A DNA stretch of 64,000 bases from Allobaculum mucilyticum (GTDB lineage Bacteria; Bacillota_I; Bacilli_A; Erysipelotrichales; Erysipelotrichaceae), in contig NZ_CP078089.1 in NCBI RefSeq assembly GCF_022701195.1, positions 1,984,001-2,048,000 of the forward strand. Reading direction: 5' to 3'. A program made the position numbers and the translations under genes. Positions 1 to 64,000 of the stretch are shown here, piece by piece. Under the pieces are notes generated by a model. The model ran no database searches. It saw only the letters and a list, made by a program, of their open reading frames with translations, and was not told where the DNA came from. Every line of letters starts with the position of its first letter. Positions within the stretch are counted from its first letter, which is position 1.

Positions 1-29
1 TTGTTATCATATAGATGCCTTTCTGGGCA

Positions 30-77
30 GGACGAAACCTTTTGAGTGGCCAACTTCAAATGGGGTTTCGTCCTTTT
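30..77 (+). terminator. Terminator-like hairpin at window start
   Basis: A 10-bp perfect stem (GGACGAAACC with GGTTTCGTCC) encloses a 24-nt loop and is followed by TTTT. It probably ends a gene lying left of the window. The loop is long and the T-run short, so it could also be the end of a mobile element. Confidence 0.45.
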
Positions 78-139
78 ACGCTTTGTTACTCCTAACTGTA
101 TTTCGTGCGGAAAGCTCTTTCAATACCCATAAGTCTCAG

Positions 140-291
140 AGAGGCGAAAACCTCAAGAAAATGGATAGGGGAGGAGGTGTCAGCTTCCAGGGGCATGGTC
201 CGAGCTATGTCTAATGCCCCCTTCAGCTGACACCTCCCCCAGCCTCACGAAGCTTTAAAGGTCGCCTTAGTCTCTTGAGGTTCGCACCTCA
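140..291. repeat. Long imperfect nested inverted repeat
   Basis: The inner arms 174-185 and 225-236 are a perfect 12-bp inverted repeat, extended by GGGGCAT at 190-196 against ATGCCCC at 214-220. Outer arms 140-158 and 273-291 pair at about 14 of 19 positions. Short direct repeats of the type ACCTCAAGAAA recur near 150, 286 and 315. The whole could fold into one large cruciform or RNA hairpin. No gene, transposase or known RNA family was recognised. A decayed element end or a structured RNA are both possible. Confidence 0.6.
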
Positions 292-818
292 GAAAACTTT
301 ATAGACTAGTGTACACCTCAAGAAATTTTAGATTGTCCTGAATTCAGCGGTAAGAGCAGGCAAATCCGTGTACGGCTTCGATCAGAAATCCGCTGGATAC
401 GTCAGAAACAGAAGGTGTATCCATACCTGGATCCAGGACAGGCCAAATGAAAAGCTGCCGGAAGAAGGGATTCCTCAGACAGCTTTCTGCCCGTATAGAT
501 CATCGTCCATCCGAAGATGGCAGGTGTGTAAATCTTCATTTCTGCAGACTGTCCCAGGAAAGGGAAATCTGCAAGTTTGTCCGAACACAGGGGATTGACC
601 CGCAGACAGATCAGACATTCTGTTCTGTTTTGCCCGACAGAACGGAATAGAAACTGAACGGTCCCATTCAGGAGATCCAGTGCGAAACCTGAGGATCGTC
701 GCTCTTCTTTCTGTTTTGCCCTCCACAAAGAAGAGCCGGCGAAATATGGTTTTTAATCAGACAGATCGAGGTCTGCCAGAAACATCAGCTGATGCTTTGT
801 GGCAGGGAAAACAAATGA
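292..818. other. Gene-free stretch, nothing recognised
   Basis: Several short overlapping open frames exist on both strands, but none has a convincing ribosome-binding site or a recognisable product. This is the region downstream of the minus-strand beta-galactosidase, and I saw no canonical terminator close to its stop codon. Confidence 0.5.
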
Positions 819-8816
<7,998 letters not shown>

Positions 8817-8974
8817 TTATCATGGTTTTACTGTCCGATTAACGCTACAGATCCATTTTTGGTCATTCGACTGTTTTCCTGATCGCCAGGAGAATCAGAG
8901 CAAAGGAGCAGAGCAGAACAAAGGATGAAGCGGTAGACAGAATAGAAGCAAAACAGAGCGTATAAAGCAGGAAA

Positions 8975-9000
8975 GGACGGATCAGTTTGCTGATCCGTCC
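8975..9000. other. Perfect 11-bp hairpin between divergent genes
   Basis: GGACGGATCAG and CTGATCCGTCC pair perfectly around a TTTG tetraloop. It lies between the divergently transcribed beta-galactosidase and ecf operon and is followed on the plus strand by GCATTTTCATT. It may terminate an unseen short transcript. No gene was recognised in 8599-9180. Confidence 0.5.
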
Positions 9001-9202
9001 GCATTTTCATTCCTTATATTTATAAGAAGCATAAAAAGAGCCGAAAACCTCAGAGGCTGCAAAGCCAGAACAGGGGAGAAGAAGCTCAGAAAACGGGACA
9101 GATCGGTCCGTATGACGGTACCTTTTTTCGAAACTGAAAAGAAATCGCTGATGCGATCTTCCTGAAACCCCTTTCTCATGCTGTGGAAAATGAGCGACTA
9201 TG

Positions 9203-9242
9203 TATAATACTGATTGACACTTTGAAAGGTAATACATATAGA
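9203..9242 (+). promoter_or_regulatory. Candidate ecf operon promoter elements
   Basis: A perfect TATAAT at 9203-9208 has no clear -35 upstream. A perfect TTGACA at 9214-9219 lies 17 nt before a TATA-like stretch that abuts the ecfA1 start. The first gives a leader of about 30 nt; the second would make the mRNA leaderless. Confidence 0.35.
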
Positions 9243-9244
9243 AA

Positions 9245-10063
9245 ATGGAAGCTGTTCATATTGAAAACCTGGAGTTCTCCTACGATGGCGAAACTCCGGT
9301 ACTCAAAGGAATTACTCTCAATATACCCAGAGGAAGCTACACGGCTGTTGTCGGTCACAACGGTTCAGGAAAGTCTACTCTGGCTAAGCTGATCATCGGC
9401 CTGCTTGAACCGGCAGCCGGAAAAATCGAAGTTCTCGGATGGCCGCTGACAGAAGCGACAGCTTCTGAAATCCGCGATCATGTCGGCATTGTTTTCCAGA
9501 ACCCGGACAACCAGTTCATCGGTTCGACGGTTGCCGATGATATCGCCTTCGGTCTGGAAAACCATTGCGTGCCGACCGAAGAAATGCAGCCGCTGATCGA
9601 AGAAAATGCCGCAAAAGTCGGCATGCTCGACTACCTCAATGCGGAACCGACCAATCTCTCAGGCGGACAGAAACAGCGCGTTGCGATTGCCGGAATTCTG
9701 GCGATGTCTCCGGACATCATTATTTTTGACGAATCGACAAGCATGCTCGATCCGCAGGGCAAAGCAAGCGTCAATGCGCAGATCCGCAAGCTGAACAAAG
9801 AAAAGAACATTACGATTCTCTCCATCACGCATGACATGGATGAAGCCGCACAGGCAGAACATGTCGTTGTCCTGGAAAAAGGAAAAGTGGTTGCTGAGGG
9901 AAAACCGGAAGAAGTATTTGAAAACGAAAAAATGATGAAAGATCTGAAACTGGATCTGCCTTTTGCCCTGAAAGCATCCAAAGCCTTTGAAAAGGCCGGT
10001 ATGGCAGTCCGTCCGGTTCTGTCTCTCGATGAACTGGTGGAGGAAGTATGCCGATTGAAATAA
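9245..10063 (+). CDS. ecfA1: ECF transporter ATPase subunit EcfA1
   Basis: A 272-aa ATPase of an energy-coupling-factor vitamin or metal importer, working as a heterodimer with EcfA2 on the inner membrane face. Walker A GHNGSGKST is at residues 37-45, the Q-loop at 85, signature LSGGQ at 138-142 and Walker B IIIFDES at 158-164 with catalytic Glu163. The final residue of the last motif is Ser rather than the more usual Pro. No good Shine-Dalgarno precedes the ATG; the nearest, AAAGG, is about 17 nt away. It overlaps ecfA2 by 16 nt, so the two are translationally coupled. Confidence 0.95.
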   Translation: MEAVHIENLEFSYDGETPVLKGITLNIPRGSYTAVVGHNGSGKSTLAKLIIGLLEPAAGKIEVLGWPLTEATASEIRDHVGIVFQNPDNQFIGSTVADDIAFGLENHCVPTEEMQPLIEENAAKVGMLDYLNAEPTNLSGGQKQRVAIAGILAMSPDIIIFDESTSMLDPQGKASVNAQIRKLNKEKNITILSITHDMDEAAQAEHVVVLEKGKVVAEGKPEEVFENEKMMKDLKLDLPFALKASKAFEKAGMAVRPVLSLDELVEEVCRLK

Positions 10064-10908
10064 AAGATCTTGTCTACGTCTATTCGCAGGGAACGCCATT
10101 TGAACACAAAGCGCTCAAAGGCGTAAACCTGACGATCCCTACAGGAAAAGTAACCGCAATTATCGGTCAGACCGGATCGGGAAAGTCCACGCTTGTCCAG
10201 CATCTCAACGGTCTGCTCCGTCCGACCCAGGGCTCGGTGGATATTGCCGGCTATCATCTCGATCCTTCGACCAGGCTGAAAGATGCCAAAGCTCTGCGCA
10301 AAAAAGTCGGTCTGGTGTTCCAGTTTCCGGAATATCAGCTTTTTGAAGAAACCATCGCCAAAGATATCGGCTTCGGTCCGAAAAACTTTGGCTATACGCC
10401 TGAGCAGATTCAGGAAGCAACGGAAAAAGTTCTTCCGCTTGTCGGGCTGGATTCTTCGTTCCTCGAACGTTCGCCATTTGAACTGTCCGGCGGTCAGAAA
10501 CGCCGCGTAGCCATAGCGGGCATTCTGGTTCAGGATCCGGAAGTTCTGGTTCTCGATGAACCAGCAGCCGGTCTTGACCCGCAGTCGGCCAGAGAAATGA
10601 TGAATCTGTTCATGTCTCTCAACCGCAAAGAAGGAAAAACGATTCTTCTGGTCAGCCACGATATGGAACATGTTCTCGAATACTGCGATGAAGTTGTCGT
10701 CATGAAAGACGGAAAAGTCTCCACGCAGATGCCTGTTCATGAATTCTTCAAGCATCCTGAACTGCTGCGTGAAATCGACATCAACCCGCCTGGAGTCGTT
10801 CTGCTCAAGGAACAGCTGCAGCAGCAGGGATTTGATATTCCTCTGGACAGCTATTCTCTTGATGAAATTGCTCAGGCTGTGAAAGCGCAGGTGAAGGCCC
10901 ATGAATAA
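10048..10908 (+). CDS. ecfA2: ECF transporter ATPase subunit EcfA2
   Basis: A 286-aa second ATPase of the ECF module. Walker A GQTGSGKST is at residues 40-48, LSGGQ at 146-150, Walker B VLVLDEP at 166-172, and a switch histidine follows in LLVSHDMEH. FQFPEYQLFEETI is typical of the EcfA2 branch. A GGAGG-type ribosome site lies inside the end of ecfA1. Its last 8 nt overlap ecfT. Confidence 0.95.
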   Translation: MPIEIKDLVYVYSQGTPFEHKALKGVNLTIPTGKVTAIIGQTGSGKSTLVQHLNGLLRPTQGSVDIAGYHLDPSTRLKDAKALRKKVGLVFQFPEYQLFEETIAKDIGFGPKNFGYTPEQIQEATEKVLPLVGLDSSFLERSPFELSGGQKRRVAIAGILVQDPEVLVLDEPAAGLDPQSAREMMNLFMSLNRKEGKTILLVSHDMEHVLEYCDEVVVMKDGKVSTQMPVHEFFKHPELLREIDINPPGVVLLKEQLQQQGFDIPLDSYSLDEIAQAVKAQVKAHE

Positions 10909-11704
10909 CATCGCTCTTGGACGCTACCTGCCGATTGATTCTGTTGTCAGCCGCATGGATCCGCGATCGAAGATCATGATCCTGCTGATTCTGATGATCG
11001 CCATCTTTATCCCGGCCGGTTTCTGGGGCTATATCCCGATTGTTCTCTTTATTATCGCGGCTCTGTATCTCTCAAAACTTAAGCTCTCCTATGCGATGCG
11101 CTCGCTCAAGCCGATGATGTGGATGATGGTGTTTCTGCTTGTCATCAACATTCTCGTTCTGCATGAAGGAACGCTTCTGGTCAGCTGGGGCTGGTTCAAA
11201 ATCTACTCAAGTGCTCTGATCCAGACCGCGTATGTCATCATCCGTCTGACGCTGATGATCATTCTGACGACGATTCTGACCGCAACGACCAAACCGCTCG
11301 ATCTGACGCTGGGCATCGAGAAACTGCTCAAGCCTTTTGAAAAGATCGGTCTGCCGGCACATGTCATTGCCATGATGATTTCCATCGCGCTCCGTTTTAT
11401 CCCGACACTGATCGAAGAAACAAACCGCATCATGAATGCTCAGGCTTCCCGCGGTATCGATATGCAGAACGGATCCTTCAAGGAAAAGATCTCAGCTGTT
11501 CTTTCGCTGATTGTTCCGCTGTTTGTTTCTGCATTTGACCGGGCAGACCAGCTCGCCAATGCCATGGAAGCCCGCGGCTATGATCCATCCAGACCAAGAA
11601 CCCGCTATAAAGTTCTGAAAATGAACTCGGTCGACTATGTTGCTATGGCACTTTCTGTTCTGGTTCTGGCCATCGATATCATCATGGCGGTTATGGGCGT
11701 CTAG
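10901..11704 (+). CDS. ecfT: ECF transporter transmembrane subunit EcfT
   Basis: A 267-aa membrane scaffold that couples EcfA1/A2 to interchangeable substrate-binding S components such as ThiT. Several hydrophobic helices occupy residues 25-125 and the C-terminal 25 residues. The cytoplasmic coupling motifs are visible as ASRGID near residue 187 and EARGYD near residue 224, the two Ala-Arg-Gly signatures that contact the ATPases. The operon order A1-A2-T-truA is standard for Bacillota. Confidence 0.95.
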   Translation: MNNIALGRYLPIDSVVSRMDPRSKIMILLILMIAIFIPAGFWGYIPIVLFIIAALYLSKLKLSYAMRSLKPMMWMMVFLLVINILVLHEGTLLVSWGWFKIYSSALIQTAYVIIRLTLMIILTTILTATTKPLDLTLGIEKLLKPFEKIGLPAHVIAMMISIALRFIPTLIEETNRIMNAQASRGIDMQNGSFKEKISAVLSLIVPLFVSAFDRADQLANAMEARGYDPSRPRTRYKVLKMNSVDYVAMALSVLVLAIDIIMAVMGV

Positions 11705-11706
11705 TC

Positions 11707-12465
11707 ATGCGCTATAAAGCAACGGTGGCTTATGACGGTCATCGCTATGCAGGTTTTCAGAAGCAGATCAACGGAACCGGGATTCAGTCGCTGATTGAAA
11801 AGGCGCTGGAGAAGATTATCAAAGAACCCGTGTCCATCACCGCCTCAGGCCGGACGGATGCCGGCGTTCATGCTCTTGGACAGGTCTTTCATTTTGACGG
11901 ACCGGAAAAGATCGGCGAGCGCGGATACTACAATGCGCTCAATACGCTTCTGCCCAAGGACATCCGCATTCTTAAAGTAGAAGCGGTCAGCAATGATTTT
12001 CACGCCCGCTTTTCTGCCCGTTCCAAACGCTATGACTATGTGATAACAACCGAACGGGACAATCCGTTTTCCTATAACTACAAGCACTTTGTCTGGCGCT
12101 CGCTCGATCTTGAGAAAATGCGCCAGGGTGCGGCTATTCTGCAGGGAACACATGATTTTACGTCGTTTTCCAATGCGCAGATTGATCCGCGCAAGCCCCG
12201 GACAAAAACGATCTATTCCATCGATGTAATTCCAGAAGGAAAAGATATCCGCATCGTTTACCGGGGCACCGGATTTCTTCGCTATCAGGTCCGCATGATG
12301 AGTGCGGTACTGATTGCAGCAGGAGAAGGCCGGATTGCACCGGATGATATCGCCAGAATGCTTGAAGCCAGAGACAAGCATGCTTGCCGATTCAACGCAC
12401 CCGCATGCGGCCTGTATCTGGTCGAGGTGGGCTACGAAGAAGTGCAGCCGGAAAAACCGGAATAA
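11707..12465 (+). CDS. truA: tRNA pseudouridine(38-40) synthase TruA
   Basis: A 252-aa enzyme that isomerises uridines 38-40 in the anticodon arm of tRNAs. The catalytic Asp51 lies in SGRTDAGVHALGQ (residues 48-59). GTHDFTSFSNAQ and the late GTGFLRYQVRMM are typical family blocks. It starts 2 nt after the ecfT stop and ends the ecf operon, as in many relatives. Confidence 0.96.
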   Translation: MRYKATVAYDGHRYAGFQKQINGTGIQSLIEKALEKIIKEPVSITASGRTDAGVHALGQVFHFDGPEKIGERGYYNALNTLLPKDIRILKVEAVSNDFHARFSARSKRYDYVITTERDNPFSYNYKHFVWRSLDLEKMRQGAAILQGTHDFTSFSNAQIDPRKPRTKTIYSIDVIPEGKDIRIVYRGTGFLRYQVRMMSAVLIAAGEGRIAPDDIARMLEARDKHACRFNAPACGLYLVEVGYEEVQPEKPE

Positions 12466-12503
12466 AGATTAGCCAGTACAGAAACATAACCAGTACAGTA
12501 CCA

Positions 12504-12546
12504 GCGCCTGAAGCCGGGAGTGATCTTCCGGAGTCAGGCGCTTTTA
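12504..12546 (+). terminator. Terminator of ecf-truA operon
   Basis: GCGCCTGA at 12504 pairs with TCAGGCGC at 12534, with an inner CCGG/CCGG pairing, followed by TTTT. It separates truA from the separately promoted rplM-rpsI unit. Confidence 0.7.
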
Positions 12547-12751
12547 GCATCTGTATCCGTCAAAGAGTACAGAAAACAGACGACAGAACAGTACCAGTCC
12601 GGCTGGATCTGAAAGACGCAGATAGTCCGAAACCTGTCGGAGTTTCTTAACTTTTTACACTCTATAACTCATGATGAAACGTCAGGGAAAAGACCAGTCG
12701 AAAACACGCATAAAAAGGTGCAGACAATTGCGTTCATACCCATGCAAATAA

Positions 12752-12780
12752 TTGACTTTCAAAGGGTGAATCGATAAGAT
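12752..12780 (+). promoter_or_regulatory. rplM-rpsI promoter
   Basis: TTGACT at 12752-12757 and TAAGAT at 12775-12780 are 17 nt apart, matching 5 of 6 bases in each box. This predicts transcription start near 12787. Confidence 0.75.
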
Positions 12781-12844
12781 ATTCCGTGGCTGTATCCAAG
12801 CCTTTGAGCCCCGGTAAGACTCATCGAAATGGAGGAAGCAAAAC
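12781..12844 (+). promoter_or_regulatory. Possible ribosomal protein leader of rplM
   Basis: A leader of about 60 nt contains the small stems GGCT/AGCC and GAG/CTC around GCCCCGG before the GGAGG at 12832. Bacillota often carry an L13 autoregulatory leader at this position. Identity is inferred from position and folding potential only. Confidence 0.35.
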
Positions 12845-13282
12845 ATGCGTCAGACAACAATGGCAAAACCTGCTGAAGTAGAACGCACCTGGTATGTAAT
12901 TGATGGCGAAGGACAGACTCTTGGTCGTCTCGCTACAACTGCTGCTCACGTTCTGCGCGGTAAACATAAACCCACATACACACCTAACGTAGACTGTGGC
13001 GATTATGTTATCATCATCAACGCCGACAAAGTCAACATGACTGGCAACAAGCTCAACACCGAGAAGTACTACAATCATTCCGGCTATTACGGAGGCATGC
13101 GTGTTCGCACTGCCAAAGAAATGAAGGAAAAATACCCTGTTGAATGGGTCCGCAGAGCTGTTCAGGGCATGCTCCCGCACACGCGTCTTGGCGACGTACA
13201 GCGCAAGCACGTTCTGGTTTATGCTGGAAACGAACATCCGCATGCAGCACAGAAACCTGTGGAACTGAAAGTGAAAGGATAG
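12845..13282 (+). CDS. rplM: 50S ribosomal protein L13
   Basis: A 145-aa large-subunit protein of the usual length. Recognisable blocks are WYVIDGEGQTLGRLAT near the N-terminus, YTPNVDCGDYVIIINADK, and the C-terminal VYAGNEHPHAAQ. A strong GGAGG lies 8 nt before ATG. It forms the near-universal rplM-rpsI pair, 11 nt upstream of rpsI. Confidence 0.98.
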   Translation: MRQTTMAKPAEVERTWYVIDGEGQTLGRLATTAAHVLRGKHKPTYTPNVDCGDYVIIINADKVNMTGNKLNTEKYYNHSGYYGGMRVRTAKEMKEKYPVEWVRRAVQGMLPHTRLGDVQRKHVLVYAGNEHPHAAQKPVELKVKG

Positions 13283-13293
13283 GAGAATAGGAA

Positions 13294-13701
13294 ATGGCTA
13301 AAAAAGAAAATTTTGTTCAGTATCTTGGTACCGGACGTCGTAAAGAAGCCGTTGCCCGTGTCTTCCTTCGTCCAAACGGAACAGGAAAAATCGTAGTCAA
13401 CGGAAAAGAGCTTAAAGAGTACATGCCATCTGAACTTCTTCAGATGGAAGTCCGTTCCCCTCTTGAACTGACTAACACACTCGACCAGTTCGATGTTATG
13501 GTCAACGTTCATGGCGGCGGATTTACTGGTCAGGCTGGAGCAATCCGTCACGGCATCACCCGCGCCCTGATGGAAGCTTCGGAAGACTACCGTCCTGCTC
13601 TGAAAGCTGCCGGCTATGTTACCCGCGATCCGCGTGCAAAAGAACGTAAGAAATACGGTCTCAAAAAAGCCCGTCGCGCTCCGCAGTTCAGCAAACGTTA
13701 A
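13294..13701 (+). CDS. rpsI: 30S ribosomal protein S9
   Basis: A 135-aa small-subunit protein. [20 protein letters not shown] at the N-terminus and the basic C-terminus ending in [11 protein letters not shown], whose last residues reach the P-site tRNA, are diagnostic. It has its own AGGAG site and is co-transcribed with rplM. Confidence 0.98.
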
Positions 13702-13719
13702 TCAAACCATGTCTGATTT

Positions 13720-13749
13720 GCTCCGCAGAATATCTGCGGAGCTTTTTTT
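13720..13749 (+). terminator. Terminator of rplM-rpsI
   Basis: A perfect 10-bp stem GCTCCGCAGA/TCTGCGGAGC with a 3-nt loop and seven Ts: a textbook intrinsic terminator. Confidence 0.92.
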
Positions 13750-13793
13750 ATTTTCTGCGTGTTTGAGAAGATGATTTTCATGTGCTGCAGAAA

Positions 13794-13843
13794 TGAAAGC
13801 GGTCCAAAGAAAGGCTGGCTTCCGGATGGTATTCTGATATAAA
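13794..13843 (+). promoter_or_regulatory. ABC importer promoter with cre-like site
   Basis: An extended -10, TGATATAAA at 13835-13843, has no good -35. TGAAAGCGGTCCAA at 13794-13807 is an imperfect cre match where a -35-overlapping operator would lie. Catabolite control of the importer is plausible but weakly supported. Confidence 0.35.
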
Positions 13844-13890
13844 TATGTCTTCGGCTTCTTACATGAAGCTGATGCGAAAGGAAAACTACA

Positions 13891-15189
13891 GTGCGAATTG
13901 AACTTGAACACCTGACGAAAATATTTCCCGGCAGAGGACGCAGAAACCGTTCTGAAGTCACTGCAGTCAGCGATGTCACGCTGACCATTCCCGATGGCAT
14001 GCTTGTCGGACTGCTCGGTCCTTCGGGCTGCGGCAAAAGTACCGCGCTCAACATGATCAGCGGTCTGCTTGCCCCGACATCCGGCAAGATTTACTTCGGC
14101 GATAAGAACGTTACTGATCTTCCGCCGGAAGATCGCGGGGTAGGCATGGTTTTTCAGAACTATGCGCTCTATCCGCATATGACCATCGAACAGAACATCC
14201 GCTTTCCCCTTGAAAACCTCAAAGGAGACCAGAAGCTTACCGCCCAGCAGATGAAAGAACGTGTCGAAGAAGCCGCAAGAACGGTGGATATTCTCAATCT
14301 TCTTGAACGCAAGCCTTCTGAACTTTCCGGCGGCCAGCAGCAGCGCGCCGCCATTGCCAGAGCGCTTGTCAAACTGCCCAAAGTTCTGCTGCTCGATGAA
14401 CCGCTCTCTAACCTGGATGCCAGACTCCGTCTGCAGACCCGCGAAGAAATCCGCCGGATTCAGCAGCAGACCGGCATTACCACTGTCTTTGTTACCCATG
14501 ACCAGGACGAAGCAATGAGCATCTCCGACCGGATTGTTGTTATGAAAGAAGGCACCATCCAGCAGACCGAAACGCCGCAGAAAGTCTATGACGATCCGGC
14601 CAATCAGTTTGTTGCCCAGTTTCTTGGCACACCGCCAATCAACCTGTTCAAAGGACAGGTCAGAGACAGAATTCTCTATATTGCAGAGCAGCCTGTTCTG
14701 CATACCGGCGAACTCCCGGATCAGGAAGTCGTTGTCGGCGTCCGTCCGGAAGGCTTTGTCTTAAGAGAAGATGGAGCCATGAAAAACGAAATGATTCGCG
14801 AAGAGGTCAGCGGTCGGGATACGAGCATTCTTTCCCGCAACCCGGCGGCCTTCTCTCCGATTGTCCGCTCCATTCTTTCCAATAAAGAGGAACTTCTCAT
14901 TCCGGAAACTGTTGCAGCTTTTGATCTGAATCCGCGCAAAACCTTCCTGTTTTCCACAGAAGACGGAAACCGGATCCGTACGGAACTGACTGTCCCTTCA
15001 AAAGAGGAGGACAGAGAAGACAGACACGAAGGGTCAAAAGATGAACGGAAAGAAGTGCGAAAAGAAGAACGGAAAGCCGAACGTGAGTTTGCGCTGGCAC
15101 AGGAAGACATCAAAAAAGCCAGAGAGCATACCCGCGAAGCGATCCGTGCCGAAGAAAAAGCAGAAGAAGGGCAGGGGGATCAGGGATGA
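13891..15189 (+). CDS. Sugar ABC importer ATPase, UgpC/MsmK type
   Basis: A 432-aa cytoplasmic ATPase energising the two permeases encoded next. The start is GTG with AAAGGA upstream. Walker A GPSGCGKST is near residues 46-54, LSGGQQQR near 147 and LLLDEPLSNLD near 168. The C-terminal half has the MalK/UgpC-type regulatory beta domain (VVGVRPEGF onward). After about residue 370 comes an odd, highly charged tail of roughly 60 residues rich in Lys, Glu and Arg, probably helical or coiled coil, beyond the usual family end. The stop overlaps the next start as ATGA. Confidence 0.9.
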   Translation: MRIELEHLTKIFPGRGRRNRSEVTAVSDVTLTIPDGMLVGLLGPSGCGKSTALNMISGLLAPTSGKIYFGDKNVTDLPPEDRGVGMVFQNYALYPHMTIEQNIRFPLENLKGDQKLTAQQMKERVEEAARTVDILNLLERKPSELSGGQQQRAAIARALVKLPKVLLLDEPLSNLDARLRLQTREEIRRIQQQTGITTVFVTHDQDEAMSISDRIVVMKEGTIQQTETPQKVYDDPANQFVAQFLGTPPINLFKGQVRDRILYIAEQPVLHTGELPDQEVVVGVRPEGFVLREDGAMKNEMIREEVSGRDTSILSRNPAAFSPIVRSILSNKEELLIPETVAAFDLNPRKTFLFSTEDGNRIRTELTVPSKEEDREDRHEGSKDERKEVRKEERKAEREFALAQEDIKKAREHTREAIRAEEKAEEGQGDQG

Positions 15190-16079
15190 AACGGTCCGGA
15201 CTGAAAGCGTTCCTCTACCTGCTGCCGGCTCTGATTTTTCTGGCCGTCTTTCTGGTCTATCCGCTGATTGACGTACTGATCTACTCCTTTGAAGAAGGTT
15301 ACAGTTCCGCTGCACAGTCTTTTTCCGGAATTGGCTGGTACAACTTCGACTACGTTCTGCATGATCCCTATTTCACGCAGGCGCTGATCAATACCTTCAT
15401 CCTCGTTCTGATTACCGTACCGGTATCGACCGGATTTGCGCTGCTGATTGCCTTTGCGCTCACGAGGATTACAAAGCTTCGTTCGCTGTTTGAAACGGTC
15501 TTCTTTCTGCCCTATGTCACCAATACGCTGGCAGTCGGCATGGTGTTCATGGTGCTGTTCAAGACGACGCCGTATTCAGAAGGGTTCGTGAATATGCTTA
15601 TGGGCATGGTCGGACTTGGACCGGTTGATTTTATTGAAGGTCCGTACTGGGCCAAGATGTTTGTGCTCTGTTTCTATACGATCTGGATCGTTCTTCCTTT
15701 TAAGATTCTGATCCTGACCAGTGCATTAGCCAGCGTGAATCCGCAATATGCTCAGGCAGCCCGTATTGACGGTGCTTCCTCATGGCGCATCTTTACAAAA
15801 ATCACGCTGCCGCTGATCTCGCCTTCGGTCTTTTATCTCATTATCACCGGCTTTATCGGTGCGTTCAAAGCGTATTCCGATGCGGTTGCTCTGTTTGGAA
15901 CGAGCCTGAATTCGGCCGGCATGAATACGCTGGTCGGCTATGTCTTTGACATGCTTTACCGTGAGGGCGGCGGCTATCCATCCTATGCCTCTGCAGCTGC
16001 GATTCTGCTGTTTCTGATCATTCTGACCATTACAGTCATTAACCTGCTGTATTCTCGCAAGCACGTGCACTACTCGTAG
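15186..16079 (+). CDS. Sugar ABC permease, UgpA/MalF type
   Basis: A 297-aa inner-membrane permease with six predicted helices. The first is near residues 10-32. The EAA loop that docks on the ATPase reads AARIDGASSWRIFTKITLPLISP (about residues 193-215). It overlaps the ATPase gene by 4 nt and lies 14 nt before the second permease. The MalF-like N-terminus with YPLIDVLIYSF is typical of carbohydrate and glycerol-phosphate importers. Confidence 0.92.
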   Translation: MKRSGLKAFLYLLPALIFLAVFLVYPLIDVLIYSFEEGYSSAAQSFSGIGWYNFDYVLHDPYFTQALINTFILVLITVPVSTGFALLIAFALTRITKLRSLFETVFFLPYVTNTLAVGMVFMVLFKTTPYSEGFVNMLMGMVGLGPVDFIEGPYWAKMFVLCFYTIWIVLPFKILILTSALASVNPQYAQAARIDGASSWRIFTKITLPLISPSVFYLIITGFIGAFKAYSDAVALFGTSLNSAGMNTLVGYVFDMLYREGGGYPSYASAAAILLFLIILTITVINLLYSRKHVHYS

Positions 16080-16093
16080 AAAGGAGACATTTC

Positions 16094-16918
16094 ATGAAAA
16101 AACACCGTCCGTTTACCTGGCTTCTGCTGATTGTCTGGGCGCTGGCCGTTCTGTTTCCGTTCTACTGGATGCTTCTGACATCCATCAAAGGCTATGCAGC
16201 TTACAACGCGGAATACACGCCGCAGCTCTGGACGCTTCACCCTACGCTCGAAAACTATGTACTGGCGTTTACGGAAGTTGATCTGGCCCGCTATCTGCTT
16301 AACACGCTGTTCTTTACAGTGGTCACCACCGGACTGATGGTCTTTGTGTCCATTCTTGCGGCGTTCGCATTTGCCAGACTGGAATTCAAAGGCAAGAACA
16401 TTCTCTTTACTCTGTTTCTGGCGCTGATGATGATTCCCAATGAGCTGGTCATCATCACGAACTTTCAGACGATTACCGAATGGAACATGCGCAATACGAT
16501 GATCGGTCTGATCCTGCCTTCTGTAACTTCGATTTTCTATATTTATCTGCTTCGCGAAAGCTTTGCCCAGGTGCCTGATTCGCTCTACTATGCAGCGAAA
16601 ATTGACGGAACCTCTGACTGGCGCTTTCTGTGGAAGATCATGGTTCCAATCTGCAGACCGACAGTTGTTACGGTCACTATTCTGAAAGTGATCGAATGCT
16701 GGAACCTGTACATCTGGCCAAGCCTGATCACCGATGATCCAAAGTACTTTCTGGTCTCCAACGGCATCCAGCAGATCCGCGAAAGCGGATTTGGTCGGGC
16801 AAATATTCCGGCGATGATGGCTGCCGTTGTCGTGATCTCGATTCCGCTCATTGTGCTGTTCCTGGTTTACCGCAAGCAGATCATGTCGGGCGTGGCCCGG
16901 GGAGGAACCAAAGGATGA
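16094..16918 (+). CDS. Sugar ABC permease, UgpE/MalG type
   Basis: A 274-aa partner permease with six helices. The EAA loop reads AAKIDGTSDWRFLWKIMVPICRP (about residues 172-194). FPFYWMLLTSIKG near the N-terminus and the C-terminal tail ending in MSGVARGGTKG are family hallmarks. It has a good AAAGGAG 7 nt before ATG and overlaps the binding-protein gene by ATGA. Confidence 0.92.
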   Translation: MKKHRPFTWLLLIVWALAVLFPFYWMLLTSIKGYAAYNAEYTPQLWTLHPTLENYVLAFTEVDLARYLLNTLFFTVVTTGLMVFVSILAAFAFARLEFKGKNILFTLFLALMMIPNELVIITNFQTITEWNMRNTMIGLILPSVTSIFYIYLLRESFAQVPDSLYYAAKIDGTSDWRFLWKIMVPICRPTVVTVTILKVIECWNLYIWPSLITDDPKYFLVSNGIQQIRESGFGRANIPAMMAAVVVISIPLIVLFLVYRKQIMSGVARGGTKG

Positions 16919-18567
16919 GATCGATTTTCCCATCTTCTTCTTCTTCCTCTTCTCTTCGCCAGAACCGCTTCCTGGCCATCCTGCTCGCAATCATTCTGGC
17001 TTTCTCGACAATTCTTGCCGGATGCCATGGATCCGAAAAGAGCGCACAGTCATTTGCGGTTCCGGAGAACTTTGATGAATCAAAGCCGGTAACCATTACC
17101 TTCTGGGCGAAAAACGATACAAACAAGAACCAGACCGCTGTCTATAAAAAAGCGATCGAAGATTTTGAAAAGCTCTATCCCAATATCACAGTCAACATGA
17201 AGCTGTATACCGACTATCAGAAGATCTACAGCGACATCATCACCAACATCGCAACCGGAACAACTCCCGACGTGGCGATCACCTATCCCGACCATATTGC
17301 CTCCTACCTGGCTGGCGAAAATGTCGTCATGCCGCTCAATGAACTGATGGCAGATGAAAAATACGGTCTTGGCGGCAGTGAGCTGAAATATGACGGGCCA
17401 AATCAGGATGAGCTGGTTGAGGCGTTTCTGGATGAGGGAATCATCGCCGGAACGCAGTACGCTCTGCCCTTCATGCGTTCAACCGAAGCACTCTATATCA
17501 ATGAAACGCTTGTCAATAAACTTGGCTATACCGTTCCGGATGTCGTGACATGGGACTGGATCTGGGAAGTCTCGCAGAAAGCGGTCGAACAGAAAAATCC
17601 CGACGGAACGTATGCGCTGAACAACCAGAAGGTCCTGATTCCGTTTATCTACAAATCGACCGATAACATGCTGATTACATTGCTGAAGCAGCAGAATGCC
17701 GGCTACTCCGATGAAACCGGCAAAGTGGAAATCTTCAATGACACAACCCGGGCGGATCTGGAAGAAATTGCCGGCTATACCGGGGACGGAGCTTTCTCCA
17801 CCTTTAAAGTCTCCGGCTATCCGGCCAACTTCCTGAATGCTTCGCAGACTCTCTTTGCGGTAGATTCAACAGCCGGTGCGACCTGGATGGGTGCCGATGC
17901 GCCGCTCTCGGATATTGCAGAAGATGCAAAAACAGAATTTGTGACGGCAGTCCGTCCGGTTCCGCAGGTCGATGAGGAGAACATCGAAATGATCTCGCAG
18001 GGACCTTCGCTGGCGATCTTTTCCAAAGACGATCCGCAGCAGGTGCTTGCTGCGTGGCTGTTCTCGCAGTATCTGCTGACCAATGAAGTCCAGCTTGGCT
18101 ACGCGAAAACAGAAGGCTATCTGCCTGTAACGCATAAGGCTCTGGAAAGTGCGGAGTATCAGGATTACCTGGCAAAAGCGGGCAGCGATAATGATGAGCA
18201 TTACAGCGTAAAAATCGATGCCGCAAAACTGCTCCTTGATCACCTGGACGATACCTTTACAACGCCAGTCTTCAACGGTTCGATGTCGCTTAGAAGCGCT
18301 GCAGGAGAACTGGTGGAGGATGTCGTCAAATCCGTCCGACGCAAGATCCCGGTCGATGATGCTTACTTTGACGATCTGTTTTCCAAAGTCAGCACGCTCT
18401 ACCATCTCGATCAGACATCGCCGGCGGCTTCTGGCGTAACGCTTAACCGCAACCTTGGACCGATGCCTGCTTCTTCGACGGCACTGCTTGGCATCCTTGT
18501 TCTGGTGTGGATCGGCATTGCGATCTACATCTGGAAAAGCGGTCTGCTCAAAGAAAAGAAGCGCTGA
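16915..18567 (+). CDS. ABC importer substrate-binding lipoprotein
   Basis: A 550-aa extracellular binding protein of the UgpB/MalE-like superfamily. The N-terminus has a serine tract, then a lipoprotein signal with lipobox LAGC and acylated Cys37. VTITFWAKNDTNKN, TTPDVAITYPDHIASYL and YALPFMRSTEALYIN are typical ligand-binding blocks. The last gene of the operon. Unusually, it ends with a second hydrophobic segment (about residues 523-540) followed by KSGLLKEKKR, which suggests a C-terminal membrane anchor as well. The substrate is not certain: glycerol-3-phosphate esters and oligosaccharides are both possible. Confidence 0.88.
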   Translation: MRSIFPSSSSSSSLRQNRFLAILLAIILAFSTILAGCHGSEKSAQSFAVPENFDESKPVTITFWAKNDTNKNQTAVYKKAIEDFEKLYPNITVNMKLYTDYQKIYSDIITNIATGTTPDVAITYPDHIASYLAGENVVMPLNELMADEKYGLGGSELKYDGPNQDELVEAFLDEGIIAGTQYALPFMRSTEALYINETLVNKLGYTVPDVVTWDWIWEVSQKAVEQKNPDGTYALNNQKVLIPFIYKSTDNMLITLLKQQNAGYSDETGKVEIFNDTTRADLEEIAGYTGDGAFSTFKVSGYPANFLNASQTLFAVDSTAGATWMGADAPLSDIAEDAKTEFVTAVRPVPQVDEENIEMISQGPSLAIFSKDDPQQVLAAWLFSQYLLTNEVQLGYAKTEGYLPVTHKALESAEYQDYLAKAGSDNDEHYSVKIDAAKLLLDHLDDTFTTPVFNGSMSLRSAAGELVEDVVKSVRRKIPVDDAYFDDLFSKVSTLYHLDQTSPAASGVTLNRNLGPMPASSTALLGILVLVWIGIAIYIWKSGLLKEKKR

Positions 18568-18650
18568 GCTGCATGCAGAAATCATCTGTTTCGCCTGTGA
18601 AAAGGACTGAAAATGATAAGGATCCATTCTGAAAGCACTTGCCAGATGGC

Positions 18651-18680
18651 AGAAAAACCGCTCGTTTGAGCGGTTTTTCT
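18651..18680. terminator. Bidirectional terminator after ABC operon
   Basis: AGAAAAACCGCTC pairs perfectly with GAGCGGTTTTTCT over a GTTT loop. The A-tract and T-tract lie within the stem, so it can work in both directions. Confidence 0.88.
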
Positions 18681-18700
18681 GTAGAGGGAATCAGATTCCG

Positions 18701-18706
18701 TATAAT
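18701..18706 (+). promoter_or_regulatory. -10 box upstream of lipoprotein gene
   Basis: A perfect TATAAT 75 nt before the start codon and just after the preceding terminator. No convincing -35 at 16-18 nt; the T-rich end of the terminator stem lies where it would be. Confidence 0.4.
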
Positions 18707-18780
18707 ACGGGCAGAAGACCGGAATTCATCTCCGGGATCAAAAACGCAGAATCACCATTTCTGCAAAAGGAGAAAAATCG

Positions 18781-19569
18781 ATGAAAAAATTCGGACCCGC
18801 ACTTCTGATCGCGGCTCTTGTCATGGGCGGCTGCTCGACAGGCTCAGGAACAGAAACGTCCACTGCATCTTCTGCTGTGAGCGAAACGTCCCAGGCTGCT
18901 TCGACAAGCGAAAGCACAGCACCAGTCATGAGCTATCAGGAATACGTGGATGCTGAGCTGGAAAGTCCTGTCACAATCGAGGCATACGTGCAGGACAAAC
19001 AGAGCTGGTGGGAAGACAAAGCAACCCTGTACCTGGCAGACGAGGACGGCGCTTATTTTGTCTACAATGCCAACGTTTCTGAAGATCTGTACAAAGAGCT
19101 TGAAGCAGGCAAAAAAGTCCGTGTTTCCGGCTACAAGACCGAATGGTCCGGCGAGACCGAAGTCGCCGAAGGCGCTGATGTCGAACTTATTGATGACGCC
19201 GAAACCTACATCGCAAAACCAGTGGATGTCACCGATCTGCTGGGCAATGAAGAAGAGCTGATCAAACACCAGAACCAGCTTGTTACCTTTACAGGTCTTA
19301 CCATTGAACCGGCTTCTGAGGGCAGCGAAGAAGCGTTCATGTACAACTACGACGGTTCCGGCAGCGAAGGCGATGACCTCTATTTCAATGCGAGCGCCAA
19401 CGGCAAGACTTACACATTTACTGTTGAGTCGTACCTGCGCGGTGCAGATAGCGATGTCTACAAAGCTGTCAAAGATCTCAAGGTCGGCGATATCGTTGAT
19501 CTCGAAGGCTTCCTCTACTGGTATGAAGGAGCCAATCCGCATATCATCAGCGTTGTTCTTCCTGAATAA
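18781..19569 (+). CDS. Lipoprotein with OB-fold-like domain
   Basis: A 262-aa predicted surface lipoprotein with lipobox VMGGC and acylated Cys18, then a Ser/Thr/Glu-rich linker to about residue 50. The rest looks like one or two small OB-fold-like beta domains: SPVTIEAYVQDKQSWWEDKATLYLAD followed by GKKVRVSGYKTEW, and a similar VTFTGL...FTVESYL half. Such domains occur in secreted nucleases and binding proteins, but no catalytic motif is visible and the function is unknown. A monocistronic unit with good AAAGGAG. Confidence 0.8.
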   Translation: MKKFGPALLIAALVMGGCSTGSGTETSTASSAVSETSQAASTSESTAPVMSYQEYVDAELESPVTIEAYVQDKQSWWEDKATLYLADEDGAYFVYNANVSEDLYKELEAGKKVRVSGYKTEWSGETEVAEGADVELIDDAETYIAKPVDVTDLLGNEEELIKHQNQLVTFTGLTIEPASEGSEEAFMYNYDGSGSEGDDLYFNASANGKTYTFTVESYLRGADSDVYKAVKDLKVGDIVDLEGFLYWYEGANPHIISVVLPE

Positions 19570-19639
19570 CATCCTGATTTAACTTTCCAGACTGGATCTG
19601 TACAGAAAGCAGAATCCAGCAGGATCCACGCAAAAGAAG

Positions 19640-19666
19640 CACGGCAGAAAAGTGTCGTGTTTTTTT
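19640..19666 (+). terminator. Terminator of lipoprotein gene
   Basis: CACGGC and GTCGTG pair (one G-T wobble) with an 8-nt loop, followed by seven Ts. The first IS copy inserted 18 nt downstream. Confidence 0.65.
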
Positions 19667-19683
19667 ATTTTGTAAGCCCTAAC

Positions 19684-21333
19684 CAATGTCATTAAGTTAA
19701 GATTTCTCAGACCACATCAGCGTTAAGCAGTGATGTGGTCTTTTTTCTACTCTTCAAGTCAAATCTCGAATGATTCGAGTTTTTTCACTTTTTTCTAAAA
19801 ATCTATTGACAAATTTCTGCCGCCGCGCGGCTGCTTCGCAGCCGATGGGGAGAACTTAAAGGAGTTTTCCCTATGACTGCTATCGCCAAAGAATGTTCTT
19901 TCTTCAGAAACACCTTCCTCAATATCATCAGCTCAGAAACGGCGAACCCTGCCAATTTTACTTCTCAGTCCGCCTTCACCCGTAAGCGGCAGATTGACCT
20001 GCATGAGCTTGTCCTTCTTCCGTTTCAGCTGACAGAGGAATCCCTCGCTGCTTCCTTTCCCTGGATCCTGTTTAAGGGCGGATCATCTGTTTCAGCCTCT
20101 GCTGTGTCTCAGGCCCGTTCCAAAATCAACTCTTCACTTTATAAAAACGTCTTCAATCGGTTTAACAAGGCAACTTCCAGCTCTGATGTTAAAACCTTCA
20201 AGGGTTATCGCCTCCTCGCTGTAGATGGAAGCGAGATTCAAGTTCTTCCTGAACAGGACAATGACATCACCTATGGCGCTTCTAAAAAAGGCAAGAAGAG
20301 GCACTTTGTTCATTTGAATGCCGAATTCGACGCCCTCAACTCCGTCTTTACTGACGCGCTGCTTCAACCCGGCTCTGAGAAGAATGAAGATTCAGCTCTT
20401 CTTGAACTCGCTCAGCGTTCTTCATTTCAGAAAGCCATCTTCATCGCTGATCGGGGATACGAAGCTCTTATGTCTTTCTATCGCCTGCAGAAGGAACATG
20501 TCCCTTTTGTCATACGTATCAAAGACGAGACATCATCTACAAGCATTCTCAAGTACTATAAGACTCCCGAGTCAGAAGAGTATGACATTCCTTTCAATGT
20601 GATTCTGACCAGTAAAAACAACAGGCATGTCAAAGACCATTGGGATGTCTATAAGTACATCTCTTCGTACAGGAAGCAGCCTGAATTTGACGGTCAAACG
20701 ACTGAACTCCCTTTAAATATCAGGGTTGTGAGGTTCAAAGCTGCCTGCGAAGGGAATGAATCATTCATTACCGTCTGCACCAATCTGTCGGAAGCTGAGT
20801 TTGGGACCGAGGACATCAAGCAGATCTACCGTCTGCGCTGGCAGGTTGAAGTCGGCTTCAGGGGACTGAAACGAAACACCGATCTTGAATGGACTCATTC
20901 AAGGAAGCTTGATCTGGTCCAGGCAGAGATCTATGCCAAAATGACTCTCTACAATCTTTGTTCCCGTTTGCGCAACAAGGTAGAAAGATCTCGTCAGCAC
21001 CAGAAGCGCATCGCTCAGGCCAAAAAGCACAAGCAGAAGGCAGATTTCGGATTCATCATCAAAACGATTCAACAGTGGCTGTTCAAAAAAGCCAGAATCA
21101 GCTTGAGTACACTGGAAGATCTTCTTCTGGCCAGGATATCTCCGATCAGAGAAGGAAGAGCTGATACCAGAAAGAAGAAGTGACAGATTTGAAAACCGAA
21201 AAGTCATCAGGATGATTTTTTCAACAGGTAGAAAATCATCCTTTTCGTCATGCCTGAGACGCAAAATATAAGAAATGACAACGCTCATGAACATGGTATA
21301 CGATTTTTATCCCTCCTTAACTTAATGACATTG
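19684..21333 (+). mobile_element. IS4-family insertion sequence, copy 1
   Basis: A 1650-bp element with perfect 18-bp terminal inverted repeats (CAATGTCATTAAGTTAAG) and a 10-bp target duplication AAGCCCTAAC at 19674-19683 and 21334-21343. Just inside the left end are two intrinsic terminators (19710-19746 and 19765-19786). A third hairpin (AGGATGATTTT with AAAATCATCCT) follows the transposase. It is identical in layout to copies at 21756 and 54709. Confidence 0.96.
19873..21183 (+). CDS. IS4-family DDE transposase, copy 1
   Basis: A 436-aa intact transposase. The DDE triad is visible as Asp118 (LAVDGSEIQV), Asp193 (FIADRGYE) and Glu326, inside the IS4 signature Y319-x2-R322-x3-E326-x6-K333 (IYRLRWQVEVGFRGLK). 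A basic C-terminus follows. A good AAGGAG lies upstream. TTGACA at about 19807 is followed by a GC-rich hairpin (CGGCTGC/GCAGCCG) rather than a -10 box, so expression is probably kept low. The protein is identical to the other two copies. Confidence 0.95.
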   Translation: MTAIAKECSFFRNTFLNIISSETANPANFTSQSAFTRKRQIDLHELVLLPFQLTEESLAASFPWILFKGGSSVSASAVSQARSKINSSLYKNVFNRFNKATSSSDVKTFKGYRLLAVDGSEIQVLPEQDNDITYGASKKGKKRHFVHLNAEFDALNSVFTDALLQPGSEKNEDSALLELAQRSSFQKAIFIADRGYEALMSFYRLQKEHVPFVIRIKDETSSTSILKYYKTPESEEYDIPFNVILTSKNNRHVKDHWDVYKYISSYRKQPEFDGQTTELPLNIRVVRFKAACEGNESFITVCTNLSEAEFGTEDIKQIYRLRWQVEVGFRGLKRNTDLEWTHSRKLDLVQAEIYAKMTLYNLCSRLRNKVERSRQHQKRIAQAKKHKQKADFGFIIKTIQQWLFKKARISLSTLEDLLLARISPIREGRADTRKKK

Positions 21334-21343
21334 AAGCCCTAAC

Positions 21344-21745
21344 GAATTGAAAAAGACGATGACACAACAACACACAGATTCGAAAAACAAACAGAAAAGA
21401 GTCAAAGAAAACTCAATGAAAATATAATGAAAAACAGAATGACGTCATATGTAAATTTTCTGTGACCAGTGCTGGACTCACTTTTTCTGGCAGGCTCTCC
21501 AGGCGAAACTGCGCAAGAAAAACGGAAAACGGAACGCAGTCAGTCTGGAAAAAGGAGCCTTGCAGAGAAAAGAAAGCCTGGAACAGGGCACGCTGCGTGT
21601 TTTTATCATGAGGCGATTAGAAACCGCATTGGCCGCCTGTTTTGAAAGGATCAGGCCGCAAAAAGAGGCTAGAACCAGGCAGAAACGAGGCATTGAAACA
21701 GGTCCTTTCTTTCGCTGGTTTCTGTGTAATTCATACCAGACATAT
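21344..21745. other. Gene-free island between two IS copies
   Basis: About 400 bp of ordinary intergenic sequence between IS copies 1 and 2. Short frames exist on both strands, but none has a ribosome site or recognisable product. It appears to be a fragment of the original lipoprotein-tkt intergenic region. Confidence 0.5.
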
Positions 21746-21755
21746 ATATGAGGAA

Positions 21756-23405
21756 CAATGTCATTAAGTTAAGATTTCTCAGACCACATCAGCGTTAAGC
21801 AGTGATGTGGTCTTTTTTCTACTCTTCAAGTCAAATCTCGAATGATTCGAGTTTTTTCACTTTTTTCTAAAAATCTATTGACAAATTTCTGCCGCCGCGC
21901 GGCTGCTTCGCAGCCGATGGGGAGAACTTAAAGGAGTTTTCCCTATGACTGCTATCGCCAAAGAATGTTCTTTCTTCAGAAACACCTTCCTCAATATCAT
22001 CAGCTCAGAAACGGCGAACCCTGCCAATTTTACTTCTCAGTCCGCCTTCACCCGTAAGCGGCAGATTGACCTGCATGAGCTTGTCCTTCTTCCGTTTCAG
22101 CTGACAGAGGAATCCCTCGCTGCTTCCTTTCCCTGGATCCTGTTTAAGGGCGGATCATCTGTTTCAGCCTCTGCTGTGTCTCAGGCCCGTTCCAAAATCA
22201 ACTCTTCACTTTATAAAAACGTCTTCAATCGGTTTAACAAGGCAACTTCCAGCTCTGATGTTAAAACCTTCAAGGGTTATCGCCTCCTCGCTGTAGATGG
22301 AAGCGAGATTCAAGTTCTTCCTGAACAGGACAATGACATCACCTATGGCGCTTCTAAAAAAGGCAAGAAGAGGCACTTTGTTCATTTGAATGCCGAATTC
22401 GACGCCCTCAACTCCGTCTTTACTGACGCGCTGCTTCAACCCGGCTCTGAGAAGAATGAAGATTCAGCTCTTCTTGAACTCGCTCAGCGTTCTTCATTTC
22501 AGAAAGCCATCTTCATCGCTGATCGGGGATACGAAGCTCTTATGTCTTTCTATCGCCTGCAGAAGGAACATGTCCCTTTTGTCATACGTATCAAAGACGA
22601 GACATCATCTACAAGCATTCTCAAGTACTATAAGACTCCCGAGTCAGAAGAGTATGACATTCCTTTCAATGTGATTCTGACCAGTAAAAACAACAGGCAT
22701 GTCAAAGACCATTGGGATGTCTATAAGTACATCTCTTCGTACAGGAAGCAGCCTGAATTTGACGGTCAAACGACTGAACTCCCTTTAAATATCAGGGTTG
22801 TGAGGTTCAAAGCTGCCTGCGAAGGGAATGAATCATTCATTACCGTCTGCACCAATCTGTCGGAAGCTGAGTTTGGGACCGAGGACATCAAGCAGATCTA
22901 CCGTCTGCGCTGGCAGGTTGAAGTCGGCTTCAGGGGACTGAAACGAAACACCGATCTTGAATGGACTCATTCAAGGAAGCTTGATCTGGTCCAGGCAGAG
23001 ATCTATGCCAAAATGACTCTCTACAATCTTTGTTCCCGTTTGCGCAACAAGGTAGAAAGATCTCGTCAGCACCAGAAGCGCATCGCTCAGGCCAAAAAGC
23101 ACAAGCAGAAGGCAGATTTCGGATTCATCATCAAAACGATTCAACAGTGGCTGTTCAAAAAAGCCAGAATCAGCTTGAGTACACTGGAAGATCTTCTTCT
23201 GGCCAGGATATCTCCGATCAGAGAAGGAAGAGCTGATACCAGAAAGAAGAAGTGACAGATTTGAAAACCGAAAAGTCATCAGGATGATTTTTTCAACAGG
23301 TAGAAAATCATCCTTTTCGTCATGCCTGAGACGCAAAATATAAGAAATGACAACGCTCATGAACAGGGTATACGATTTTTATCCCTCCTTAACTTAATGA
23401 CATTG
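21756..23405 (+). mobile_element. IS4-family insertion sequence, copy 2
   Basis: A 1650-bp element, same orientation as copy 1, with the same 18-bp inverted repeats. Its target duplication is different: ATATGAGGAA at 21746-21755 and 23406-23415. The only difference I noticed from copies 1 and 3 is one base near the right end (GAACAGGGTA instead of GAACATGGTA), outside the transposase gene. Confidence 0.96.
21945..23255 (+). CDS. IS4-family DDE transposase, copy 2
   Basis: A 436-aa protein, identical in sequence to the transposase at 19873 with the same DDE residues (118, 193, 326), ribosome site and upstream terminators. Intact and presumably functional. Confidence 0.95.
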   Translation: MTAIAKECSFFRNTFLNIISSETANPANFTSQSAFTRKRQIDLHELVLLPFQLTEESLAASFPWILFKGGSSVSASAVSQARSKINSSLYKNVFNRFNKATSSSDVKTFKGYRLLAVDGSEIQVLPEQDNDITYGASKKGKKRHFVHLNAEFDALNSVFTDALLQPGSEKNEDSALLELAQRSSFQKAIFIADRGYEALMSFYRLQKEHVPFVIRIKDETSSTSILKYYKTPESEEYDIPFNVILTSKNNRHVKDHWDVYKYISSYRKQPEFDGQTTELPLNIRVVRFKAACEGNESFITVCTNLSEAEFGTEDIKQIYRLRWQVEVGFRGLKRNTDLEWTHSRKLDLVQAEIYAKMTLYNLCSRLRNKVERSRQHQKRIAQAKKHKQKADFGFIIKTIQQWLFKKARISLSTLEDLLLARISPIREGRADTRKKK

Positions 23406-23415
23406 ATATGAGGAA

Positions 23416-23964
23416 AGAAAAAAACCGGAATCTGGCTGGGTTTTAGCGGTGCAGAGCGAAAAATTCCGATCAGAACTGCATTGCCGGCGGCGTAAGCGCA
23501 TCTAAAAAAATGGGGCAGATGAATAATACGGATCTGAATGAAAAACATGGAAAGAGCAGAAAAGCAATGAGAAATCTGTCAAAGCGTGAAGAAACGGACT
23601 TCAAAGGGCGAATCAGCAGAAAATTTGCACAGAAATCGAATAGTGGAAGACTGACTGCCAGCGCGGATAAAGAAGACGGATGTCAAAAGAAAATACTGCA
23701 GGCCAGAGCAGAAAAACAGTCTGATCCGGATGAAAATATTTTCCCTGAGCGGCGATTGAGATCGACTGACACCTGGGTCTGAACTGTGCTAAAAAAAGAC
23801 GGATTCGCTATACTGTACATGCCAGAAGCCCCTCTTCGACTTCAAAGCCGCCGAGGCAGGCAATAGACATTTTTTTCGTTTCGAGTATCCTATAAACGGT
23901 CTGCCGCACAGGGCAGACGTATTGTACCTAAGGAAGAAACTGTAAACTGCACAAGGACATGAAT
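23416..23964 (+). promoter_or_regulatory. tkt upstream region with promoter candidates
   Basis: No convincing gene; a 90-codon frame at 23510 lacks a ribosome site and any recognisable product. Two -10-like boxes are present: TATACT at 23809-23814 and TATAAA at 23891-23896. A TAGACA lies 21 nt before the second, wider than usual. A perfect hairpin (GTCTGCC/GGCAGAC, 23899-23917) would lie at the start of a transcript from the second. Confidence 0.4.
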
Positions 23965-25965
23965 ATGACGAATATTGATCAGAAATCCGTTAATGCGATT
24001 CGCATTCTCGCTGCTGACGCGATCCAGAAAGCCAACTCCGGACACCCCGGTGCACCTCTTGGAACCGCGCCGATGATGTATGAACTGTACGGCCGGCATC
24101 TGCGCCACAACCCTAAAAATCCGAAGTGGGAGAACCGTGACCGTTTCATTCTTTCCGGAGGACACGGCTCTGCCGGACTGTATGCCCTTCTTCATCTTTT
24201 TGGATATGGAATTTCCCAGGAAGATCTTAAAAATTTCCGGCAGCTCAATTCGCTGACACCGGGTCACCCCGAATATGGCCACACTGCTGCTGTTGAATGC
24301 ACAACCGGACCTCTTGGCTCCGGACTTTCCGCCGCTGTCGGCATGGCAATTGCCGAAGAGTTCCTCGCTGAACGCTTCAACCGTCCGGGATTCCCGATTG
24401 TTGACCACTGCACATTTGTAGAAGTCGGCGACGGCGACATGATGGAAGGTATTTCCCAGGAAGCTCTTTCCCTGGCTGGCACGCTGAAACTCGGCAAGCT
24501 GAATATCCTTTACGATTCCAACAACATCACCATTGAAGGTGATACTGCACCTGTCTTCGCTGAAAATGTAGAAGACCGCATGAAAGCTCTCGGCTTCTCG
24601 ACATGGACGATTGAAGACGGCAACGATATCGAAGCCATCGGCAATGCCATCAAAGAGGCAAAAGCCGATCTTGAACATCCATCTTTCATTACTGTTAAAA
24701 CAAAAATCGGCTACGGCAGCCCGAAGGAAGGTTCTGCTTCCTCCCATGGCGAGCCGCTTGGCACTGAAAACGTAGCTGCACTCCGTGAAAACCTGAACTG
24801 GCCTTCCACAGAAGCGTTCTACGTTCCTTCGGACGTTTATGAAAACTTCGAAGAACTCGCAAAACGCGGCGAAGGCGAAGAAGCAGGCTGGACTGCTCTG
24901 TACGAAGCGTATAAGAAAGAGTATCCCGAACTGGAAGCTGAATACCGCAGAATGCTGGATCAGAAACCGGATATGGAAGCCATCGAAGCTCTTGACCTGT
25001 ATGCAAAACCTGAAAAAGCCGAGGCAACCCGTGCTTCTTCCGGCCGCATGATCAACAAGTTTAAAGACGTTATGCCTTCTCTTGTCGGCGGGTCCGCTGA
25101 CCTTGGACCTTCCAACAAAACCGAAATGAAAGGCGAAGGCGACTTCGGACCGAATAACCGTTCTGGCCGCAACCTGCACTTCGGTGTCCGTGAACTTGCT
25201 ATGGCCGGCATTGCCAATGGTCTGGCTCTGAGCGGACTGCGCCCATACGTCGGAACATTCTTTGTCTTCTCCGACTACGCAAAACCAATGGCCCGTCTGG
25301 CAGCTCTGATGAACCTGCCAGTCACCTATGTCTTCTCCCACGATTCCATCGGTGTTGGTGAAGACGGCCCGACCCATCAGCCAATTGAACACCTGGCTTC
25401 CTACCGCTCCATCCCGAACATTGTTGTTTTCCGTCCGGCAGATGCCACGGAAACAGCAGCAGGCTGGACACTGGCAGCACAGCGTACAACTGGCCCGACC
25501 GCTCTGATTCTGACCCGTCAGAACGTTGAACAGCTGGCTGAAACATCCAAAGAAGCCCTCAAAGGCGCCTACATTCTCAAAGACTCCAAAGCAGAGCTGC
25601 CGCAGGTTATCCTGATCGCATCCGGATCCGAAGCTGCTCCGACTCTGAAAGCTGCAGAAATGCTTGAAAGCGAAGGCATCGATGCCCGCGTTGTCAGCAT
25701 GCCGTCCATGGAACTCTTTGAAATGCAGCCAGAAGAGTACCGCGAATCCGTTCTCCCGCGTAAAGTGCGTGCACGTGTCGCAGTAGAAGCCTCAAAAGAC
25801 TTCGGCTGGGGCCGCTACACAGGCATTGACGGCGAGATCATCGGTATGAAGAGCTTTGGTACATCCGCACCTGGTTCTCAGCTGTTTGAGTACTTTGGCT
25901 TCACACCGGAAAACATTGCAGCAGCTGCTAAACGCACCGTTGCACGTGTTGAAGCTGACCGCTAA
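23965..25965 (+). CDS. tkt: Transketolase
   Basis: A 666-aa thiamine diphosphate and Mg-dependent enzyme of the pentose phosphate pathway that moves two-carbon units between sugar phosphates. ANSGHPGAPLGTAPMMY near the N-terminus, the cofactor block GDGDMMEGISQEA near residue 158, and the pyrimidine-domain GVGEDGPTHQPIEHL near residue 462 are all present. Length is normal. An AAGGA lies 7 nt before the ATG at 23965 but only 1 nt before the ATG at 23959, so the second was chosen. Confidence 0.97.
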   Translation: MTNIDQKSVNAIRILAADAIQKANSGHPGAPLGTAPMMYELYGRHLRHNPKNPKWENRDRFILSGGHGSAGLYALLHLFGYGISQEDLKNFRQLNSLTPGHPEYGHTAAVECTTGPLGSGLSAAVGMAIAEEFLAERFNRPGFPIVDHCTFVEVGDGDMMEGISQEALSLAGTLKLGKLNILYDSNNITIEGDTAPVFAENVEDRMKALGFSTWTIEDGNDIEAIGNAIKEAKADLEHPSFITVKTKIGYGSPKEGSASSHGEPLGTENVAALRENLNWPSTEAFYVPSDVYENFEELAKRGEGEEAGWTALYEAYKKEYPELEAEYRRMLDQKPDMEAIEALDLYAKPEKAEATRASSGRMINKFKDVMPSLVGGSADLGPSNKTEMKGEGDFGPNNRSGRNLHFGVRELAMAGIANGLALSGLRPYVGTFFVFSDYAKPMARLAALMNLPVTYVFSHDSIGVGEDGPTHQPIEHLASYRSIPNIVVFRPADATETAAGWTLAAQRTTGPTALILTRQNVEQLAETSKEALKGAYILKDSKAELPQVILIASGSEAAPTLKAAEMLESEGIDARVVSMPSMELFEMQPEEYRESVLPRKVRARVAVEASKDFGWGRYTGIDGEIIGMKSFGTSAPGSQLFEYFGFTPENIAAAAKRTVARVEADR

Positions 25966-25999
25966 TCACAATCACATAAACCAAAATCTGTATCCTTCA

Positions 26000-26037
26000 G
26001 GAGAAAGCGCACAATCGAGCGCTTTCTCCTTTTTTTC
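26000..26037 (+). terminator. Terminator of tkt
   Basis: A perfect 11-bp stem GGAGAAAGCGC/GCGCTTTCTCC with an 8-nt loop and an uninterrupted T-run. Confidence 0.93.
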
Positions 26038-26150
26038 AATCCGCACAGGGAGTCTTCCGCGCTAAACTGAGACCGAAACAGCGCAGATCCTGCTTTTGCT
26101 AGAACGGAAGCAGGACAGAGATAAGAAAAGAAAATCAGAAAGGAACCTGT

Positions 26151-26675
26151 ATGAAACGAACACCGATTGATGTATTTGAATATGCATCACAGATTCTTGA
26201 ACCGCTTCCCCGCGGCATTCTGCTCAATACGGCAGCTGACGGGAAAATGGACACGATGACAATCGGCTGGGGATCGCTTGGCGAAGACTGGGGAAAGAAA
26301 GTCTTTACTGTACTGGTCCGCGAAAGCCGCTATACAAAAAATCTGATTGAAAAGAACCCGGAATTTACGCTCAGCATTCCAGTAAAAGGCAGCGACGTGA
26401 AGTCGATCATCGCCCTTTGCGGAACAAAATCCGGCCGCGATATCGATAAGTTTGAAGCCTGCAATCTGACTGTTGTGCCCGGTCATGAAGTCAGCACACC
26501 GGCTATTGCAGAACTCCCGCTGACTATCGAATGCAAAATCATCTATAAACAGGATCAGGATCCAGAAGCGATCCAGGAACGCTTTAAGAGCGGTTATTAT
26601 CCCAACGGAGACTGGCATACCGCTTATACCGGTGAAATTGTTGCCGCCTATCTGCTTGAAGAAGACGAAGACTGA
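26151..26675 (+). CDS. Flavin reductase-like FMN-binding protein
   Basis: A 174-aa protein of the FMN-binding split-barrel (DIM6/NTAB) family, small flavoproteins that reduce flavin or act as oxidoreductase partners. GILLNTAADGKMDTMTIGWGSLG near the N-terminus and VLVRESRYTKNLIEKNPEFTLSIP are the flavin-binding signature blocks. It is preceded by AAAGGAA and transcribed alone, convergent with the downstream glycosyltransferase. The physiological substrate cannot be read from the sequence. Confidence 0.85.
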   Translation: MKRTPIDVFEYASQILEPLPRGILLNTAADGKMDTMTIGWGSLGEDWGKKVFTVLVRESRYTKNLIEKNPEFTLSIPVKGSDVKSIIALCGTKSGRDIDKFEACNLTVVPGHEVSTPAIAELPLTIECKIIYKQDQDPEAIQERFKSGYYPNGDWHTAYTGEIVAAYLLEEDED

Positions 26676-26743
26676 GCCAGTCACCCTGATTTGGAAACAG
26701 TAAACAATAGTGGCAGCCGATATCTCAGCTGGCGGAAAACAGA

Positions 26744-26790
26744 AACAGGCCGTACCTGGCTCATTGCGAGCATCAGGTACGGCCTGTTTT
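26744..26790. terminator. Shared terminator between convergent genes
   Basis: AACAGGCCGTACCTG pairs perfectly with CAGGTACGGCCTGTT (15 bp). A T-run follows on the plus strand; the minus strand side is less T-rich. It lies between the converging flavoprotein and glycosyltransferase genes. Confidence 0.85.
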
Positions 26791-26847
26791 AATACTTTTT
26801 TGGATTTGACTTTATGTGGTTCTTTTGCGGAAAAGAAATGATGTCGG

Positions 26848-28110
26848 TCAGTTTCTGTTCATGCGTTCCAGTAAAGCTGAGCGAAAATGGCGGACACGAC
26901 GACCGGCACGTCGGTGCGTGCGTCTTGGTGCAGGCTTCTTTGCTTCAAGCGTGCGGATGGGTGTATCATCTGCTTTATCGAAATCTTTTGCGTTAAGCGA
27001 AGCAGCAAGATCGCACCAGTCGCCAAAGCGGGCAGAGATGTGCGAAAAGAACGGATCGCGAGGCGCATTGACGAGCGTTTTCTCTTCAGTCAGAAGCCGG
27101 GAAGCCAGTCCTGGAATTTCGTCAGCAGAACGTGCATACAGGGCAAATCCGCGCTCTTCGAAGAACTTCGCGTTCTCTGTTTCACAGCCTGGAATTGCGT
27201 AGCACAGCAGCAGCGGGACACCGGCTGCTGCGGCTTCGGTAATCGACAGTCCGCCAGGCTTAGTGATGTAGAGCGAAGCGAGCTGCAGGTATTCAAACAT
27301 GTTGCGGGTAAAGGGAACCGGAGAAATCGCCGGATCCTGGAGAGCTTCGATTTTCCGGTAGATCGACTTGTTGGAGCCGGTCAGAACCAGAAGATGGAGC
27401 GAGTCATCTGTATCGATCAGCGGGCGAAGAGAGCGTAAAATCGGCCATATGCCGTTGATTCCCATACTGCCGCCGCCAATCAGGATATAGCGTCTTCCGG
27501 GCGGCAGACCAAGCGCTCTGGCCGCCTGTGCCTTTGGAATACGTTCATCGAACTTTGAATCGACTGGAATGCCAAGAGGAAGCATGCGTGAATAGGCGAC
27601 GCCTTCCTTGTGGAATGCTGTCTGCAGATCCGGATGAGGAATGCTCATCCAGTCTGTCTGCACATCCGATTCAAACGGAATGCAGGTGTAATCGGTCGGG
27701 ATCATCATGCATGGCGGTACAGAATAGCCATGATCTTTAAGCCATGTGAGCATCAGTCCCGGATAGGGATGAGAACACAGAATTAGATCGACAGGATTCT
27801 TCTGCAGATATTCGTAAAGAGCGATTGCGGTTTTCTTCTGAACAAGAAGAACGGGATCCGGCAGACCGAACGCTTTTTCCGCTTTCTGATATATCTGACC
27901 GATCCGGTAAATGCCTCCAAAGGCGGCTGGCGAAAACTTAACAATGTTCACGTAGGTCTGCCCGACCGTATCGGACATCCGCTGCGAGCGCAGAGTGTAG
28001 GGATCGAAAAAGGTAACATTCCATCCGCGGCCGGACAGTTCCTTGACCATCGCGCGGGCAGCAGAATTATGGCCGCCACCGGTCGAACAGGAAAGAATCA
28101 GCGCATCCAT
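26848..28110 (-). CDS. MGDG-synthase-like glycolipid glycosyltransferase
   Basis: A 420-aa GT28-type enzyme expected to add sugar to diacylglycerol at the inner membrane face, forming glycolipid or a lipoteichoic acid anchor. The N-terminal LILSCSTGGGHNSAARAM and GWNVTFFDPY belong to the MGDG synthase N-domain. The C-terminal nucleotide-sugar block reads ITKPGGLSITEAAAAGVPLLL (about residues 275-295). It overlaps plsY by 13 nt, so the two lipid genes are coupled. The tail from residue about 395 is very basic. Confidence 0.87.
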   Translation of the reverse strand: MDALILSCSTGGGHNSAARAMVKELSGRGWNVTFFDPYTLRSQRMSDTVGQTYVNIVKFSPAAFGGIYRIGQIYQKAEKAFGLPDPVLLVQKKTAIALYEYLQKNPVDLILCSHPYPGLMLTWLKDHGYSVPPCMMIPTDYTCIPFESDVQTDWMSIPHPDLQTAFHKEGVAYSRMLPLGIPVDSKFDERIPKAQAARALGLPPGRRYILIGGGSMGINGIWPILRSLRPLIDTDDSLHLLVLTGSNKSIYRKIEALQDPAISPVPFTRNMFEYLQLASLYITKPGGLSITEAAAAGVPLLLCYAIPGCETENAKFFEERGFALYARSADEIPGLASRLLTEEKTLVNAPRDPFFSHISARFGDWCDLAASLNAKDFDKADDTPIRTLEAKKPAPRRTHRRAGRRVRHFRSALLERMNRN

Positions 28111-28718
28111 AAAAGTTTAACCTCCAGTTCGCCTCTCTCTTCTTTGGAAAGGGAAAGACGGAACAGAACGCTCACGCTGATCATCAGACCGCCGGCAAGA
28201 ATGGCCAGAGGCAGTCCGAAGGGCAGAAGCAGGAGCGGGAAGAGAAGAAAGACAAGACCGGTCATGTAAAAGTCAGGAGAAACCCGGATGACCAGCTTGA
28301 ACAGCAGAAACAGAAAAGCCAGGCAGAAGACAGGCACAGAGATGAATGCGCCAGCCCAGAGGCCAAGAAGCGATCCAAAGGATGCCGCAATGCCTTTGCC
28401 GCCGTGAAAGCCAAAGAACAGCGGGAACAAATGGCCGAAGACCGGAGCCCACAGAACAAGCGAGATACCAGTCCGCCACGTTTCTTCATCTGTACTGATC
28501 AGATACAGCCAGACAGGAAAAAACGCTTTGCCAATATCGCCGATCAGCGTGAATACGCCGCAGGCAAAGCCGCCGTTTTTAAATGCGTTGAACGTGCCCG
28601 GGTTATCATCCGACGAGCCGGCTGCAAGATCGTCTCTTCCAAACAGAGACGAGGCGACGCGTGCATACAGCACGCTGCCAGACAGATAGCCAAGCACAGT
28701 AAACAGTAAGGTATTCAT
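28098..28718 (-). CDS. plsY: PlsY-family glycerol-3-phosphate acyltransferase
   Basis: A 206-aa multi-pass membrane protein that would transfer acyl from acyl-phosphate to glycerol-3-phosphate. Motif 3 is well kept (FGHLFPLFFGFHGGKGIAAS, about residues 92-111). Motif 2 is divergent: AGSSDDNPGTFNAFKNGG near residues 33-50 replaces the common GSGNxGxTN type, and motif 1 is only GSVLYARV. GAGAGG precedes the ATG. It could be the housekeeping enzyme or a specialised paralogue; a second plsY elsewhere cannot be excluded. Confidence 0.8.
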   Translation of the reverse strand: MNTLLFTVLGYLSGSVLYARVASSLFGRDDLAAGSSDDNPGTFNAFKNGGFACGVFTLIGDIGKAFFPVWLYLISTDEETWRTGISLVLWAPVFGHLFPLFFGFHGGKGIAASFGSLLGLWAGAFISVPVFCLAFLFLLFKLVIRVSPDFYMTGLVFLLFPLLLLPFGLPLAILAGGLMISVSVLFRLSLSKEERGELEVKLLWMR

Positions 28719-28892
28719 TTAAACCTCTCTTTCGGGATGGTTCATGAAGACAGAACGACTGAAGAAGCCAGCAGATCTGTGCAGATCTGGTATCTGAAAA
28801 AAGCAGACGGCTTCCTTTTTCGTTCTGTCAGACAGAAAGGCTGTCGACAGAAATGATATCAGGCAGGATGGTATCAATATATAGACAAACAA

Positions 28893-28920
28893 TAAAAAAA
28901 GCGGATCAAATGACCCGCTT
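28893..28920 (-). terminator. Terminator of tRNA-Asn copy A
   Basis: On the minus strand AAGCGGGTCA pairs with TGATCCGCTT (one G-T) over a TT loop, followed by seven Ts. Confidence 0.88.
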
Positions 28921-28930
28921 GATTTTCAAA

Positions 28931-29006
28931 TGGCGCCTGAAACAAGACTCGAACTTGTGACCTGCCGGTTAACAGCCGGATGCTCTACCGACTGAGCTAT
29001 TCAGGC
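28931..29006 (-). tRNA. tRNA-Asn (GTT), copy A
   Basis: A 76-nt cloverleaf including encoded CCA. Acceptor GCCTGAA/TTCAGGC with discriminator G, D-stem GCTC/GAGC, anticodon stem CCGG/CCGG with loop CTGTTAA (anticodon GTT), and T-stem ACAAG/CTTGT with loop TTCGAGT. Identical to the copy at 30393. Confidence 0.97.
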
Positions 29007-29025
29007 GTCTTCTGAACGCACAGAT

Positions 29026-29054
29026 AAGATACCATTTTCAGACAGACGCGTCAA
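29026..29054 (-). promoter_or_regulatory. Promoter of tRNA-Asn copy A
   Basis: Minus strand TTGACG (29054-29049), 17-nt spacer, TATCTT (29031-29026), about 20 nt before the tRNA 5' end. Confidence 0.85.
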
Positions 29055-29223
29055 CAATTCGTGTTTTTTTCGCTTCTGCAGAGGTTTTCGTGCATGTCGA
29101 ATTTTCTCTGGCTTTTGGAGCGGCTTTATATAAGGCCGTTTTTATTGTCTCAAAAAGGATGGATGACAGATTTATGCGTCCATCCGCACAGCTGGTTCCT
29201 GTAAAATAATTGCAGGTGATTTA

Positions 29224-30242
29224 ATGAAGAAGACAATCTCGAAAAGCGGAAGCATTTATATTCAGAAATCCGTTCGAAACGGTACCAGGGTTTCCTCTAA
29301 AACAGTAAAGAAGCTTGGAAGAATCGACGAGCTGATGAAAGAAAAGAACATGACGCGTGAGCAGGTCCCTGCCTGGGCAGACTCAGAAATCGAAAAACTT
29401 GAGCTGGAGGAAAAAAGCGTCATGGAACTGAAGTAACCATAACTATTCCAGTCAGAGAAGCGCCGCATGGTTCTCTTCCGCTTAAGCAGGCAGGTTATCT
29501 GTTTCTGCAGAAAATCTGTTATGAGCTGCGCGTTGACGAGATCTGTAAAAAGATCGCTGAAGCTGAACAGATTTATTTCGATTTTCCTCAGATTGTTCTG
29601 TCCATGATCTATATCAGGATTCTCGGTCCATCTTCTGATTGCAGAGTCTGGCTTGATTCAGAAAACCTGGCTGAAGTCCGTGTGATCAACAAGGATATTG
29701 AGCGGTCTCTGGATCTTCTTGCCAGGAACATGCCAGATGTCCTTCTTCAGCTCTGTAAATCCAGCAGCAGATCCGTACAGCGAAATACCGATGCCATCTA
29801 TTATATCTGTACAGATTGCGGTTCGATTCGAACGACAGTTGAAGATGTCTTTCCACCCGGATCAACTGTCATGACTGATTCAGCCGCAGAAATGCCAGAA
29901 TGGCTGCAGAGCACAAAGACCTGGATCAATGACTTTCCGGAGAATCTGCGAAAAGGCGAGCGGATTAAAGCACATTTGCTTATCGGTTATATGGCGTTCA
30001 TGGTCTTTCGCATTCTGGAGAAGAGACTCAGGTTTAAATACTCAGAAGATGAAATCCTTTCTGCGCTCAGGTCCTTTCAGTTCTATGACCTGTCCGGTCA
30101 GGGCTACTGCTATGCATATGAACCTTCAGAAGTTACCCGCGCTCTGACAGATCTCATCTCTTCGGACTTGAATAAAACATTCCTGACGAATGCTCAGATG
30201 AAGAAAATCATCAAAGAAAGCAGAAGCAGGAAAATCAGCTAA
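29224..30242 (+). pseudogene. Decayed IS1634-like transposase
   Basis: The N-terminal piece 29224-29436 (VKKLGRIDELMKEKNMTRE) resembles the start of IS1634-type transposases. After its stop, another frame continues the same protein (GYLFLQKICYELRVDEICKKI, then IYIRILGPSS) into the open frame at 29604. That frame reaches the DDE entry region (RNTDAIYYICTDCG) and then jumps straight to the C-terminal part (ERIKAHLLIGYMAFMVFRILEKRL, then YDLSGQGYCYAYEPSEVT). The gene therefore has a frameshift and an internal deletion of most of the catalytic core, and should be inactive. No inverted repeats were identified. Family assignment rests on remembered family patterns. Confidence 0.8.
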
Positions 30243-30261
30243 GTTTAAGATCAATAAAAAG

Positions 30262-30303
30262 AAGGCGATACTCTCCTTGAATCAGGAAGGTATCGCCTTT
30301 TCT
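30262..30303 (+). terminator. Terminator after transposase relic
   Basis: AAGGCGATAC pairs with GTATCGCCTT and is followed by TTCTG. A good stem with a short T-run. Confidence 0.7.
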
Positions 30304-30352
30304 GTTCAGCTGTCCGACCAAAGCCCGGATAGCATCAGCAGATGGATAAATA

Positions 30353-30381
30353 ATAAAAAAAGCGGATCAAATGATCCGCTT
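30353..30381 (-). terminator. Terminator of tRNA-Asn copy B
   Basis: On the minus strand AAGCGGATCA pairs perfectly with TGATCCGCTT, followed by a T-run. Confidence 0.9.
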
Positions 30382-30392
30382 GATTTTTCAAA

Positions 30393-30468
30393 TGGCGCCT
30401 GAAACAAGACTCGAACTTGTGACCTGCCGGTTAACAGCCGGATGCTCTACCGACTGAGCTATTCAGGC
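30393..30468 (-). tRNA. tRNA-Asn (GTT), copy B
   Basis: Same 76-nt sequence as copy A, with anticodon GTT and encoded CCA. Promoter and terminator are both intact, so both copies should be expressed. Confidence 0.97.
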
Positions 30469-30487
30469 GTCTTCTGAACGCACAACT

Positions 30488-30516
30488 AAGATACCATTTT
30501 AGAGAAGACGCGTCAA
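30488..30516 (-). promoter_or_regulatory. Promoter of tRNA-Asn copy B
   Basis: Minus strand TTGACG (30516-30511), 17-nt spacer, TATCTT (30493-30488). Confidence 0.85.
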
Positions 30517-30542
30517 ATTTTTCTTTCGATTTTTTCTACAAT

Positions 30543-30570
30543 TTGTCTTCTGGTTATAACTAAATATAAT
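30543..30570 (+). promoter_or_regulatory. Promoter of HAD hydrolase gene
   Basis: TTGTCT at 30543-30548, 16-nt spacer and perfect TATAAT at 30565-30570. The leader of about 160 nt contains an imperfect hairpin (CCGGTT/AACCGG, about 30594-30625). Confidence 0.6.
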
Positions 30571-30735
30571 TAGAGTACTAATTGAACAATATCCCGGTTC
30601 ATATGGGACCATGGAATTCCCAACCGGAATAAGATAGATAAAAAAACGGGGAATCAATCCAGAGAGGTCCGAAAATACAGCTGGCAAATAAGCCGGACGG
30701 ACCTTGAAACGGACAGTGAAGAATCAGGAGGCTTT

Positions 30736-31731
30736 ATGGAAGAGAACACAGATCACAAAGACAGGGCAGACAGAACCGATCCGGATAGCGCCCAGACAGT
30801 ACGCGGGAATGCAGGGGGAGCGAAAACCAGAGACGGACAGATCATTAAAGCGATTGTCATGGATATGGATGGCACGCTGCTCGATGAAAACAACAAAATC
30901 CGGCCCGCAGTGCGGGATATTCTTATTGCTCTTGAAGAGCACGGGGTGCGCCTTGTGCTGGCTTCAGGACGCAGCTACACAAGGCTTTTAGGCTATGCCA
31001 GAGAGCTGAAGATGGATGAGCATGAAGGAATGCTCATTGAGATCGACGGTGTTGCTTTATACGACCTGGGCGCCAATAAACGGACCAAGTTCCGGATGAT
31101 GGGGCCTGACGAGATCCATAATGTCTACAACTGGCTGATTGCTCATAATGCCGAAGCGCAGGCGATGTTTGATGACGGCTTGTTCTACGCCTTTGACAGT
31201 GAGATTCTCGAGATTAAAAAGAAGCTGCGCCAAGAACTGAACCTGCCTGAGGATTTTCCATGGACCGCCGGTCCGTGGAACTGGCTGACTGACTTCCGTG
31301 ACGGCTATCCGAAGATGAAATATGTTCAGAGTGCAGATGAGATTAACCGGCCAATCAATAAGATTCAGATCATGCAGGATGAAGAACCGCTTGAACAGGT
31401 TTATCAGGGGCTGCAGAAGGCGTATGGCAATGATTTTGCGATTTACCGGACCACGCCAAGACAGCTTGAGATTCTTCCTGCAGGCTTCTCGAAAGGCGAA
31501 GCTCTGCGCCGCATGATGGAGCAGGAAGGCTGGAAAAAGGACGAGGTCCTGGTCTTTGGTGATGGAGAGAACGATGTCTCGATGTTTGGAGTTGTCAGGG
31601 ATTCCTATGCGATGGGCAATGCGAAAGACTTTGTAAAAGCGCAGGCGGCTCACACAGCTCCCTCAAACCGCGAAGAAGGCATTGCGTGCGCCCTCCGGGA
31701 ACTGTTTGGTCCGCTCAAAAGAAACAGATAA
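30736..31731 (+). CDS. HAD-superfamily Cof-type phosphatase
   Basis: A 331-aa cytoplasmic phosphatase of the Cof/YidA subfamily, which dephosphorylates sugar phosphates or similar metabolites. The nucleophile motif is VMDMDGTLLD with Asp43 and Asp45. Motif II is ASGRSYTR, a lysine motif sits in GFSKGEALRRMM, and motif IV is FGDGENDVSMF. The start is fixed by AGGAG 5 nt upstream, which gives a polar N-terminal extension of about 37 residues (many Asp, Arg and Thr) absent from typical family members. Its substrate is unknown. Confidence 0.88.
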   Translation: MEENTDHKDRADRTDPDSAQTVRGNAGGAKTRDGQIIKAIVMDMDGTLLDENNKIRPAVRDILIALEEHGVRLVLASGRSYTRLLGYARELKMDEHEGMLIEIDGVALYDLGANKRTKFRMMGPDEIHNVYNWLIAHNAEAQAMFDDGLFYAFDSEILEIKKKLRQELNLPEDFPWTAGPWNWLTDFRDGYPKMKYVQSADEINRPINKIQIMQDEEPLEQVYQGLQKAYGNDFAIYRTTPRQLEILPAGFSKGEALRRMMEQEGWKKDEVLVFGDGENDVSMFGVVRDSYAMGNAKDFVKAQAAHTAPSNREEGIACALRELFGPLKRNR

Positions 31732-31915
31732 TCGAAAACGGAATTGTCCCAGAAGGGGACGAATCAGGACAGAAGCGAAGCTTTATTTCCTGCAGGAAAC
31801 GAAAATTCAGACTGACTGCTTCTGCATGAGAAGCCTGGGCTATATTGGAATATGAATGAGAAAGAATCAGAGTACCGGCGTGGACTGGAAAACTGATTCT
31901 AAGGAGAAAAACTGT

Positions 31916-32458
31916 ATGAAATTTGACAAGGTCCTGGAAGGGCGCCGCACCATCCGGCGCTATAAAAACGAACCGGTAGAAAAAGATGAGATCAAAAAAG
32001 TTCTCAAAGCCGCTTCTCTTGCTCCAAGCTGGAAAAACACAGAGTGCTGGCGCTGGTATGTCGTTACGGAAGAGAAACTGCTTGAAGAGCTCAAACAGAA
32101 CGGACTTGCCGTACAGAATCAGCCCAAGGTCGAAAATGTTCCCTGCCTGATCGTTGCTGCCTGCGAAACAGGACTGAGCGGACGCGACCAGGACGGCGAG
32201 TATGCCAGCAATACAATCGGGGAAGGCTGGTCGTATTTTGATACCGGACTTGCGGTTGAAAATCTCTGCCTGGAAGCAGAGCGCCTGTCTTTAGGAACGC
32301 TGATCATGGGAATCTTCAATGAAGAAGTGGTCAGAAAAATGCTGTCGATTCCGGAAAGCCAGCACATCCTGGCTGTCATTGCTTTAGGACATCCGGATGT
32401 CGAACCGCCAATGCCAAAGCGCAGAAAGCTCAAAGAGACGGCTGTTTTCTTTGAATAA
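31916..32458 (+). CDS. Nitroreductase-family protein
   Basis: A 180-aa FMN-dependent NAD(P)H oxidoreductase. GRRTIRRYKNEPVEKDEI with AASLAPSWKNTECWRWYVV is the FMN-phosphate-binding start of the family, and EAERLSLGTLIMGIFNEEVV the later cofactor block. The ATG at 31916 has AAGGAG 9 nt upstream; an in-frame ATG at 31856 has none. A TATATT box lies near 31841. The physiological substrate is unknown. Confidence 0.88.
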   Translation: MKFDKVLEGRRTIRRYKNEPVEKDEIKKVLKAASLAPSWKNTECWRWYVVTEEKLLEELKQNGLAVQNQPKVENVPCLIVAACETGLSGRDQDGEYASNTIGEGWSYFDTGLAVENLCLEAERLSLGTLIMGIFNEEVVRKMLSIPESQHILAVIALGHPDVEPPMPKRRKLKETAVFFE

Positions 32459-32508
32459 AGACAGGGCATACTTCGAAGCCCCAGACATAGAAGACAAAGA
32501 CATAAAGG

Positions 32509-32548
32509 AAGCCGCGTGCATGACGTTTAAACCGTCAGCGCGCGGCTT
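32509..32548. terminator. Hairpin between convergent nitroreductase and PBP
   Basis: AAGCCGCG pairs with CGCGGCTT, with an inner TGACG/CGTCA pairing. A strong stem but no T-run on either side, so terminator function is uncertain. Confidence 0.45.
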
Positions 32549-32592
32549 ATGTGCGTTTGTGGACGACCAACGTAATGAGCAGAGGAGCAGAC

Positions 32593-32621
32593 AAAAAAAC
32601 AGGCAGTCCGAAGGCTGCCTG
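32593..32621 (-). terminator. Terminator of pbp gene
   Basis: On the minus strand CAGGCAG pairs with CTGCCTG around CCTTCGGA, followed by seven Ts. Confidence 0.85.
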
Positions 32622-32645
32622 AAGGTTGTATGTGTGAATCAGAAG

Positions 32646-35258
32646 CTAAGCAATTGCAGAGCCGTTACGCATGCGTCTTGGATCTGTAGAACGGATCAGT
32701 GTCTGAGACAGGGTAAGAGGTGTCTGGGACTTGCTGTTTCCAAGTCCGCCAAAGAACAGACCGGTTGGCATTCCCGGGTTGTTGGTATCGACAGCCGGAA
32801 CGCCTGGTTCTTCAGACGACTGGCCGCCCTGATCATCTCCCGGTGTCTGTCCCGGATCATCCGGCTGCTGTCCAGGCGTTGTTCCTGGATTATCACCCGG
32901 AGTCTGGTTGTTTGGCGGTGTGTCATCCGGGATGGATGGCGTATCTGAACCCGGAATCTGCGGTTCGTCCGAGTCATCCGGATCTTCAGATTCAGACGGG
33001 CTGTCCGGTGTGCAGGCAAATCCATTGAGCGTATAGCCATCCGGGCAGCTGCAGGCACCGTCATCGAAGGAACCGCCGCTGGCCTCGCAGGCTGCTTTGG
33101 ACTGCTTGAGCAGAGAAGAGTTGTAGCTGTCTTTTCCGGAGTTCGGATCGCCGCGTTCGAAGAACTCAGTCTTGATGAGTCCGCCGTTGTAATCGGAGAT
33201 CAGATCCGGACGCTCGATTTCGTGATAGTTGCCGTTTGGAGCAAGGAAGTCGAGCATGTGTCGGTTGATGTGGAAGGCCGGTGCGGCTTCAAGTTCTGCA
33301 AAGCCCATGTAGTAGCCCTGCATGAAGTAAGCCGGCAGATAGCCTGACCATGTGGCAATCGAGTAGGTGGATGTATAGCCGATGGACCACTCATCCTTCA
33401 TGACACCAGCAGGAATTCCGTACTGGGCAGCCTCTTCTTCCCAGGAAGATGTACCGGATTTGCCGTAGGCAACATAGTCGGTGCTTCCGAGGATTTCGTT
33501 GTAGTTCTTGTAGCCGCCGTAAACGACTTCTTTGAGCAGCGTGCTCATCATGTAAGCGGCCTGTGTGGAAATCAGTTCATATTCAGTCGCATTTCCGCTG
33601 ACTTCCATGTTGTCGGAGCGGCGGATGATGCGACGGATGCGGTGGGCATTGATTCGACGGCCCTGGTTGGCAAACATCGAGTAAGCCGAAGCCATCTGTG
33701 TCGGTGAAGCGTACATGTCGGCACCGCCGATGCAGTACTGCGGAGCAAAGAGCTCAGCGGTTCTGTCATAGAAGCCGAGCTTTTTACAGAATTCAACCCA
33801 GTAGGGAAGACCGGTTGCGTCGACCAGATCGATCATTGCCTGAGCAGCCGTCGTGTTTTTGGAAACACCCAGCGCTCGGGCCAGACTCATCTTGCCGTCA
33901 TAGCGGCCGTCGGCATTTCGCAGGTTGCTGCCGGAATGCCAGTAGTCATCCGGCTTATCGTTGACAATATGGTTGGTTGCCCAGCCGAGAATATCAAAGG
34001 TGGAGCAGTAAGCCAGCAGCGGTTTCATTGCGGAACCAGGCTGTCTGGTGTTGATGGAGTTGTCCTGTTTAACAGAGTCGGAATGGTAATGTCTTCCTGC
34101 TCCGACCGCAACAATCTCACCGGTTGTGTTGTTAATAATCGTGGTACCGAAGTCCATCATTTCATTCGGGAAGGAAATGACTTCGCCGTTCATGATGCGG
34201 TCGAGCTCATTCTGTGCAGGCTGGTTAAGAGCCGTGTAGATGTCCATCGGAATGATGGCCGGATCCTGACCGGTCAGCTCCTGAGCTTCTTCAATAACCT
34301 GGTCGATGTAGGCCTGGTTGGGGTCGACCGTGATGGTTTCTCTGTAATCAAGTGCAAACGCGAGGTCTGCAGATTTTTCCAGGTTGTACTCTTCCTCGGT
34401 AATGTAGCCGTGGTTGAGCATCAGCTGAAGCGTCGTGTTCCGGCGCTCCTGTGCGGCGGCAAGATGGTCGATTGAATCGCTCTCTTCGCCGGCGTTGTGG
34501 ATGTTGTTGAGCGGGTTGTTGGTGAACGGTGCGTTGATGCTTCCGGCAAGGAAGGCACTTTCGCCAAGGTTCAGCTGTTCAACATCTTTATTGAAGTAGT
34601 ACTTCGCGGCTTTCTGGATGCCTCGGGTATTCCGGCCCGAACCGAACCAGATTCGGTTGAGGTAGTACTCCATGATGTCTTCCTTGTCGATTGTCTGTTC
34701 AGCAATCAAAGCAAGGTAGATTTCCTGAATCTTCAGTTTGATCTTGTCGATCGATGAAAGATCGCCTTTTTCAGCGGTCAGCTTGGCTTCCTGGTTCTTG
34801 GTAAAGGCGTTATCGATCATCTGCATTGTCAGCGTCGATCCGCCCTGTCCAAGGCTGCCGCTTTTCAGGTTGGAAATACCGGCGGCCATAAAACGCGGAA
34901 GGTCAAAACCGTTGTGTGTAAAGAATCGGGAGTCCTCGATCGCGAGGAACGCATCGATCGTGCTCTGCGGGAGCTGTTCATAATCAATGTCGTCGCGGAT
35001 TTCCGCGCCGAACTCGTAAACCATGTTTCCGGAATCATCAAAGATACGGGAGTTGGACAGCGTGGAAAGTCCGTCTTTGGAGAAACGCATGCCCTCCGGA
35101 TCGTTGATGATGTTCACCAGAACGAAGAATACGGAAACGCATCCGACCAGGAAGATGGTCAGGACGGCAACCGCAAGCTTGTTCCATACGTCAAGCTTGC
35201 GTCTGGGCTTGCGCATGTCATTCGAACTCGTACTGGTGCGCGGGTTCTTAGATGCCAT
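32646..35258 (-). CDS. Class A penicillin-binding protein (PBP1A type)
   Basis: An 870-aa bifunctional peptidoglycan synthase. A basic cytoplasmic tail precedes a membrane helix at about residues 27-50. The GT51 glycosyltransferase domain has catalytic Glu108 (AIEDSRFFTHNGFD) and GQGGSTLTMQM. The transpeptidase domain has Ser409-x-x-Lys412 (GSAMKPL), SKNT, and KSGTS at Lys600 in place of the usual KTGT. After about residue 715 comes a short Cys-rich segment (five Cys, CSCPDGYTLNGFAC), then a Pro/Asp/Gly-rich low-complexity tail to the end. AAGGAG precedes the ATG. The pbp-recU pair is conserved in Bacillota. Confidence 0.93.
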   Translation of the reverse strand: MASKNPRTSTSSNDMRKPRRKLDVWNKLAVAVLTIFLVGCVSVFFVLVNIINDPEGMRFSKDGLSTLSNSRIFDDSGNMVYEFGAEIRDDIDYEQLPQSTIDAFLAIEDSRFFTHNGFDLPRFMAAGISNLKSGSLGQGGSTLTMQMIDNAFTKNQEAKLTAEKGDLSSIDKIKLKIQEIYLALIAEQTIDKEDIMEYYLNRIWFGSGRNTRGIQKAAKYYFNKDVEQLNLGESAFLAGSINAPFTNNPLNNIHNAGEESDSIDHLAAAQERRNTTLQLMLNHGYITEEEYNLEKSADLAFALDYRETITVDPNQAYIDQVIEEAQELTGQDPAIIPMDIYTALNQPAQNELDRIMNGEVISFPNEMMDFGTTIINNTTGEIVAVGAGRHYHSDSVKQDNSINTRQPGSAMKPLLAYCSTFDILGWATNHIVNDKPDDYWHSGSNLRNADGRYDGKMSLARALGVSKNTTAAQAMIDLVDATGLPYWVEFCKKLGFYDRTAELFAPQYCIGGADMYASPTQMASAYSMFANQGRRINAHRIRRIIRRSDNMEVSGNATEYELISTQAAYMMSTLLKEVVYGGYKNYNEILGSTDYVAYGKSGTSSWEEEAAQYGIPAGVMKDEWSIGYTSTYSIATWSGYLPAYFMQGYYMGFAELEAAPAFHINRHMLDFLAPNGNYHEIERPDLISDYNGGLIKTEFFERGDPNSGKDSYNSSLLKQSKAACEASGGSFDDGACSCPDGYTLNGFACTPDSPSESEDPDDSDEPQIPGSDTPSIPDDTPPNNQTPGDNPGTTPGQQPDDPGQTPGDDQGGQSSEEPGVPAVDTNNPGMPTGLFFGGLGNSKSQTPLTLSQTLIRSTDPRRMRNGSAIA

Positions 35259-35360
35259 ATAAATATGTACTCCTTTCTGATCGTGAGTCTGAAACTGCTG
35301 CGCCGGCCCGTTCTAAGGACGGGCTGGATGCGTGCGCGTTCATGAGAAAGCGCCGGCTAT

Positions 35361-35954
35361 TCATTTTGAAGAGTCCTGGCTGAGGTATTTCTCATCGACA
35401 GCACGCAGGTAGTCGATCCGCGGGCAGTAGCCTTCTTTGAGCAGGGTGCCATGGGTTCTGAACCACGCATAGGGAATCGATTTGGCTTCGCCTTCCGCAT
35501 GCGCAGCGATCAGTTCCATCGCATCGACGAGGTAAGTCTCGTGCAGACTTGTGAAGCGTACAATAAAAAAACCGATTCCGCCCTGCTCATGAACTTTTTC
35601 AAGATGCCGGATCTGATGTTCCTGAACAAGGTATTTCGGAAAGCGGGTACGATTCTGTGTCTGCTTTGCTTCGAAATCGATGTAGCGCCCTTTGTACAGG
35701 CCGTTGTAGTCGGTCGTAGAAGGTGTCCGGTAATAGGCTTCGACAATCTTCGCCTTGCCCCGTCTTGGATAGTCAACCCTGACGACCTGGACAGGTGTTG
35801 GCTTCTTATAGATCAGAGCCCGGTTTCTTTCTCTGTAATACAGGTTGGAGTCGTTGATGTCTTCTTCAAGACTGACGCCGCGGTCCGCATGGTTGTCACT
35901 CATGCGCCCCGTGCCCTGCACGACAGTTTTTGTCGGATAGTTGACTGTGCTCAT
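35361..35954 (-). CDS. recU: Holliday junction resolvase RecU
   Basis: A 197-aa endonuclease that cleaves Holliday junctions during recombination and chromosome segregation. The core is RGVSLEEDINDSNLYY, KKPTPVQVVRVDYPRR, YRTPSTTDYNGLYKGRYIDFEAKQT (catalytic Asp and Glu-Ala-Lys) and FPKYLVQEHQIRHL. The start at 35954 aligns with the B. subtilis protein. The in-frame TTG at 35990 coincides with the promoter -35 and is rejected. There is no Shine-Dalgarno, and the -10 box ends 7 nt before the ATG. Confidence 0.95.
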   Translation of the reverse strand: MSTVNYPTKTVVQGTGRMSDNHADRGVSLEEDINDSNLYYRERNRALIYKKPTPVQVVRVDYPRRGKAKIVEAYYRTPSTTDYNGLYKGRYIDFEAKQTQNRTRFPKYLVQEHQIRHLEKVHEQGGIGFFIVRFTSLHETYLVDAMELIAAHAEGEAKSIPYAWFRTHGTLLKEGYCPRIDYLRAVDEKYLSQDSSK

Positions 35955-35961
35955 CGCCTGA

Positions 35962-35990
35962 ATTATATAGAAAAAGCGACCGGGATTCAA
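35962..35990 (-). promoter_or_regulatory. recU promoter, apparently leaderless
   Basis: Minus strand TTGAAT (35990-35985), 17-nt spacer, perfect TATAAT (35967-35962). The predicted transcription start falls on or next to the ATG at 35954. Confidence 0.6.
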
Positions 35991-36180
35991 CGAATCGGGA
36001 AGTTTCCCACAGACCGTCAGAATATGCTTTTCTATTTTTGAACTCCTTTATATAAAGGAAATTAAAGGTAAGAAAATCGTAAGGTATGGACCCCTTTGAC
36101 CATGGGCAGCCCCCCCTGGACACAGCACATATCCGGAAGTGAAATTATACATAAAATTCACAAGAATGGAATCCTGATGA

Positions 36181-36209
36181 TTGAAGGGCCACACAAGGGG
36201 TGGTATAAT
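36181..36209 (+). promoter_or_regulatory. gpsB promoter
   Basis: TTGAAG at 36181-36186, 17-nt spacer, perfect TATAAT at 36204-36209, 25 nt before the gpsB start and its GGAGG. Confidence 0.85.
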
Positions 36210-36233
36210 GCTCTTTGCAACGGAGGTTCGAGT

Positions 36234-36578
36234 ATGCCAGCAAAACTTAGCGGCCAGGCCATTTACGATACGCAGTTTTCTGTAAAAGGCCGCGGCTATG
36301 ACGCCGAGGAAGTGGATACGCTTCTCGATCAGGTGATTGAAGATTATCAGGAATTCGAGGAAGAAAGCCTCAAGCTGTCTTCCGCTCTCTTAACATCCAA
36401 TGAGCAGATTCAGTCTCTCAAAAAGGAAAACGAAGAACTCAAAGCAAAGATTGCAGAGCTTGAAGAGCAGCTCGCTGCTGCCGCACAGAAAGCGGAAGAA
36501 GAAAACGAAGAGCCGGCAGAACCGCTGAGTCTTGAAGAGCGCGTAGCCCGTCTGGAAAAAGCAGTTTTCTCCGTTTAA
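36234..36578 (+). CDS. gpsB: Cell-division regulator GpsB (DivIVA family)
   Basis: A 114-aa cytoplasmic protein that binds PBP tails and coordinates septal and peripheral wall synthesis. The DivIVA-type N-domain includes YDTQFSVKGRGYDAEEVDTLLDQVIEDY. A coiled coil spans about residues 45-90, and the C-terminal RVARLEKAVFS matches the GpsB trimerisation end. Start chosen by GGAGG 7 nt upstream and the strong promoter; the longer open frame from 36096 runs across that promoter. The gpsB-rnpB neighbourhood is common in Bacillota. Confidence 0.93.
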   Translation: MPAKLSGQAIYDTQFSVKGRGYDAEEVDTLLDQVIEDYQEFEEESLKLSSALLTSNEQIQSLKKENEELKAKIAELEEQLAAAAQKAEEENEEPAEPLSLEERVARLEKAVFSV

Positions 36579-36623
36579 TCCAGAGCAGAGTTCATCTGGA
36601 GTTCAATTAATTTTTGGCAATTT

Positions 36624-37009
36624 TTTCTGAAACGAAATGATGCAGCTGCTGGTATTGCAAGGTACCAGAGGAAAGTCCATGCTCGCACAGTCTGTGATGA
36701 CTGTAGTGTTTGTGCCAGCCGAATCAATAAGACTGGGGTGTCCGCAAGGATACACGGCTGTACTGAAGTCTAAGGTATGTCTGTTTTGACCAGAAAACTA
36801 TGACGGAAGTCTTTAAAAGTGCCACAGAGACGCAGCCTTTCTGGAAACGGAAAGGGTGGAACGGGTAAACCCCTCAAGCGAGAAACCCAAATTTGGTAGG
36901 GGAACCGCCAATGGCGAACCGAAGCCGGCGGCGGATGCGAAAGCATAGATAAATTGCTGCAGCTTCCGCAAGGAAGAACAGAACATGGCTTATGATTTTT
37001 GTTCAGAAA
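36624..37009 (+). ncRNA. rnpB: RNase P RNA, type B
   Basis: The catalytic RNA that matures tRNA 5' ends. Diagnostic conserved pieces are GAGGAAAGTCCATGCTCGCA near 36670, AGTGCCACAGAGACG near 36818, GGTAAACCCCTCAAGCGAGA near 36866, CCCAAATTTGGTAGGGGAAC near 36886, and the closing ACAGAACATGGCTTA near 36978. The ends are set by P1 pairing TTTCTGAA (36624) with TTCAGAAA (about 37002), so they are good to a few bases. The layout with the P10.1-type region marks the Bacillus (B) class. Confidence 0.95.
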
Positions 37010-37016
37010 TTTTGTA

Positions 37017-37039
37017 CGCCCGGGCAACCGGGCGTTTTT
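37017..37039 (+). terminator. Terminator of rnpB
   Basis: A perfect 7-bp stem CGCCCGG/CCGGGCG with a GCAA tetraloop and TTTTT. Confidence 0.9.
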
Positions 37040-37168
37040 CTTTTGCCTGCTGTTTGCCTGCTGTTTGCCTGCTGTTGTTCTGCTGTTTCTTTCCGTTTTC
37101 TGGCTGCCGGGAAAAAAGGCAAAAAAAACACTGCCTGCTCAAGCAGACAGTGCAGAAATACCGGTAAA

Positions 37169-37711
37169 TCAGCTGGCTTTTACGTTCCTGAAGAAACGAG
37201 GGCCAAGCGCACGGACCAGAAGCGGGATCATAATCAGGTCGAGAATCAGCGTTGGAACCATGTAGGATGCCTGATAAGCCAGGGATCCTGCAAGAGTTAC
37301 TTCGTAGAAGAAGACTCCCGAAAGGGTCGATGAGATGAAGCGGATGAGGTTTGTGATCAGCACGCCCGAATAGAACCATTTGTAATTGGGGAACAGGCAC
37401 GCGATTCCGTAGACGGAAAACGCGATGAAGTAGTCGAGCAGAAACTGCACGAATCCAAGCAGATACATCTGTCCGGTTACAAACTGGAGCAGTACAGAAA
37501 GCATGCTGGTCAGAAGACCGAGCTTCCAGCCAAGCTGGTAGCTTGCCATCAGCAGAGCGACCGTGCCAAGTCCAAGCGTACCGCCCTGAGGCATGCGGAA
37601 CAGGGGAAGCGCATTGGACAGCCAGTCCAGCACGAAGAACAGCGCCAGATACATGGCAACATAGGCAATATCCCGGACTGAGAATCCGGATTTTTTTGTT
37701 TGGGTATTCAT
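37169..37711 (-). CDS. thiT: ECF thiamine-binding S component ThiT
   Basis: A 180-aa membrane protein with about six helices that binds thiamine and docks on EcfA1/A2/T. Family features: GGTLGLGTVALLMASYQLGWKLGLLTSMLSV, LLQFVTGQMYLLGFVQFLLDYFIAFSVYGIACLF and ITNLIRFISSTLSGVFF, ending in ASYMVPTLILD. No ATPase gene is adjacent, so it must use the shared module (ecfA1-A2-T at 9245). AAAGGAG lies 5 nt before the start and may be regulated by the structured leader upstream. Substrate assignment is by family resemblance. Confidence 0.85.
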   Translation of the reverse strand: MNTQTKKSGFSVRDIAYVAMYLALFFVLDWLSNALPLFRMPQGGTLGLGTVALLMASYQLGWKLGLLTSMLSVLLQFVTGQMYLLGFVQFLLDYFIAFSVYGIACLFPNYKWFYSGVLITNLIRFISSTLSGVFFYEVTLAGSLAYQASYMVPTLILDLIMIPLLVRALGPRFFRNVKAS

Positions 37712-37860
37712 TTTTTCTCCTTTGGAACTCTCTCTTTTTCAATACCTGAAAAAGCCGGATTTTCTCAGGAGGAGCAGGATGGGTTTCATCAGCAGCCCTT
37801 CTGTCTTTGCGCTTGCAGAAGTTCTGCTGACTGGTTTGAACCTGTCTGCTCTCAGGTATT
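37712..37860 (-). promoter_or_regulatory. Structured 5' leader of thiT, riboswitch-like
   Basis: The minus-strand RNA folds into nested helices: P1 AAUACCUGA (37860-37852) with UCAGGUAUU (37749-37741), P2 GAGCAG/CUGCUC, P3 GGUUCA/UGAAACC (bulged), and P4 CAGCAG/CUGCUG extended by UUCUG/CAGAA. The 3' side holds CUCCUCCU (37775-37768), complementary to the thiT ribosome site AAAGGAG (37723-37717). An alternative stem, CUGAGAAA with UUUUUCAG, would compete with P1. The TPP riboswitch consensus is not present. Function is inferred from folding and position. Confidence 0.5.
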
Positions 37861-37882
37861 GTATAGCGTCATGATAAAAAAT

Positions 37883-37919
37883 GAAGAACCATCCGGCTCT
37901 GGAGAAGATCGGATGGTTC
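37883..37919 (-). terminator. Terminator of metallophosphoesterase gene
   Basis: GAACCATCCG and CGGATGGTTC pair perfectly; on the minus strand TTCATTTTTTATC follows. Confidence 0.8.
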
Positions 37920-37966
37920 GAAAGCGTTTTAATTCATGTCTGTTTTTCTGCACACAGGCAGGGGAA

Positions 37967-39028
37967 TTACTGTTCTGGTTCGACAGGCAGATCTTCTTCG
38001 CCGGGAACCGGTTCGACTGCAGAAGGCACATCGGATGGAACTTCTGTCTGTGCAGATTCCGCTGGAGCGGCTTCAGGCTGTGCTGCGGAATCCTGGACCG
38101 GAGTATTTGTGGAGTCTTTTGCGTCGCTGAGAAGAGTGATGTGAACAAATTCGACAGGCGAGTTGATGCGGGCCTGGATGTCGATGCATCCGACACCGGA
38201 AGTAATCAGATATGGAAAGCCGGTCTTTCTGCGTTTGGAGCGGTTAATCTGTTTGCTTCCAGGGAAAGTGGCGTAGTCGCCGATCAGCGGCCAGCGAACC
38301 TGCGAGCCATGTGAGTTTCCGCAAAGTGCATAGTCTGCCGAAAGAGAACTGCCTTCCAGGGTAAGCATGTTATCCGGATAGTGGGAAAGAAGCAGCGTGT
38401 ACTGTCCTTCACCGACAGAAGCAGCTGCTGCACTGGGATCTGCGTCCGGTGCAAGACCGACAAGACGGATACCGTCTGCAGAATGGTTGGAGAGCAGAAC
38501 GCTGGAGTTGTTGAGAATCTCAACCTGCGCATGGGCGTAAATGTCGTTGACGGAAATCTGATGGTCGCTGTCGACGAGATCCTGTTCGCCATAAACCGCA
38601 AATTTTCCCAGCGGTGCTTTGATCGAGCTGATCCACTGCGTCATCTGATTGCGCAGGGATTCATCAATGGGCTGATCCCAGGCGAACAGGTCGCCGCCAA
38701 TCAGCAGAATGTCCGGATCAATTGCGGCAATCTGACCGAACAGCTCATCGCCTTTTTCTTTTGTGAAGCCTTCGCCGTATTCGATGTCGCTCAGGAACAC
38801 GACTGAAACCTGATCGAGAGCGGAAGGAATCTTTTCGTCTTCGATCTGAATGTAGCGGGATGTAATCCGGTTTGGTGCGATATAGATGCCCTGGAACAGA
38901 TACGCATCAAAGATGAGCATCAGGGCAGTGGCTGCTGCAAGCATGAGCATGACCCATTTCTGCCAGGTCATTCGTTTTCTGTGTGGATGCGGCCGTTTTG
39001 AAGCCGCCGAGGTGGATGCCTTTGCCAT
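37967..39028 (-). CDS. Membrane-anchored metallophosphoesterase-like protein
   Basis: A 353-aa protein with a basic N-terminus, one membrane helix (about residues 24-46) and an outward calcineurin-like phosphoesterase domain of the YaeI type. Several metal ligands are altered: DxH is Asp81-Ile-Glu83, GNHD is Gly147-Glu-Gln-Asp150, and GHxH is Gly237-Asn-Ser-His240. GGD (Asp113) and SHYPD (His216) remain. The tail after about residue 310 is Pro/Glu/Ala-rich. Start at 39028 follows AAGGAGG at unusually short spacing (3 nt); the in-frame ATG at 39052 has no ribosome site. It may be a pseudoenzyme or use changed metal chemistry. Confidence 0.82.
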   Translation of the reverse strand: MAKASTSAASKRPHPHRKRMTWQKWVMLMLAAATALMLIFDAYLFQGIYIAPNRITSRYIQIEDEKIPSALDQVSVVFLSDIEYGEGFTKEKGDELFGQIAAIDPDILLIGGDLFAWDQPIDESLRNQMTQWISSIKAPLGKFAVYGEQDLVDSDHQISVNDIYAHAQVEILNNSSVLLSNHSADGIRLVGLAPDADPSAAAASVGEGQYTLLLSHYPDNMLTLEGSSLSADYALCGNSHGSQVRWPLIGDYATFPGSKQINRSKRRKTGFPYLITSGVGCIDIQARINSPVEFVHITLLSDAKDSTNTPVQDSAAQPEAAPAESAQTEVPSDVPSAVEPVPGEEDLPVEPEQ

Positions 39029-39365
39029 GGTCCTCCTTGATCTGCCAGACATAGATATGTCTGGCTGTTTCTGTCTTTTACAGAACGCTCATTTTTTTAT
39101 TTGTCTTTTTTATCTTTATGGTTCTTCTTTATCCTTTTCACCCTGGAGATCGGTTTGCGGATCAGCCACGGTCTCTGGCAATGCCTGCCAGAGAGAAAAG
39201 ATACGGGAGTGAGCGTTTTTCCATTATAGAGCATACTCATCCGAATACAAATGAACAGACGGATCCGCCTGCAGGCAGGATCCGTCTGTTGAATGCTAAG
39301 TATCGGAAAAAATGAAAAGGGCAGCAATTCAGCGGCCTGAATCAGTCTGAAAAGAAGAATGATCC
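39029..39365 (-). promoter_or_regulatory. Promoter and long leader of phosphoesterase gene
   Basis: Minus strand TTGTAT (39250-39245), 16-nt spacer, perfect TATAAT (39228-39223). The leader to 39028 is therefore about 190 nt and includes a hairpin (CTCTGGCA with TGCCAGAG near 39174-39195). The rest of the stretch holds the RNase J terminator. No gene is seen. Confidence 0.55.
39254..39290 (-). terminator. Hairpin terminator after RNase J
   Basis: AACAGACGGATCC pairs perfectly with GGATCCGTCTGTT around a GC-rich loop. The following minus-strand sequence, CATTTGTATT, is only moderately T-rich. Confidence 0.65.
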
Positions 39366-41453
39366 TTACTGCTGAGCATGCTTATCTTTTTCGGACGATT
39401 GTGCGGCTGTGTTCTTTCCTTTGTTTGGCTGATTTGCGCCGGATGGACCGGACTGACGCGTGCGCTGGGTACGGTTTTTATGCTGGGCAGCAAGTTCTTC
39501 CATCGCCTTGCGGGAGTTCAGGATGACCGGAATAACGATCGGGTTGCGGTGCGTCTTCTTATAGAGGAAAGGCTCAAGGGAAGAGCGGATGCAGTTTTTG
39601 ATGTCTGCGAAAGTGACACGCTCTTTGAGTCTTGCCTGCAGGTTGTTGGAGACGATGAACTCAGCTTCTTTAAGCAGAGACTGCGCATCTTTTAAGAAGA
39701 CAAAGCCGCGGGAGACGATGACCGGACGGGCGAGAAGGCGGTTGGTCGAAGAGTCGATCGGAACAATAACGGCGACCAGACCGTTGTCCGCAAGAATGCG
39801 GCGGTCTTTGAGGACTGCGGTCGAAAGACCGGAGATATCGTTGCCGTCTACGTAAATGTCATCACCCTGATAGCGCCAGTCGGACTGGATGACTTCATGG
39901 TTGCGCAGCAGCAGAACGTCGCCGTTTGCGCAGACGAAGATGCGCTCTGGCGGAATGCCAAGTTCCATAGCAGACGCGCGATGCTGCATGAGCATCTTGT
40001 GTTCGCCATGAATCGGCATGAAGTAGCGGGGCTTGATCAGCTGCATCATCAGCTTCTGCTCCTGTTTAGAAGCATGGCCGGTGGTATGCAGGTTATTCAG
40101 GACGGATTTGTTCAGAACGGTTGCGCCGGAGCGGAACAGCTTGTCGACAATCCGGTTGACGGAAGCATCGTTGCCCGGAATCGGGTTGGAAGAGAAAACG
40201 ACGGTATCGGTCGGCTTGAGGTGGATGAAGCGGTGGGTGCCGTTGACGATACGCGAAAGAGCAGCTAACGGTTCGCCCTGGCTTCCTGTACAGAGGATGC
40301 AGACTTTCTGATCCGGTGTAGAGCGGAGTTCTTCCGGTGAAAGAAGTTCAGAGTCTTTGACTTTGATTACGCCCATCTTGCGGCCAATTTCGACGACGTT
40401 TTCCATCGAACGGCCGAAGACTGCGACTTTGCGTCCGGTTTTGACAGCTGCTTCAATGATCTGCGCAACGCGGTAAACGTTGGAAGCAAAGGTCGCCACG
40501 ATGATGCGGTGCTTTGCACTCTGCATGATGCGCAGGATTTCCTTTGCGACATCTTTTTCAGAAATAGAGAAGCCGTCGACACCGGAGTTGGTGGAGTCGG
40601 ACATGAGCAGATCGGGTTTGAGTGCGCCGATGTAGGCCATCTTCTGGTAGTCGGCGTTCTGTCCGATCGGGGTCAGGTCAAATTTGAAGTCGCCGGTATG
40701 AACGATTGTTCCATTTGGCGTGGTAATCATGACGCCAAGGGAATCCGGGATTGAGTGGATCGTGTTGAAGAATCCGATGTTGAAGTATTTGGTCTTGATG
40801 GCCGAATCTTCATTGATTTCAATGATCGGGACTTTCGGTGCATCGCGATGCTCCGAGAGTTTCTTTTCAATGAGGGCTTTGGCAAAGCGCGGTGCATAGA
40901 TGGCATCAATGCCGACCTGCTTGATCAGAAAGGGGATGCCGCCGATGTGGTCCTCGTGACCGTGGGTGATGACGAGGATTTTGCGCTTGTTGTTATTGCG
41001 GATCAGATGATGGTAATCCGGGATGACATAGTCAACGCCGAGCAGGTCGTCATCTGGAAAGAGGACGCCGCAGTCGACGATGGCAATTTCGTTGCCCTGC
41101 TCATAGCAGTACATGTTCTTGCCGACTTCGCCAAGACCGCCAAGGGCGTAAATCTGCGTGTCGGTCGGCAGAACTTTGGTTCTGGAAGACTGTGCGGGAA
41201 GTCCCGGTGCTGTGTTGCGGGGATGGCCGGATGCCGGTGCGCCTGTTTTTTTGCGGGCGTGCACGGCAGCATTCTGGCGGTGAACCGGACGGCGAAGGGT
41301 CCGTTTCTGCTCGCCTGCCGGTTTTTTTGCCGGCTGGCTGCTGTTTTCTTTAACGGTGCCGCTTTCTTCTGTCTGCGGAGCGCTGACAGCCTGGGCACCC
41401 GTATTTGTCGGTTTATTGGTCATGGATCTGGATGCGTATCCTTTCCTGGGCAT
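39366..41453 (-). CDS. Ribonuclease J
   Basis: A 695-aa metallo-beta-lactamase-fold RNase (5'-3' exo and endo) central to mRNA decay. IYALGGLGEVGKN marks the enzyme start near residue 101. Metal ligands sit in HGHEDHIGG (164-172) and HTGDFKFD. The beta-CASP part includes FASNVYRVAQIIEAA and GSQGEPLAALSRI, and the C-domain HGEHKMLMQH. The first 95 or so residues are a basic, Pro/Ala/Lys/Arg-rich extension not usual in RNase J. An alternative start at MTNKPT (residue 11) is possible; neither start has an ideal ribosome site. The basic, Gln-rich C-terminus is also low complexity. Confidence 0.92.
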   Translation of the reverse strand: MPRKGYASRSMTNKPTNTGAQAVSAPQTEESGTVKENSSQPAKKPAGEQKRTLRRPVHRQNAAVHARKKTGAPASGHPRNTAPGLPAQSSRTKVLPTDTQIYALGGLGEVGKNMYCYEQGNEIAIVDCGVLFPDDDLLGVDYVIPDYHHLIRNNNKRKILVITHGHEDHIGGIPFLIKQVGIDAIYAPRFAKALIEKKLSEHRDAPKVPIIEINEDSAIKTKYFNIGFFNTIHSIPDSLGVMITTPNGTIVHTGDFKFDLTPIGQNADYQKMAYIGALKPDLLMSDSTNSGVDGFSISEKDVAKEILRIMQSAKHRIIVATFASNVYRVAQIIEAAVKTGRKVAVFGRSMENVVEIGRKMGVIKVKDSELLSPEELRSTPDQKVCILCTGSQGEPLAALSRIVNGTHRFIHLKPTDTVVFSSNPIPGNDASVNRIVDKLFRSGATVLNKSVLNNLHTTGHASKQEQKLMMQLIKPRYFMPIHGEHKMLMQHRASAMELGIPPERIFVCANGDVLLLRNHEVIQSDWRYQGDDIYVDGNDISGLSTAVLKDRRILADNGLVAVIVPIDSSTNRLLARPVIVSRGFVFLKDAQSLLKEAEFIVSNNLQARLKERVTFADIKNCIRSSLEPFLYKKTHRNPIVIPVILNSRKAMEELAAQHKNRTQRTRQSGPSGANQPNKGKNTAAQSSEKDKHAQQ

Positions 41454-41937
41454 TCTCTTAATCCATAATTCTGGATGAAATGCTCAAAACAGTATGTAAA
41501 GTAAATTTAAAATAGGTAAAAAACAAAAATATTAAATAAGAAATGTAAGTGGTGAAGCAGACAGGTAAATCAGTCGAAGAACAGCTCTGCAATAAGATCT
41601 GCAGGATGGTCAGAGGGGGTCTGAGCGGCTGTTCTGTGGTATGAATGGAAATCCAGTCCAGTCTGCAGAATAAACAGAACAGACCGGATAAAAAGATCGC
41701 TCCTGTACTGTCATTTTAACATAGCCTGCCGGACAACCCGGAACAGGAAAGCATGCTCATTTTGTTGGCACAAAGCATGCCTCAGGCCAGAAGGCAGACA
41801 GAAAAGAAACAGTCTGAAAAGACAGGGCGGTTTGCGGAAAGGCAAGCCCATAAAAAAGCTCCTGCAGCCTGTGAACAGGTGCAGGAGCTTGCCGTTCTCA
41901 ATGAAGCCAGACCCTGCCATTCTGACAGAGTGAAAAG
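41454..41937. other. RNase J upstream region
   Basis: No gene. On the minus strand an extended -10 (TGTTAAAAT, about 41721-41713) is a weak promoter candidate, which would give RNase J a leader of about 260 nt. That leader has several short stems, for instance ACAGCTC near 41581 against GAGC-GGCTGT near 41623. The stretch closest to the gene (41500-41550) is very AT-rich. Confidence 0.35.
41852..41889 (-). terminator. Terminator of def
   Basis: On the minus strand AGCTCCTGCA pairs with TGCAGGAGCT, with inner CCTG/CAGG, followed by TTTTTTA. Confidence 0.9.
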
Positions 41938-42483
41938 CTAGTCGATGAGGGCAGAGCCTTCCGGAACCGGTTTTCCGATATGATCGTAATACAGGATACC
42001 GGAAAGATGGTCGATTTCGTGCTGAAGGACAATTGCTGCATAGCCAGTCGCCTGAATGACCACGTTCTGTTTTGTCAGCAGATCATAGGCGCGCACTTTA
42101 ATGGATTCCGGACGGTAAACGAGACCTTCGTGCAGTTCGGGAACCGACAGGCAGCCTTCTCCGGTGGACAGAGCAGCATGGCGGGTGCTCTTCGAAATGA
42201 TTTTCGGATTGACTAAAGCCCATTCGAGCGTAGAACCGTCATCCATCGGGACAACGACCGCAATCATTTTTTTAAGAACGCCGACCTGAACCGCGGCAAG
42301 GCCAACTGCAGGGGAAAGGTTTCTCTTCTCGCAGAGCTCATCATCCTGACTGTCCTTGACATAGGCATACATCGCAGAAAGAAGTTCTTCATCTTCAGCA
42401 GACAGCGGAAGGGGTACATTTGCCGATTTCTGCCGGATCATTGGATGATCGTCATGAATGATGGAATCGTTATTCAGTTCCAT
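41938..42483 (-). CDS. def: Peptide deformylase
   Basis: A 181-aa metalloenzyme that removes the formyl group from new protein N-termini. All three motifs are present: VGLAAVQVG, EGCLSVPE (metal Cys) and QHEIDHLSG (metal His pair and catalytic Glu). Length and the insert between motifs fit the Gram-positive type II enzymes. Transcribed alone, divergent from the ftsW/rodA gene. Confidence 0.96.
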   Translation of the reverse strand: MELNNDSIIHDDHPMIRQKSANVPLPLSAEDEELLSAMYAYVKDSQDDELCEKRNLSPAVGLAAVQVGVLKKMIAVVVPMDDGSTLEWALVNPKIISKSTRHAALSTGEGCLSVPELHEGLVYRPESIKVRAYDLLTKQNVVIQATGYAAIVLQHEIDHLSGILYYDHIGKPVPEGSALID

Positions 42484-42755
42484 ATAATAAATTCTCCTGT
42501 TCTCTTCTAGGGCGTATTCTAATCGCTTTAATGCCCTCTTTCAAACCTGCAGAGAAAAGCCGATGAGCTTTCCATATGCTAAAATAGGGTGCAATTTGCA
42601 AAGAATGAATTCTGACGATATTTTAACCGCATTGTACTGGTTCAATAGGACCGTGCCGGCTTTTCCGGGCGATCTCTGATTCCAGAAAAGTACGGCAGAA
42701 GAAACAACGCAAACAATCCAGCCATCCGCATGACGGATGATAAGGGGGTGGATCA

Positions 42756-44180
42756 ATGTCTGCTGTTTCTGTGGCAAATAAGCAGAAAACATCAAAGGCG
42801 GCCAGTCAGGCCGCTCATGAGGAAAAACAAAAACGCAGGCGGATACGCCAGACAAAGCGCACCCGTCCGGAACCCGCAGAGCAGAAGGAGAAATTCAGCT
42901 GGAAAAACTTCTTTACCCTGGCAAAGGGGAGCGATCCCTGGATCACAGCGGTAACGGTTATTCTGATTGTCTTTGGCATGATCATGGTCATTTCGACCAA
43001 GCAGGGAACAACGATCGGCGACACAAGAGGCTTTCTGATTGAAGTCATCAAGCAGCTCATGTTCCTGATCGTGGCCTGGGAATTTGGCGTGGTCTATCTT
43101 TCAAGGCATTACCCGTATGGTCTGTTCAACTACAAGTCGATGCAGAACATGCTGATTGCCGGCTATACCATCGTTCTGGTTCTGGTTGCCCTGGTCGGTA
43201 CAGAGGCCGGCGGTTCCAAAGCCTGGCTGCGCTTATTTGGCGGTCTGACCATTCAGCCCTCTGAATTTGGCAAGCCGCTGCTGATTATTCTTCTGGCTTC
43301 GGCAGCCCGTTTTGCGGGAATGAAGAAAAAGGCAAAATCCGGCGAGCCGGTTTCCTTTTTCCGGATGTTCTCCAGGCCGCTTATTCTGATGGGCATCAGC
43401 ATCATCTTTATCGGCGGTCTGCAGAAAGACTTCGGTTCGCTGATTATTACGCTCGGTATCGGCCTGGTCGGCCTGCTGGTTACCAGCGACGAGAACATCG
43501 AAAAATGGCAGAGGATCATCCTGATCAGCTTCCTCGTGATTCTGATCATTCTGATCATCGGTATTTACTTCTCCGATATTTTCGTCAGGCTGTTCTCCGA
43601 TACGCCGCTGCTGCGTCATATCGCCATTCGAATTGAGAACATGCAGGACCCGTATGCCAATATCCATTCGCAGGGCTATCAGCCGGCTAACGCGCTATAC
43701 TCGCTGGCGGATTCTGGCATCTTCGGAAAAGGCCTTGGCAATTCTGTACGTAAATACGGATTCCTGACGCAGGCAGAATCGGACTACATCCTGGCAATCG
43801 TTGTCGAAGAAACCGGCGTCATCGGTCTTGGACTGATTTCGATCTGCTACGCAATCCTGCTCTGGCGTCTGGCGCACTGGGCACTGGCTGCAAGAAAGCC
43901 GTATGACAAAGTGCTGTTCTCCTGCAGTGCAGCCTACTTCATGCTTCACTTCTTCATCAACGTGGGCGGCGTAAGCACGCTGATCCCGATGACCGGCGTG
44001 CCGCTGCTGATGATTTCAGCCGGCGGTTCGGCACTGATCAGTGCCTGCATGGTCATCGGCATTTGCCAGAACCGCATTGCCCGTCTGGTTCACGATGAAA
44101 AACTCCGCCTTGCACAGAAAGAAACGCTGCGCGAGCGGATCGAAGAATCGGATGAAGATCTTGTATACGAAGACAGCTGA
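42756..44180 (+). CDS. FtsW/RodA-family peptidoglycan polymerase
   Basis: A 474-aa SEDS-family membrane protein with about ten helices that polymerises lipid II. Family blocks: GSKAWLRLFGGLTIQPSEFGKPLL, a long central loop with IENMQDPYANIHSQGYQPANALYSLADSGIFGKGLG, EETGVIGLG, and VGGVSTLIPMTGVPLLMISAGGSALI. FtsW versus RodA cannot be settled from sequence alone. The N-terminal 55 or so residues form an unusually long basic cytoplasmic tail. Start supported by AGGGGGTGG. Confidence 0.9.
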   Translation: MSAVSVANKQKTSKAASQAAHEEKQKRRRIRQTKRTRPEPAEQKEKFSWKNFFTLAKGSDPWITAVTVILIVFGMIMVISTKQGTTIGDTRGFLIEVIKQLMFLIVAWEFGVVYLSRHYPYGLFNYKSMQNMLIAGYTIVLVLVALVGTEAGGSKAWLRLFGGLTIQPSEFGKPLLIILLASAARFAGMKKKAKSGEPVSFFRMFSRPLILMGISIIFIGGLQKDFGSLIITLGIGLVGLLVTSDENIEKWQRIILISFLVILIILIIGIYFSDIFVRLFSDTPLLRHIAIRIENMQDPYANIHSQGYQPANALYSLADSGIFGKGLGNSVRKYGFLTQAESDYILAIVVEETGVIGLGLISICYAILLWRLAHWALAARKPYDKVLFSCSAAYFMLHFFINVGGVSTLIPMTGVPLLMISAGGSALISACMVIGICQNRIARLVHDEKLRLAQKETLRERIEESDEDLVYEDS

Positions 44181-44221
44181 TCCCATAGATGCGCCCGACA
44201 AAAGTAACAAATAGCTGAAGT

Positions 44222-46047
44222 GTGTTCATAAATCTTGGACTGATCCGAATTTTTCAAAATAATGCTACAATTAATTGAAATTAATCTCGATTAAATTAAT
44301 ATTAGTAGTATAATATAATTGAATATTTCAGGGGTGTTTCTTATGTCGCAGTCCAAGTTCAAACCCATTCAGATGAATCTCTTCGATCTAACCTACTCAC
44401 TTTCTGATCGAAAGCTCAGAATGCTTGAATCCGGCTGGCCGGGCTATTTCAACCGTGTCATTATTCCTGAGCTGGTTAAACTTGAATCGATTTTTGAGCC
44501 TCTTTACTCAAAGAACACCAACACCAGACCTTCAACTCCTACATACCTCGTTTTAGCTATGCTTGTTTTGAAAGATCTGTTTACTCTGACAGACGAAGAA
44601 CTGGAGAGAAGCGTTACCTTTTCTCTGGAGTATCAGTTCGCTCTTGGAACAACGTCCTTTGAACATCAGCCGGTAAACCAGAGAACGCTTAACCGCTTTC
44701 GTGCTGCCAATGCCTTTTATATGCAGCAGACTGGCATCGATCTTCTCCATGAATTTGCCGAAAAACTGGCCAAGTCTCTTAAAGACGCCTATCTTGGCAC
44801 CAATCTCAAGCGGAGAATGGACTCCATCATGGTCGATAACGGCGCCAGAAAGCTTTCAAGACTGCAGCTGGCGCATGTGGTCATTAAAAACATGCTCATG
44901 GTTTTGGATGAAAACAAAATCGCAATCCCCGAGAATCTTCAACACTATATCGAGGACTTCGATGAGAATAAGGTTACTTATCACTCCCATACTCCGGCTG
45001 CGGCTAAACTGCAGACCGCTTTTCAGGATGCCTGTGCCGTTCGTGATCTGATTCCAGGCACGCTGAATGACTGTGAAGAAGCACAGATGCTCATCCGCTT
45101 TGTTTCCGAGCAGGTCAACACAAACACCGATGGCTCTTTTCATTCCGTTCGTGACGGAAAAGAGCTGAACTCGACTGTCCTGAACAATCCAGTTGAGCCG
45201 GAATCGACTTTCCGTAAGAAGGCCGGTGAAAATCACCAGGGATACGTTGGCAATTTCGCTGAAACAGTCGACCTCGATACCAACCGAAAGATCATCGACT
45301 CATTTGATTTCCAGCCCAATATCTACAGCGATTCCAAGTTCGCCAAAGATGAAATTCAGAAGATGGCTGAAGAAGGAGACGAAACAACTTTGGTTGCCGA
45401 CGGAGCCTACATCAGCGTGGATAACATCAATGAAGCAGCTGAACACGGAATTCAACTTGTAGGAACTGCTATGACGGGTAAAGAAACACCCGATTTGACT
45501 GCTGATTTCGAAATCGATGAAGAAACAAAAACGGTAACCTGCCCAAACGGAAAGACTGCAGATCGAGTAACCTACTACGAGAAAACCGATTCCTGGAATA
45601 TCTCATTCCACAAAGAAACAACCTGTAAAGATTGCCCATTCGCTGCAACTGGCCGATGCCCGATGAAAAATCACAAAAGAGTCAGATCTGGAACCATTTC
45701 CCAGAAGAAGATCCAAAGAGCACACCTTCAGCGGACCATGAAAAGTGAAGAGGCAATTGCCAATTACCGGTTCAGAAACGGTGTTGAAGCTATCCCAAAC
45801 CAGCTAAGAAGGAATCAAAAAATTGATACCCTTCCGTTCAGGGGGTTAGTGCGCAAAAAATTCGGATATACGTTAGCTATTACGGCAATAAACGTAAGAC
45901 GAGTGCTGAAATACGCACAAGAAGATGCCAAACAGGCATTGGATCTTCTTGTATCTTCGCTGATTCAAGCTATGTATGTGAAATATGCCCCAATTTCACA
46001 TATTGAACTCAATTTAGCTTTTGTTTGTGTTCACTATTGATGAACAC
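44222..46047 (+). mobile_element. IS1182-family insertion sequence
   Basis: About 1.83 kb. The ends share an imperfect inverted repeat beginning GTGTTCAT(A/C)AAT: left at 44222-44233, right as its complement at 46036-46047, overlapping the transposase stop. No target duplication is evident. The left end is much more AT-rich than its surroundings and holds the palindrome TTAATCTCGATTAA. Ends are inferred from the repeats. Confidence 0.8.
44343..46040 (+). CDS. IS1182-family transposase
   Basis: A 565-aa transposase. The N-terminal DUF772-like part includes YLVLAMLVLKDLFTLTDEELERSV and a QPVNQRTLNRFRA block. DDE-type residues appear in MDSIMVDNG and in LVADGAYIS. A Cys cluster (CKDCPFAATGRCPM) and the C-terminal RFRNGVEAIPNQLRRNQKIDTLPFRG are typical of IS1182. 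Start chosen at 44343 behind CAGGGG; an in-frame start at 44319 lacks a site. Intact. Confidence 0.93.
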   Translation: MSQSKFKPIQMNLFDLTYSLSDRKLRMLESGWPGYFNRVIIPELVKLESIFEPLYSKNTNTRPSTPTYLVLAMLVLKDLFTLTDEELERSVTFSLEYQFALGTTSFEHQPVNQRTLNRFRAANAFYMQQTGIDLLHEFAEKLAKSLKDAYLGTNLKRRMDSIMVDNGARKLSRLQLAHVVIKNMLMVLDENKIAIPENLQHYIEDFDENKVTYHSHTPAAAKLQTAFQDACAVRDLIPGTLNDCEEAQMLIRFVSEQVNTNTDGSFHSVRDGKELNSTVLNNPVEPESTFRKKAGENHQGYVGNFAETVDLDTNRKIIDSFDFQPNIYSDSKFAKDEIQKMAEEGDETTLVADGAYISVDNINEAAEHGIQLVGTAMTGKETPDLTADFEIDEETKTVTCPNGKTADRVTYYEKTDSWNISFHKETTCKDCPFAATGRCPMKNHKRVRSGTISQKKIQRAHLQRTMKSEEAIANYRFRNGVEAIPNQLRRNQKIDTLPFRGLVRKKFGYTLAITAINVRRVLKYAQEDAKQALDLLVSSLIQAMYVKYAPISHIELNLAFVCVHY

Positions 46048-46121
46048 CAAATCTGCCGTCAGCAAAATTGGGTATTTTGTCTGACGCATCATCCATATTG
46101 CTTTTAAGGATCGAACTTTCC

Positions 46122-46154
46122 GGCATGATTCACTTTGATGGATCATGCCTTTTC
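46122..46154 (+). terminator. Terminator downstream of IS1182 element
   Basis: GGCATGAT and ATCATGCC pair perfectly, followed by TTTTC. It may originally have ended the ftsW/rodA transcript, now displaced by the IS. The rest of 46048-46400 holds no gene. Confidence 0.65.
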
Positions 46155-46320
46155 TGATGTCCGGCCCCCTTTTACTAGCACCCGATACTGTCCCAAGAGT
46201 GATCGAATGGTATAAAATCAGCGGTACGGTCTTCAGAATGGATGCCGGAAAATGACCCCGAAAATGAATCAGGAAATGAACCTGAAGACGGATTCCGCCC
46301 GCAGACTTCCTGAAAAAGAC

Positions 46321-46348
46321 TTATTGAATATGGCTTACTTAATATAAG
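46321..46348 (+). promoter_or_regulatory. Candidate coaD promoter
   Basis: TTATTG at 46321-46326, 16-nt spacer, TATAAG at 46343-46348. Moderate -10, weak -35. Confidence 0.35.
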
Positions 46349-46400
46349 GATGAGCCTTACGCAAAACGAACACTGTTACAATCAGATGAAGGAGAACTGT

Positions 46401-46895
46401 ATGATTGCCTGTTATGCAGGATCATTTGATCCGCCAACACTTGGTCATGAAGACATCATTGCCCGCAGCGCAAAGCTGTTTGAAAAGGTAGTGGTTCTCA
46501 TCTCGGCCAACCCCGCAAAAAAAGGATTTCTTGAAGAAGAAGAACGTCTGCGCCTTCTTGAAGAAATCTGCGCCCCTTTTGACAACGTCATTGTAAAGAT
46601 CTGCCCGGGGCTCACAGTAGAAACCGCCCGTGAATACGGAGCCGGCGTGCTTGTCCGCTCCATGCGAAACGCCGCCGACTATGAGGGCGAAGTCTCTTTA
46701 GCCTGGGTGAACGGCCTGCTTGAAGACGGTATGGATACTCTGTTTCTTCCCGGCGATCCGGCTTATTCCTATATTTCTTCAACAGCCGTCCGGGATCTGC
46801 TCCGCTTTGGACAGAGCATTGCCGCTCTGGTTCCGCAGCCTGTCTTCCAGGCACTTCAGCCGGAACTTGCAGCAGAATCTGAAGCCGCGAAGTAA
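46401..46895 (+). CDS. coaD: Phosphopantetheine adenylyltransferase CoaD
   Basis: A 164-aa enzyme of coenzyme A synthesis joining ATP and 4'-phosphopantetheine. The nucleotidyltransferase motif is AGSFDPPTLGHEDII with His16, followed by RSMRNAADYEGE and SSTAVRDLLRFG. All three are slightly divergent from the common forms (GSFDPITNGH, RGLR, SSSxVR), but length and order match. Start at 46401 set by AAGGAG; the longer open frame from 46350 has no site. Confidence 0.92.
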   Translation: MIACYAGSFDPPTLGHEDIIARSAKLFEKVVVLISANPAKKGFLEEEERLRLLEEICAPFDNVIVKICPGLTVETAREYGAGVLVRSMRNAADYEGEVSLAWVNGLLEDGMDTLFLPGDPAYSYISSTAVRDLLRFGQSIAALVPQPVFQALQPELAAESEAAK

Positions 46896-47075
46896 CAAAG
46901 CAGCACAGTAATGAAGTAATAAAGTACTTACGTACGAAAAGCTGCAGAACAGACAGGCGGAAATTGCGCAGAATCCCGCTTCATCAATGAACTGCAGCAT
47001 ACATAAAACAAAATGTCCTGTAACACGCAGGATGAAAAGCGAAAATCATTTCGCAGCAGAAAGGAAGAGGACTGA

Positions 47076-47759
47076 ATGAATACACTGACAGACTGGGTAA
47101 GAGAAAAAGGCTATCAGCCGCAGGATCTGCCCCTTTACTACGAAGCCTGCACGCACTCGTCCTATGCAAACGAACACAACAACGGCGTTCCGGATAACGA
47201 ACGTCTCGAATTTATCGGCGACTCGGTTCTCCAGATCTGGAGTGCCGATACGCTCTATCACATGAAGCCGGTCATGCACGAAGGAAAAATGACGACCATC
47301 CGTGCGCAGACCGTCTGCGAACAGACGCTGGCCCGCCTGAACCAGCAGCTTGGCTGGTACAACTTCCTGCGCCTTGGCGTAGGCGAAGAACGCAGCGGCG
47401 GACGTACCCGTCCTTCGATTCTTGCCGACCAGTTTGAAGCCTGCATCGGCGCCATCTACCTCGATCTTGGCTATGGTGCCGCAAAAGCTGTTCTTGATGA
47501 ATACATGAAGCCGCTGATCAGCGCCAGCAAGCCGGAAGATGTCACCGACTATAAGACACAGCTGCAGGAATATGTGCAGACCGACAACCGCAAGACAATC
47601 CAGTACCGCCTGCTTGAAGAGACCGGTCCATCCAATGCGCCGACCTTCCGCATGGGCGTATTCCTGGATGATATCTGCATGGGCATCGGCGAAAGCTCGA
47701 CCAAAAAGCGCGCTGAACAGAAAGCCGCCAAAGAGGCGATCAGAAAGCTGGCCTGCTGA
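47076..47759 (+). CDS. rnc: Ribonuclease III
   Basis: A 227-aa double-strand RNA endonuclease for rRNA processing. The catalytic signature is NERLEFIGDSVLQIW (about residues 43-57), the second acidic cluster DQFEACIGAIYLDLG (about 113-127). The C-terminal dsRNA-binding domain runs from about residue 153 to KKRAEQKAAKEAIRKL. A normal AGGAAGAGG site precedes the start. The stop overlaps the polC start (TGATG), which implies coupling. Confidence 0.96.
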   Translation: MNTLTDWVREKGYQPQDLPLYYEACTHSSYANEHNNGVPDNERLEFIGDSVLQIWSADTLYHMKPVMHEGKMTTIRAQTVCEQTLARLNQQLGWYNFLRLGVGEERSGGRTRPSILADQFEACIGAIYLDLGYGAAKAVLDEYMKPLISASKPEDVTDYKTQLQEYVQTDNRKTIQYRLLEETGPSNAPTFRMGVFLDDICMGIGESSTKKRAEQKAAKEAIRKLAC

Positions 47760-50700
47760 TGGACATGAAAGTCATCAGCCTGTTTTCCGACTGTCTGGGC
47801 GACGCGTCCAAGGAGCATCTCAAAGATGCAAAGCTGGACGGGTCGCCCTGCTTTCATACAAAAACAAAAAAGCTGGAAATGCGCTGGGCGCTCAAAGAAG
47901 CCCTCAGCCATGATGCCTATGCCAGAATGGTCCACGATCTGCGCATTGCGCTGCATACCGATGTCGATCTGGGTCTGGTCTATCCCGAACCATCGATGGA
48001 TTTCAGCCTGCTTGAACCGTATGCCCATGATCTGATCGCCGTTGAAAAGGACTTCGAACCGTTTCGAAGCCTGTATCCAAGAGTCGATGACGGAAACTCT
48101 CTGGTCTTCAGCACCCACAGCCCGGAAATTGCGACAAGACTCGAAAAACAGGCACCTGAACTGGAAAGACGTCTGAAACGGCTGGGCTTTGGCTTCCAGG
48201 TTAAAGGCGTCTATGAAGAGCGCCGCCTGGCAGAAGATGCCGTTCCGGCAGCAGCTGTTGCCGCCGCTCCAGTTTCGCGTCCGAAAAGCCCGGCAGCTTC
48301 GGAGCATGGAAACGGTCCGTCTGCTTCGAAAGGACAGGGCGGCTGGCGCAAAAAAGGCAAAGCTGAAAAAGTGGCTATCCGTGATCTGGAAGACGGCATG
48401 TCTAATGTCATGATCGAAGGCCGTATTTTCATGCGGGAAATCCGCGAACTGCGAGGCGGCAGAAGACTGATGGAAATGTATGTTTCCGATGACGATGATG
48501 CCATGATGTGCAAATCGTTTGAAGGCCGTTCGCTCAGCGTGGAAGACATGGAAAGTTTCCATGTCGGCGATTATGTTCAGGTCACCGGCAGCTGCGGCTA
48601 CGACAAGTACAAGCGGGACAACGTCTTTTCCATTTCCTCGATCGAACCGGGCCGGGCACCGCGCGTGCTCGATACTGCACCCGAAAAGCACATTGAACTG
48701 CATGTCCATTCCACCTTCTCTGAAATGGATGGCGTCAGTCCGATTGAAGCCTATGTGCAGCAGGCCTGGGACTGGGGCATGAGTGCCGTCGGCCTTTGCG
48801 ACCATAACGTCGTTCAGGCATTCCCGATGGCGCAGCACAAAGTGTCTGCGCTTAAAAGCAAGGACAAGGCTGCCAAAGTCAAAGCCCTCAAGGAAAAACG
48901 CAAAGCTGCAGGCGAAGATGAAAACGCGCCGTTTACCGACGAAGAACTCGGTCTGCGCAAGTTTACGATGCTGTACGGATGTGAAATGACCATGGTCGAC
49001 GATGAATATAAAGTCGTCCGCAACGTGCGCGATCAGAAGCTTGAAGATGCCGAGTATGTCATCTTCGACCTTGAGACGACGGGTCTTTCGAGCCGTCTGG
49101 ATAAAATTATTGAATTTGGTGCCGTCAAAATGAAAGACGGCGAAATCATCGACCGCAAGCAGATGTTCATCAACCCGAAGCGGCAGATTCCGGCTTCCAT
49201 TACCGAACTGACCCGCATCCGGCAGATGGATGTCGACGATGCAAAGCCGATTGAAGATGTCTTCGATGAACTCGTCGAGTTTATCGGTGATGCGATTCTG
49301 ATTGCGCACAACGCCTCGTTCGATATCGGCATGCTCAATGCAGCCGCAAGAGATCTTGGCCGTCCGGAATTTTCCAACCCGGTTATCGATACCCTGCCGG
49401 CATCGCGTTCCATGTTTGATCTGCGAAGCTATCGTCTGGGGGCTGTGTGCCGTCATTATGGCGTTCCCTATGATGGAGAAGGCGCGCACCGTGCCGACTA
49501 CGATGCGGAAGTGCTCAGCTCCGTCTTCCTGTATATGCTCAGAGACTGGCCGTCCGGCGCTACGCTGCAGACACTCAATGAACTCGATTCATCGAGTGCT
49601 TTGCGCAAGAACTTCGGCAAGCACATCACGGTCTATGCAAAAAACAAAGCCGGACTCAAAGAACTCTTTGAGCTCGTTACGCTTTCCCATACGAAATATC
49701 TGAAATACAACCCCAATTCGACAAACGTTACCGGCGAACCGTGCATTCCGCGCCGGGTTCTTGCCGAATACCACAGCCACGGCAACCTGCTGTTCGGTTC
49801 AAGCTGCCAGAACGGCGAGATTTTCGATCTTGCCCATACGCGCAGCGAACAGGAACTGCTCGATGCGGTCGACTTTTACGACTACCTGGAAGTCCAGCCG
49901 CTTCCGGTCTACAAGAACCTTCTGGATCTGCAGACCGTTCACAGCGTCGATGAACTGAAGCAGATTCTTGGCTTCATTCTCGATGCCGGAAAGAAGAAAA
50001 ATATTCCGGTCATCGCTTCAGGCGACTGCCACTATGTTTCACCCAGACTGAAACGCGTCCGCGATATTTTCATCAACTCCAAACTCGCGGGCAATACGCG
50101 TCATCCGCTCTTTATCCGTGATCCTATTCTGCGTCAGCGGGCCAGCTCGCCTGATCAGCCGTTTCTGAACACCCAGCAGATGCTCGATGCATTTGACTGG
50201 ATCGATGAAGAAACCCGGAACCAGATCGTTCTTGAAAATCCGAAAAAGATCGCGGAGCAGTGCGAAGAACTGTTCCCGATCAAGGACCGCCTGTATCCGC
50301 CTGAAATGGAAGGTTCGGACCAGAAGCTGCGCGACATCTGTCACGAAACAGCAATCAAAACGTATGGCGAACCGCTGCCTGAACCGGTTGCAGCCCGTCT
50401 GAACCGCGAGCTCGATGCGATCATCGGCGCGGGCTACTACGTGGTTTACTACATCTCCCATCTGCTCGTAAAAAAGAGCAACGAAGACGGATACCTGGTC
50501 GGTTCACGAGGATCGGTCGGCTCCTCTTTCGTTGCCACGATGTCGGGTATTACGGAAGTTAACCCGCTTAAGCCGCATTATCTGTGCCCGAAGTGCAAGC
50601 ATCTCGAATGGATCGAAGATCCGCATATTCATTCCGGCTTTGACCTTCCCGACAAGCTCTGTCCGGAGTGCGGCGAAAAGATGAAAGGCGACGGTCAGGA

Positions 50701-52195
50701 TATTCCATTTGAAACCTTCCTAGGTTTTGAGGGCGACAAGGTTCCGGATATTGACCTGAACTTCTCCGGTGAATATCAGGCCAACGCCCACGCCTTTACC
50801 AAAACGATTTTCGGTGAAGACCACGTCTTCCGTGCCGGAACGGTAGGTACGGTTCAGGAAAAAACAGCCTATGGCTATGTCAAAGGCTATGAAGAAGAAA
50901 TGGGTCTTGAAGCGACGCCGTTCTCCGAATACAAACGCACGGACCTGGCGCAGGAATGCGCCGGCGTCAAGCGTACGACCGGTCAGCATCCTGGCGGTAT
51001 CGTCGTTGTTCCGCTCGATATGGATGTGCATGACTTTACGCCGGTCCAGTATCCGGCCAACAACCCCTATGCTGAGTGGAAAACGACGCATTTCGACTTC
51101 CATCAGATCCACGACAACATTCTGAAGTTCGATATCCTCGGTCACGTAGACCCGACGGCGATGAAGATGATGGAGCGTCTGACCGGCATCGATGTCACGA
51201 CGATTCCGATGAACGATCCGGCGACGATGTCCATCTTCTCAAGCTGCGACGCGCTCGGCGTGGATACCACAAGATACAGAGAAAAAACCGGTGCAGCCGG
51301 CATTCCGGAATTTGGAACGCCCTTTGTTCGCGGCATTCTCGAACTGACAAGACCGACAACCTTTGCCGAGCTTGTCTCGATTTCAGGTCTGTCGCACGGT
51401 ACCAACGTCTGGCTGAACAATGCGAAAGATCTGATCGACAACGGAATCTGCACGCTGCGTCAGGTTATCGGTTGTCGAGATGACATCATGGTCGACCTGA
51501 TCCGCTACGGTCTGCCTTCCAAAGCAAGCTTTACGATCATGGAAAGCGTGCGAAAGGGAAAAGGCCTCAAACCGGAATGGGAAGAGCTGATGCATGAACA
51601 CGATGTGCCGGAGTGGTATCTCGACTCCTGCCGCAAGATCAAGTACATGTTCCCGAAAGCCCATGCAGTGGCCTACGTAATGATGGCCGTCCGTATTGCC
51701 TGGTTCAAAATTCATATTCCGCGCGCGTACTACTGCCAGTTCTTCTCGATCCGCGCAACCGCAAGCGATCTGTCCATCATGACCAGCGGCCTTGCGGCGG
51801 TTCAGTCCAAGATGCATGAAATCGAAACGATCCGTCAGACAAAGACACGCAAGCTCGAGAAAAAGGAAGAAGATCTCTACGATACGCTCGAGCTGTGCAA
51901 TGAGATGTACATGCGCGGCTACCGCATTGCGCCTCTTTCAATTACCCGTTCGCAGGCAACGGAATACTGTTTCGATCCGGAGGATGAAAAAGCGATCATC
52001 CCGCCGTTCTCGGCTGTCGATTCGCTGGGTGAAAACGTTGCCCGCTCGATCGTTGCCGCTAGAGAAGAAAGACCGTTTATCTCCAAAGAAGACCTGCAGC
52101 GGCGCACATCGCTTTCCAAAACGCTCATTGAACGTCTCGACTTTTTAGGCGCTCTTGAGGGTCTGGACGAACACGATCAGCTCACGCTCTTCTAA
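47759..52195 (+). CDS. polC: DNA polymerase III alpha subunit, PolC type
   Basis: A 1478-aa replicative polymerase with built-in proofreading, typical of Bacillota. Visible in order: N-terminal domain, OB fold (about 210-300), PHP domain start (HVHSTFSEMDGV near 315), inserted DEDD exonuclease (VIFDLETTGL near 433, ending HRADYDAEV), resumed PHP, a zinc-binding segment (CPKCKHLEW and CPECGEK, about 942-975), polymerase core with PDIDLNFSGEY near 996, and the C-terminal duplex-binding part. Low-complexity Ala/Ser/Lys residues (about 160-205) link the first domains. Length is slightly above the usual 1440. Confidence 0.97.
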   Translation: MDMKVISLFSDCLGDASKEHLKDAKLDGSPCFHTKTKKLEMRWALKEALSHDAYARMVHDLRIALHTDVDLGLVYPEPSMDFSLLEPYAHDLIAVEKDFEPFRSLYPRVDDGNSLVFSTHSPEIATRLEKQAPELERRLKRLGFGFQVKGVYEERRLAEDAVPAAAVAAAPVSRPKSPAASEHGNGPSASKGQGGWRKKGKAEKVAIRDLEDGMSNVMIEGRIFMREIRELRGGRRLMEMYVSDDDDAMMCKSFEGRSLSVEDMESFHVGDYVQVTGSCGYDKYKRDNVFSISSIEPGRAPRVLDTAPEKHIELHVHSTFSEMDGVSPIEAYVQQAWDWGMSAVGLCDHNVVQAFPMAQHKVSALKSKDKAAKVKALKEKRKAAGEDENAPFTDEELGLRKFTMLYGCEMTMVDDEYKVVRNVRDQKLEDAEYVIFDLETTGLSSRLDKIIEFGAVKMKDGEIIDRKQMFINPKRQIPASITELTRIRQMDVDDAKPIEDVFDELVEFIGDAILIAHNASFDIGMLNAAARDLGRPEFSNPVIDTLPASRSMFDLRSYRLGAVCRHYGVPYDGEGAHRADYDAEVLSSVFLYMLRDWPSGATLQTLNELDSSSALRKNFGKHITVYAKNKAGLKELFELVTLSHTKYLKYNPNSTNVTGEPCIPRRVLAEYHSHGNLLFGSSCQNGEIFDLAHTRSEQELLDAVDFYDYLEVQPLPVYKNLLDLQTVHSVDELKQILGFILDAGKKKNIPVIASGDCHYVSPRLKRVRDIFINSKLAGNTRHPLFIRDPILRQRASSPDQPFLNTQQMLDAFDWIDEETRNQIVLENPKKIAEQCEELFPIKDRLYPPEMEGSDQKLRDICHETAIKTYGEPLPEPVAARLNRELDAIIGAGYYVVYYISHLLVKKSNEDGYLVGSRGSVGSSFVATMSGITEVNPLKPHYLCPKCKHLEWIEDPHIHSGFDLPDKLCPECGEKMKGDGQDIPFETFLGFEGDKVPDIDLNFSGEYQANAHAFTKTIFGEDHVFRAGTVGTVQEKTAYGYVKGYEEEMGLEATPFSEYKRTDLAQECAGVKRTTGQHPGGIVVVPLDMDVHDFTPVQYPANNPYAEWKTTHFDFHQIHDNILKFDILGHVDPTAMKMMERLTGIDVTTIPMNDPATMSIFSSCDALGVDTTRYREKTGAAGIPEFGTPFVRGILELTRPTTFAELVSISGLSHGTNVWLNNAKDLIDNGICTLRQVIGCRDDIMVDLIRYGLPSKASFTIMESVRKGKGLKPEWEELMHEHDVPEWYLDSCRKIKYMFPKAHAVAYVMMAVRIAWFKIHIPRAYYCQFFSIRATASDLSIMTSGLAAVQSKMHEIETIRQTKTRKLEKKEEDLYDTLELCNEMYMRGYRIAPLSITRSQATEYCFDPEDEKAIIPPFSAVDSLGENVARSIVAAREERPFISKEDLQRRTSLSKTLIERLDFLGALEGLDEHDQLTLF

Positions 52196-52345
52196 GCAAA
52201 TCTGCAGGGTCTCCCTGGCCTGATGAGGGTGAGGCATGTCCTGTACGGCTGTCTGTCAAATCTGTATGTCTGCCCTGTTTCTGGTTCTGGTGCCGGAAAG
52301 CCTGGCACTGCCCGTGTTATACTCATCAAAAAGCGAGGTATGGTT

Positions 52346-52627
52346 ATGGCCAACACAAACGTCAGTTTTGAAATGAACGAAAAACTCAGAGATGAAATGG
52401 CTGAACTCTGCGAAGAGCTCGGCATGGAAATTGATGACGCATTCCAGCTGTTCGCACGCAAGATGGTCAACGAACAGGAAATCCCTTTTGAAGTCACCGA
52501 GAAAGAACTCCCGGTTTCTGAAAAAGAAGAAGCTGTACGCACCATCGTCAAATGGAGTGCCATTGTTGCAGGCGTCTGCGCACTGATCGTTCTGCTGCGT
52601 ACTCTGTTCCACAGAGGCAGAAGATAA
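52346..52627 (+). CDS. RelB/DinJ-like protein with C-terminal membrane helix
   Basis: A 93-aa protein. Residues 1-50 (NTNVSFEMNEKLRDEMAELCEELGMEIDDAFQLFARKMVNEQEIPFEV) match the RelB/DinJ antitoxin ribbon-helix-helix pattern. Residues 68-86 (VKWSAIVAGVCALIVLLRT) form a clear membrane helix followed by FHRGRR. The start at 52346 lies 7 nt after GAGG; ATG at 52340 is an alternative. TATACT lies at 52318-52323. No toxin-like gene adjoins it. It could be a membrane-tethered DNA-binding regulator or a domesticated antitoxin; the function is unknown. Confidence 0.75.
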   Translation: MANTNVSFEMNEKLRDEMAELCEELGMEIDDAFQLFARKMVNEQEIPFEVTEKELPVSEKEEAVRTIVKWSAIVAGVCALIVLLRTLFHRGRR

Positions 52628-52672
52628 TCGTCTGCCAGGCATTCGCAGGACTGCGAAAACCTATTGAAAAAA

Positions 52673-52727
52673 GAGCTGTCTGCATGCTCCTGGTTTTAAA
52701 AACCGGAAGGGCTGCAGGCAGCTTTTT
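52673..52727 (+). terminator. Terminator after RelB-like gene
   Basis: AGCTGTCTGCA pairs with TGCAGGCAGCT (one G-T), with an inner GGTTTT/AAAACC pairing, followed by TTTTT. The rest of the gap before glyA holds no gene and only weak promoter-like boxes. Confidence 0.8.
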
Positions 52728-53003
52728 CTGTTCTCTTCCTGATTTCATCATGATGTCGTTCTGCTTTTGAACGGCTTTCATCCTGGCTGAATTCACTTCT
52801 TTTTCTCTTCTTCAGTGCCGCCATGGACTGCCTTTTCTGTTCTCTGATTTTTCCGGTGTGAATGGTGTTCAGGCAGAAAAGACCGCTGTTCATGTAAAAA
52901 AGAATGAAAAAACTGCTACAGACCGCAGGTGAGTTTTACAAATTTTCAAGCGGCAATCCGGTTTCTGTTATTGTGTATTCCAGACACAAAAGGAGAGAAA
53001 ACA

Positions 53004-54233
53004 ATGCGTGATCTTGAAATGTTTGAAATCATCTCCCGCGAGGAGAAACGTCAGAAACAGAATGTCGAGCTGATCGCTTCGGAAAACTATGTTTCCAGTG
53101 AAGTTCGCGAAGCCCAGGGCTCGGTTCTGACCAATAAATATGCAGAGGGATATCCCGGAAAACGCTACTACGGCGGATGCGTCTATGTCGACCAGGCTGA
53201 AGAGCTGACCAGACAGCGCGCCAAAGAGCTGTTCGGTGCTGAACACGCCAACGTACAGGCTCACTCCGGAAGCCAGGCCAACATGTCGGTCTACACCACG
53301 GTTCTTGAACCGGGCGATACCGTTCTTGGCATGGACCTGACCAGCGGCGGACATCTGACGCACGGTCATCCTCTAAACTTCTCCGGCCGTAACTACAACT
53401 TCATTCCTTACAACGTGGATCCGCAGACGGAGCGCATCGATTATGACAAACTCGAAGAGCTTGCCATGACACATCATCCGAAACTGATCGTTGCCGGTGC
53501 TTCCGCTTATCCGCGCATCATCGACTTCGAACGCCTCGGCGAGATTGCGAAAAAATCCGGATCTCTGCTCATGGTCGATATGGCGCACATCGCCGGACTG
53601 GTTGCAGCAGGTCTGCATCCATCGCCAGTTCCTTATGCAGATTTCGTAACGACAACCACCCATAAGACACTGCGCGGACCGCGCGGCGGCATGGTTCTTT
53701 GCCGTGAAGAGTTTGCGAAGAAACTCGATTCCAGAACGTTCCCTGGCATGCAGGGCGGACCGCTCGAACATGTCATCGCTGCAAAAGGCGTTGCTCTCTA
53801 TGAAGCCAGCCAGCCTGAGTTCAAGGCATACGCACAGCGTATCCTCGACAACGTACAGGCCATGGCCCGTGTCTTTGACGAAGAAGGCATCCGCATGGTT
53901 TCCAGCGGCAGTGACAACCACCTGCTTCTGCTCGATACCATCAGCTCTCTGAACATGACCGGAAAAGAAGCTGAGCGTCTGCTTGATGAAGCCGGCATTA
54001 CTGTCAACAAGAACACCATTCCTTTTGATACGCAGAAACCGTTCATCACATCCGGCATCCGTCTTGGCTCTGCTGCCATGACTTCCCGCGGTCTTACCGA
54101 AGAAGACTTCGAACAGATTGCACGCTGGATCTGCAAGGTTCTCAAAGCCGGCGATGACGAAACAGCTCATGCTGTACGTGAAGAAGTCCGCGCACTGACC
54201 GCAAAATATCCGGCAGAGGCTGTCCTTGATTAA
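53004..54233 (+). CDS. glyA: Serine hydroxymethyltransferase
   Basis: A 409-aa PLP enzyme interconverting serine and glycine and feeding one-carbon units to folate. [21 protein letters not shown] and [14 protein letters not shown] are near the N-terminus. The PLP lysine (about residue 221) sits in [14 protein letters not shown]. Start at 53004 set by AAGGAG about 9 nt upstream; the open frame from 52929 has none. It overlaps rlmH by 8 nt. Confidence 0.97.
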
Positions 54234-54699
54234 GCTGTTCTGCATCGGAAAAAACAAAGACAAAGCGCTCGTCATGCTTCAGGACGAATACATCAAGCGT
54301 CTTGGAGCGTTCGACAAAGTTGAACTTGTCGAATTCAAAGATGAACCGGATACGCGCTCGCAGTTTGAAAAAGAAGCACAGCGCATCAAAAACGCAGAGG
54401 GTGCCCGCGTACTGGAAAAAATCAAAGCAGATGATTTCGTCATCCTGCTTGATCTGCATGGAAAAAGCTGGGATTCGGAAGGCTTTGCCAGAGAGCGTGC
54501 CAAATGGACCGACGCATCCAGACCGCTTGTGTTTGTGATTGCCGGAAGTCTTGGCCCGAGTGAAGAACTCGTCCGCCGGGCTAACGTTCGCTGGAAAATC
54601 TCCGATCTGACCTTTACCCATCTGATGTGCCGCGTCCTTGTTCTTGAACAGATCTACCGCTCGTTCATGATCGAAAAAGGCCGCCACTATCACAAGTAG
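54226..54699 (+). CDS. rlmH: 23S rRNA pseudouridine1915 methyltransferase RlmH
   Basis: A 157-aa SPOUT methyltransferase. [25 protein letters not shown] opens the protein. The SAM knot includes [18 protein letters not shown] and [18 protein letters not shown], and the end ILVEQIYR-type block reads [20 protein letters not shown]. The start is a TTG inside the glyA end (8-nt overlap), which suggests translational coupling. The third IS copy inserted 9 nt past the stop. Confidence 0.93.
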
Positions 54700-54708
54700 C
54701 AGGGAATC

Positions 54709-56358
54709 CAATGTCATTAAGTTAAGATTTCTCAGACCACATCAGCGTTAAGCAGTGATGTGGTCTTTTTTCTACTCTTCAAGTCAAATCTCGAATGATT
54801 CGAGTTTTTTCACTTTTTTCTAAAAATCTATTGACAAATTTCTGCCGCCGCGCGGCTGCTTCGCAGCCGATGGGGAGAACTTAAAGGAGTTTTCCCTATG
54901 ACTGCTATCGCCAAAGAATGTTCTTTCTTCAGAAACACCTTCCTCAATATCATCAGCTCAGAAACGGCGAACCCTGCCAATTTTACTTCTCAGTCCGCCT
55001 TCACCCGTAAGCGGCAGATTGACCTGCATGAGCTTGTCCTTCTTCCGTTTCAGCTGACAGAGGAATCCCTCGCTGCTTCCTTTCCCTGGATCCTGTTTAA
55101 GGGCGGATCATCTGTTTCAGCCTCTGCTGTGTCTCAGGCCCGTTCCAAAATCAACTCTTCACTTTATAAAAACGTCTTCAATCGGTTTAACAAGGCAACT
55201 TCCAGCTCTGATGTTAAAACCTTCAAGGGTTATCGCCTCCTCGCTGTAGATGGAAGCGAGATTCAAGTTCTTCCTGAACAGGACAATGACATCACCTATG
55301 GCGCTTCTAAAAAAGGCAAGAAGAGGCACTTTGTTCATTTGAATGCCGAATTCGACGCCCTCAACTCCGTCTTTACTGACGCGCTGCTTCAACCCGGCTC
55401 TGAGAAGAATGAAGATTCAGCTCTTCTTGAACTCGCTCAGCGTTCTTCATTTCAGAAAGCCATCTTCATCGCTGATCGGGGATACGAAGCTCTTATGTCT
55501 TTCTATCGCCTGCAGAAGGAACATGTCCCTTTTGTCATACGTATCAAAGACGAGACATCATCTACAAGCATTCTCAAGTACTATAAGACTCCCGAGTCAG
55601 AAGAGTATGACATTCCTTTCAATGTGATTCTGACCAGTAAAAACAACAGGCATGTCAAAGACCATTGGGATGTCTATAAGTACATCTCTTCGTACAGGAA
55701 GCAGCCTGAATTTGACGGTCAAACGACTGAACTCCCTTTAAATATCAGGGTTGTGAGGTTCAAAGCTGCCTGCGAAGGGAATGAATCATTCATTACCGTC
55801 TGCACCAATCTGTCGGAAGCTGAGTTTGGGACCGAGGACATCAAGCAGATCTACCGTCTGCGCTGGCAGGTTGAAGTCGGCTTCAGGGGACTGAAACGAA
55901 ACACCGATCTTGAATGGACTCATTCAAGGAAGCTTGATCTGGTCCAGGCAGAGATCTATGCCAAAATGACTCTCTACAATCTTTGTTCCCGTTTGCGCAA
56001 CAAGGTAGAAAGATCTCGTCAGCACCAGAAGCGCATCGCTCAGGCCAAAAAGCACAAGCAGAAGGCAGATTTCGGATTCATCATCAAAACGATTCAACAG
56101 TGGCTGTTCAAAAAAGCCAGAATCAGCTTGAGTACACTGGAAGATCTTCTTCTGGCCAGGATATCTCCGATCAGAGAAGGAAGAGCTGATACCAGAAAGA
56201 AGAAGTGACAGATTTGAAAACCGAAAAGTCATCAGGATGATTTTTTCAACAGGTAGAAAATCATCCTTTTCGTCATGCCTGAGACGCAAAATATAAGAAA
56301 TGACAACGCTCATGAACATGGTATACGATTTTTATCCCTCCTTAACTTAATGACATTG
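54709..56358 (+). mobile_element. IS4-family insertion sequence, copy 3
   Basis: A 1650-bp element with the same 18-bp inverted repeats and orientation as the copies at 19684 and 21756. Its target duplication is GCAGGGAATC at 54699-54708 and 56359-56368. It sits between rlmH and the terminator at 56447. Confidence 0.96.
54898..56208 (+). CDS. IS4-family DDE transposase, copy 3
   Basis: A 436-aa protein identical to the transposases at 19873 and 21945. DDE residues and the Y-x2-R-x3-E-x6-K signature are intact. Confidence 0.95.
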   Translation: MTAIAKECSFFRNTFLNIISSETANPANFTSQSAFTRKRQIDLHELVLLPFQLTEESLAASFPWILFKGGSSVSASAVSQARSKINSSLYKNVFNRFNKATSSSDVKTFKGYRLLAVDGSEIQVLPEQDNDITYGASKKGKKRHFVHLNAEFDALNSVFTDALLQPGSEKNEDSALLELAQRSSFQKAIFIADRGYEALMSFYRLQKEHVPFVIRIKDETSSTSILKYYKTPESEEYDIPFNVILTSKNNRHVKDHWDVYKYISSYRKQPEFDGQTTELPLNIRVVRFKAACEGNESFITVCTNLSEAEFGTEDIKQIYRLRWQVEVGFRGLKRNTDLEWTHSRKLDLVQAEIYAKMTLYNLCSRLRNKVERSRQHQKRIAQAKKHKQKADFGFIIKTIQQWLFKKARISLSTLEDLLLARISPIREGRADTRKKK

Positions 56359-56446
56359 GCAGGGAATCCTGTAAAAACATCGGAAACGATGTCTGCAGGA
56401 CATCTGTCATCCGAACCTTTTACAAAGCCCGTTTGAAACCACATAC

Positions 56447-56479
56447 AGACGCCTGATTGCAATGCTCAGGCGTCTTTTT
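56447..56479 (+). terminator. Original terminator of glyA-rlmH
   Basis: AGACGCCTGA pairs perfectly with TCAGGCGTCT over a 9-nt loop, followed by TTTTA. It is now 1.75 kb from rlmH because of the IS insertion. Confidence 0.85.
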
Positions 56480-56484
56480 ATGCG

Positions 56485-56490
56485 TATAAT
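56485..56490 (+). promoter_or_regulatory. -10 box before surface-protein gene
   Basis: A perfect TATAAT just after the terminator, about 92 nt before the start codon at 56582. No -35 at standard spacing. Confidence 0.35.
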
Positions 56491-56581
56491 GAAAGGCGCT
56501 TGTTCAGCAGGCGGTTTTCTGTCATTTCTGCGGAAGATACAGCCGCTTTAGCTGAATATCGATCCAAATAAGGGGGATTGT

Positions 56582-58204
56582 ATGAAAAAAAGTGCCAAGA
56601 ATTACCTGACACTGACTGGCGGCCTGTTAAGTCTGTACTTCGCGTTTGTTCTGATTCTTTCAGCCAATGAAGACCATGCCGCAGCGCAGGTTCTGGCAGG
56701 CGGCGCACAGCCGGCCAGCCAGATCTGGAAACTGGTTGTGATTCTGCTTCTGGGCATGCTCGGATTTTTCTGCTTTGCCTGGATTGCGGTTTCGCACTGG
56801 AACCGCCGCTCCGCAAAGGCAGCGACAACCGGCATGAAAAACCGGCTTGTGCTGATTCTTACTGCGCTGACTGGCGGTCTGTGCACAGTTCTGCTTTCGG
56901 TAGCAGCGATCGGCTCGCTTCCGGATTATGATTTTTCTTCTTCGGCTGTGGCCATTCATTCGCCAAAAGCTGAAGTCTCCGAAGTCTCTTCCAGTGAGGC
57001 TCCAAGAGAAACATCGCATGCTTCGGTTGTTGAAGATACGGAGATTCCTGAACCGGAACCTTCCACAGATCCGGTCAACAACGCAAACGGTGTTGTGGTC
57101 GTTTCGGATCAGCAGACCATTACGGCTTCGCTGAGTGCCGATCAGCCGGATCAGTCGGTCGTACTCGGAAAAGATCTGTCCTCGACGACGCTTGCACAGT
57201 GCGTCATTGACAAGCGCGGCGATACGACCAGCTATGACAATACGCTCACCTACGGTCTGAATGCGGCAGTACTGGGCGGAGAAGGATCAACCGTCAACTC
57301 GATCGGCTCCATTCTCAACACGTATTCCATCGGTGCGCCAGGTCTGGCAATTTCCGGACGGAATGCTTCTTCTTCCGTGACCGATACCAACGTCAATACG
57401 TCTGCTGACAGCTCGCCGGCTTTTGCGACGCTTGATGATGCGTATGCAATGAAGTCGGAAAAGATCAAAAAGAAAAGCAAGGAAGAACTCGAAAGCTACC
57501 GGGGTCTTTCTGCACCGTCCTTAACGGTCAGCCAGTCTGTCATTGAGACAGCCGGTCAGGATTCGCCAGTCTTCTACAGCTCCGGCATTATCAATGCCAA
57601 CGGCATCAAAGCCAGTGCTGCCAGCTCTGCAGCCGGCATCCTGATGCCAGGCAGCGTAACGACCATCGAAGGATGCAGCCTGAGCGCCGGTGCATTCGAT
57701 GCCAGAAACAATATTGAAGGTCTGTTCATCTTCGAAAATCCGGAAAAATCCGAAAACAAAACCCGTTCGGAACTGATCGTTAACGCCAGTCTGCTTTCTG
57801 CAGCTGCGGGCAGCACCCATACAGGCGGTGCGATTTTTGCGGCAAACGGCTGCGATGCGGTTATTACGCTCAATGCCAACGCCTCGATTGGCGGATTCAA
57901 TTCGCTGTTAACTGTCACCAAGAGCTCCGTTGAACTCAATGCGGTCGGCCAGCAGGCTGCCGGCAATGTGAACGTCGATAGCGACAGTTCGATCCGCCTC
58001 TCCTTTACCGGATCGAGCAGCTACACGGGTGCCATCAACCCAGACCAGACAGCGAAGGAAGCGTCTCTGCATCTGGATGGCACATCCTACTTTTATCTGA
58101 GCGGCGACACATATCTGACTGAATTCACCAACGATGTCGCTTCCAATTCCAATATCATCACCAACGGCTATCACATTTATGTCAACGGCAATCCGGTTGT
58201 ATAA
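56582..58204 (+). CDS. Membrane-anchored beta-helix-like surface protein
   Basis: A 540-aa protein not recognised by name. Three hydrophobic helices occupy about residues 8-28, 50-72 and 85-110. A Ser/Glu/Pro-rich linker (about 115-165) leads to a large extracellular part rich in Ala, Ser, Asn, Thr and Gly. Its short repeated strands (for example GGAIFAANGCDAVITLNANASIG and SSAAGILMPGSVTTIEGCSLSAG) suggest a right-handed parallel beta-helix, as in polymorphic surface or adhesin-like proteins. No catalytic motif or sortase signal is seen. AGGGGGATT lies upstream. It may work with the membrane glycosyltransferase-like gene 61 nt downstream. Confidence 0.75.
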   Translation: MKKSAKNYLTLTGGLLSLYFAFVLILSANEDHAAAQVLAGGAQPASQIWKLVVILLLGMLGFFCFAWIAVSHWNRRSAKAATTGMKNRLVLILTALTGGLCTVLLSVAAIGSLPDYDFSSSAVAIHSPKAEVSEVSSSEAPRETSHASVVEDTEIPEPEPSTDPVNNANGVVVVSDQQTITASLSADQPDQSVVLGKDLSSTTLAQCVIDKRGDTTSYDNTLTYGLNAAVLGGEGSTVNSIGSILNTYSIGAPGLAISGRNASSSVTDTNVNTSADSSPAFATLDDAYAMKSEKIKKKSKEELESYRGLSAPSLTVSQSVIETAGQDSPVFYSSGIINANGIKASAASSAAGILMPGSVTTIEGCSLSAGAFDARNNIEGLFIFENPEKSENKTRSELIVNASLLSAAAGSTHTGGAIFAANGCDAVITLNANASIGGFNSLLTVTKSSVELNAVGQQAAGNVNVDSDSSIRLSFTGSSSYTGAINPDQTAKEASLHLDGTSYFYLSGDTYLTEFTNDVASNSNIITNGYHIYVNGNPVV

Positions 58205-58265
58205 AACCGGGATGCCGGCATTCTGATGGCCGCAGAATGAATCTGTTTAGAAAGTGAGTTTTACC

Positions 58266-59951
58266 ATGACAAAAGCATCCGCCGCGGCTGTCCGCGACAG
58301 ACAGAATCCTGCAGCCAGAAGAGTGCAGCAGAATAAGTCCGGGCGGACAGAAACATGGAAGCAGCGGCTGAAATCCATAGACCCCATGTGGTACTGGGCT
58401 GCAGCCTTTCTGCTTGCCTATTTTCTGTTCTGTCTGTACTGGGCTTCCATTGTTCCTATGGATAAAGCACCGGATGAACCGGTGCGCATTCCAATCAACG
58501 ACTACATCATGCAGTACGGGCATCTGCCCAATGCATGGGAAGAATCCGTCCGCATCCACAACTGGGGCTTCTCCTACGCACTGCGGCCGGTTCTTGTTTC
58601 CATCTTCAGTGCCTTTAACATGAAAATCGCTTCGCTGTTTTCCGGCGATCTTGGCGTTCAGCTTCTTGCGGTCCGCTTAGTGAGCGTATTTTCTGCCGTA
58701 TCACTGGTCTATTACATGTTCCGCATTGGACGGGGACTAGGCTGGCAATGGCGCTGGGTCTGGGGCATGGGCGTATTTACCGCTCTGATTCCGCAGGTTA
58801 CCTTCCTGGCTTCCTACCACAACAACGATATCTTCTCCATGGCCTGCTGCGCGTCAGTGGTCTATGCATGGATTCACGGCATCAATACCAACTGGTCCTG
58901 GAAATCGTGCGTACGCCTGTCCATTGCGATGGGCTTTACGATCCTTTCGTACTACAACGCCTATCCTTTTGTTCTGTTCTCAATTCCAGTCTTCTTCATG
59001 ACTGCATTCCATAAAGGAATGAGCAAAGAAGAGAAAAAGCTGGCCTGGAAAAAGACGGGAGCCATTGTTCTGATGACGTTCCTGATTGCCGGCTGGTGGT
59101 TTATCCGCAATATCATCCTGTATAACGGCGATGTGACAGGTTCGATTACACGCGAGATTATGGGTGAACAGTTTGCGATCCCTGGTCTGCGGCCAAGTGA
59201 AGTTACGCGCCTGAAAAATCAGGGCGTACCGTTCAAAGCAGTCTTCAATTCCACCCTGCTGGCTTTACCGTGGTGGAAAATCACGTTTATGAGCAGCTGG
59301 TGTGTCGTCGGCTATGTTGAACTGTACCTGGAAACCCAGGAGCTTTACTGGACCATTCTGGGCATTCTGGAAACCGGATGCGTTCTGTGCGGTCTTGCCT
59401 GGCTGACCCGGTTCGTTCAGGGCATTCGCAGCCGCTTTAAAGATAAGGATCAGCGCCGGGATCTGATTGTGCTGTTCTTCTGCTGCCTGGCTGCGATGCT
59501 TGTCTTCCTGCTTTCCATGTATTATTCCTGGACCGATGACTATCAGCCGCAGGGACGCTATGTTCTGCCGGCTCTGGTGTCCTACATCCTGATCATGTTC
59601 TATGGATTCAGAAGTCTCTTTGAGCTGATCACAAAATGGATCCCGCTTAAAAAATTCTGGACCGGTGTCGAAATTGTTCTGCTTTGCGCAGCAAGCGGTG
59701 TAAACATCTTCGGTCAGAAAGAGGTCCTGGATCTCATGAAGACGAAGTTTGCCGAAAACAACTATGTGTCAATCGAGTATATCGACCATCGAATCGAGTA
59801 TGGACCGGCATTTGAAACGGACGGCAACGGCCAGACCTGGGCGCAGGATGTTGATGCGTTTGAAAAACGCGGCGGCGCAACGGTCGAAATTTACGATAAC
59901 CACGTCCGTGAAGAAGAAGCACGAAGAAAAGCTTCTGAACAGGGCGAATAA
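58266..59951 (+). CDS. Multi-pass membrane protein, DUF2142/GT-C-like
   Basis: A 561-aa protein with about ten to twelve membrane helices. The first outward loop has MDKAPDEPVRIPINDYI, reminiscent of the acidic (D/E) loop of GT-C fold, lipid-phosphate-sugar glycosyltransferases such as the PMT and DUF2142 groups. QGRYVLPALVSYIL near residue 430 supports this. The final 80 residues are soluble and charged. Start at 58266 preferred over a GTG at 58254. It could glycosylate a surface polymer or protein; the donor and acceptor are unknown. Confidence 0.7.
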   Translation: MTKASAAAVRDRQNPAARRVQQNKSGRTETWKQRLKSIDPMWYWAAAFLLAYFLFCLYWASIVPMDKAPDEPVRIPINDYIMQYGHLPNAWEESVRIHNWGFSYALRPVLVSIFSAFNMKIASLFSGDLGVQLLAVRLVSVFSAVSLVYYMFRIGRGLGWQWRWVWGMGVFTALIPQVTFLASYHNNDIFSMACCASVVYAWIHGINTNWSWKSCVRLSIAMGFTILSYYNAYPFVLFSIPVFFMTAFHKGMSKEEKKLAWKKTGAIVLMTFLIAGWWFIRNIILYNGDVTGSITREIMGEQFAIPGLRPSEVTRLKNQGVPFKAVFNSTLLALPWWKITFMSSWCVVGYVELYLETQELYWTILGILETGCVLCGLAWLTRFVQGIRSRFKDKDQRRDLIVLFFCCLAAMLVFLLSMYYSWTDDYQPQGRYVLPALVSYILIMFYGFRSLFELITKWIPLKKFWTGVEIVLLCAASGVNIFGQKEVLDLMKTKFAENNYVSIEYIDHRIEYGPAFETDGNGQTWAQDVDAFEKRGGATVEIYDNHVREEEARRKASEQGE

Positions 59952-59990
59952 CGAAAAAAAACTGTTTCTGTTTTTAACTTCCTGAAATAC

Positions 59991-60040
59991 AAAGAGAGTC
60001 CCATCCTGCACGGTGATGCAGAGTGCGGCTCTCTTTTTTG
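59991..60040 (+). terminator. Terminator before pgk
   Basis: AAAGAGAG pairs with CTCTCTTT across a loop that contains an inner hairpin (CTGCA/TGCAG), followed by TTTT. Confidence 0.75.
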
Positions 60041-60164
60041 CGTGATGCAAGGATCCCTGTCTGAATTCACTGGCATATGACTGGAGCAAAAGAGGGGAAG
60101 TGGTTTTTTCTCTGGCGTTTTCAAAGAGTTCCATAAGAGAGTTCCTTAAGAGAAATCCCGCGTG

Positions 60165-60194
60165 TTTCAAAAGAAATACAGCAGGTGATATACT
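60165..60194 (+). promoter_or_regulatory. pgk promoter
   Basis: TTTCAA at 60165-60170, 18-nt spacer, extended -10 TGATATACT at 60186-60194. Confidence 0.55.
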
Positions 60195-60242
60195 GATTGA
60201 GAACGTACAAGAGTACATGATTTAAAGGAGGAAATCTCGTTC

Positions 60243-61427
60243 ATGGCAAAGAAAACTGTCAAAGATCTCGATGTCAACGGCAAGAAGGTCATCGTCCGCG
60301 CTGACCTGAACGTACCGCACAAAGGCAGCGAAATCACTAACGACAACCGTGTTAAAGCCGCAGTTCCGACGCTGAAATATCTTACGGACAACGGCGCAAA
60401 AGTTATCCTGATGTCCCACCTTGGCAAGGTAAAAACGGATGAAGACAAAGCGAAAAACGATCTGAGCATCGTTGCTCCGCGTCTTGCAGAACTCATGCCT
60501 GGCGTAACTGTAAAATTCTGCCCAGTTACACGCGGCGAAGAACTCGAAGCTATGGTTGACGCTCTGAAACCAGGCGAAATCCTGCTCATGCAGAACACCC
60601 GCTACGAAAAAGGCGAATCCAAGAACGATCCTGAGCTCGGCAAATACTGGGCTGGTCTTGGTGACATGTTTGTTGAAGACGCATTCGGTTCCGTACACCG
60701 TGCACACGCTTCGACAGTCGGCATCCCTAGCAACCTCGAAGACAATGCACTTGGCTTCCTCGTTGAAAAAGAAGTTGACATGCTCGGCAAAGCCGTTGAT
60801 GACCCTGTTCATCCATTCGTTGCCATCCTTGGCGGCGCAAAAGTTTCCGATAAGATCGCTGTAATCGAAAACATGCTCGACAAAGCTGACAAAGTTATCG
60901 TAGGCGGCGGCATGGCATTCACATTCGAAAAAGCTCTCGGACACAATGTCGGAAGCTCTCTGCTTGAAGAAGACAAAATTGATCTTGCAAAACAGATCCT
61001 GAAAAAAGGCGAAGGCAAACTGGTTCTGCCGGTTGACTACGTCATCGCTGACAAATTCGCTAACGATGCCAACACTCAGGTCGTAGGCGAAGACATCCCT
61101 GATGGATGGATGGGTCTCGATATCGGGCCAAAATCGATCGAACTGTTCAAAGAAACTCTGAACGGTGCAAAAACTGTTGTCTGGAACGGCCCGATGGGCG
61201 TATTCGAAATGCCTAACTTCGCAAACGGAACACTTCAGGTGTGCGAAGCCATTTCTGAACTCCCAGGTGCTACCACTGTAATCGGCGGCGGCGACTCCGC
61301 TGCAGCTGCTATCCAGCTCGGATTCGAAGACAAGTTCAGCCACATCTCCACAGGCGGCGGTGCTTCTCTCGAATACATGGAAGGCAAAACTCTGCCAGGC
61401 ATCGCTATCATCAAGGACAAAGACTAA
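60243..61427 (+). CDS. pgk: Phosphoglycerate kinase
   Basis: A 394-aa glycolytic enzyme making ATP from 1,3-bisphosphoglycerate. [21 protein letters not shown] near the N-terminus binds the substrate. [28 protein letters not shown] and the nucleotide-binding [13 protein letters not shown] near the C-terminus are present. A strong AAAGGAGG is upstream. It lies 96 nt before tpiA and probably forms a glycolytic transcription unit with it. Confidence 0.97.
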
Positions 61428-61482
61428 TCATTCCTCCTGTCCATCATTTGTTTCATCATCAAACGGAATTTATAAACAATTC

Positions 61483-61501
61483 GATCCTGTAATACAGGAT
61501 C
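61483..61501 (+). other. Small hairpin between pgk and tpiA
   Basis: GATCCTG and CAGGATC pair around TAATA just before the tpiA ribosome site. No T-run follows, so it looks like an mRNA stability or processing element rather than a terminator. Role inferred. Confidence 0.4.
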
Positions 61502-61523
61502 ATCCAGAAAAAGGAAGATCATC

Positions 61524-62270
61524 ATGAGACCACAGATTATCGTCGGAAACTGGAAAATGAACAAAAACAACGCAGAAACCAAAGCGTTCTTTGAAGCTGT
61601 CGACGCTGCAGCCGTCAGCGACAAAGGTCTCTATGGCGTAGGCGTTCCATTCACCGACCTGAAAACTGCCCTCGACGAGGCAAAAAACCTGATCGTTGCT
61701 GCTGAAAACGTACACTTCGAAGACTCCGGCGCATTCACCGGCGAAGTTTCCGTACCAATGCTCGAAGAACTCGGCGTTAAATACTGCATCATCGGTCATT
61801 CCGAGCGTCGTCAGATGTTCGGCGACACCAACGAGACCGTTAACAAGAAAGCTAAAAAACTTCTTGCTGCCGGCATGACTCCAATTCTCTGCATTGGTGA
61901 AACCGAAGAAGAATACGACAACGGAAAAACTAAAGATGTCATCAAAGAAGAGCTCGAAGGCTCCCTCAAAGACATCCCTGCTGAAGCTTACGAGAACATC
62001 GTTCTTGCCTATGAGCCAATCTGGGCAATCGGTACCGGCAAATCCGCTTCTGTAGAAATCGCAGAAGACTGCTGCAAACTCGTTCGTGACGTTGTCCGCG
62101 AAATCGCTGGCGACAAAGCAGCTGACGTTGTACGCATCCAGTACGGCGGAAGCGTTAAGCCAAACAACATCGTTGAATACATGGCTCAGCCAGATATCGA
62201 CGGTGCTCTGATCGGCGGCGCATCCCTCAAACCGGATTCCTTCCTCGAAATCATCGAGAAAACAAAATAA
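61524..62270 (+). CDS. tpiA: Triosephosphate isomerase
   Basis: A 248-aa TIM-barrel enzyme. GNWKMNKNN carries the catalytic Asn-Lys, IIGHSERRQMFG the catalytic His, VLAYEPIWAIGTGKSAS the catalytic Glu and flexible loop 6, and IQYGGSVKPNN the phosphate loop. AAAAGGAAG precedes the ATG. Confidence 0.98.
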   Translation: MRPQIIVGNWKMNKNNAETKAFFEAVDAAAVSDKGLYGVGVPFTDLKTALDEAKNLIVAAENVHFEDSGAFTGEVSVPMLEELGVKYCIIGHSERRQMFGDTNETVNKKAKKLLAAGMTPILCIGETEEEYDNGKTKDVIKEELEGSLKDIPAEAYENIVLAYEPIWAIGTGKSASVEIAEDCCKLVRDVVREIAGDKAADVVRIQYGGSVKPNNIVEYMAQPDIDGALIGGASLKPDSFLEIIEKTK

Positions 62271-62299
62271 GCTGTCTCAGACCGCTTCAGAATTTCATC

Positions 62300-62334
62300 A
62301 GCCCTGTCTGCCTTTACGGCCGGCAGGGCTTTTT
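62300..62334 (+). terminator. Terminator of pgk-tpiA
   Basis: AGCCCTG pairs with CAGGGCT, with an additional inner CTGCC/GGCCGG pairing, followed by TTTT. Confidence 0.88.
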
Positions 62335-62442
62335 ATCTGTTCTCCGGTTCTGCAGTGAAGCACCAGAAAGTGCAGTATCGTATCGTACGATGAGGAACCG
62401 TGTGAAACTTCTCAGTCTGGCGAAAAATCCAGGCAAATCTCT

Positions 62443-62448
62443 TATAAT
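62443..62448 (+). promoter_or_regulatory. -10 box immediately before GT2 gene
   Basis: A perfect TATAAT ends 9 nt before the ATG at 62458, so a transcript from it would have a leader of only a few bases. The -35 is weak (TGGCGA at 19 nt). Confidence 0.4.
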
Positions 62449-62457
62449 GAAGCCACT

Positions 62458-63459
62458 ATGAAAAAAACCGCAATTCTTATTCCATGCTATAACGAATCGA
62501 AAACGATCGAAAAAGTCGTCACGGACTACCGGGAAGCTTTCCCGGATGCGGAGATCTATGTCTATGACAACAATTCAGTCGATCACACCGATGAGATTGC
62601 AAGAAAAGCCGGAGCGATTGTCCGGTATGAACATAAACAGGGAAAGGGAAACGTCGTACGATCCATGTTCCGCGATATCGAAGCGGACTGCTACGTCATG
62701 GTGGACGGCGATGATACCTATCCGGCAGCCGACGCACTGATTCTTCGGGACCTGGTCTGCAACGACGGCGCGGATATGGCGATCGGCGACCGTCTGTCCT
62801 CGACGTATTTCACCGAGAATACAAGACCGTTTCACAACTTTGGAAACCGGCTTGTCCGCTGGCTGATCAATACATTCTATAAATCGAATGTCCGGGATAT
62901 CATGACCGGCCTTCGTGCGTTTTCCTGGGACTTCGTTAAATCGTTTCCCGTCAAATCGCAGGGCTTTGAAATTGAAACTGAGATGACGATCTTCGCGCTT
63001 GATAACAACATGAAGATCGAAGAAAAGCCGATCGGCTACCGGGACCGTCCGGAAGGGTCTGTATCCAAGCTCAATACGTTCAGTGACGGGGCAAGAGTTC
63101 TACGGACAATCGGAACGCTTCTGCGGGATACAAAACCGTTTGCGTTCTTTACAACCATCGCGCTGATCCTGTTCGTGTTTGCCGCCTGCTTTTTCTTCCC
63201 GATCCTCATTGATTTTCTCCACACCGGAGTGGTGAAGAAGTTTCCGACGCTGATTGTCCTTGGTGCGGTTGCAGTGATGGCGATGCTCTGTTTCTTTACC
63301 GGCGTAATTCTGACGAGTCTTCGCAAAAATCAGCGAAGCGAGTTTGAGCGGGATCTGACGATGCTCCGTCTGTCGCGTGAAGTCCTGAAAAACCAGCAGA
63401 AGCTGGAAGCTGATCTGGAAGATGAAGCTATGTCTGCCGCAGTGGAGGACAGATGCTGA
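62458..63459 (+). CDS. GT2 polyprenyl-phosphate glycosyltransferase
   Basis: A 333-aa enzyme of the dolichol-phosphate-mannose synthase / GtrB-like group that loads a sugar onto a lipid phosphate at the inner membrane face. The N-terminal GT-A domain has ILIPCYNESKTIEKVV, YDNNSVDHTDEIA and the metal motif MVDGDDTYPA. SQGFEIETEMTIFAL and RPEGSVSKLNTFSDG are typical later blocks. Two membrane helices (about 228-250 and 263-288) follow. There is no Shine-Dalgarno. Genes for membrane glycosyltransferase-like proteins lie nearby (58266, 63518), so a surface-glycan role is likely. Confidence 0.9.
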   Translation: MKKTAILIPCYNESKTIEKVVTDYREAFPDAEIYVYDNNSVDHTDEIARKAGAIVRYEHKQGKGNVVRSMFRDIEADCYVMVDGDDTYPAADALILRDLVCNDGADMAIGDRLSSTYFTENTRPFHNFGNRLVRWLINTFYKSNVRDIMTGLRAFSWDFVKSFPVKSQGFEIETEMTIFALDNNMKIEEKPIGYRDRPEGSVSKLNTFSDGARVLRTIGTLLRDTKPFAFFTTIALILFVFAACFFFPILIDFLHTGVVKKFPTLIVLGAVAVMAMLCFFTGVILTSLRKNQRSEFERDLTMLRLSREVLKNQQKLEADLEDEAMSAAVEDRC

Positions 63460-63517
63460 CGGGCTTTCTGTCTGCCGTGAATACGGCACGAGTCAGTGAG
63501 CAGAAAGGAGTCAGCTT

Positions 63518-64000
63518 TTGACAAAATCATTACGAAATCTCTGGATCTGGACATCGTTTTTCTTTTCGTTTTTCTTTGCATTCCCCCAGCTGATCAGCGA
63601 TGCGCCAGTCCATTTCTTTAAGTATTTCATTTTCGGTCTGATCGGTTTTGGCGCCGTCCTTGGTCTGCTCTTCTGGGCGGCGGGGAAATATGGCGAACAG
63701 ATCCGCAGGACACTGTCTTCTCTTCTGTTCTGCAAAGATGGAAAAAAGAGAAGAGACCGCCTCTTTTTCTGGGGCATGTTTGCTCTGCTGATTCTGGCCT
63801 GGCTGCCTTCGTTTCTGGCGTTCTTTCCGGGAATCTTCGGAGCCGATGCACCAAAGCAGCTGGCGATGGTCAATGGCGACCAGTCCTTTACCAACCATCA
63901 TCCCTGGCTGCATACGCTGCTGATCGGCTGGAGCGTAAAGCTTGGCGGATCGTTGTTCGGATCGCCAAATCTTGGCGTTGCCTTCTATGTCTTTGTGTTC
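63518..64000 (+). CDS. DUF6020-like membrane protein (truncated by window)
   Basis: The first 161 codons of a gene running off the window. The start is TTG at 63518, with AAAGGAG 7 nt upstream. Hydrophobic helices are near residues 10-30, 33-55 and 88-108. The segment WLPSFLAFFPGIFGADAPKQL followed by NHHPWLHTLLIGW is characteristic of DUF6020-type multi-pass proteins, a GT-C-like family often next to GT2 enzymes and wall-polymer genes. It is 58 nt behind the GT2 gene, probably in the same operon. Function is not established. Confidence 0.75.
   Translation, partial: MTKSLRNLWIWTSFFFSFFFAFPQLISDAPVHFFKYFIFGLIGFGAVLGLLFWAAGKYGEQIRRTLSSLLFCKDGKKRRDRLFFWGMFALLILAWLPSFLAFFPGIFGADAPKQLAMVNGDQSFTNHHPWLHTLLIGWSVKLGGSLFGSPNLGVAFYVFVF

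Follow-up and report, generated by a model that had tools for sequence, protein, structure and literature searches.

A conserved leader, perhaps a riboswitch, stands in place of the TPP riboswitch upstream of thiT in part of Allobaculum

Introduction

What kind of element controls a thiT-like gene when the TPP riboswitch carried by its relatives is missing from its leader? The question arises in a 64,000-nucleotide stretch of DNA (hereafter the window), which is part of the 3.14-Mb genome of Allobaculum mucilyticum (G000) and carries a thiT-like gene for an ECF S component. A preliminary description of the segment in front of this gene had recognized a riboswitch-like leader that lacks the TPP aptamer and had read it as either a translational switch or a degenerate protein-binding leader. 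As far as we know, just one class of riboswitch senses TPP. In the reading that we favor, to which we assign a probability of roughly 0.46, a lineage-specific cis-regulatory RNA, perhaps a riboswitch, replaced the TPP riboswitch at thiT in part of Allobaculum.

Results

A match to thiT was found in 53 of 59 genomes searched, and the best 30 of these 53 places, from 30 genomes, were examined. A TPP riboswitch (RF00059) scoring above the Rfam gathering threshold lies upstream of thiT at 27 of them (L004-L030), in agreement with the earlier statement that thiT is often under such control. The three loci without one are exactly the window (L001), L002 and L003, and these are exactly the three that carry the new leader: leader A in the window, leader B in an uncultured Allobaculum metagenome-assembled genome (G004, loci L002/L031) and leader C in Allobaculum sp. 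Allo2 (G001, loci L003/L032). Among 14 further named loci, L031 and L032 are G004 and G001 again, the five given to Rfam (L033-L037) all have a TPP riboswitch, and L038-L044 were left out of that scan. At the RF00059 cut-off of 54.3 bits there is no match in the window, L002 or L003, and relaxing the threshold to E 10 brings up none in the leaders themselves, nor does any family in the Rfam library searched attain its cut-off there. Up to E 10, the interval 37600-38100 gives four sub-threshold matches, the sole one on the leader strand being to preQ1-II at 15.8 bits. The Rfam comparison called for by the preliminary description thus returned no known riboswitch model at its cut-off, and its view of a structured, conserved leader that is not a TPP riboswitch holds: in three related Allobaculum-type genomes, a different conserved leader stands where relatives have the TPP riboswitch.

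The window product matches Pfam PF09515 (Thia_YuaJ) with 77.3 bits and NCBIfam ThiT with 58.9 bits, the latter under the model cut-off of 108.45, and aligns to the ThiT of PDB 3rlb with E 8e-4. Its surroundings recur in part in related genomes (Table 1). A metallophosphoesterase-like gene lies 5' of thiT in the window, in G002, which has the TPP version, and in G004 (the genes of the latter two being 52-53% identical to that of the window), rnpB lies 3' of thiT in the window, G001 and G002, and divIVA-, recU- and pbp-like genes (some named by eye) are also kept downstream in G001. The thiT site is therefore largely syntenic, with neighboring genes kept around both leader types. In G001, transposase-like frames (by eye; L154 4004-5583) directly precede the thiT leader, which is retained from the promoter-like box onward.

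Table 1. Positions of the leader elements and neighboring features in the window, and of the second thiT cluster of the same genome
Feature	Position	Strand	Basis or remark
RNase P class B RNA (rnpB), convergent neighbor	36634..36997	+	Rfam; marks the syntenic site
thiT-like ECF S component, 180 aa	37169..37711	-	Pfam PF09515, NCBIfam ThiT
Shine-Dalgarno AGGAG of thiT	37717..37721	-	Fold; complementary to CUCCU 37771-37767
Conserved box GAAAAUCCGGCUUUUUC	37748..37764	-	First 14 nt identical in three species
P1 3' strand CUGCUC	37772..37777	-	Folds
Extended P3 arm UCAGCAG/CUGCUGA below 2x2 internal loop	37789..37830	-	Folds
P3 apical hairpin CUUCUG-C-AAGCGCAAAG-A-CAGAAG	37798..37821	-	Folds, alignment
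Invariant tip word GCGCAAAG	37812-37805	-	Identical in three species, at hairpin tip
P1 5' strand GAGCAG	37846..37851	-	Folds; at inferred transcript start, pairs with CUGCUC
Likely -10 region TATACAAT	37858..37865	-	ACAATAC common to three new-leader loci, by eye
Metallophosphoesterase-like gene upstream of thiT	37967..39052	-	Related gene at same place in G002, G004
thiW-thiM-thiE-thiD-thiT2-tenA	L123 1045-5925 = G000:C1:3021244-3026124		Behind a TPP riboswitch

Outside ACAATAC, GCGCAAAG and GAAAATCCGGCTTT the three new leaders are nearly unalignable. GAAAATCCGGCTTT is invariant ahead of the ribosome-binding site and is followed by YTTC, or by TTC in the window. The longest word common to the three leaders has 14 nt and the next one 8 nt, while across 3000 triples of shuffled leaders the longest common word never exceeds 9 nt (9 in 2 triples, 8 or 9 in 29). 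Between pairs of the three species the fourfold sites of thiT are 38, 42 and 57% identical and third codon positions 46-54%; given this divergence and the near absence of alignable sequence in the rest of the leader, the tip and box words look strongly constrained. Across five genomes of the genus, the 14-nt word also occurs exactly at four places besides the three leaders and, with at most one mismatch, gives 51 matches versus 2 for the reversed pattern. Because it is commoner in the genus than expected, the shuffles somewhat overstate significance; its position in all three leaders nonetheless remains far from chance. The over-represented box-like words lie partly in coding sequence and in terminators, and terminator-like hairpins of the genus with CCGG arms and GAAA-rich loops resemble the box (L183, L187, L199 and an inverted pair in L173/L178), such that they may account for part of the excess. 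The box was also considered as half of a terminator, similar terminators being present in the genus, and was rejected as such: the window has no 5' arm for it and the scan found none. The preliminary description had the segment's coordinates right but overlooked this conserved core (loop 37814-37805 and box 37764-37748), and words of 14 and 8 nt that are invariant in three species fit badly with its notion of a degenerate leader.

The 171-nt segment 37700-37870 folds better than all 200 of its dinucleotide shuffles (-48.9 versus a mean of -34.5 kcal/mol, z -4.0), and a long hairpin is predicted in all three leaders when they are folded without much coding sequence. When the folded stretch is lengthened by 90 coding nucleotides, leader C no longer shows P1 or P3 in its minimum-energy fold, whereas leaders A and B keep both. 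P3 taken alone has a 10-nt loop (37814-37805), inside which the minimum-energy fold adds one pair in leaders A and B. Its stems read CUUCUG/CAGAAG, CUUCUGC/GCAGAAG and CUUUUC/GAAAAG in the three species, each with GCGCAAAG at the tip. In the alignment, 90.5% of P3 cells are paired: three of seven pairs have changed on both sides, two never vary and two have one unpaired cell. This outcome is equalled by 15 of 500 shuffles, and slid versions of the stem give none or one such pair; counted by number of pair types, on the other hand, covariation is not above the shuffles, of which 402 of 500 reach it. Covariation is seen as compensation in P3 and not in the pair-type count, and the architecture drawn in the preliminary description, with a closing helix starting from AAUACC, is not supported.

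P1 differs considerably in sequence among the three species. Near the inferred 5' end, 63, 18 and 20 of 500 shuffles have at least as many closing pairs as leaders A, B and C, respectively; a P1 run at least as long without interruption occurs in 212 (the window), 8 and 16 of them, and a fold energy at least as low in 4, 7 and 74. Where the transcript begins bears directly on this helix. We infer the -10 region from the shared ACAATAC, since a strict sigma-70 scan found no promoter here; CGCTATAC also precedes the TPP riboswitch of L005 (by eye). If TATACAAT is the -10 element, transcription begins no more than a few bases from 37851, and P1 is formed by GAGCAG and CUGCUC. The preliminary description had instead closed the leader with a perfect 9-bp helix. 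The complementarity itself is real, with AAUACCUGA (37860-37852) perfectly matching UCAGGUAUU (37749-37741) on the minus strand, and the nested helices inside it and the alternative hairpin CUUUUUCA/UGAAAAAG are likewise present; the pairing is, however, absent from the full-length minimum-energy fold and appears as a closing helix only when the fold is cut off before the Shine-Dalgarno (SD) sequence. Moreover, the 5' strand of this helix runs into the likely -10 box, so that most of that strand is probably not transcribed.

A translational switch had been proposed from complementarity to the SD. In the full-length fold of the window leader CUCCU (37771-37767) does pair with AGGAG (37721-37717), and SD pairing is likewise predicted for leader C and, in a shorter fold, for leader B, but shuffled leaders sequester the SD no less strongly. 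Opening GGAG is calculated to cost 2.05, 0.03 and 3.15 kcal/mol in leaders A, B and C versus shuffled means of 2.23, 3.07 and 2.93, the observed cost being reached by 73, 150 and 55 of 150 shuffles. The folding model thus gives no sign of selected SD sequestration in the three leaders, and the pairing loses its value as evidence for a switch. Nor do the three leaders contain a terminator-like site on their own strand; neither kind of expression platform rises above chance. What the leaders do share, in three representatives, is what a structured cis-regulatory RNA would present: a conserved loop and box, a compensated stem and a single associated gene.

How far the leader extends beyond these loci was addressed with a covariance model of the three sequences (R1), in which the scores of the members themselves follow by construction. 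Against 272 genomes of the family, the three strong matches are R1's own members, and the 25 weak ones (E 0.0096-0.099) come from 24 further genomes plus a second place within G001. In 17 of these 25 places the exact words were looked for: GCGCAAAG occurs twice in L141, AAATCCGGC once in L143, and no place has both; L143 and the second G001 site resemble coding sequence (by eye). There is no credible R1 copy in the other 269 family genomes, and no second copy of the leader on another gene, which might have hinted at a ligand, was found among them. Across 392 genomes of the phylum R1 yields two matches besides the window (E 8.8e-4 and 0.005, where about 0.3 and 2 are expected over that many genomes), both lacking the tip word in the 120 nt inspected, and nothing credible. 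The two-word pattern recurs there once more in G000 and once in G494, in both cases without the rest of the box after it; in viral contigs it matches 36 stretches, none continuing with TTTYTTC. The viral contigs hold no thiT relative, and plasmids and phages gave no match. With one credible R1 copy per genome, the box or tip as a mobile repeat was ruled out. When the window leader was left out, a model of the other two (R2) ranked it first within the 64 kb (E 0.0072), but genome-wide at E<=1 missed it, three other places scoring 18-24 bits. The pairwise alignment of the window with L031 misplaced the box and was left out. The leader is so far restricted to the genus, with three representatives.

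The thiT tree does not show a single origin of the new leader: two changes are needed, one change suffices in 2% of bootstrap trees, and G002, with its TPP riboswitch, joins the window with support 87/87. Pairwise thiT identities (76-80% among the three new-leader genomes, 68-71% to G002) lean toward one origin, and neighboring genes do not resolve the question. A second ThiT (thiT2) is present in G000 and G001, where the two are 81% identical to each other; in G000 it sits in a TPP-controlled cluster (Table 1). Its product matches the ThiT of solved structures with E 4e-15, far better than the E 8e-4 of the window gene. In G002, 98% complete and with a TPP riboswitch on thiT, no clear thiT2 copy was found, while G004, 67% complete, was left out of the comparison for that reason. 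An additional, TPP-controlled ThiT, once acquired, may have set the first thiT free, the number of genomes behind this suggestion being tiny. Another TPP riboswitch follows an aconitase-like gene (by eye) in both genomes (L124 3262-3368, minus strand, 53.9 bits, just under gathering, in G000; L126 3562-3666, minus strand, 57.7 bits, in G001), and behind it come a hairpin that resembles a terminator and AGGAGG (by eye). On the same strand 3' of it there is no 110-aa frame in G000 and no 150-aa frame within 800 nt in G001, and it is perhaps an orphan riboswitch whose gene was lost.

Discussion

We propose that at thiT of these Allobaculum genomes transcription would start near 37851 and that the first ~85-115 nt would form an extended, irregular hairpin with the invariant tip ANGCGCAAAG at the end of a variable stem. 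Together with the invariant box GAAAAUCCGGC, located 7-11 nt after the P1 3' strand, the tip would form a recognition core. In its 3' half (CUUUYUUC; CUUUUUC in the window) the box complements AAAG in the tip as well as purine runs that coincide with the SD or lie close to it, and binding would shift the box between the tip and the SD region, thereby setting thiT translation. Such alternation is compatible with all three sequences, and the AAAG/CUUU pairing is possible in each of the three leaders and never varies among them. That the RNA and not the DNA is recognized, that the ligand would be a small molecule, and that the output would be translational, of whichever sign, are likewise parts of this proposal. 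In a narrower version, which we regard as quite unlikely, the TPP riboswitch of one clade would have been displaced in place by a second, structurally unrelated class of riboswitch that senses thiamine, TPP or a precursor of thiamine, possibly following the acquisition of a TPP-controlled second ThiT.

Several other explanations have to be weighed against a metabolite-sensing RNA. A conserved tip on a variable stem followed by a conserved box would also suit recognition by a protein, and tip and box could form a bipartite site through which a protein or small RNA controls translation or stability of the thiT mRNA. The single credible leader copy per genome agrees with this, yet what the leader replaced was a metabolite sensor, and this would favor another such sensor in its stead; we consider a protein or small-RNA partner somewhat unlikely. 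Should recognition take place on DNA, the box, perhaps along with the inverted repeat around the tip, would be an operator for a transcription factor downstream of the promoter. In line with that, AAATCCGGCTTT is palindromic at 5 of 6 symmetric positions as read from the sequence, and box-like words are over-represented in the genus as described above; against it, the hairpin tip is conserved while the arms change with compensation, the reverse of what an operator would show, the distance of the tip from the -10 region varies, and box-like words elsewhere lie mostly in long stop-free frames, a weak test given that stop-free frames of 267-292 codons cover the three leaders as well. Such an operator is, in our estimate, quite unlikely.

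Another alternative is a leader peptide, in which the conserved words would be codons. In the window a frame of 16 codons, MKPILLLLRKSGFFRY, with a possible SD runs over the box (37739-37789, minus strand); it is not kept as a frame in the other two species. In leaders B and C frames run through both words, and at the tip A-Q-R is read in one frame in all three; the box, on the other hand, is read in different frames, identity includes third positions, and the window frame that reads AQR lacks an ATG, GTG or TTG start, which together make control by a peptide highly improbable. Least credible of all is a decayed or strongly diverged TPP riboswitch: although gene and site are those of the relatives' TPP riboswitch, the three leaders give no trace of it in the Rfam search and have a single-hairpin architecture, and their two invariant words point to selection.

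The regulatory RNA that we favor also differs from known systems. With the TPP riboswitch (RF00059) it shares gene and place upstream of thiT but neither the two-arm fold nor the sequence. The preQ1-II riboswitch also precedes genes of ECF S components. Like the new leader, preQ1-II (RF01054) ends at the SD, but the window match (E 8.8) stands against a gathering threshold of 47 bits and has its clearest matching run, AAAGGAGAAA, at the SD itself. The HMP-PP riboswitch, or thiS motif, resembles the new leader as a thiamine-related leader with a conserved hairpin loop beside a pairing switch; the thiS aptamer, however, lies within an intrinsic terminator that has six or more consecutive U (PMC6478431), whereas the new leaders lack a terminator-like site on their strand. 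Orphan riboswitch candidates similarly combine variable stems with conserved words and lie in front of a metabolic gene (PMC7266159), the present leader differing in having only three representatives from one genus. In the consulted portions of the literature on thiT and thiamine riboswitches, Allobaculum and Erysipelotrich RNAs, the leader is not reported, a mention in full texts or supplements being possible.

If the favored reading is true, the in-place swap of a TPP riboswitch beside relatives that keep it would provide a clean natural experiment on the turnover of regulatory RNAs, and the leader itself would be a small and testable candidate for a new ligand-binding RNA.
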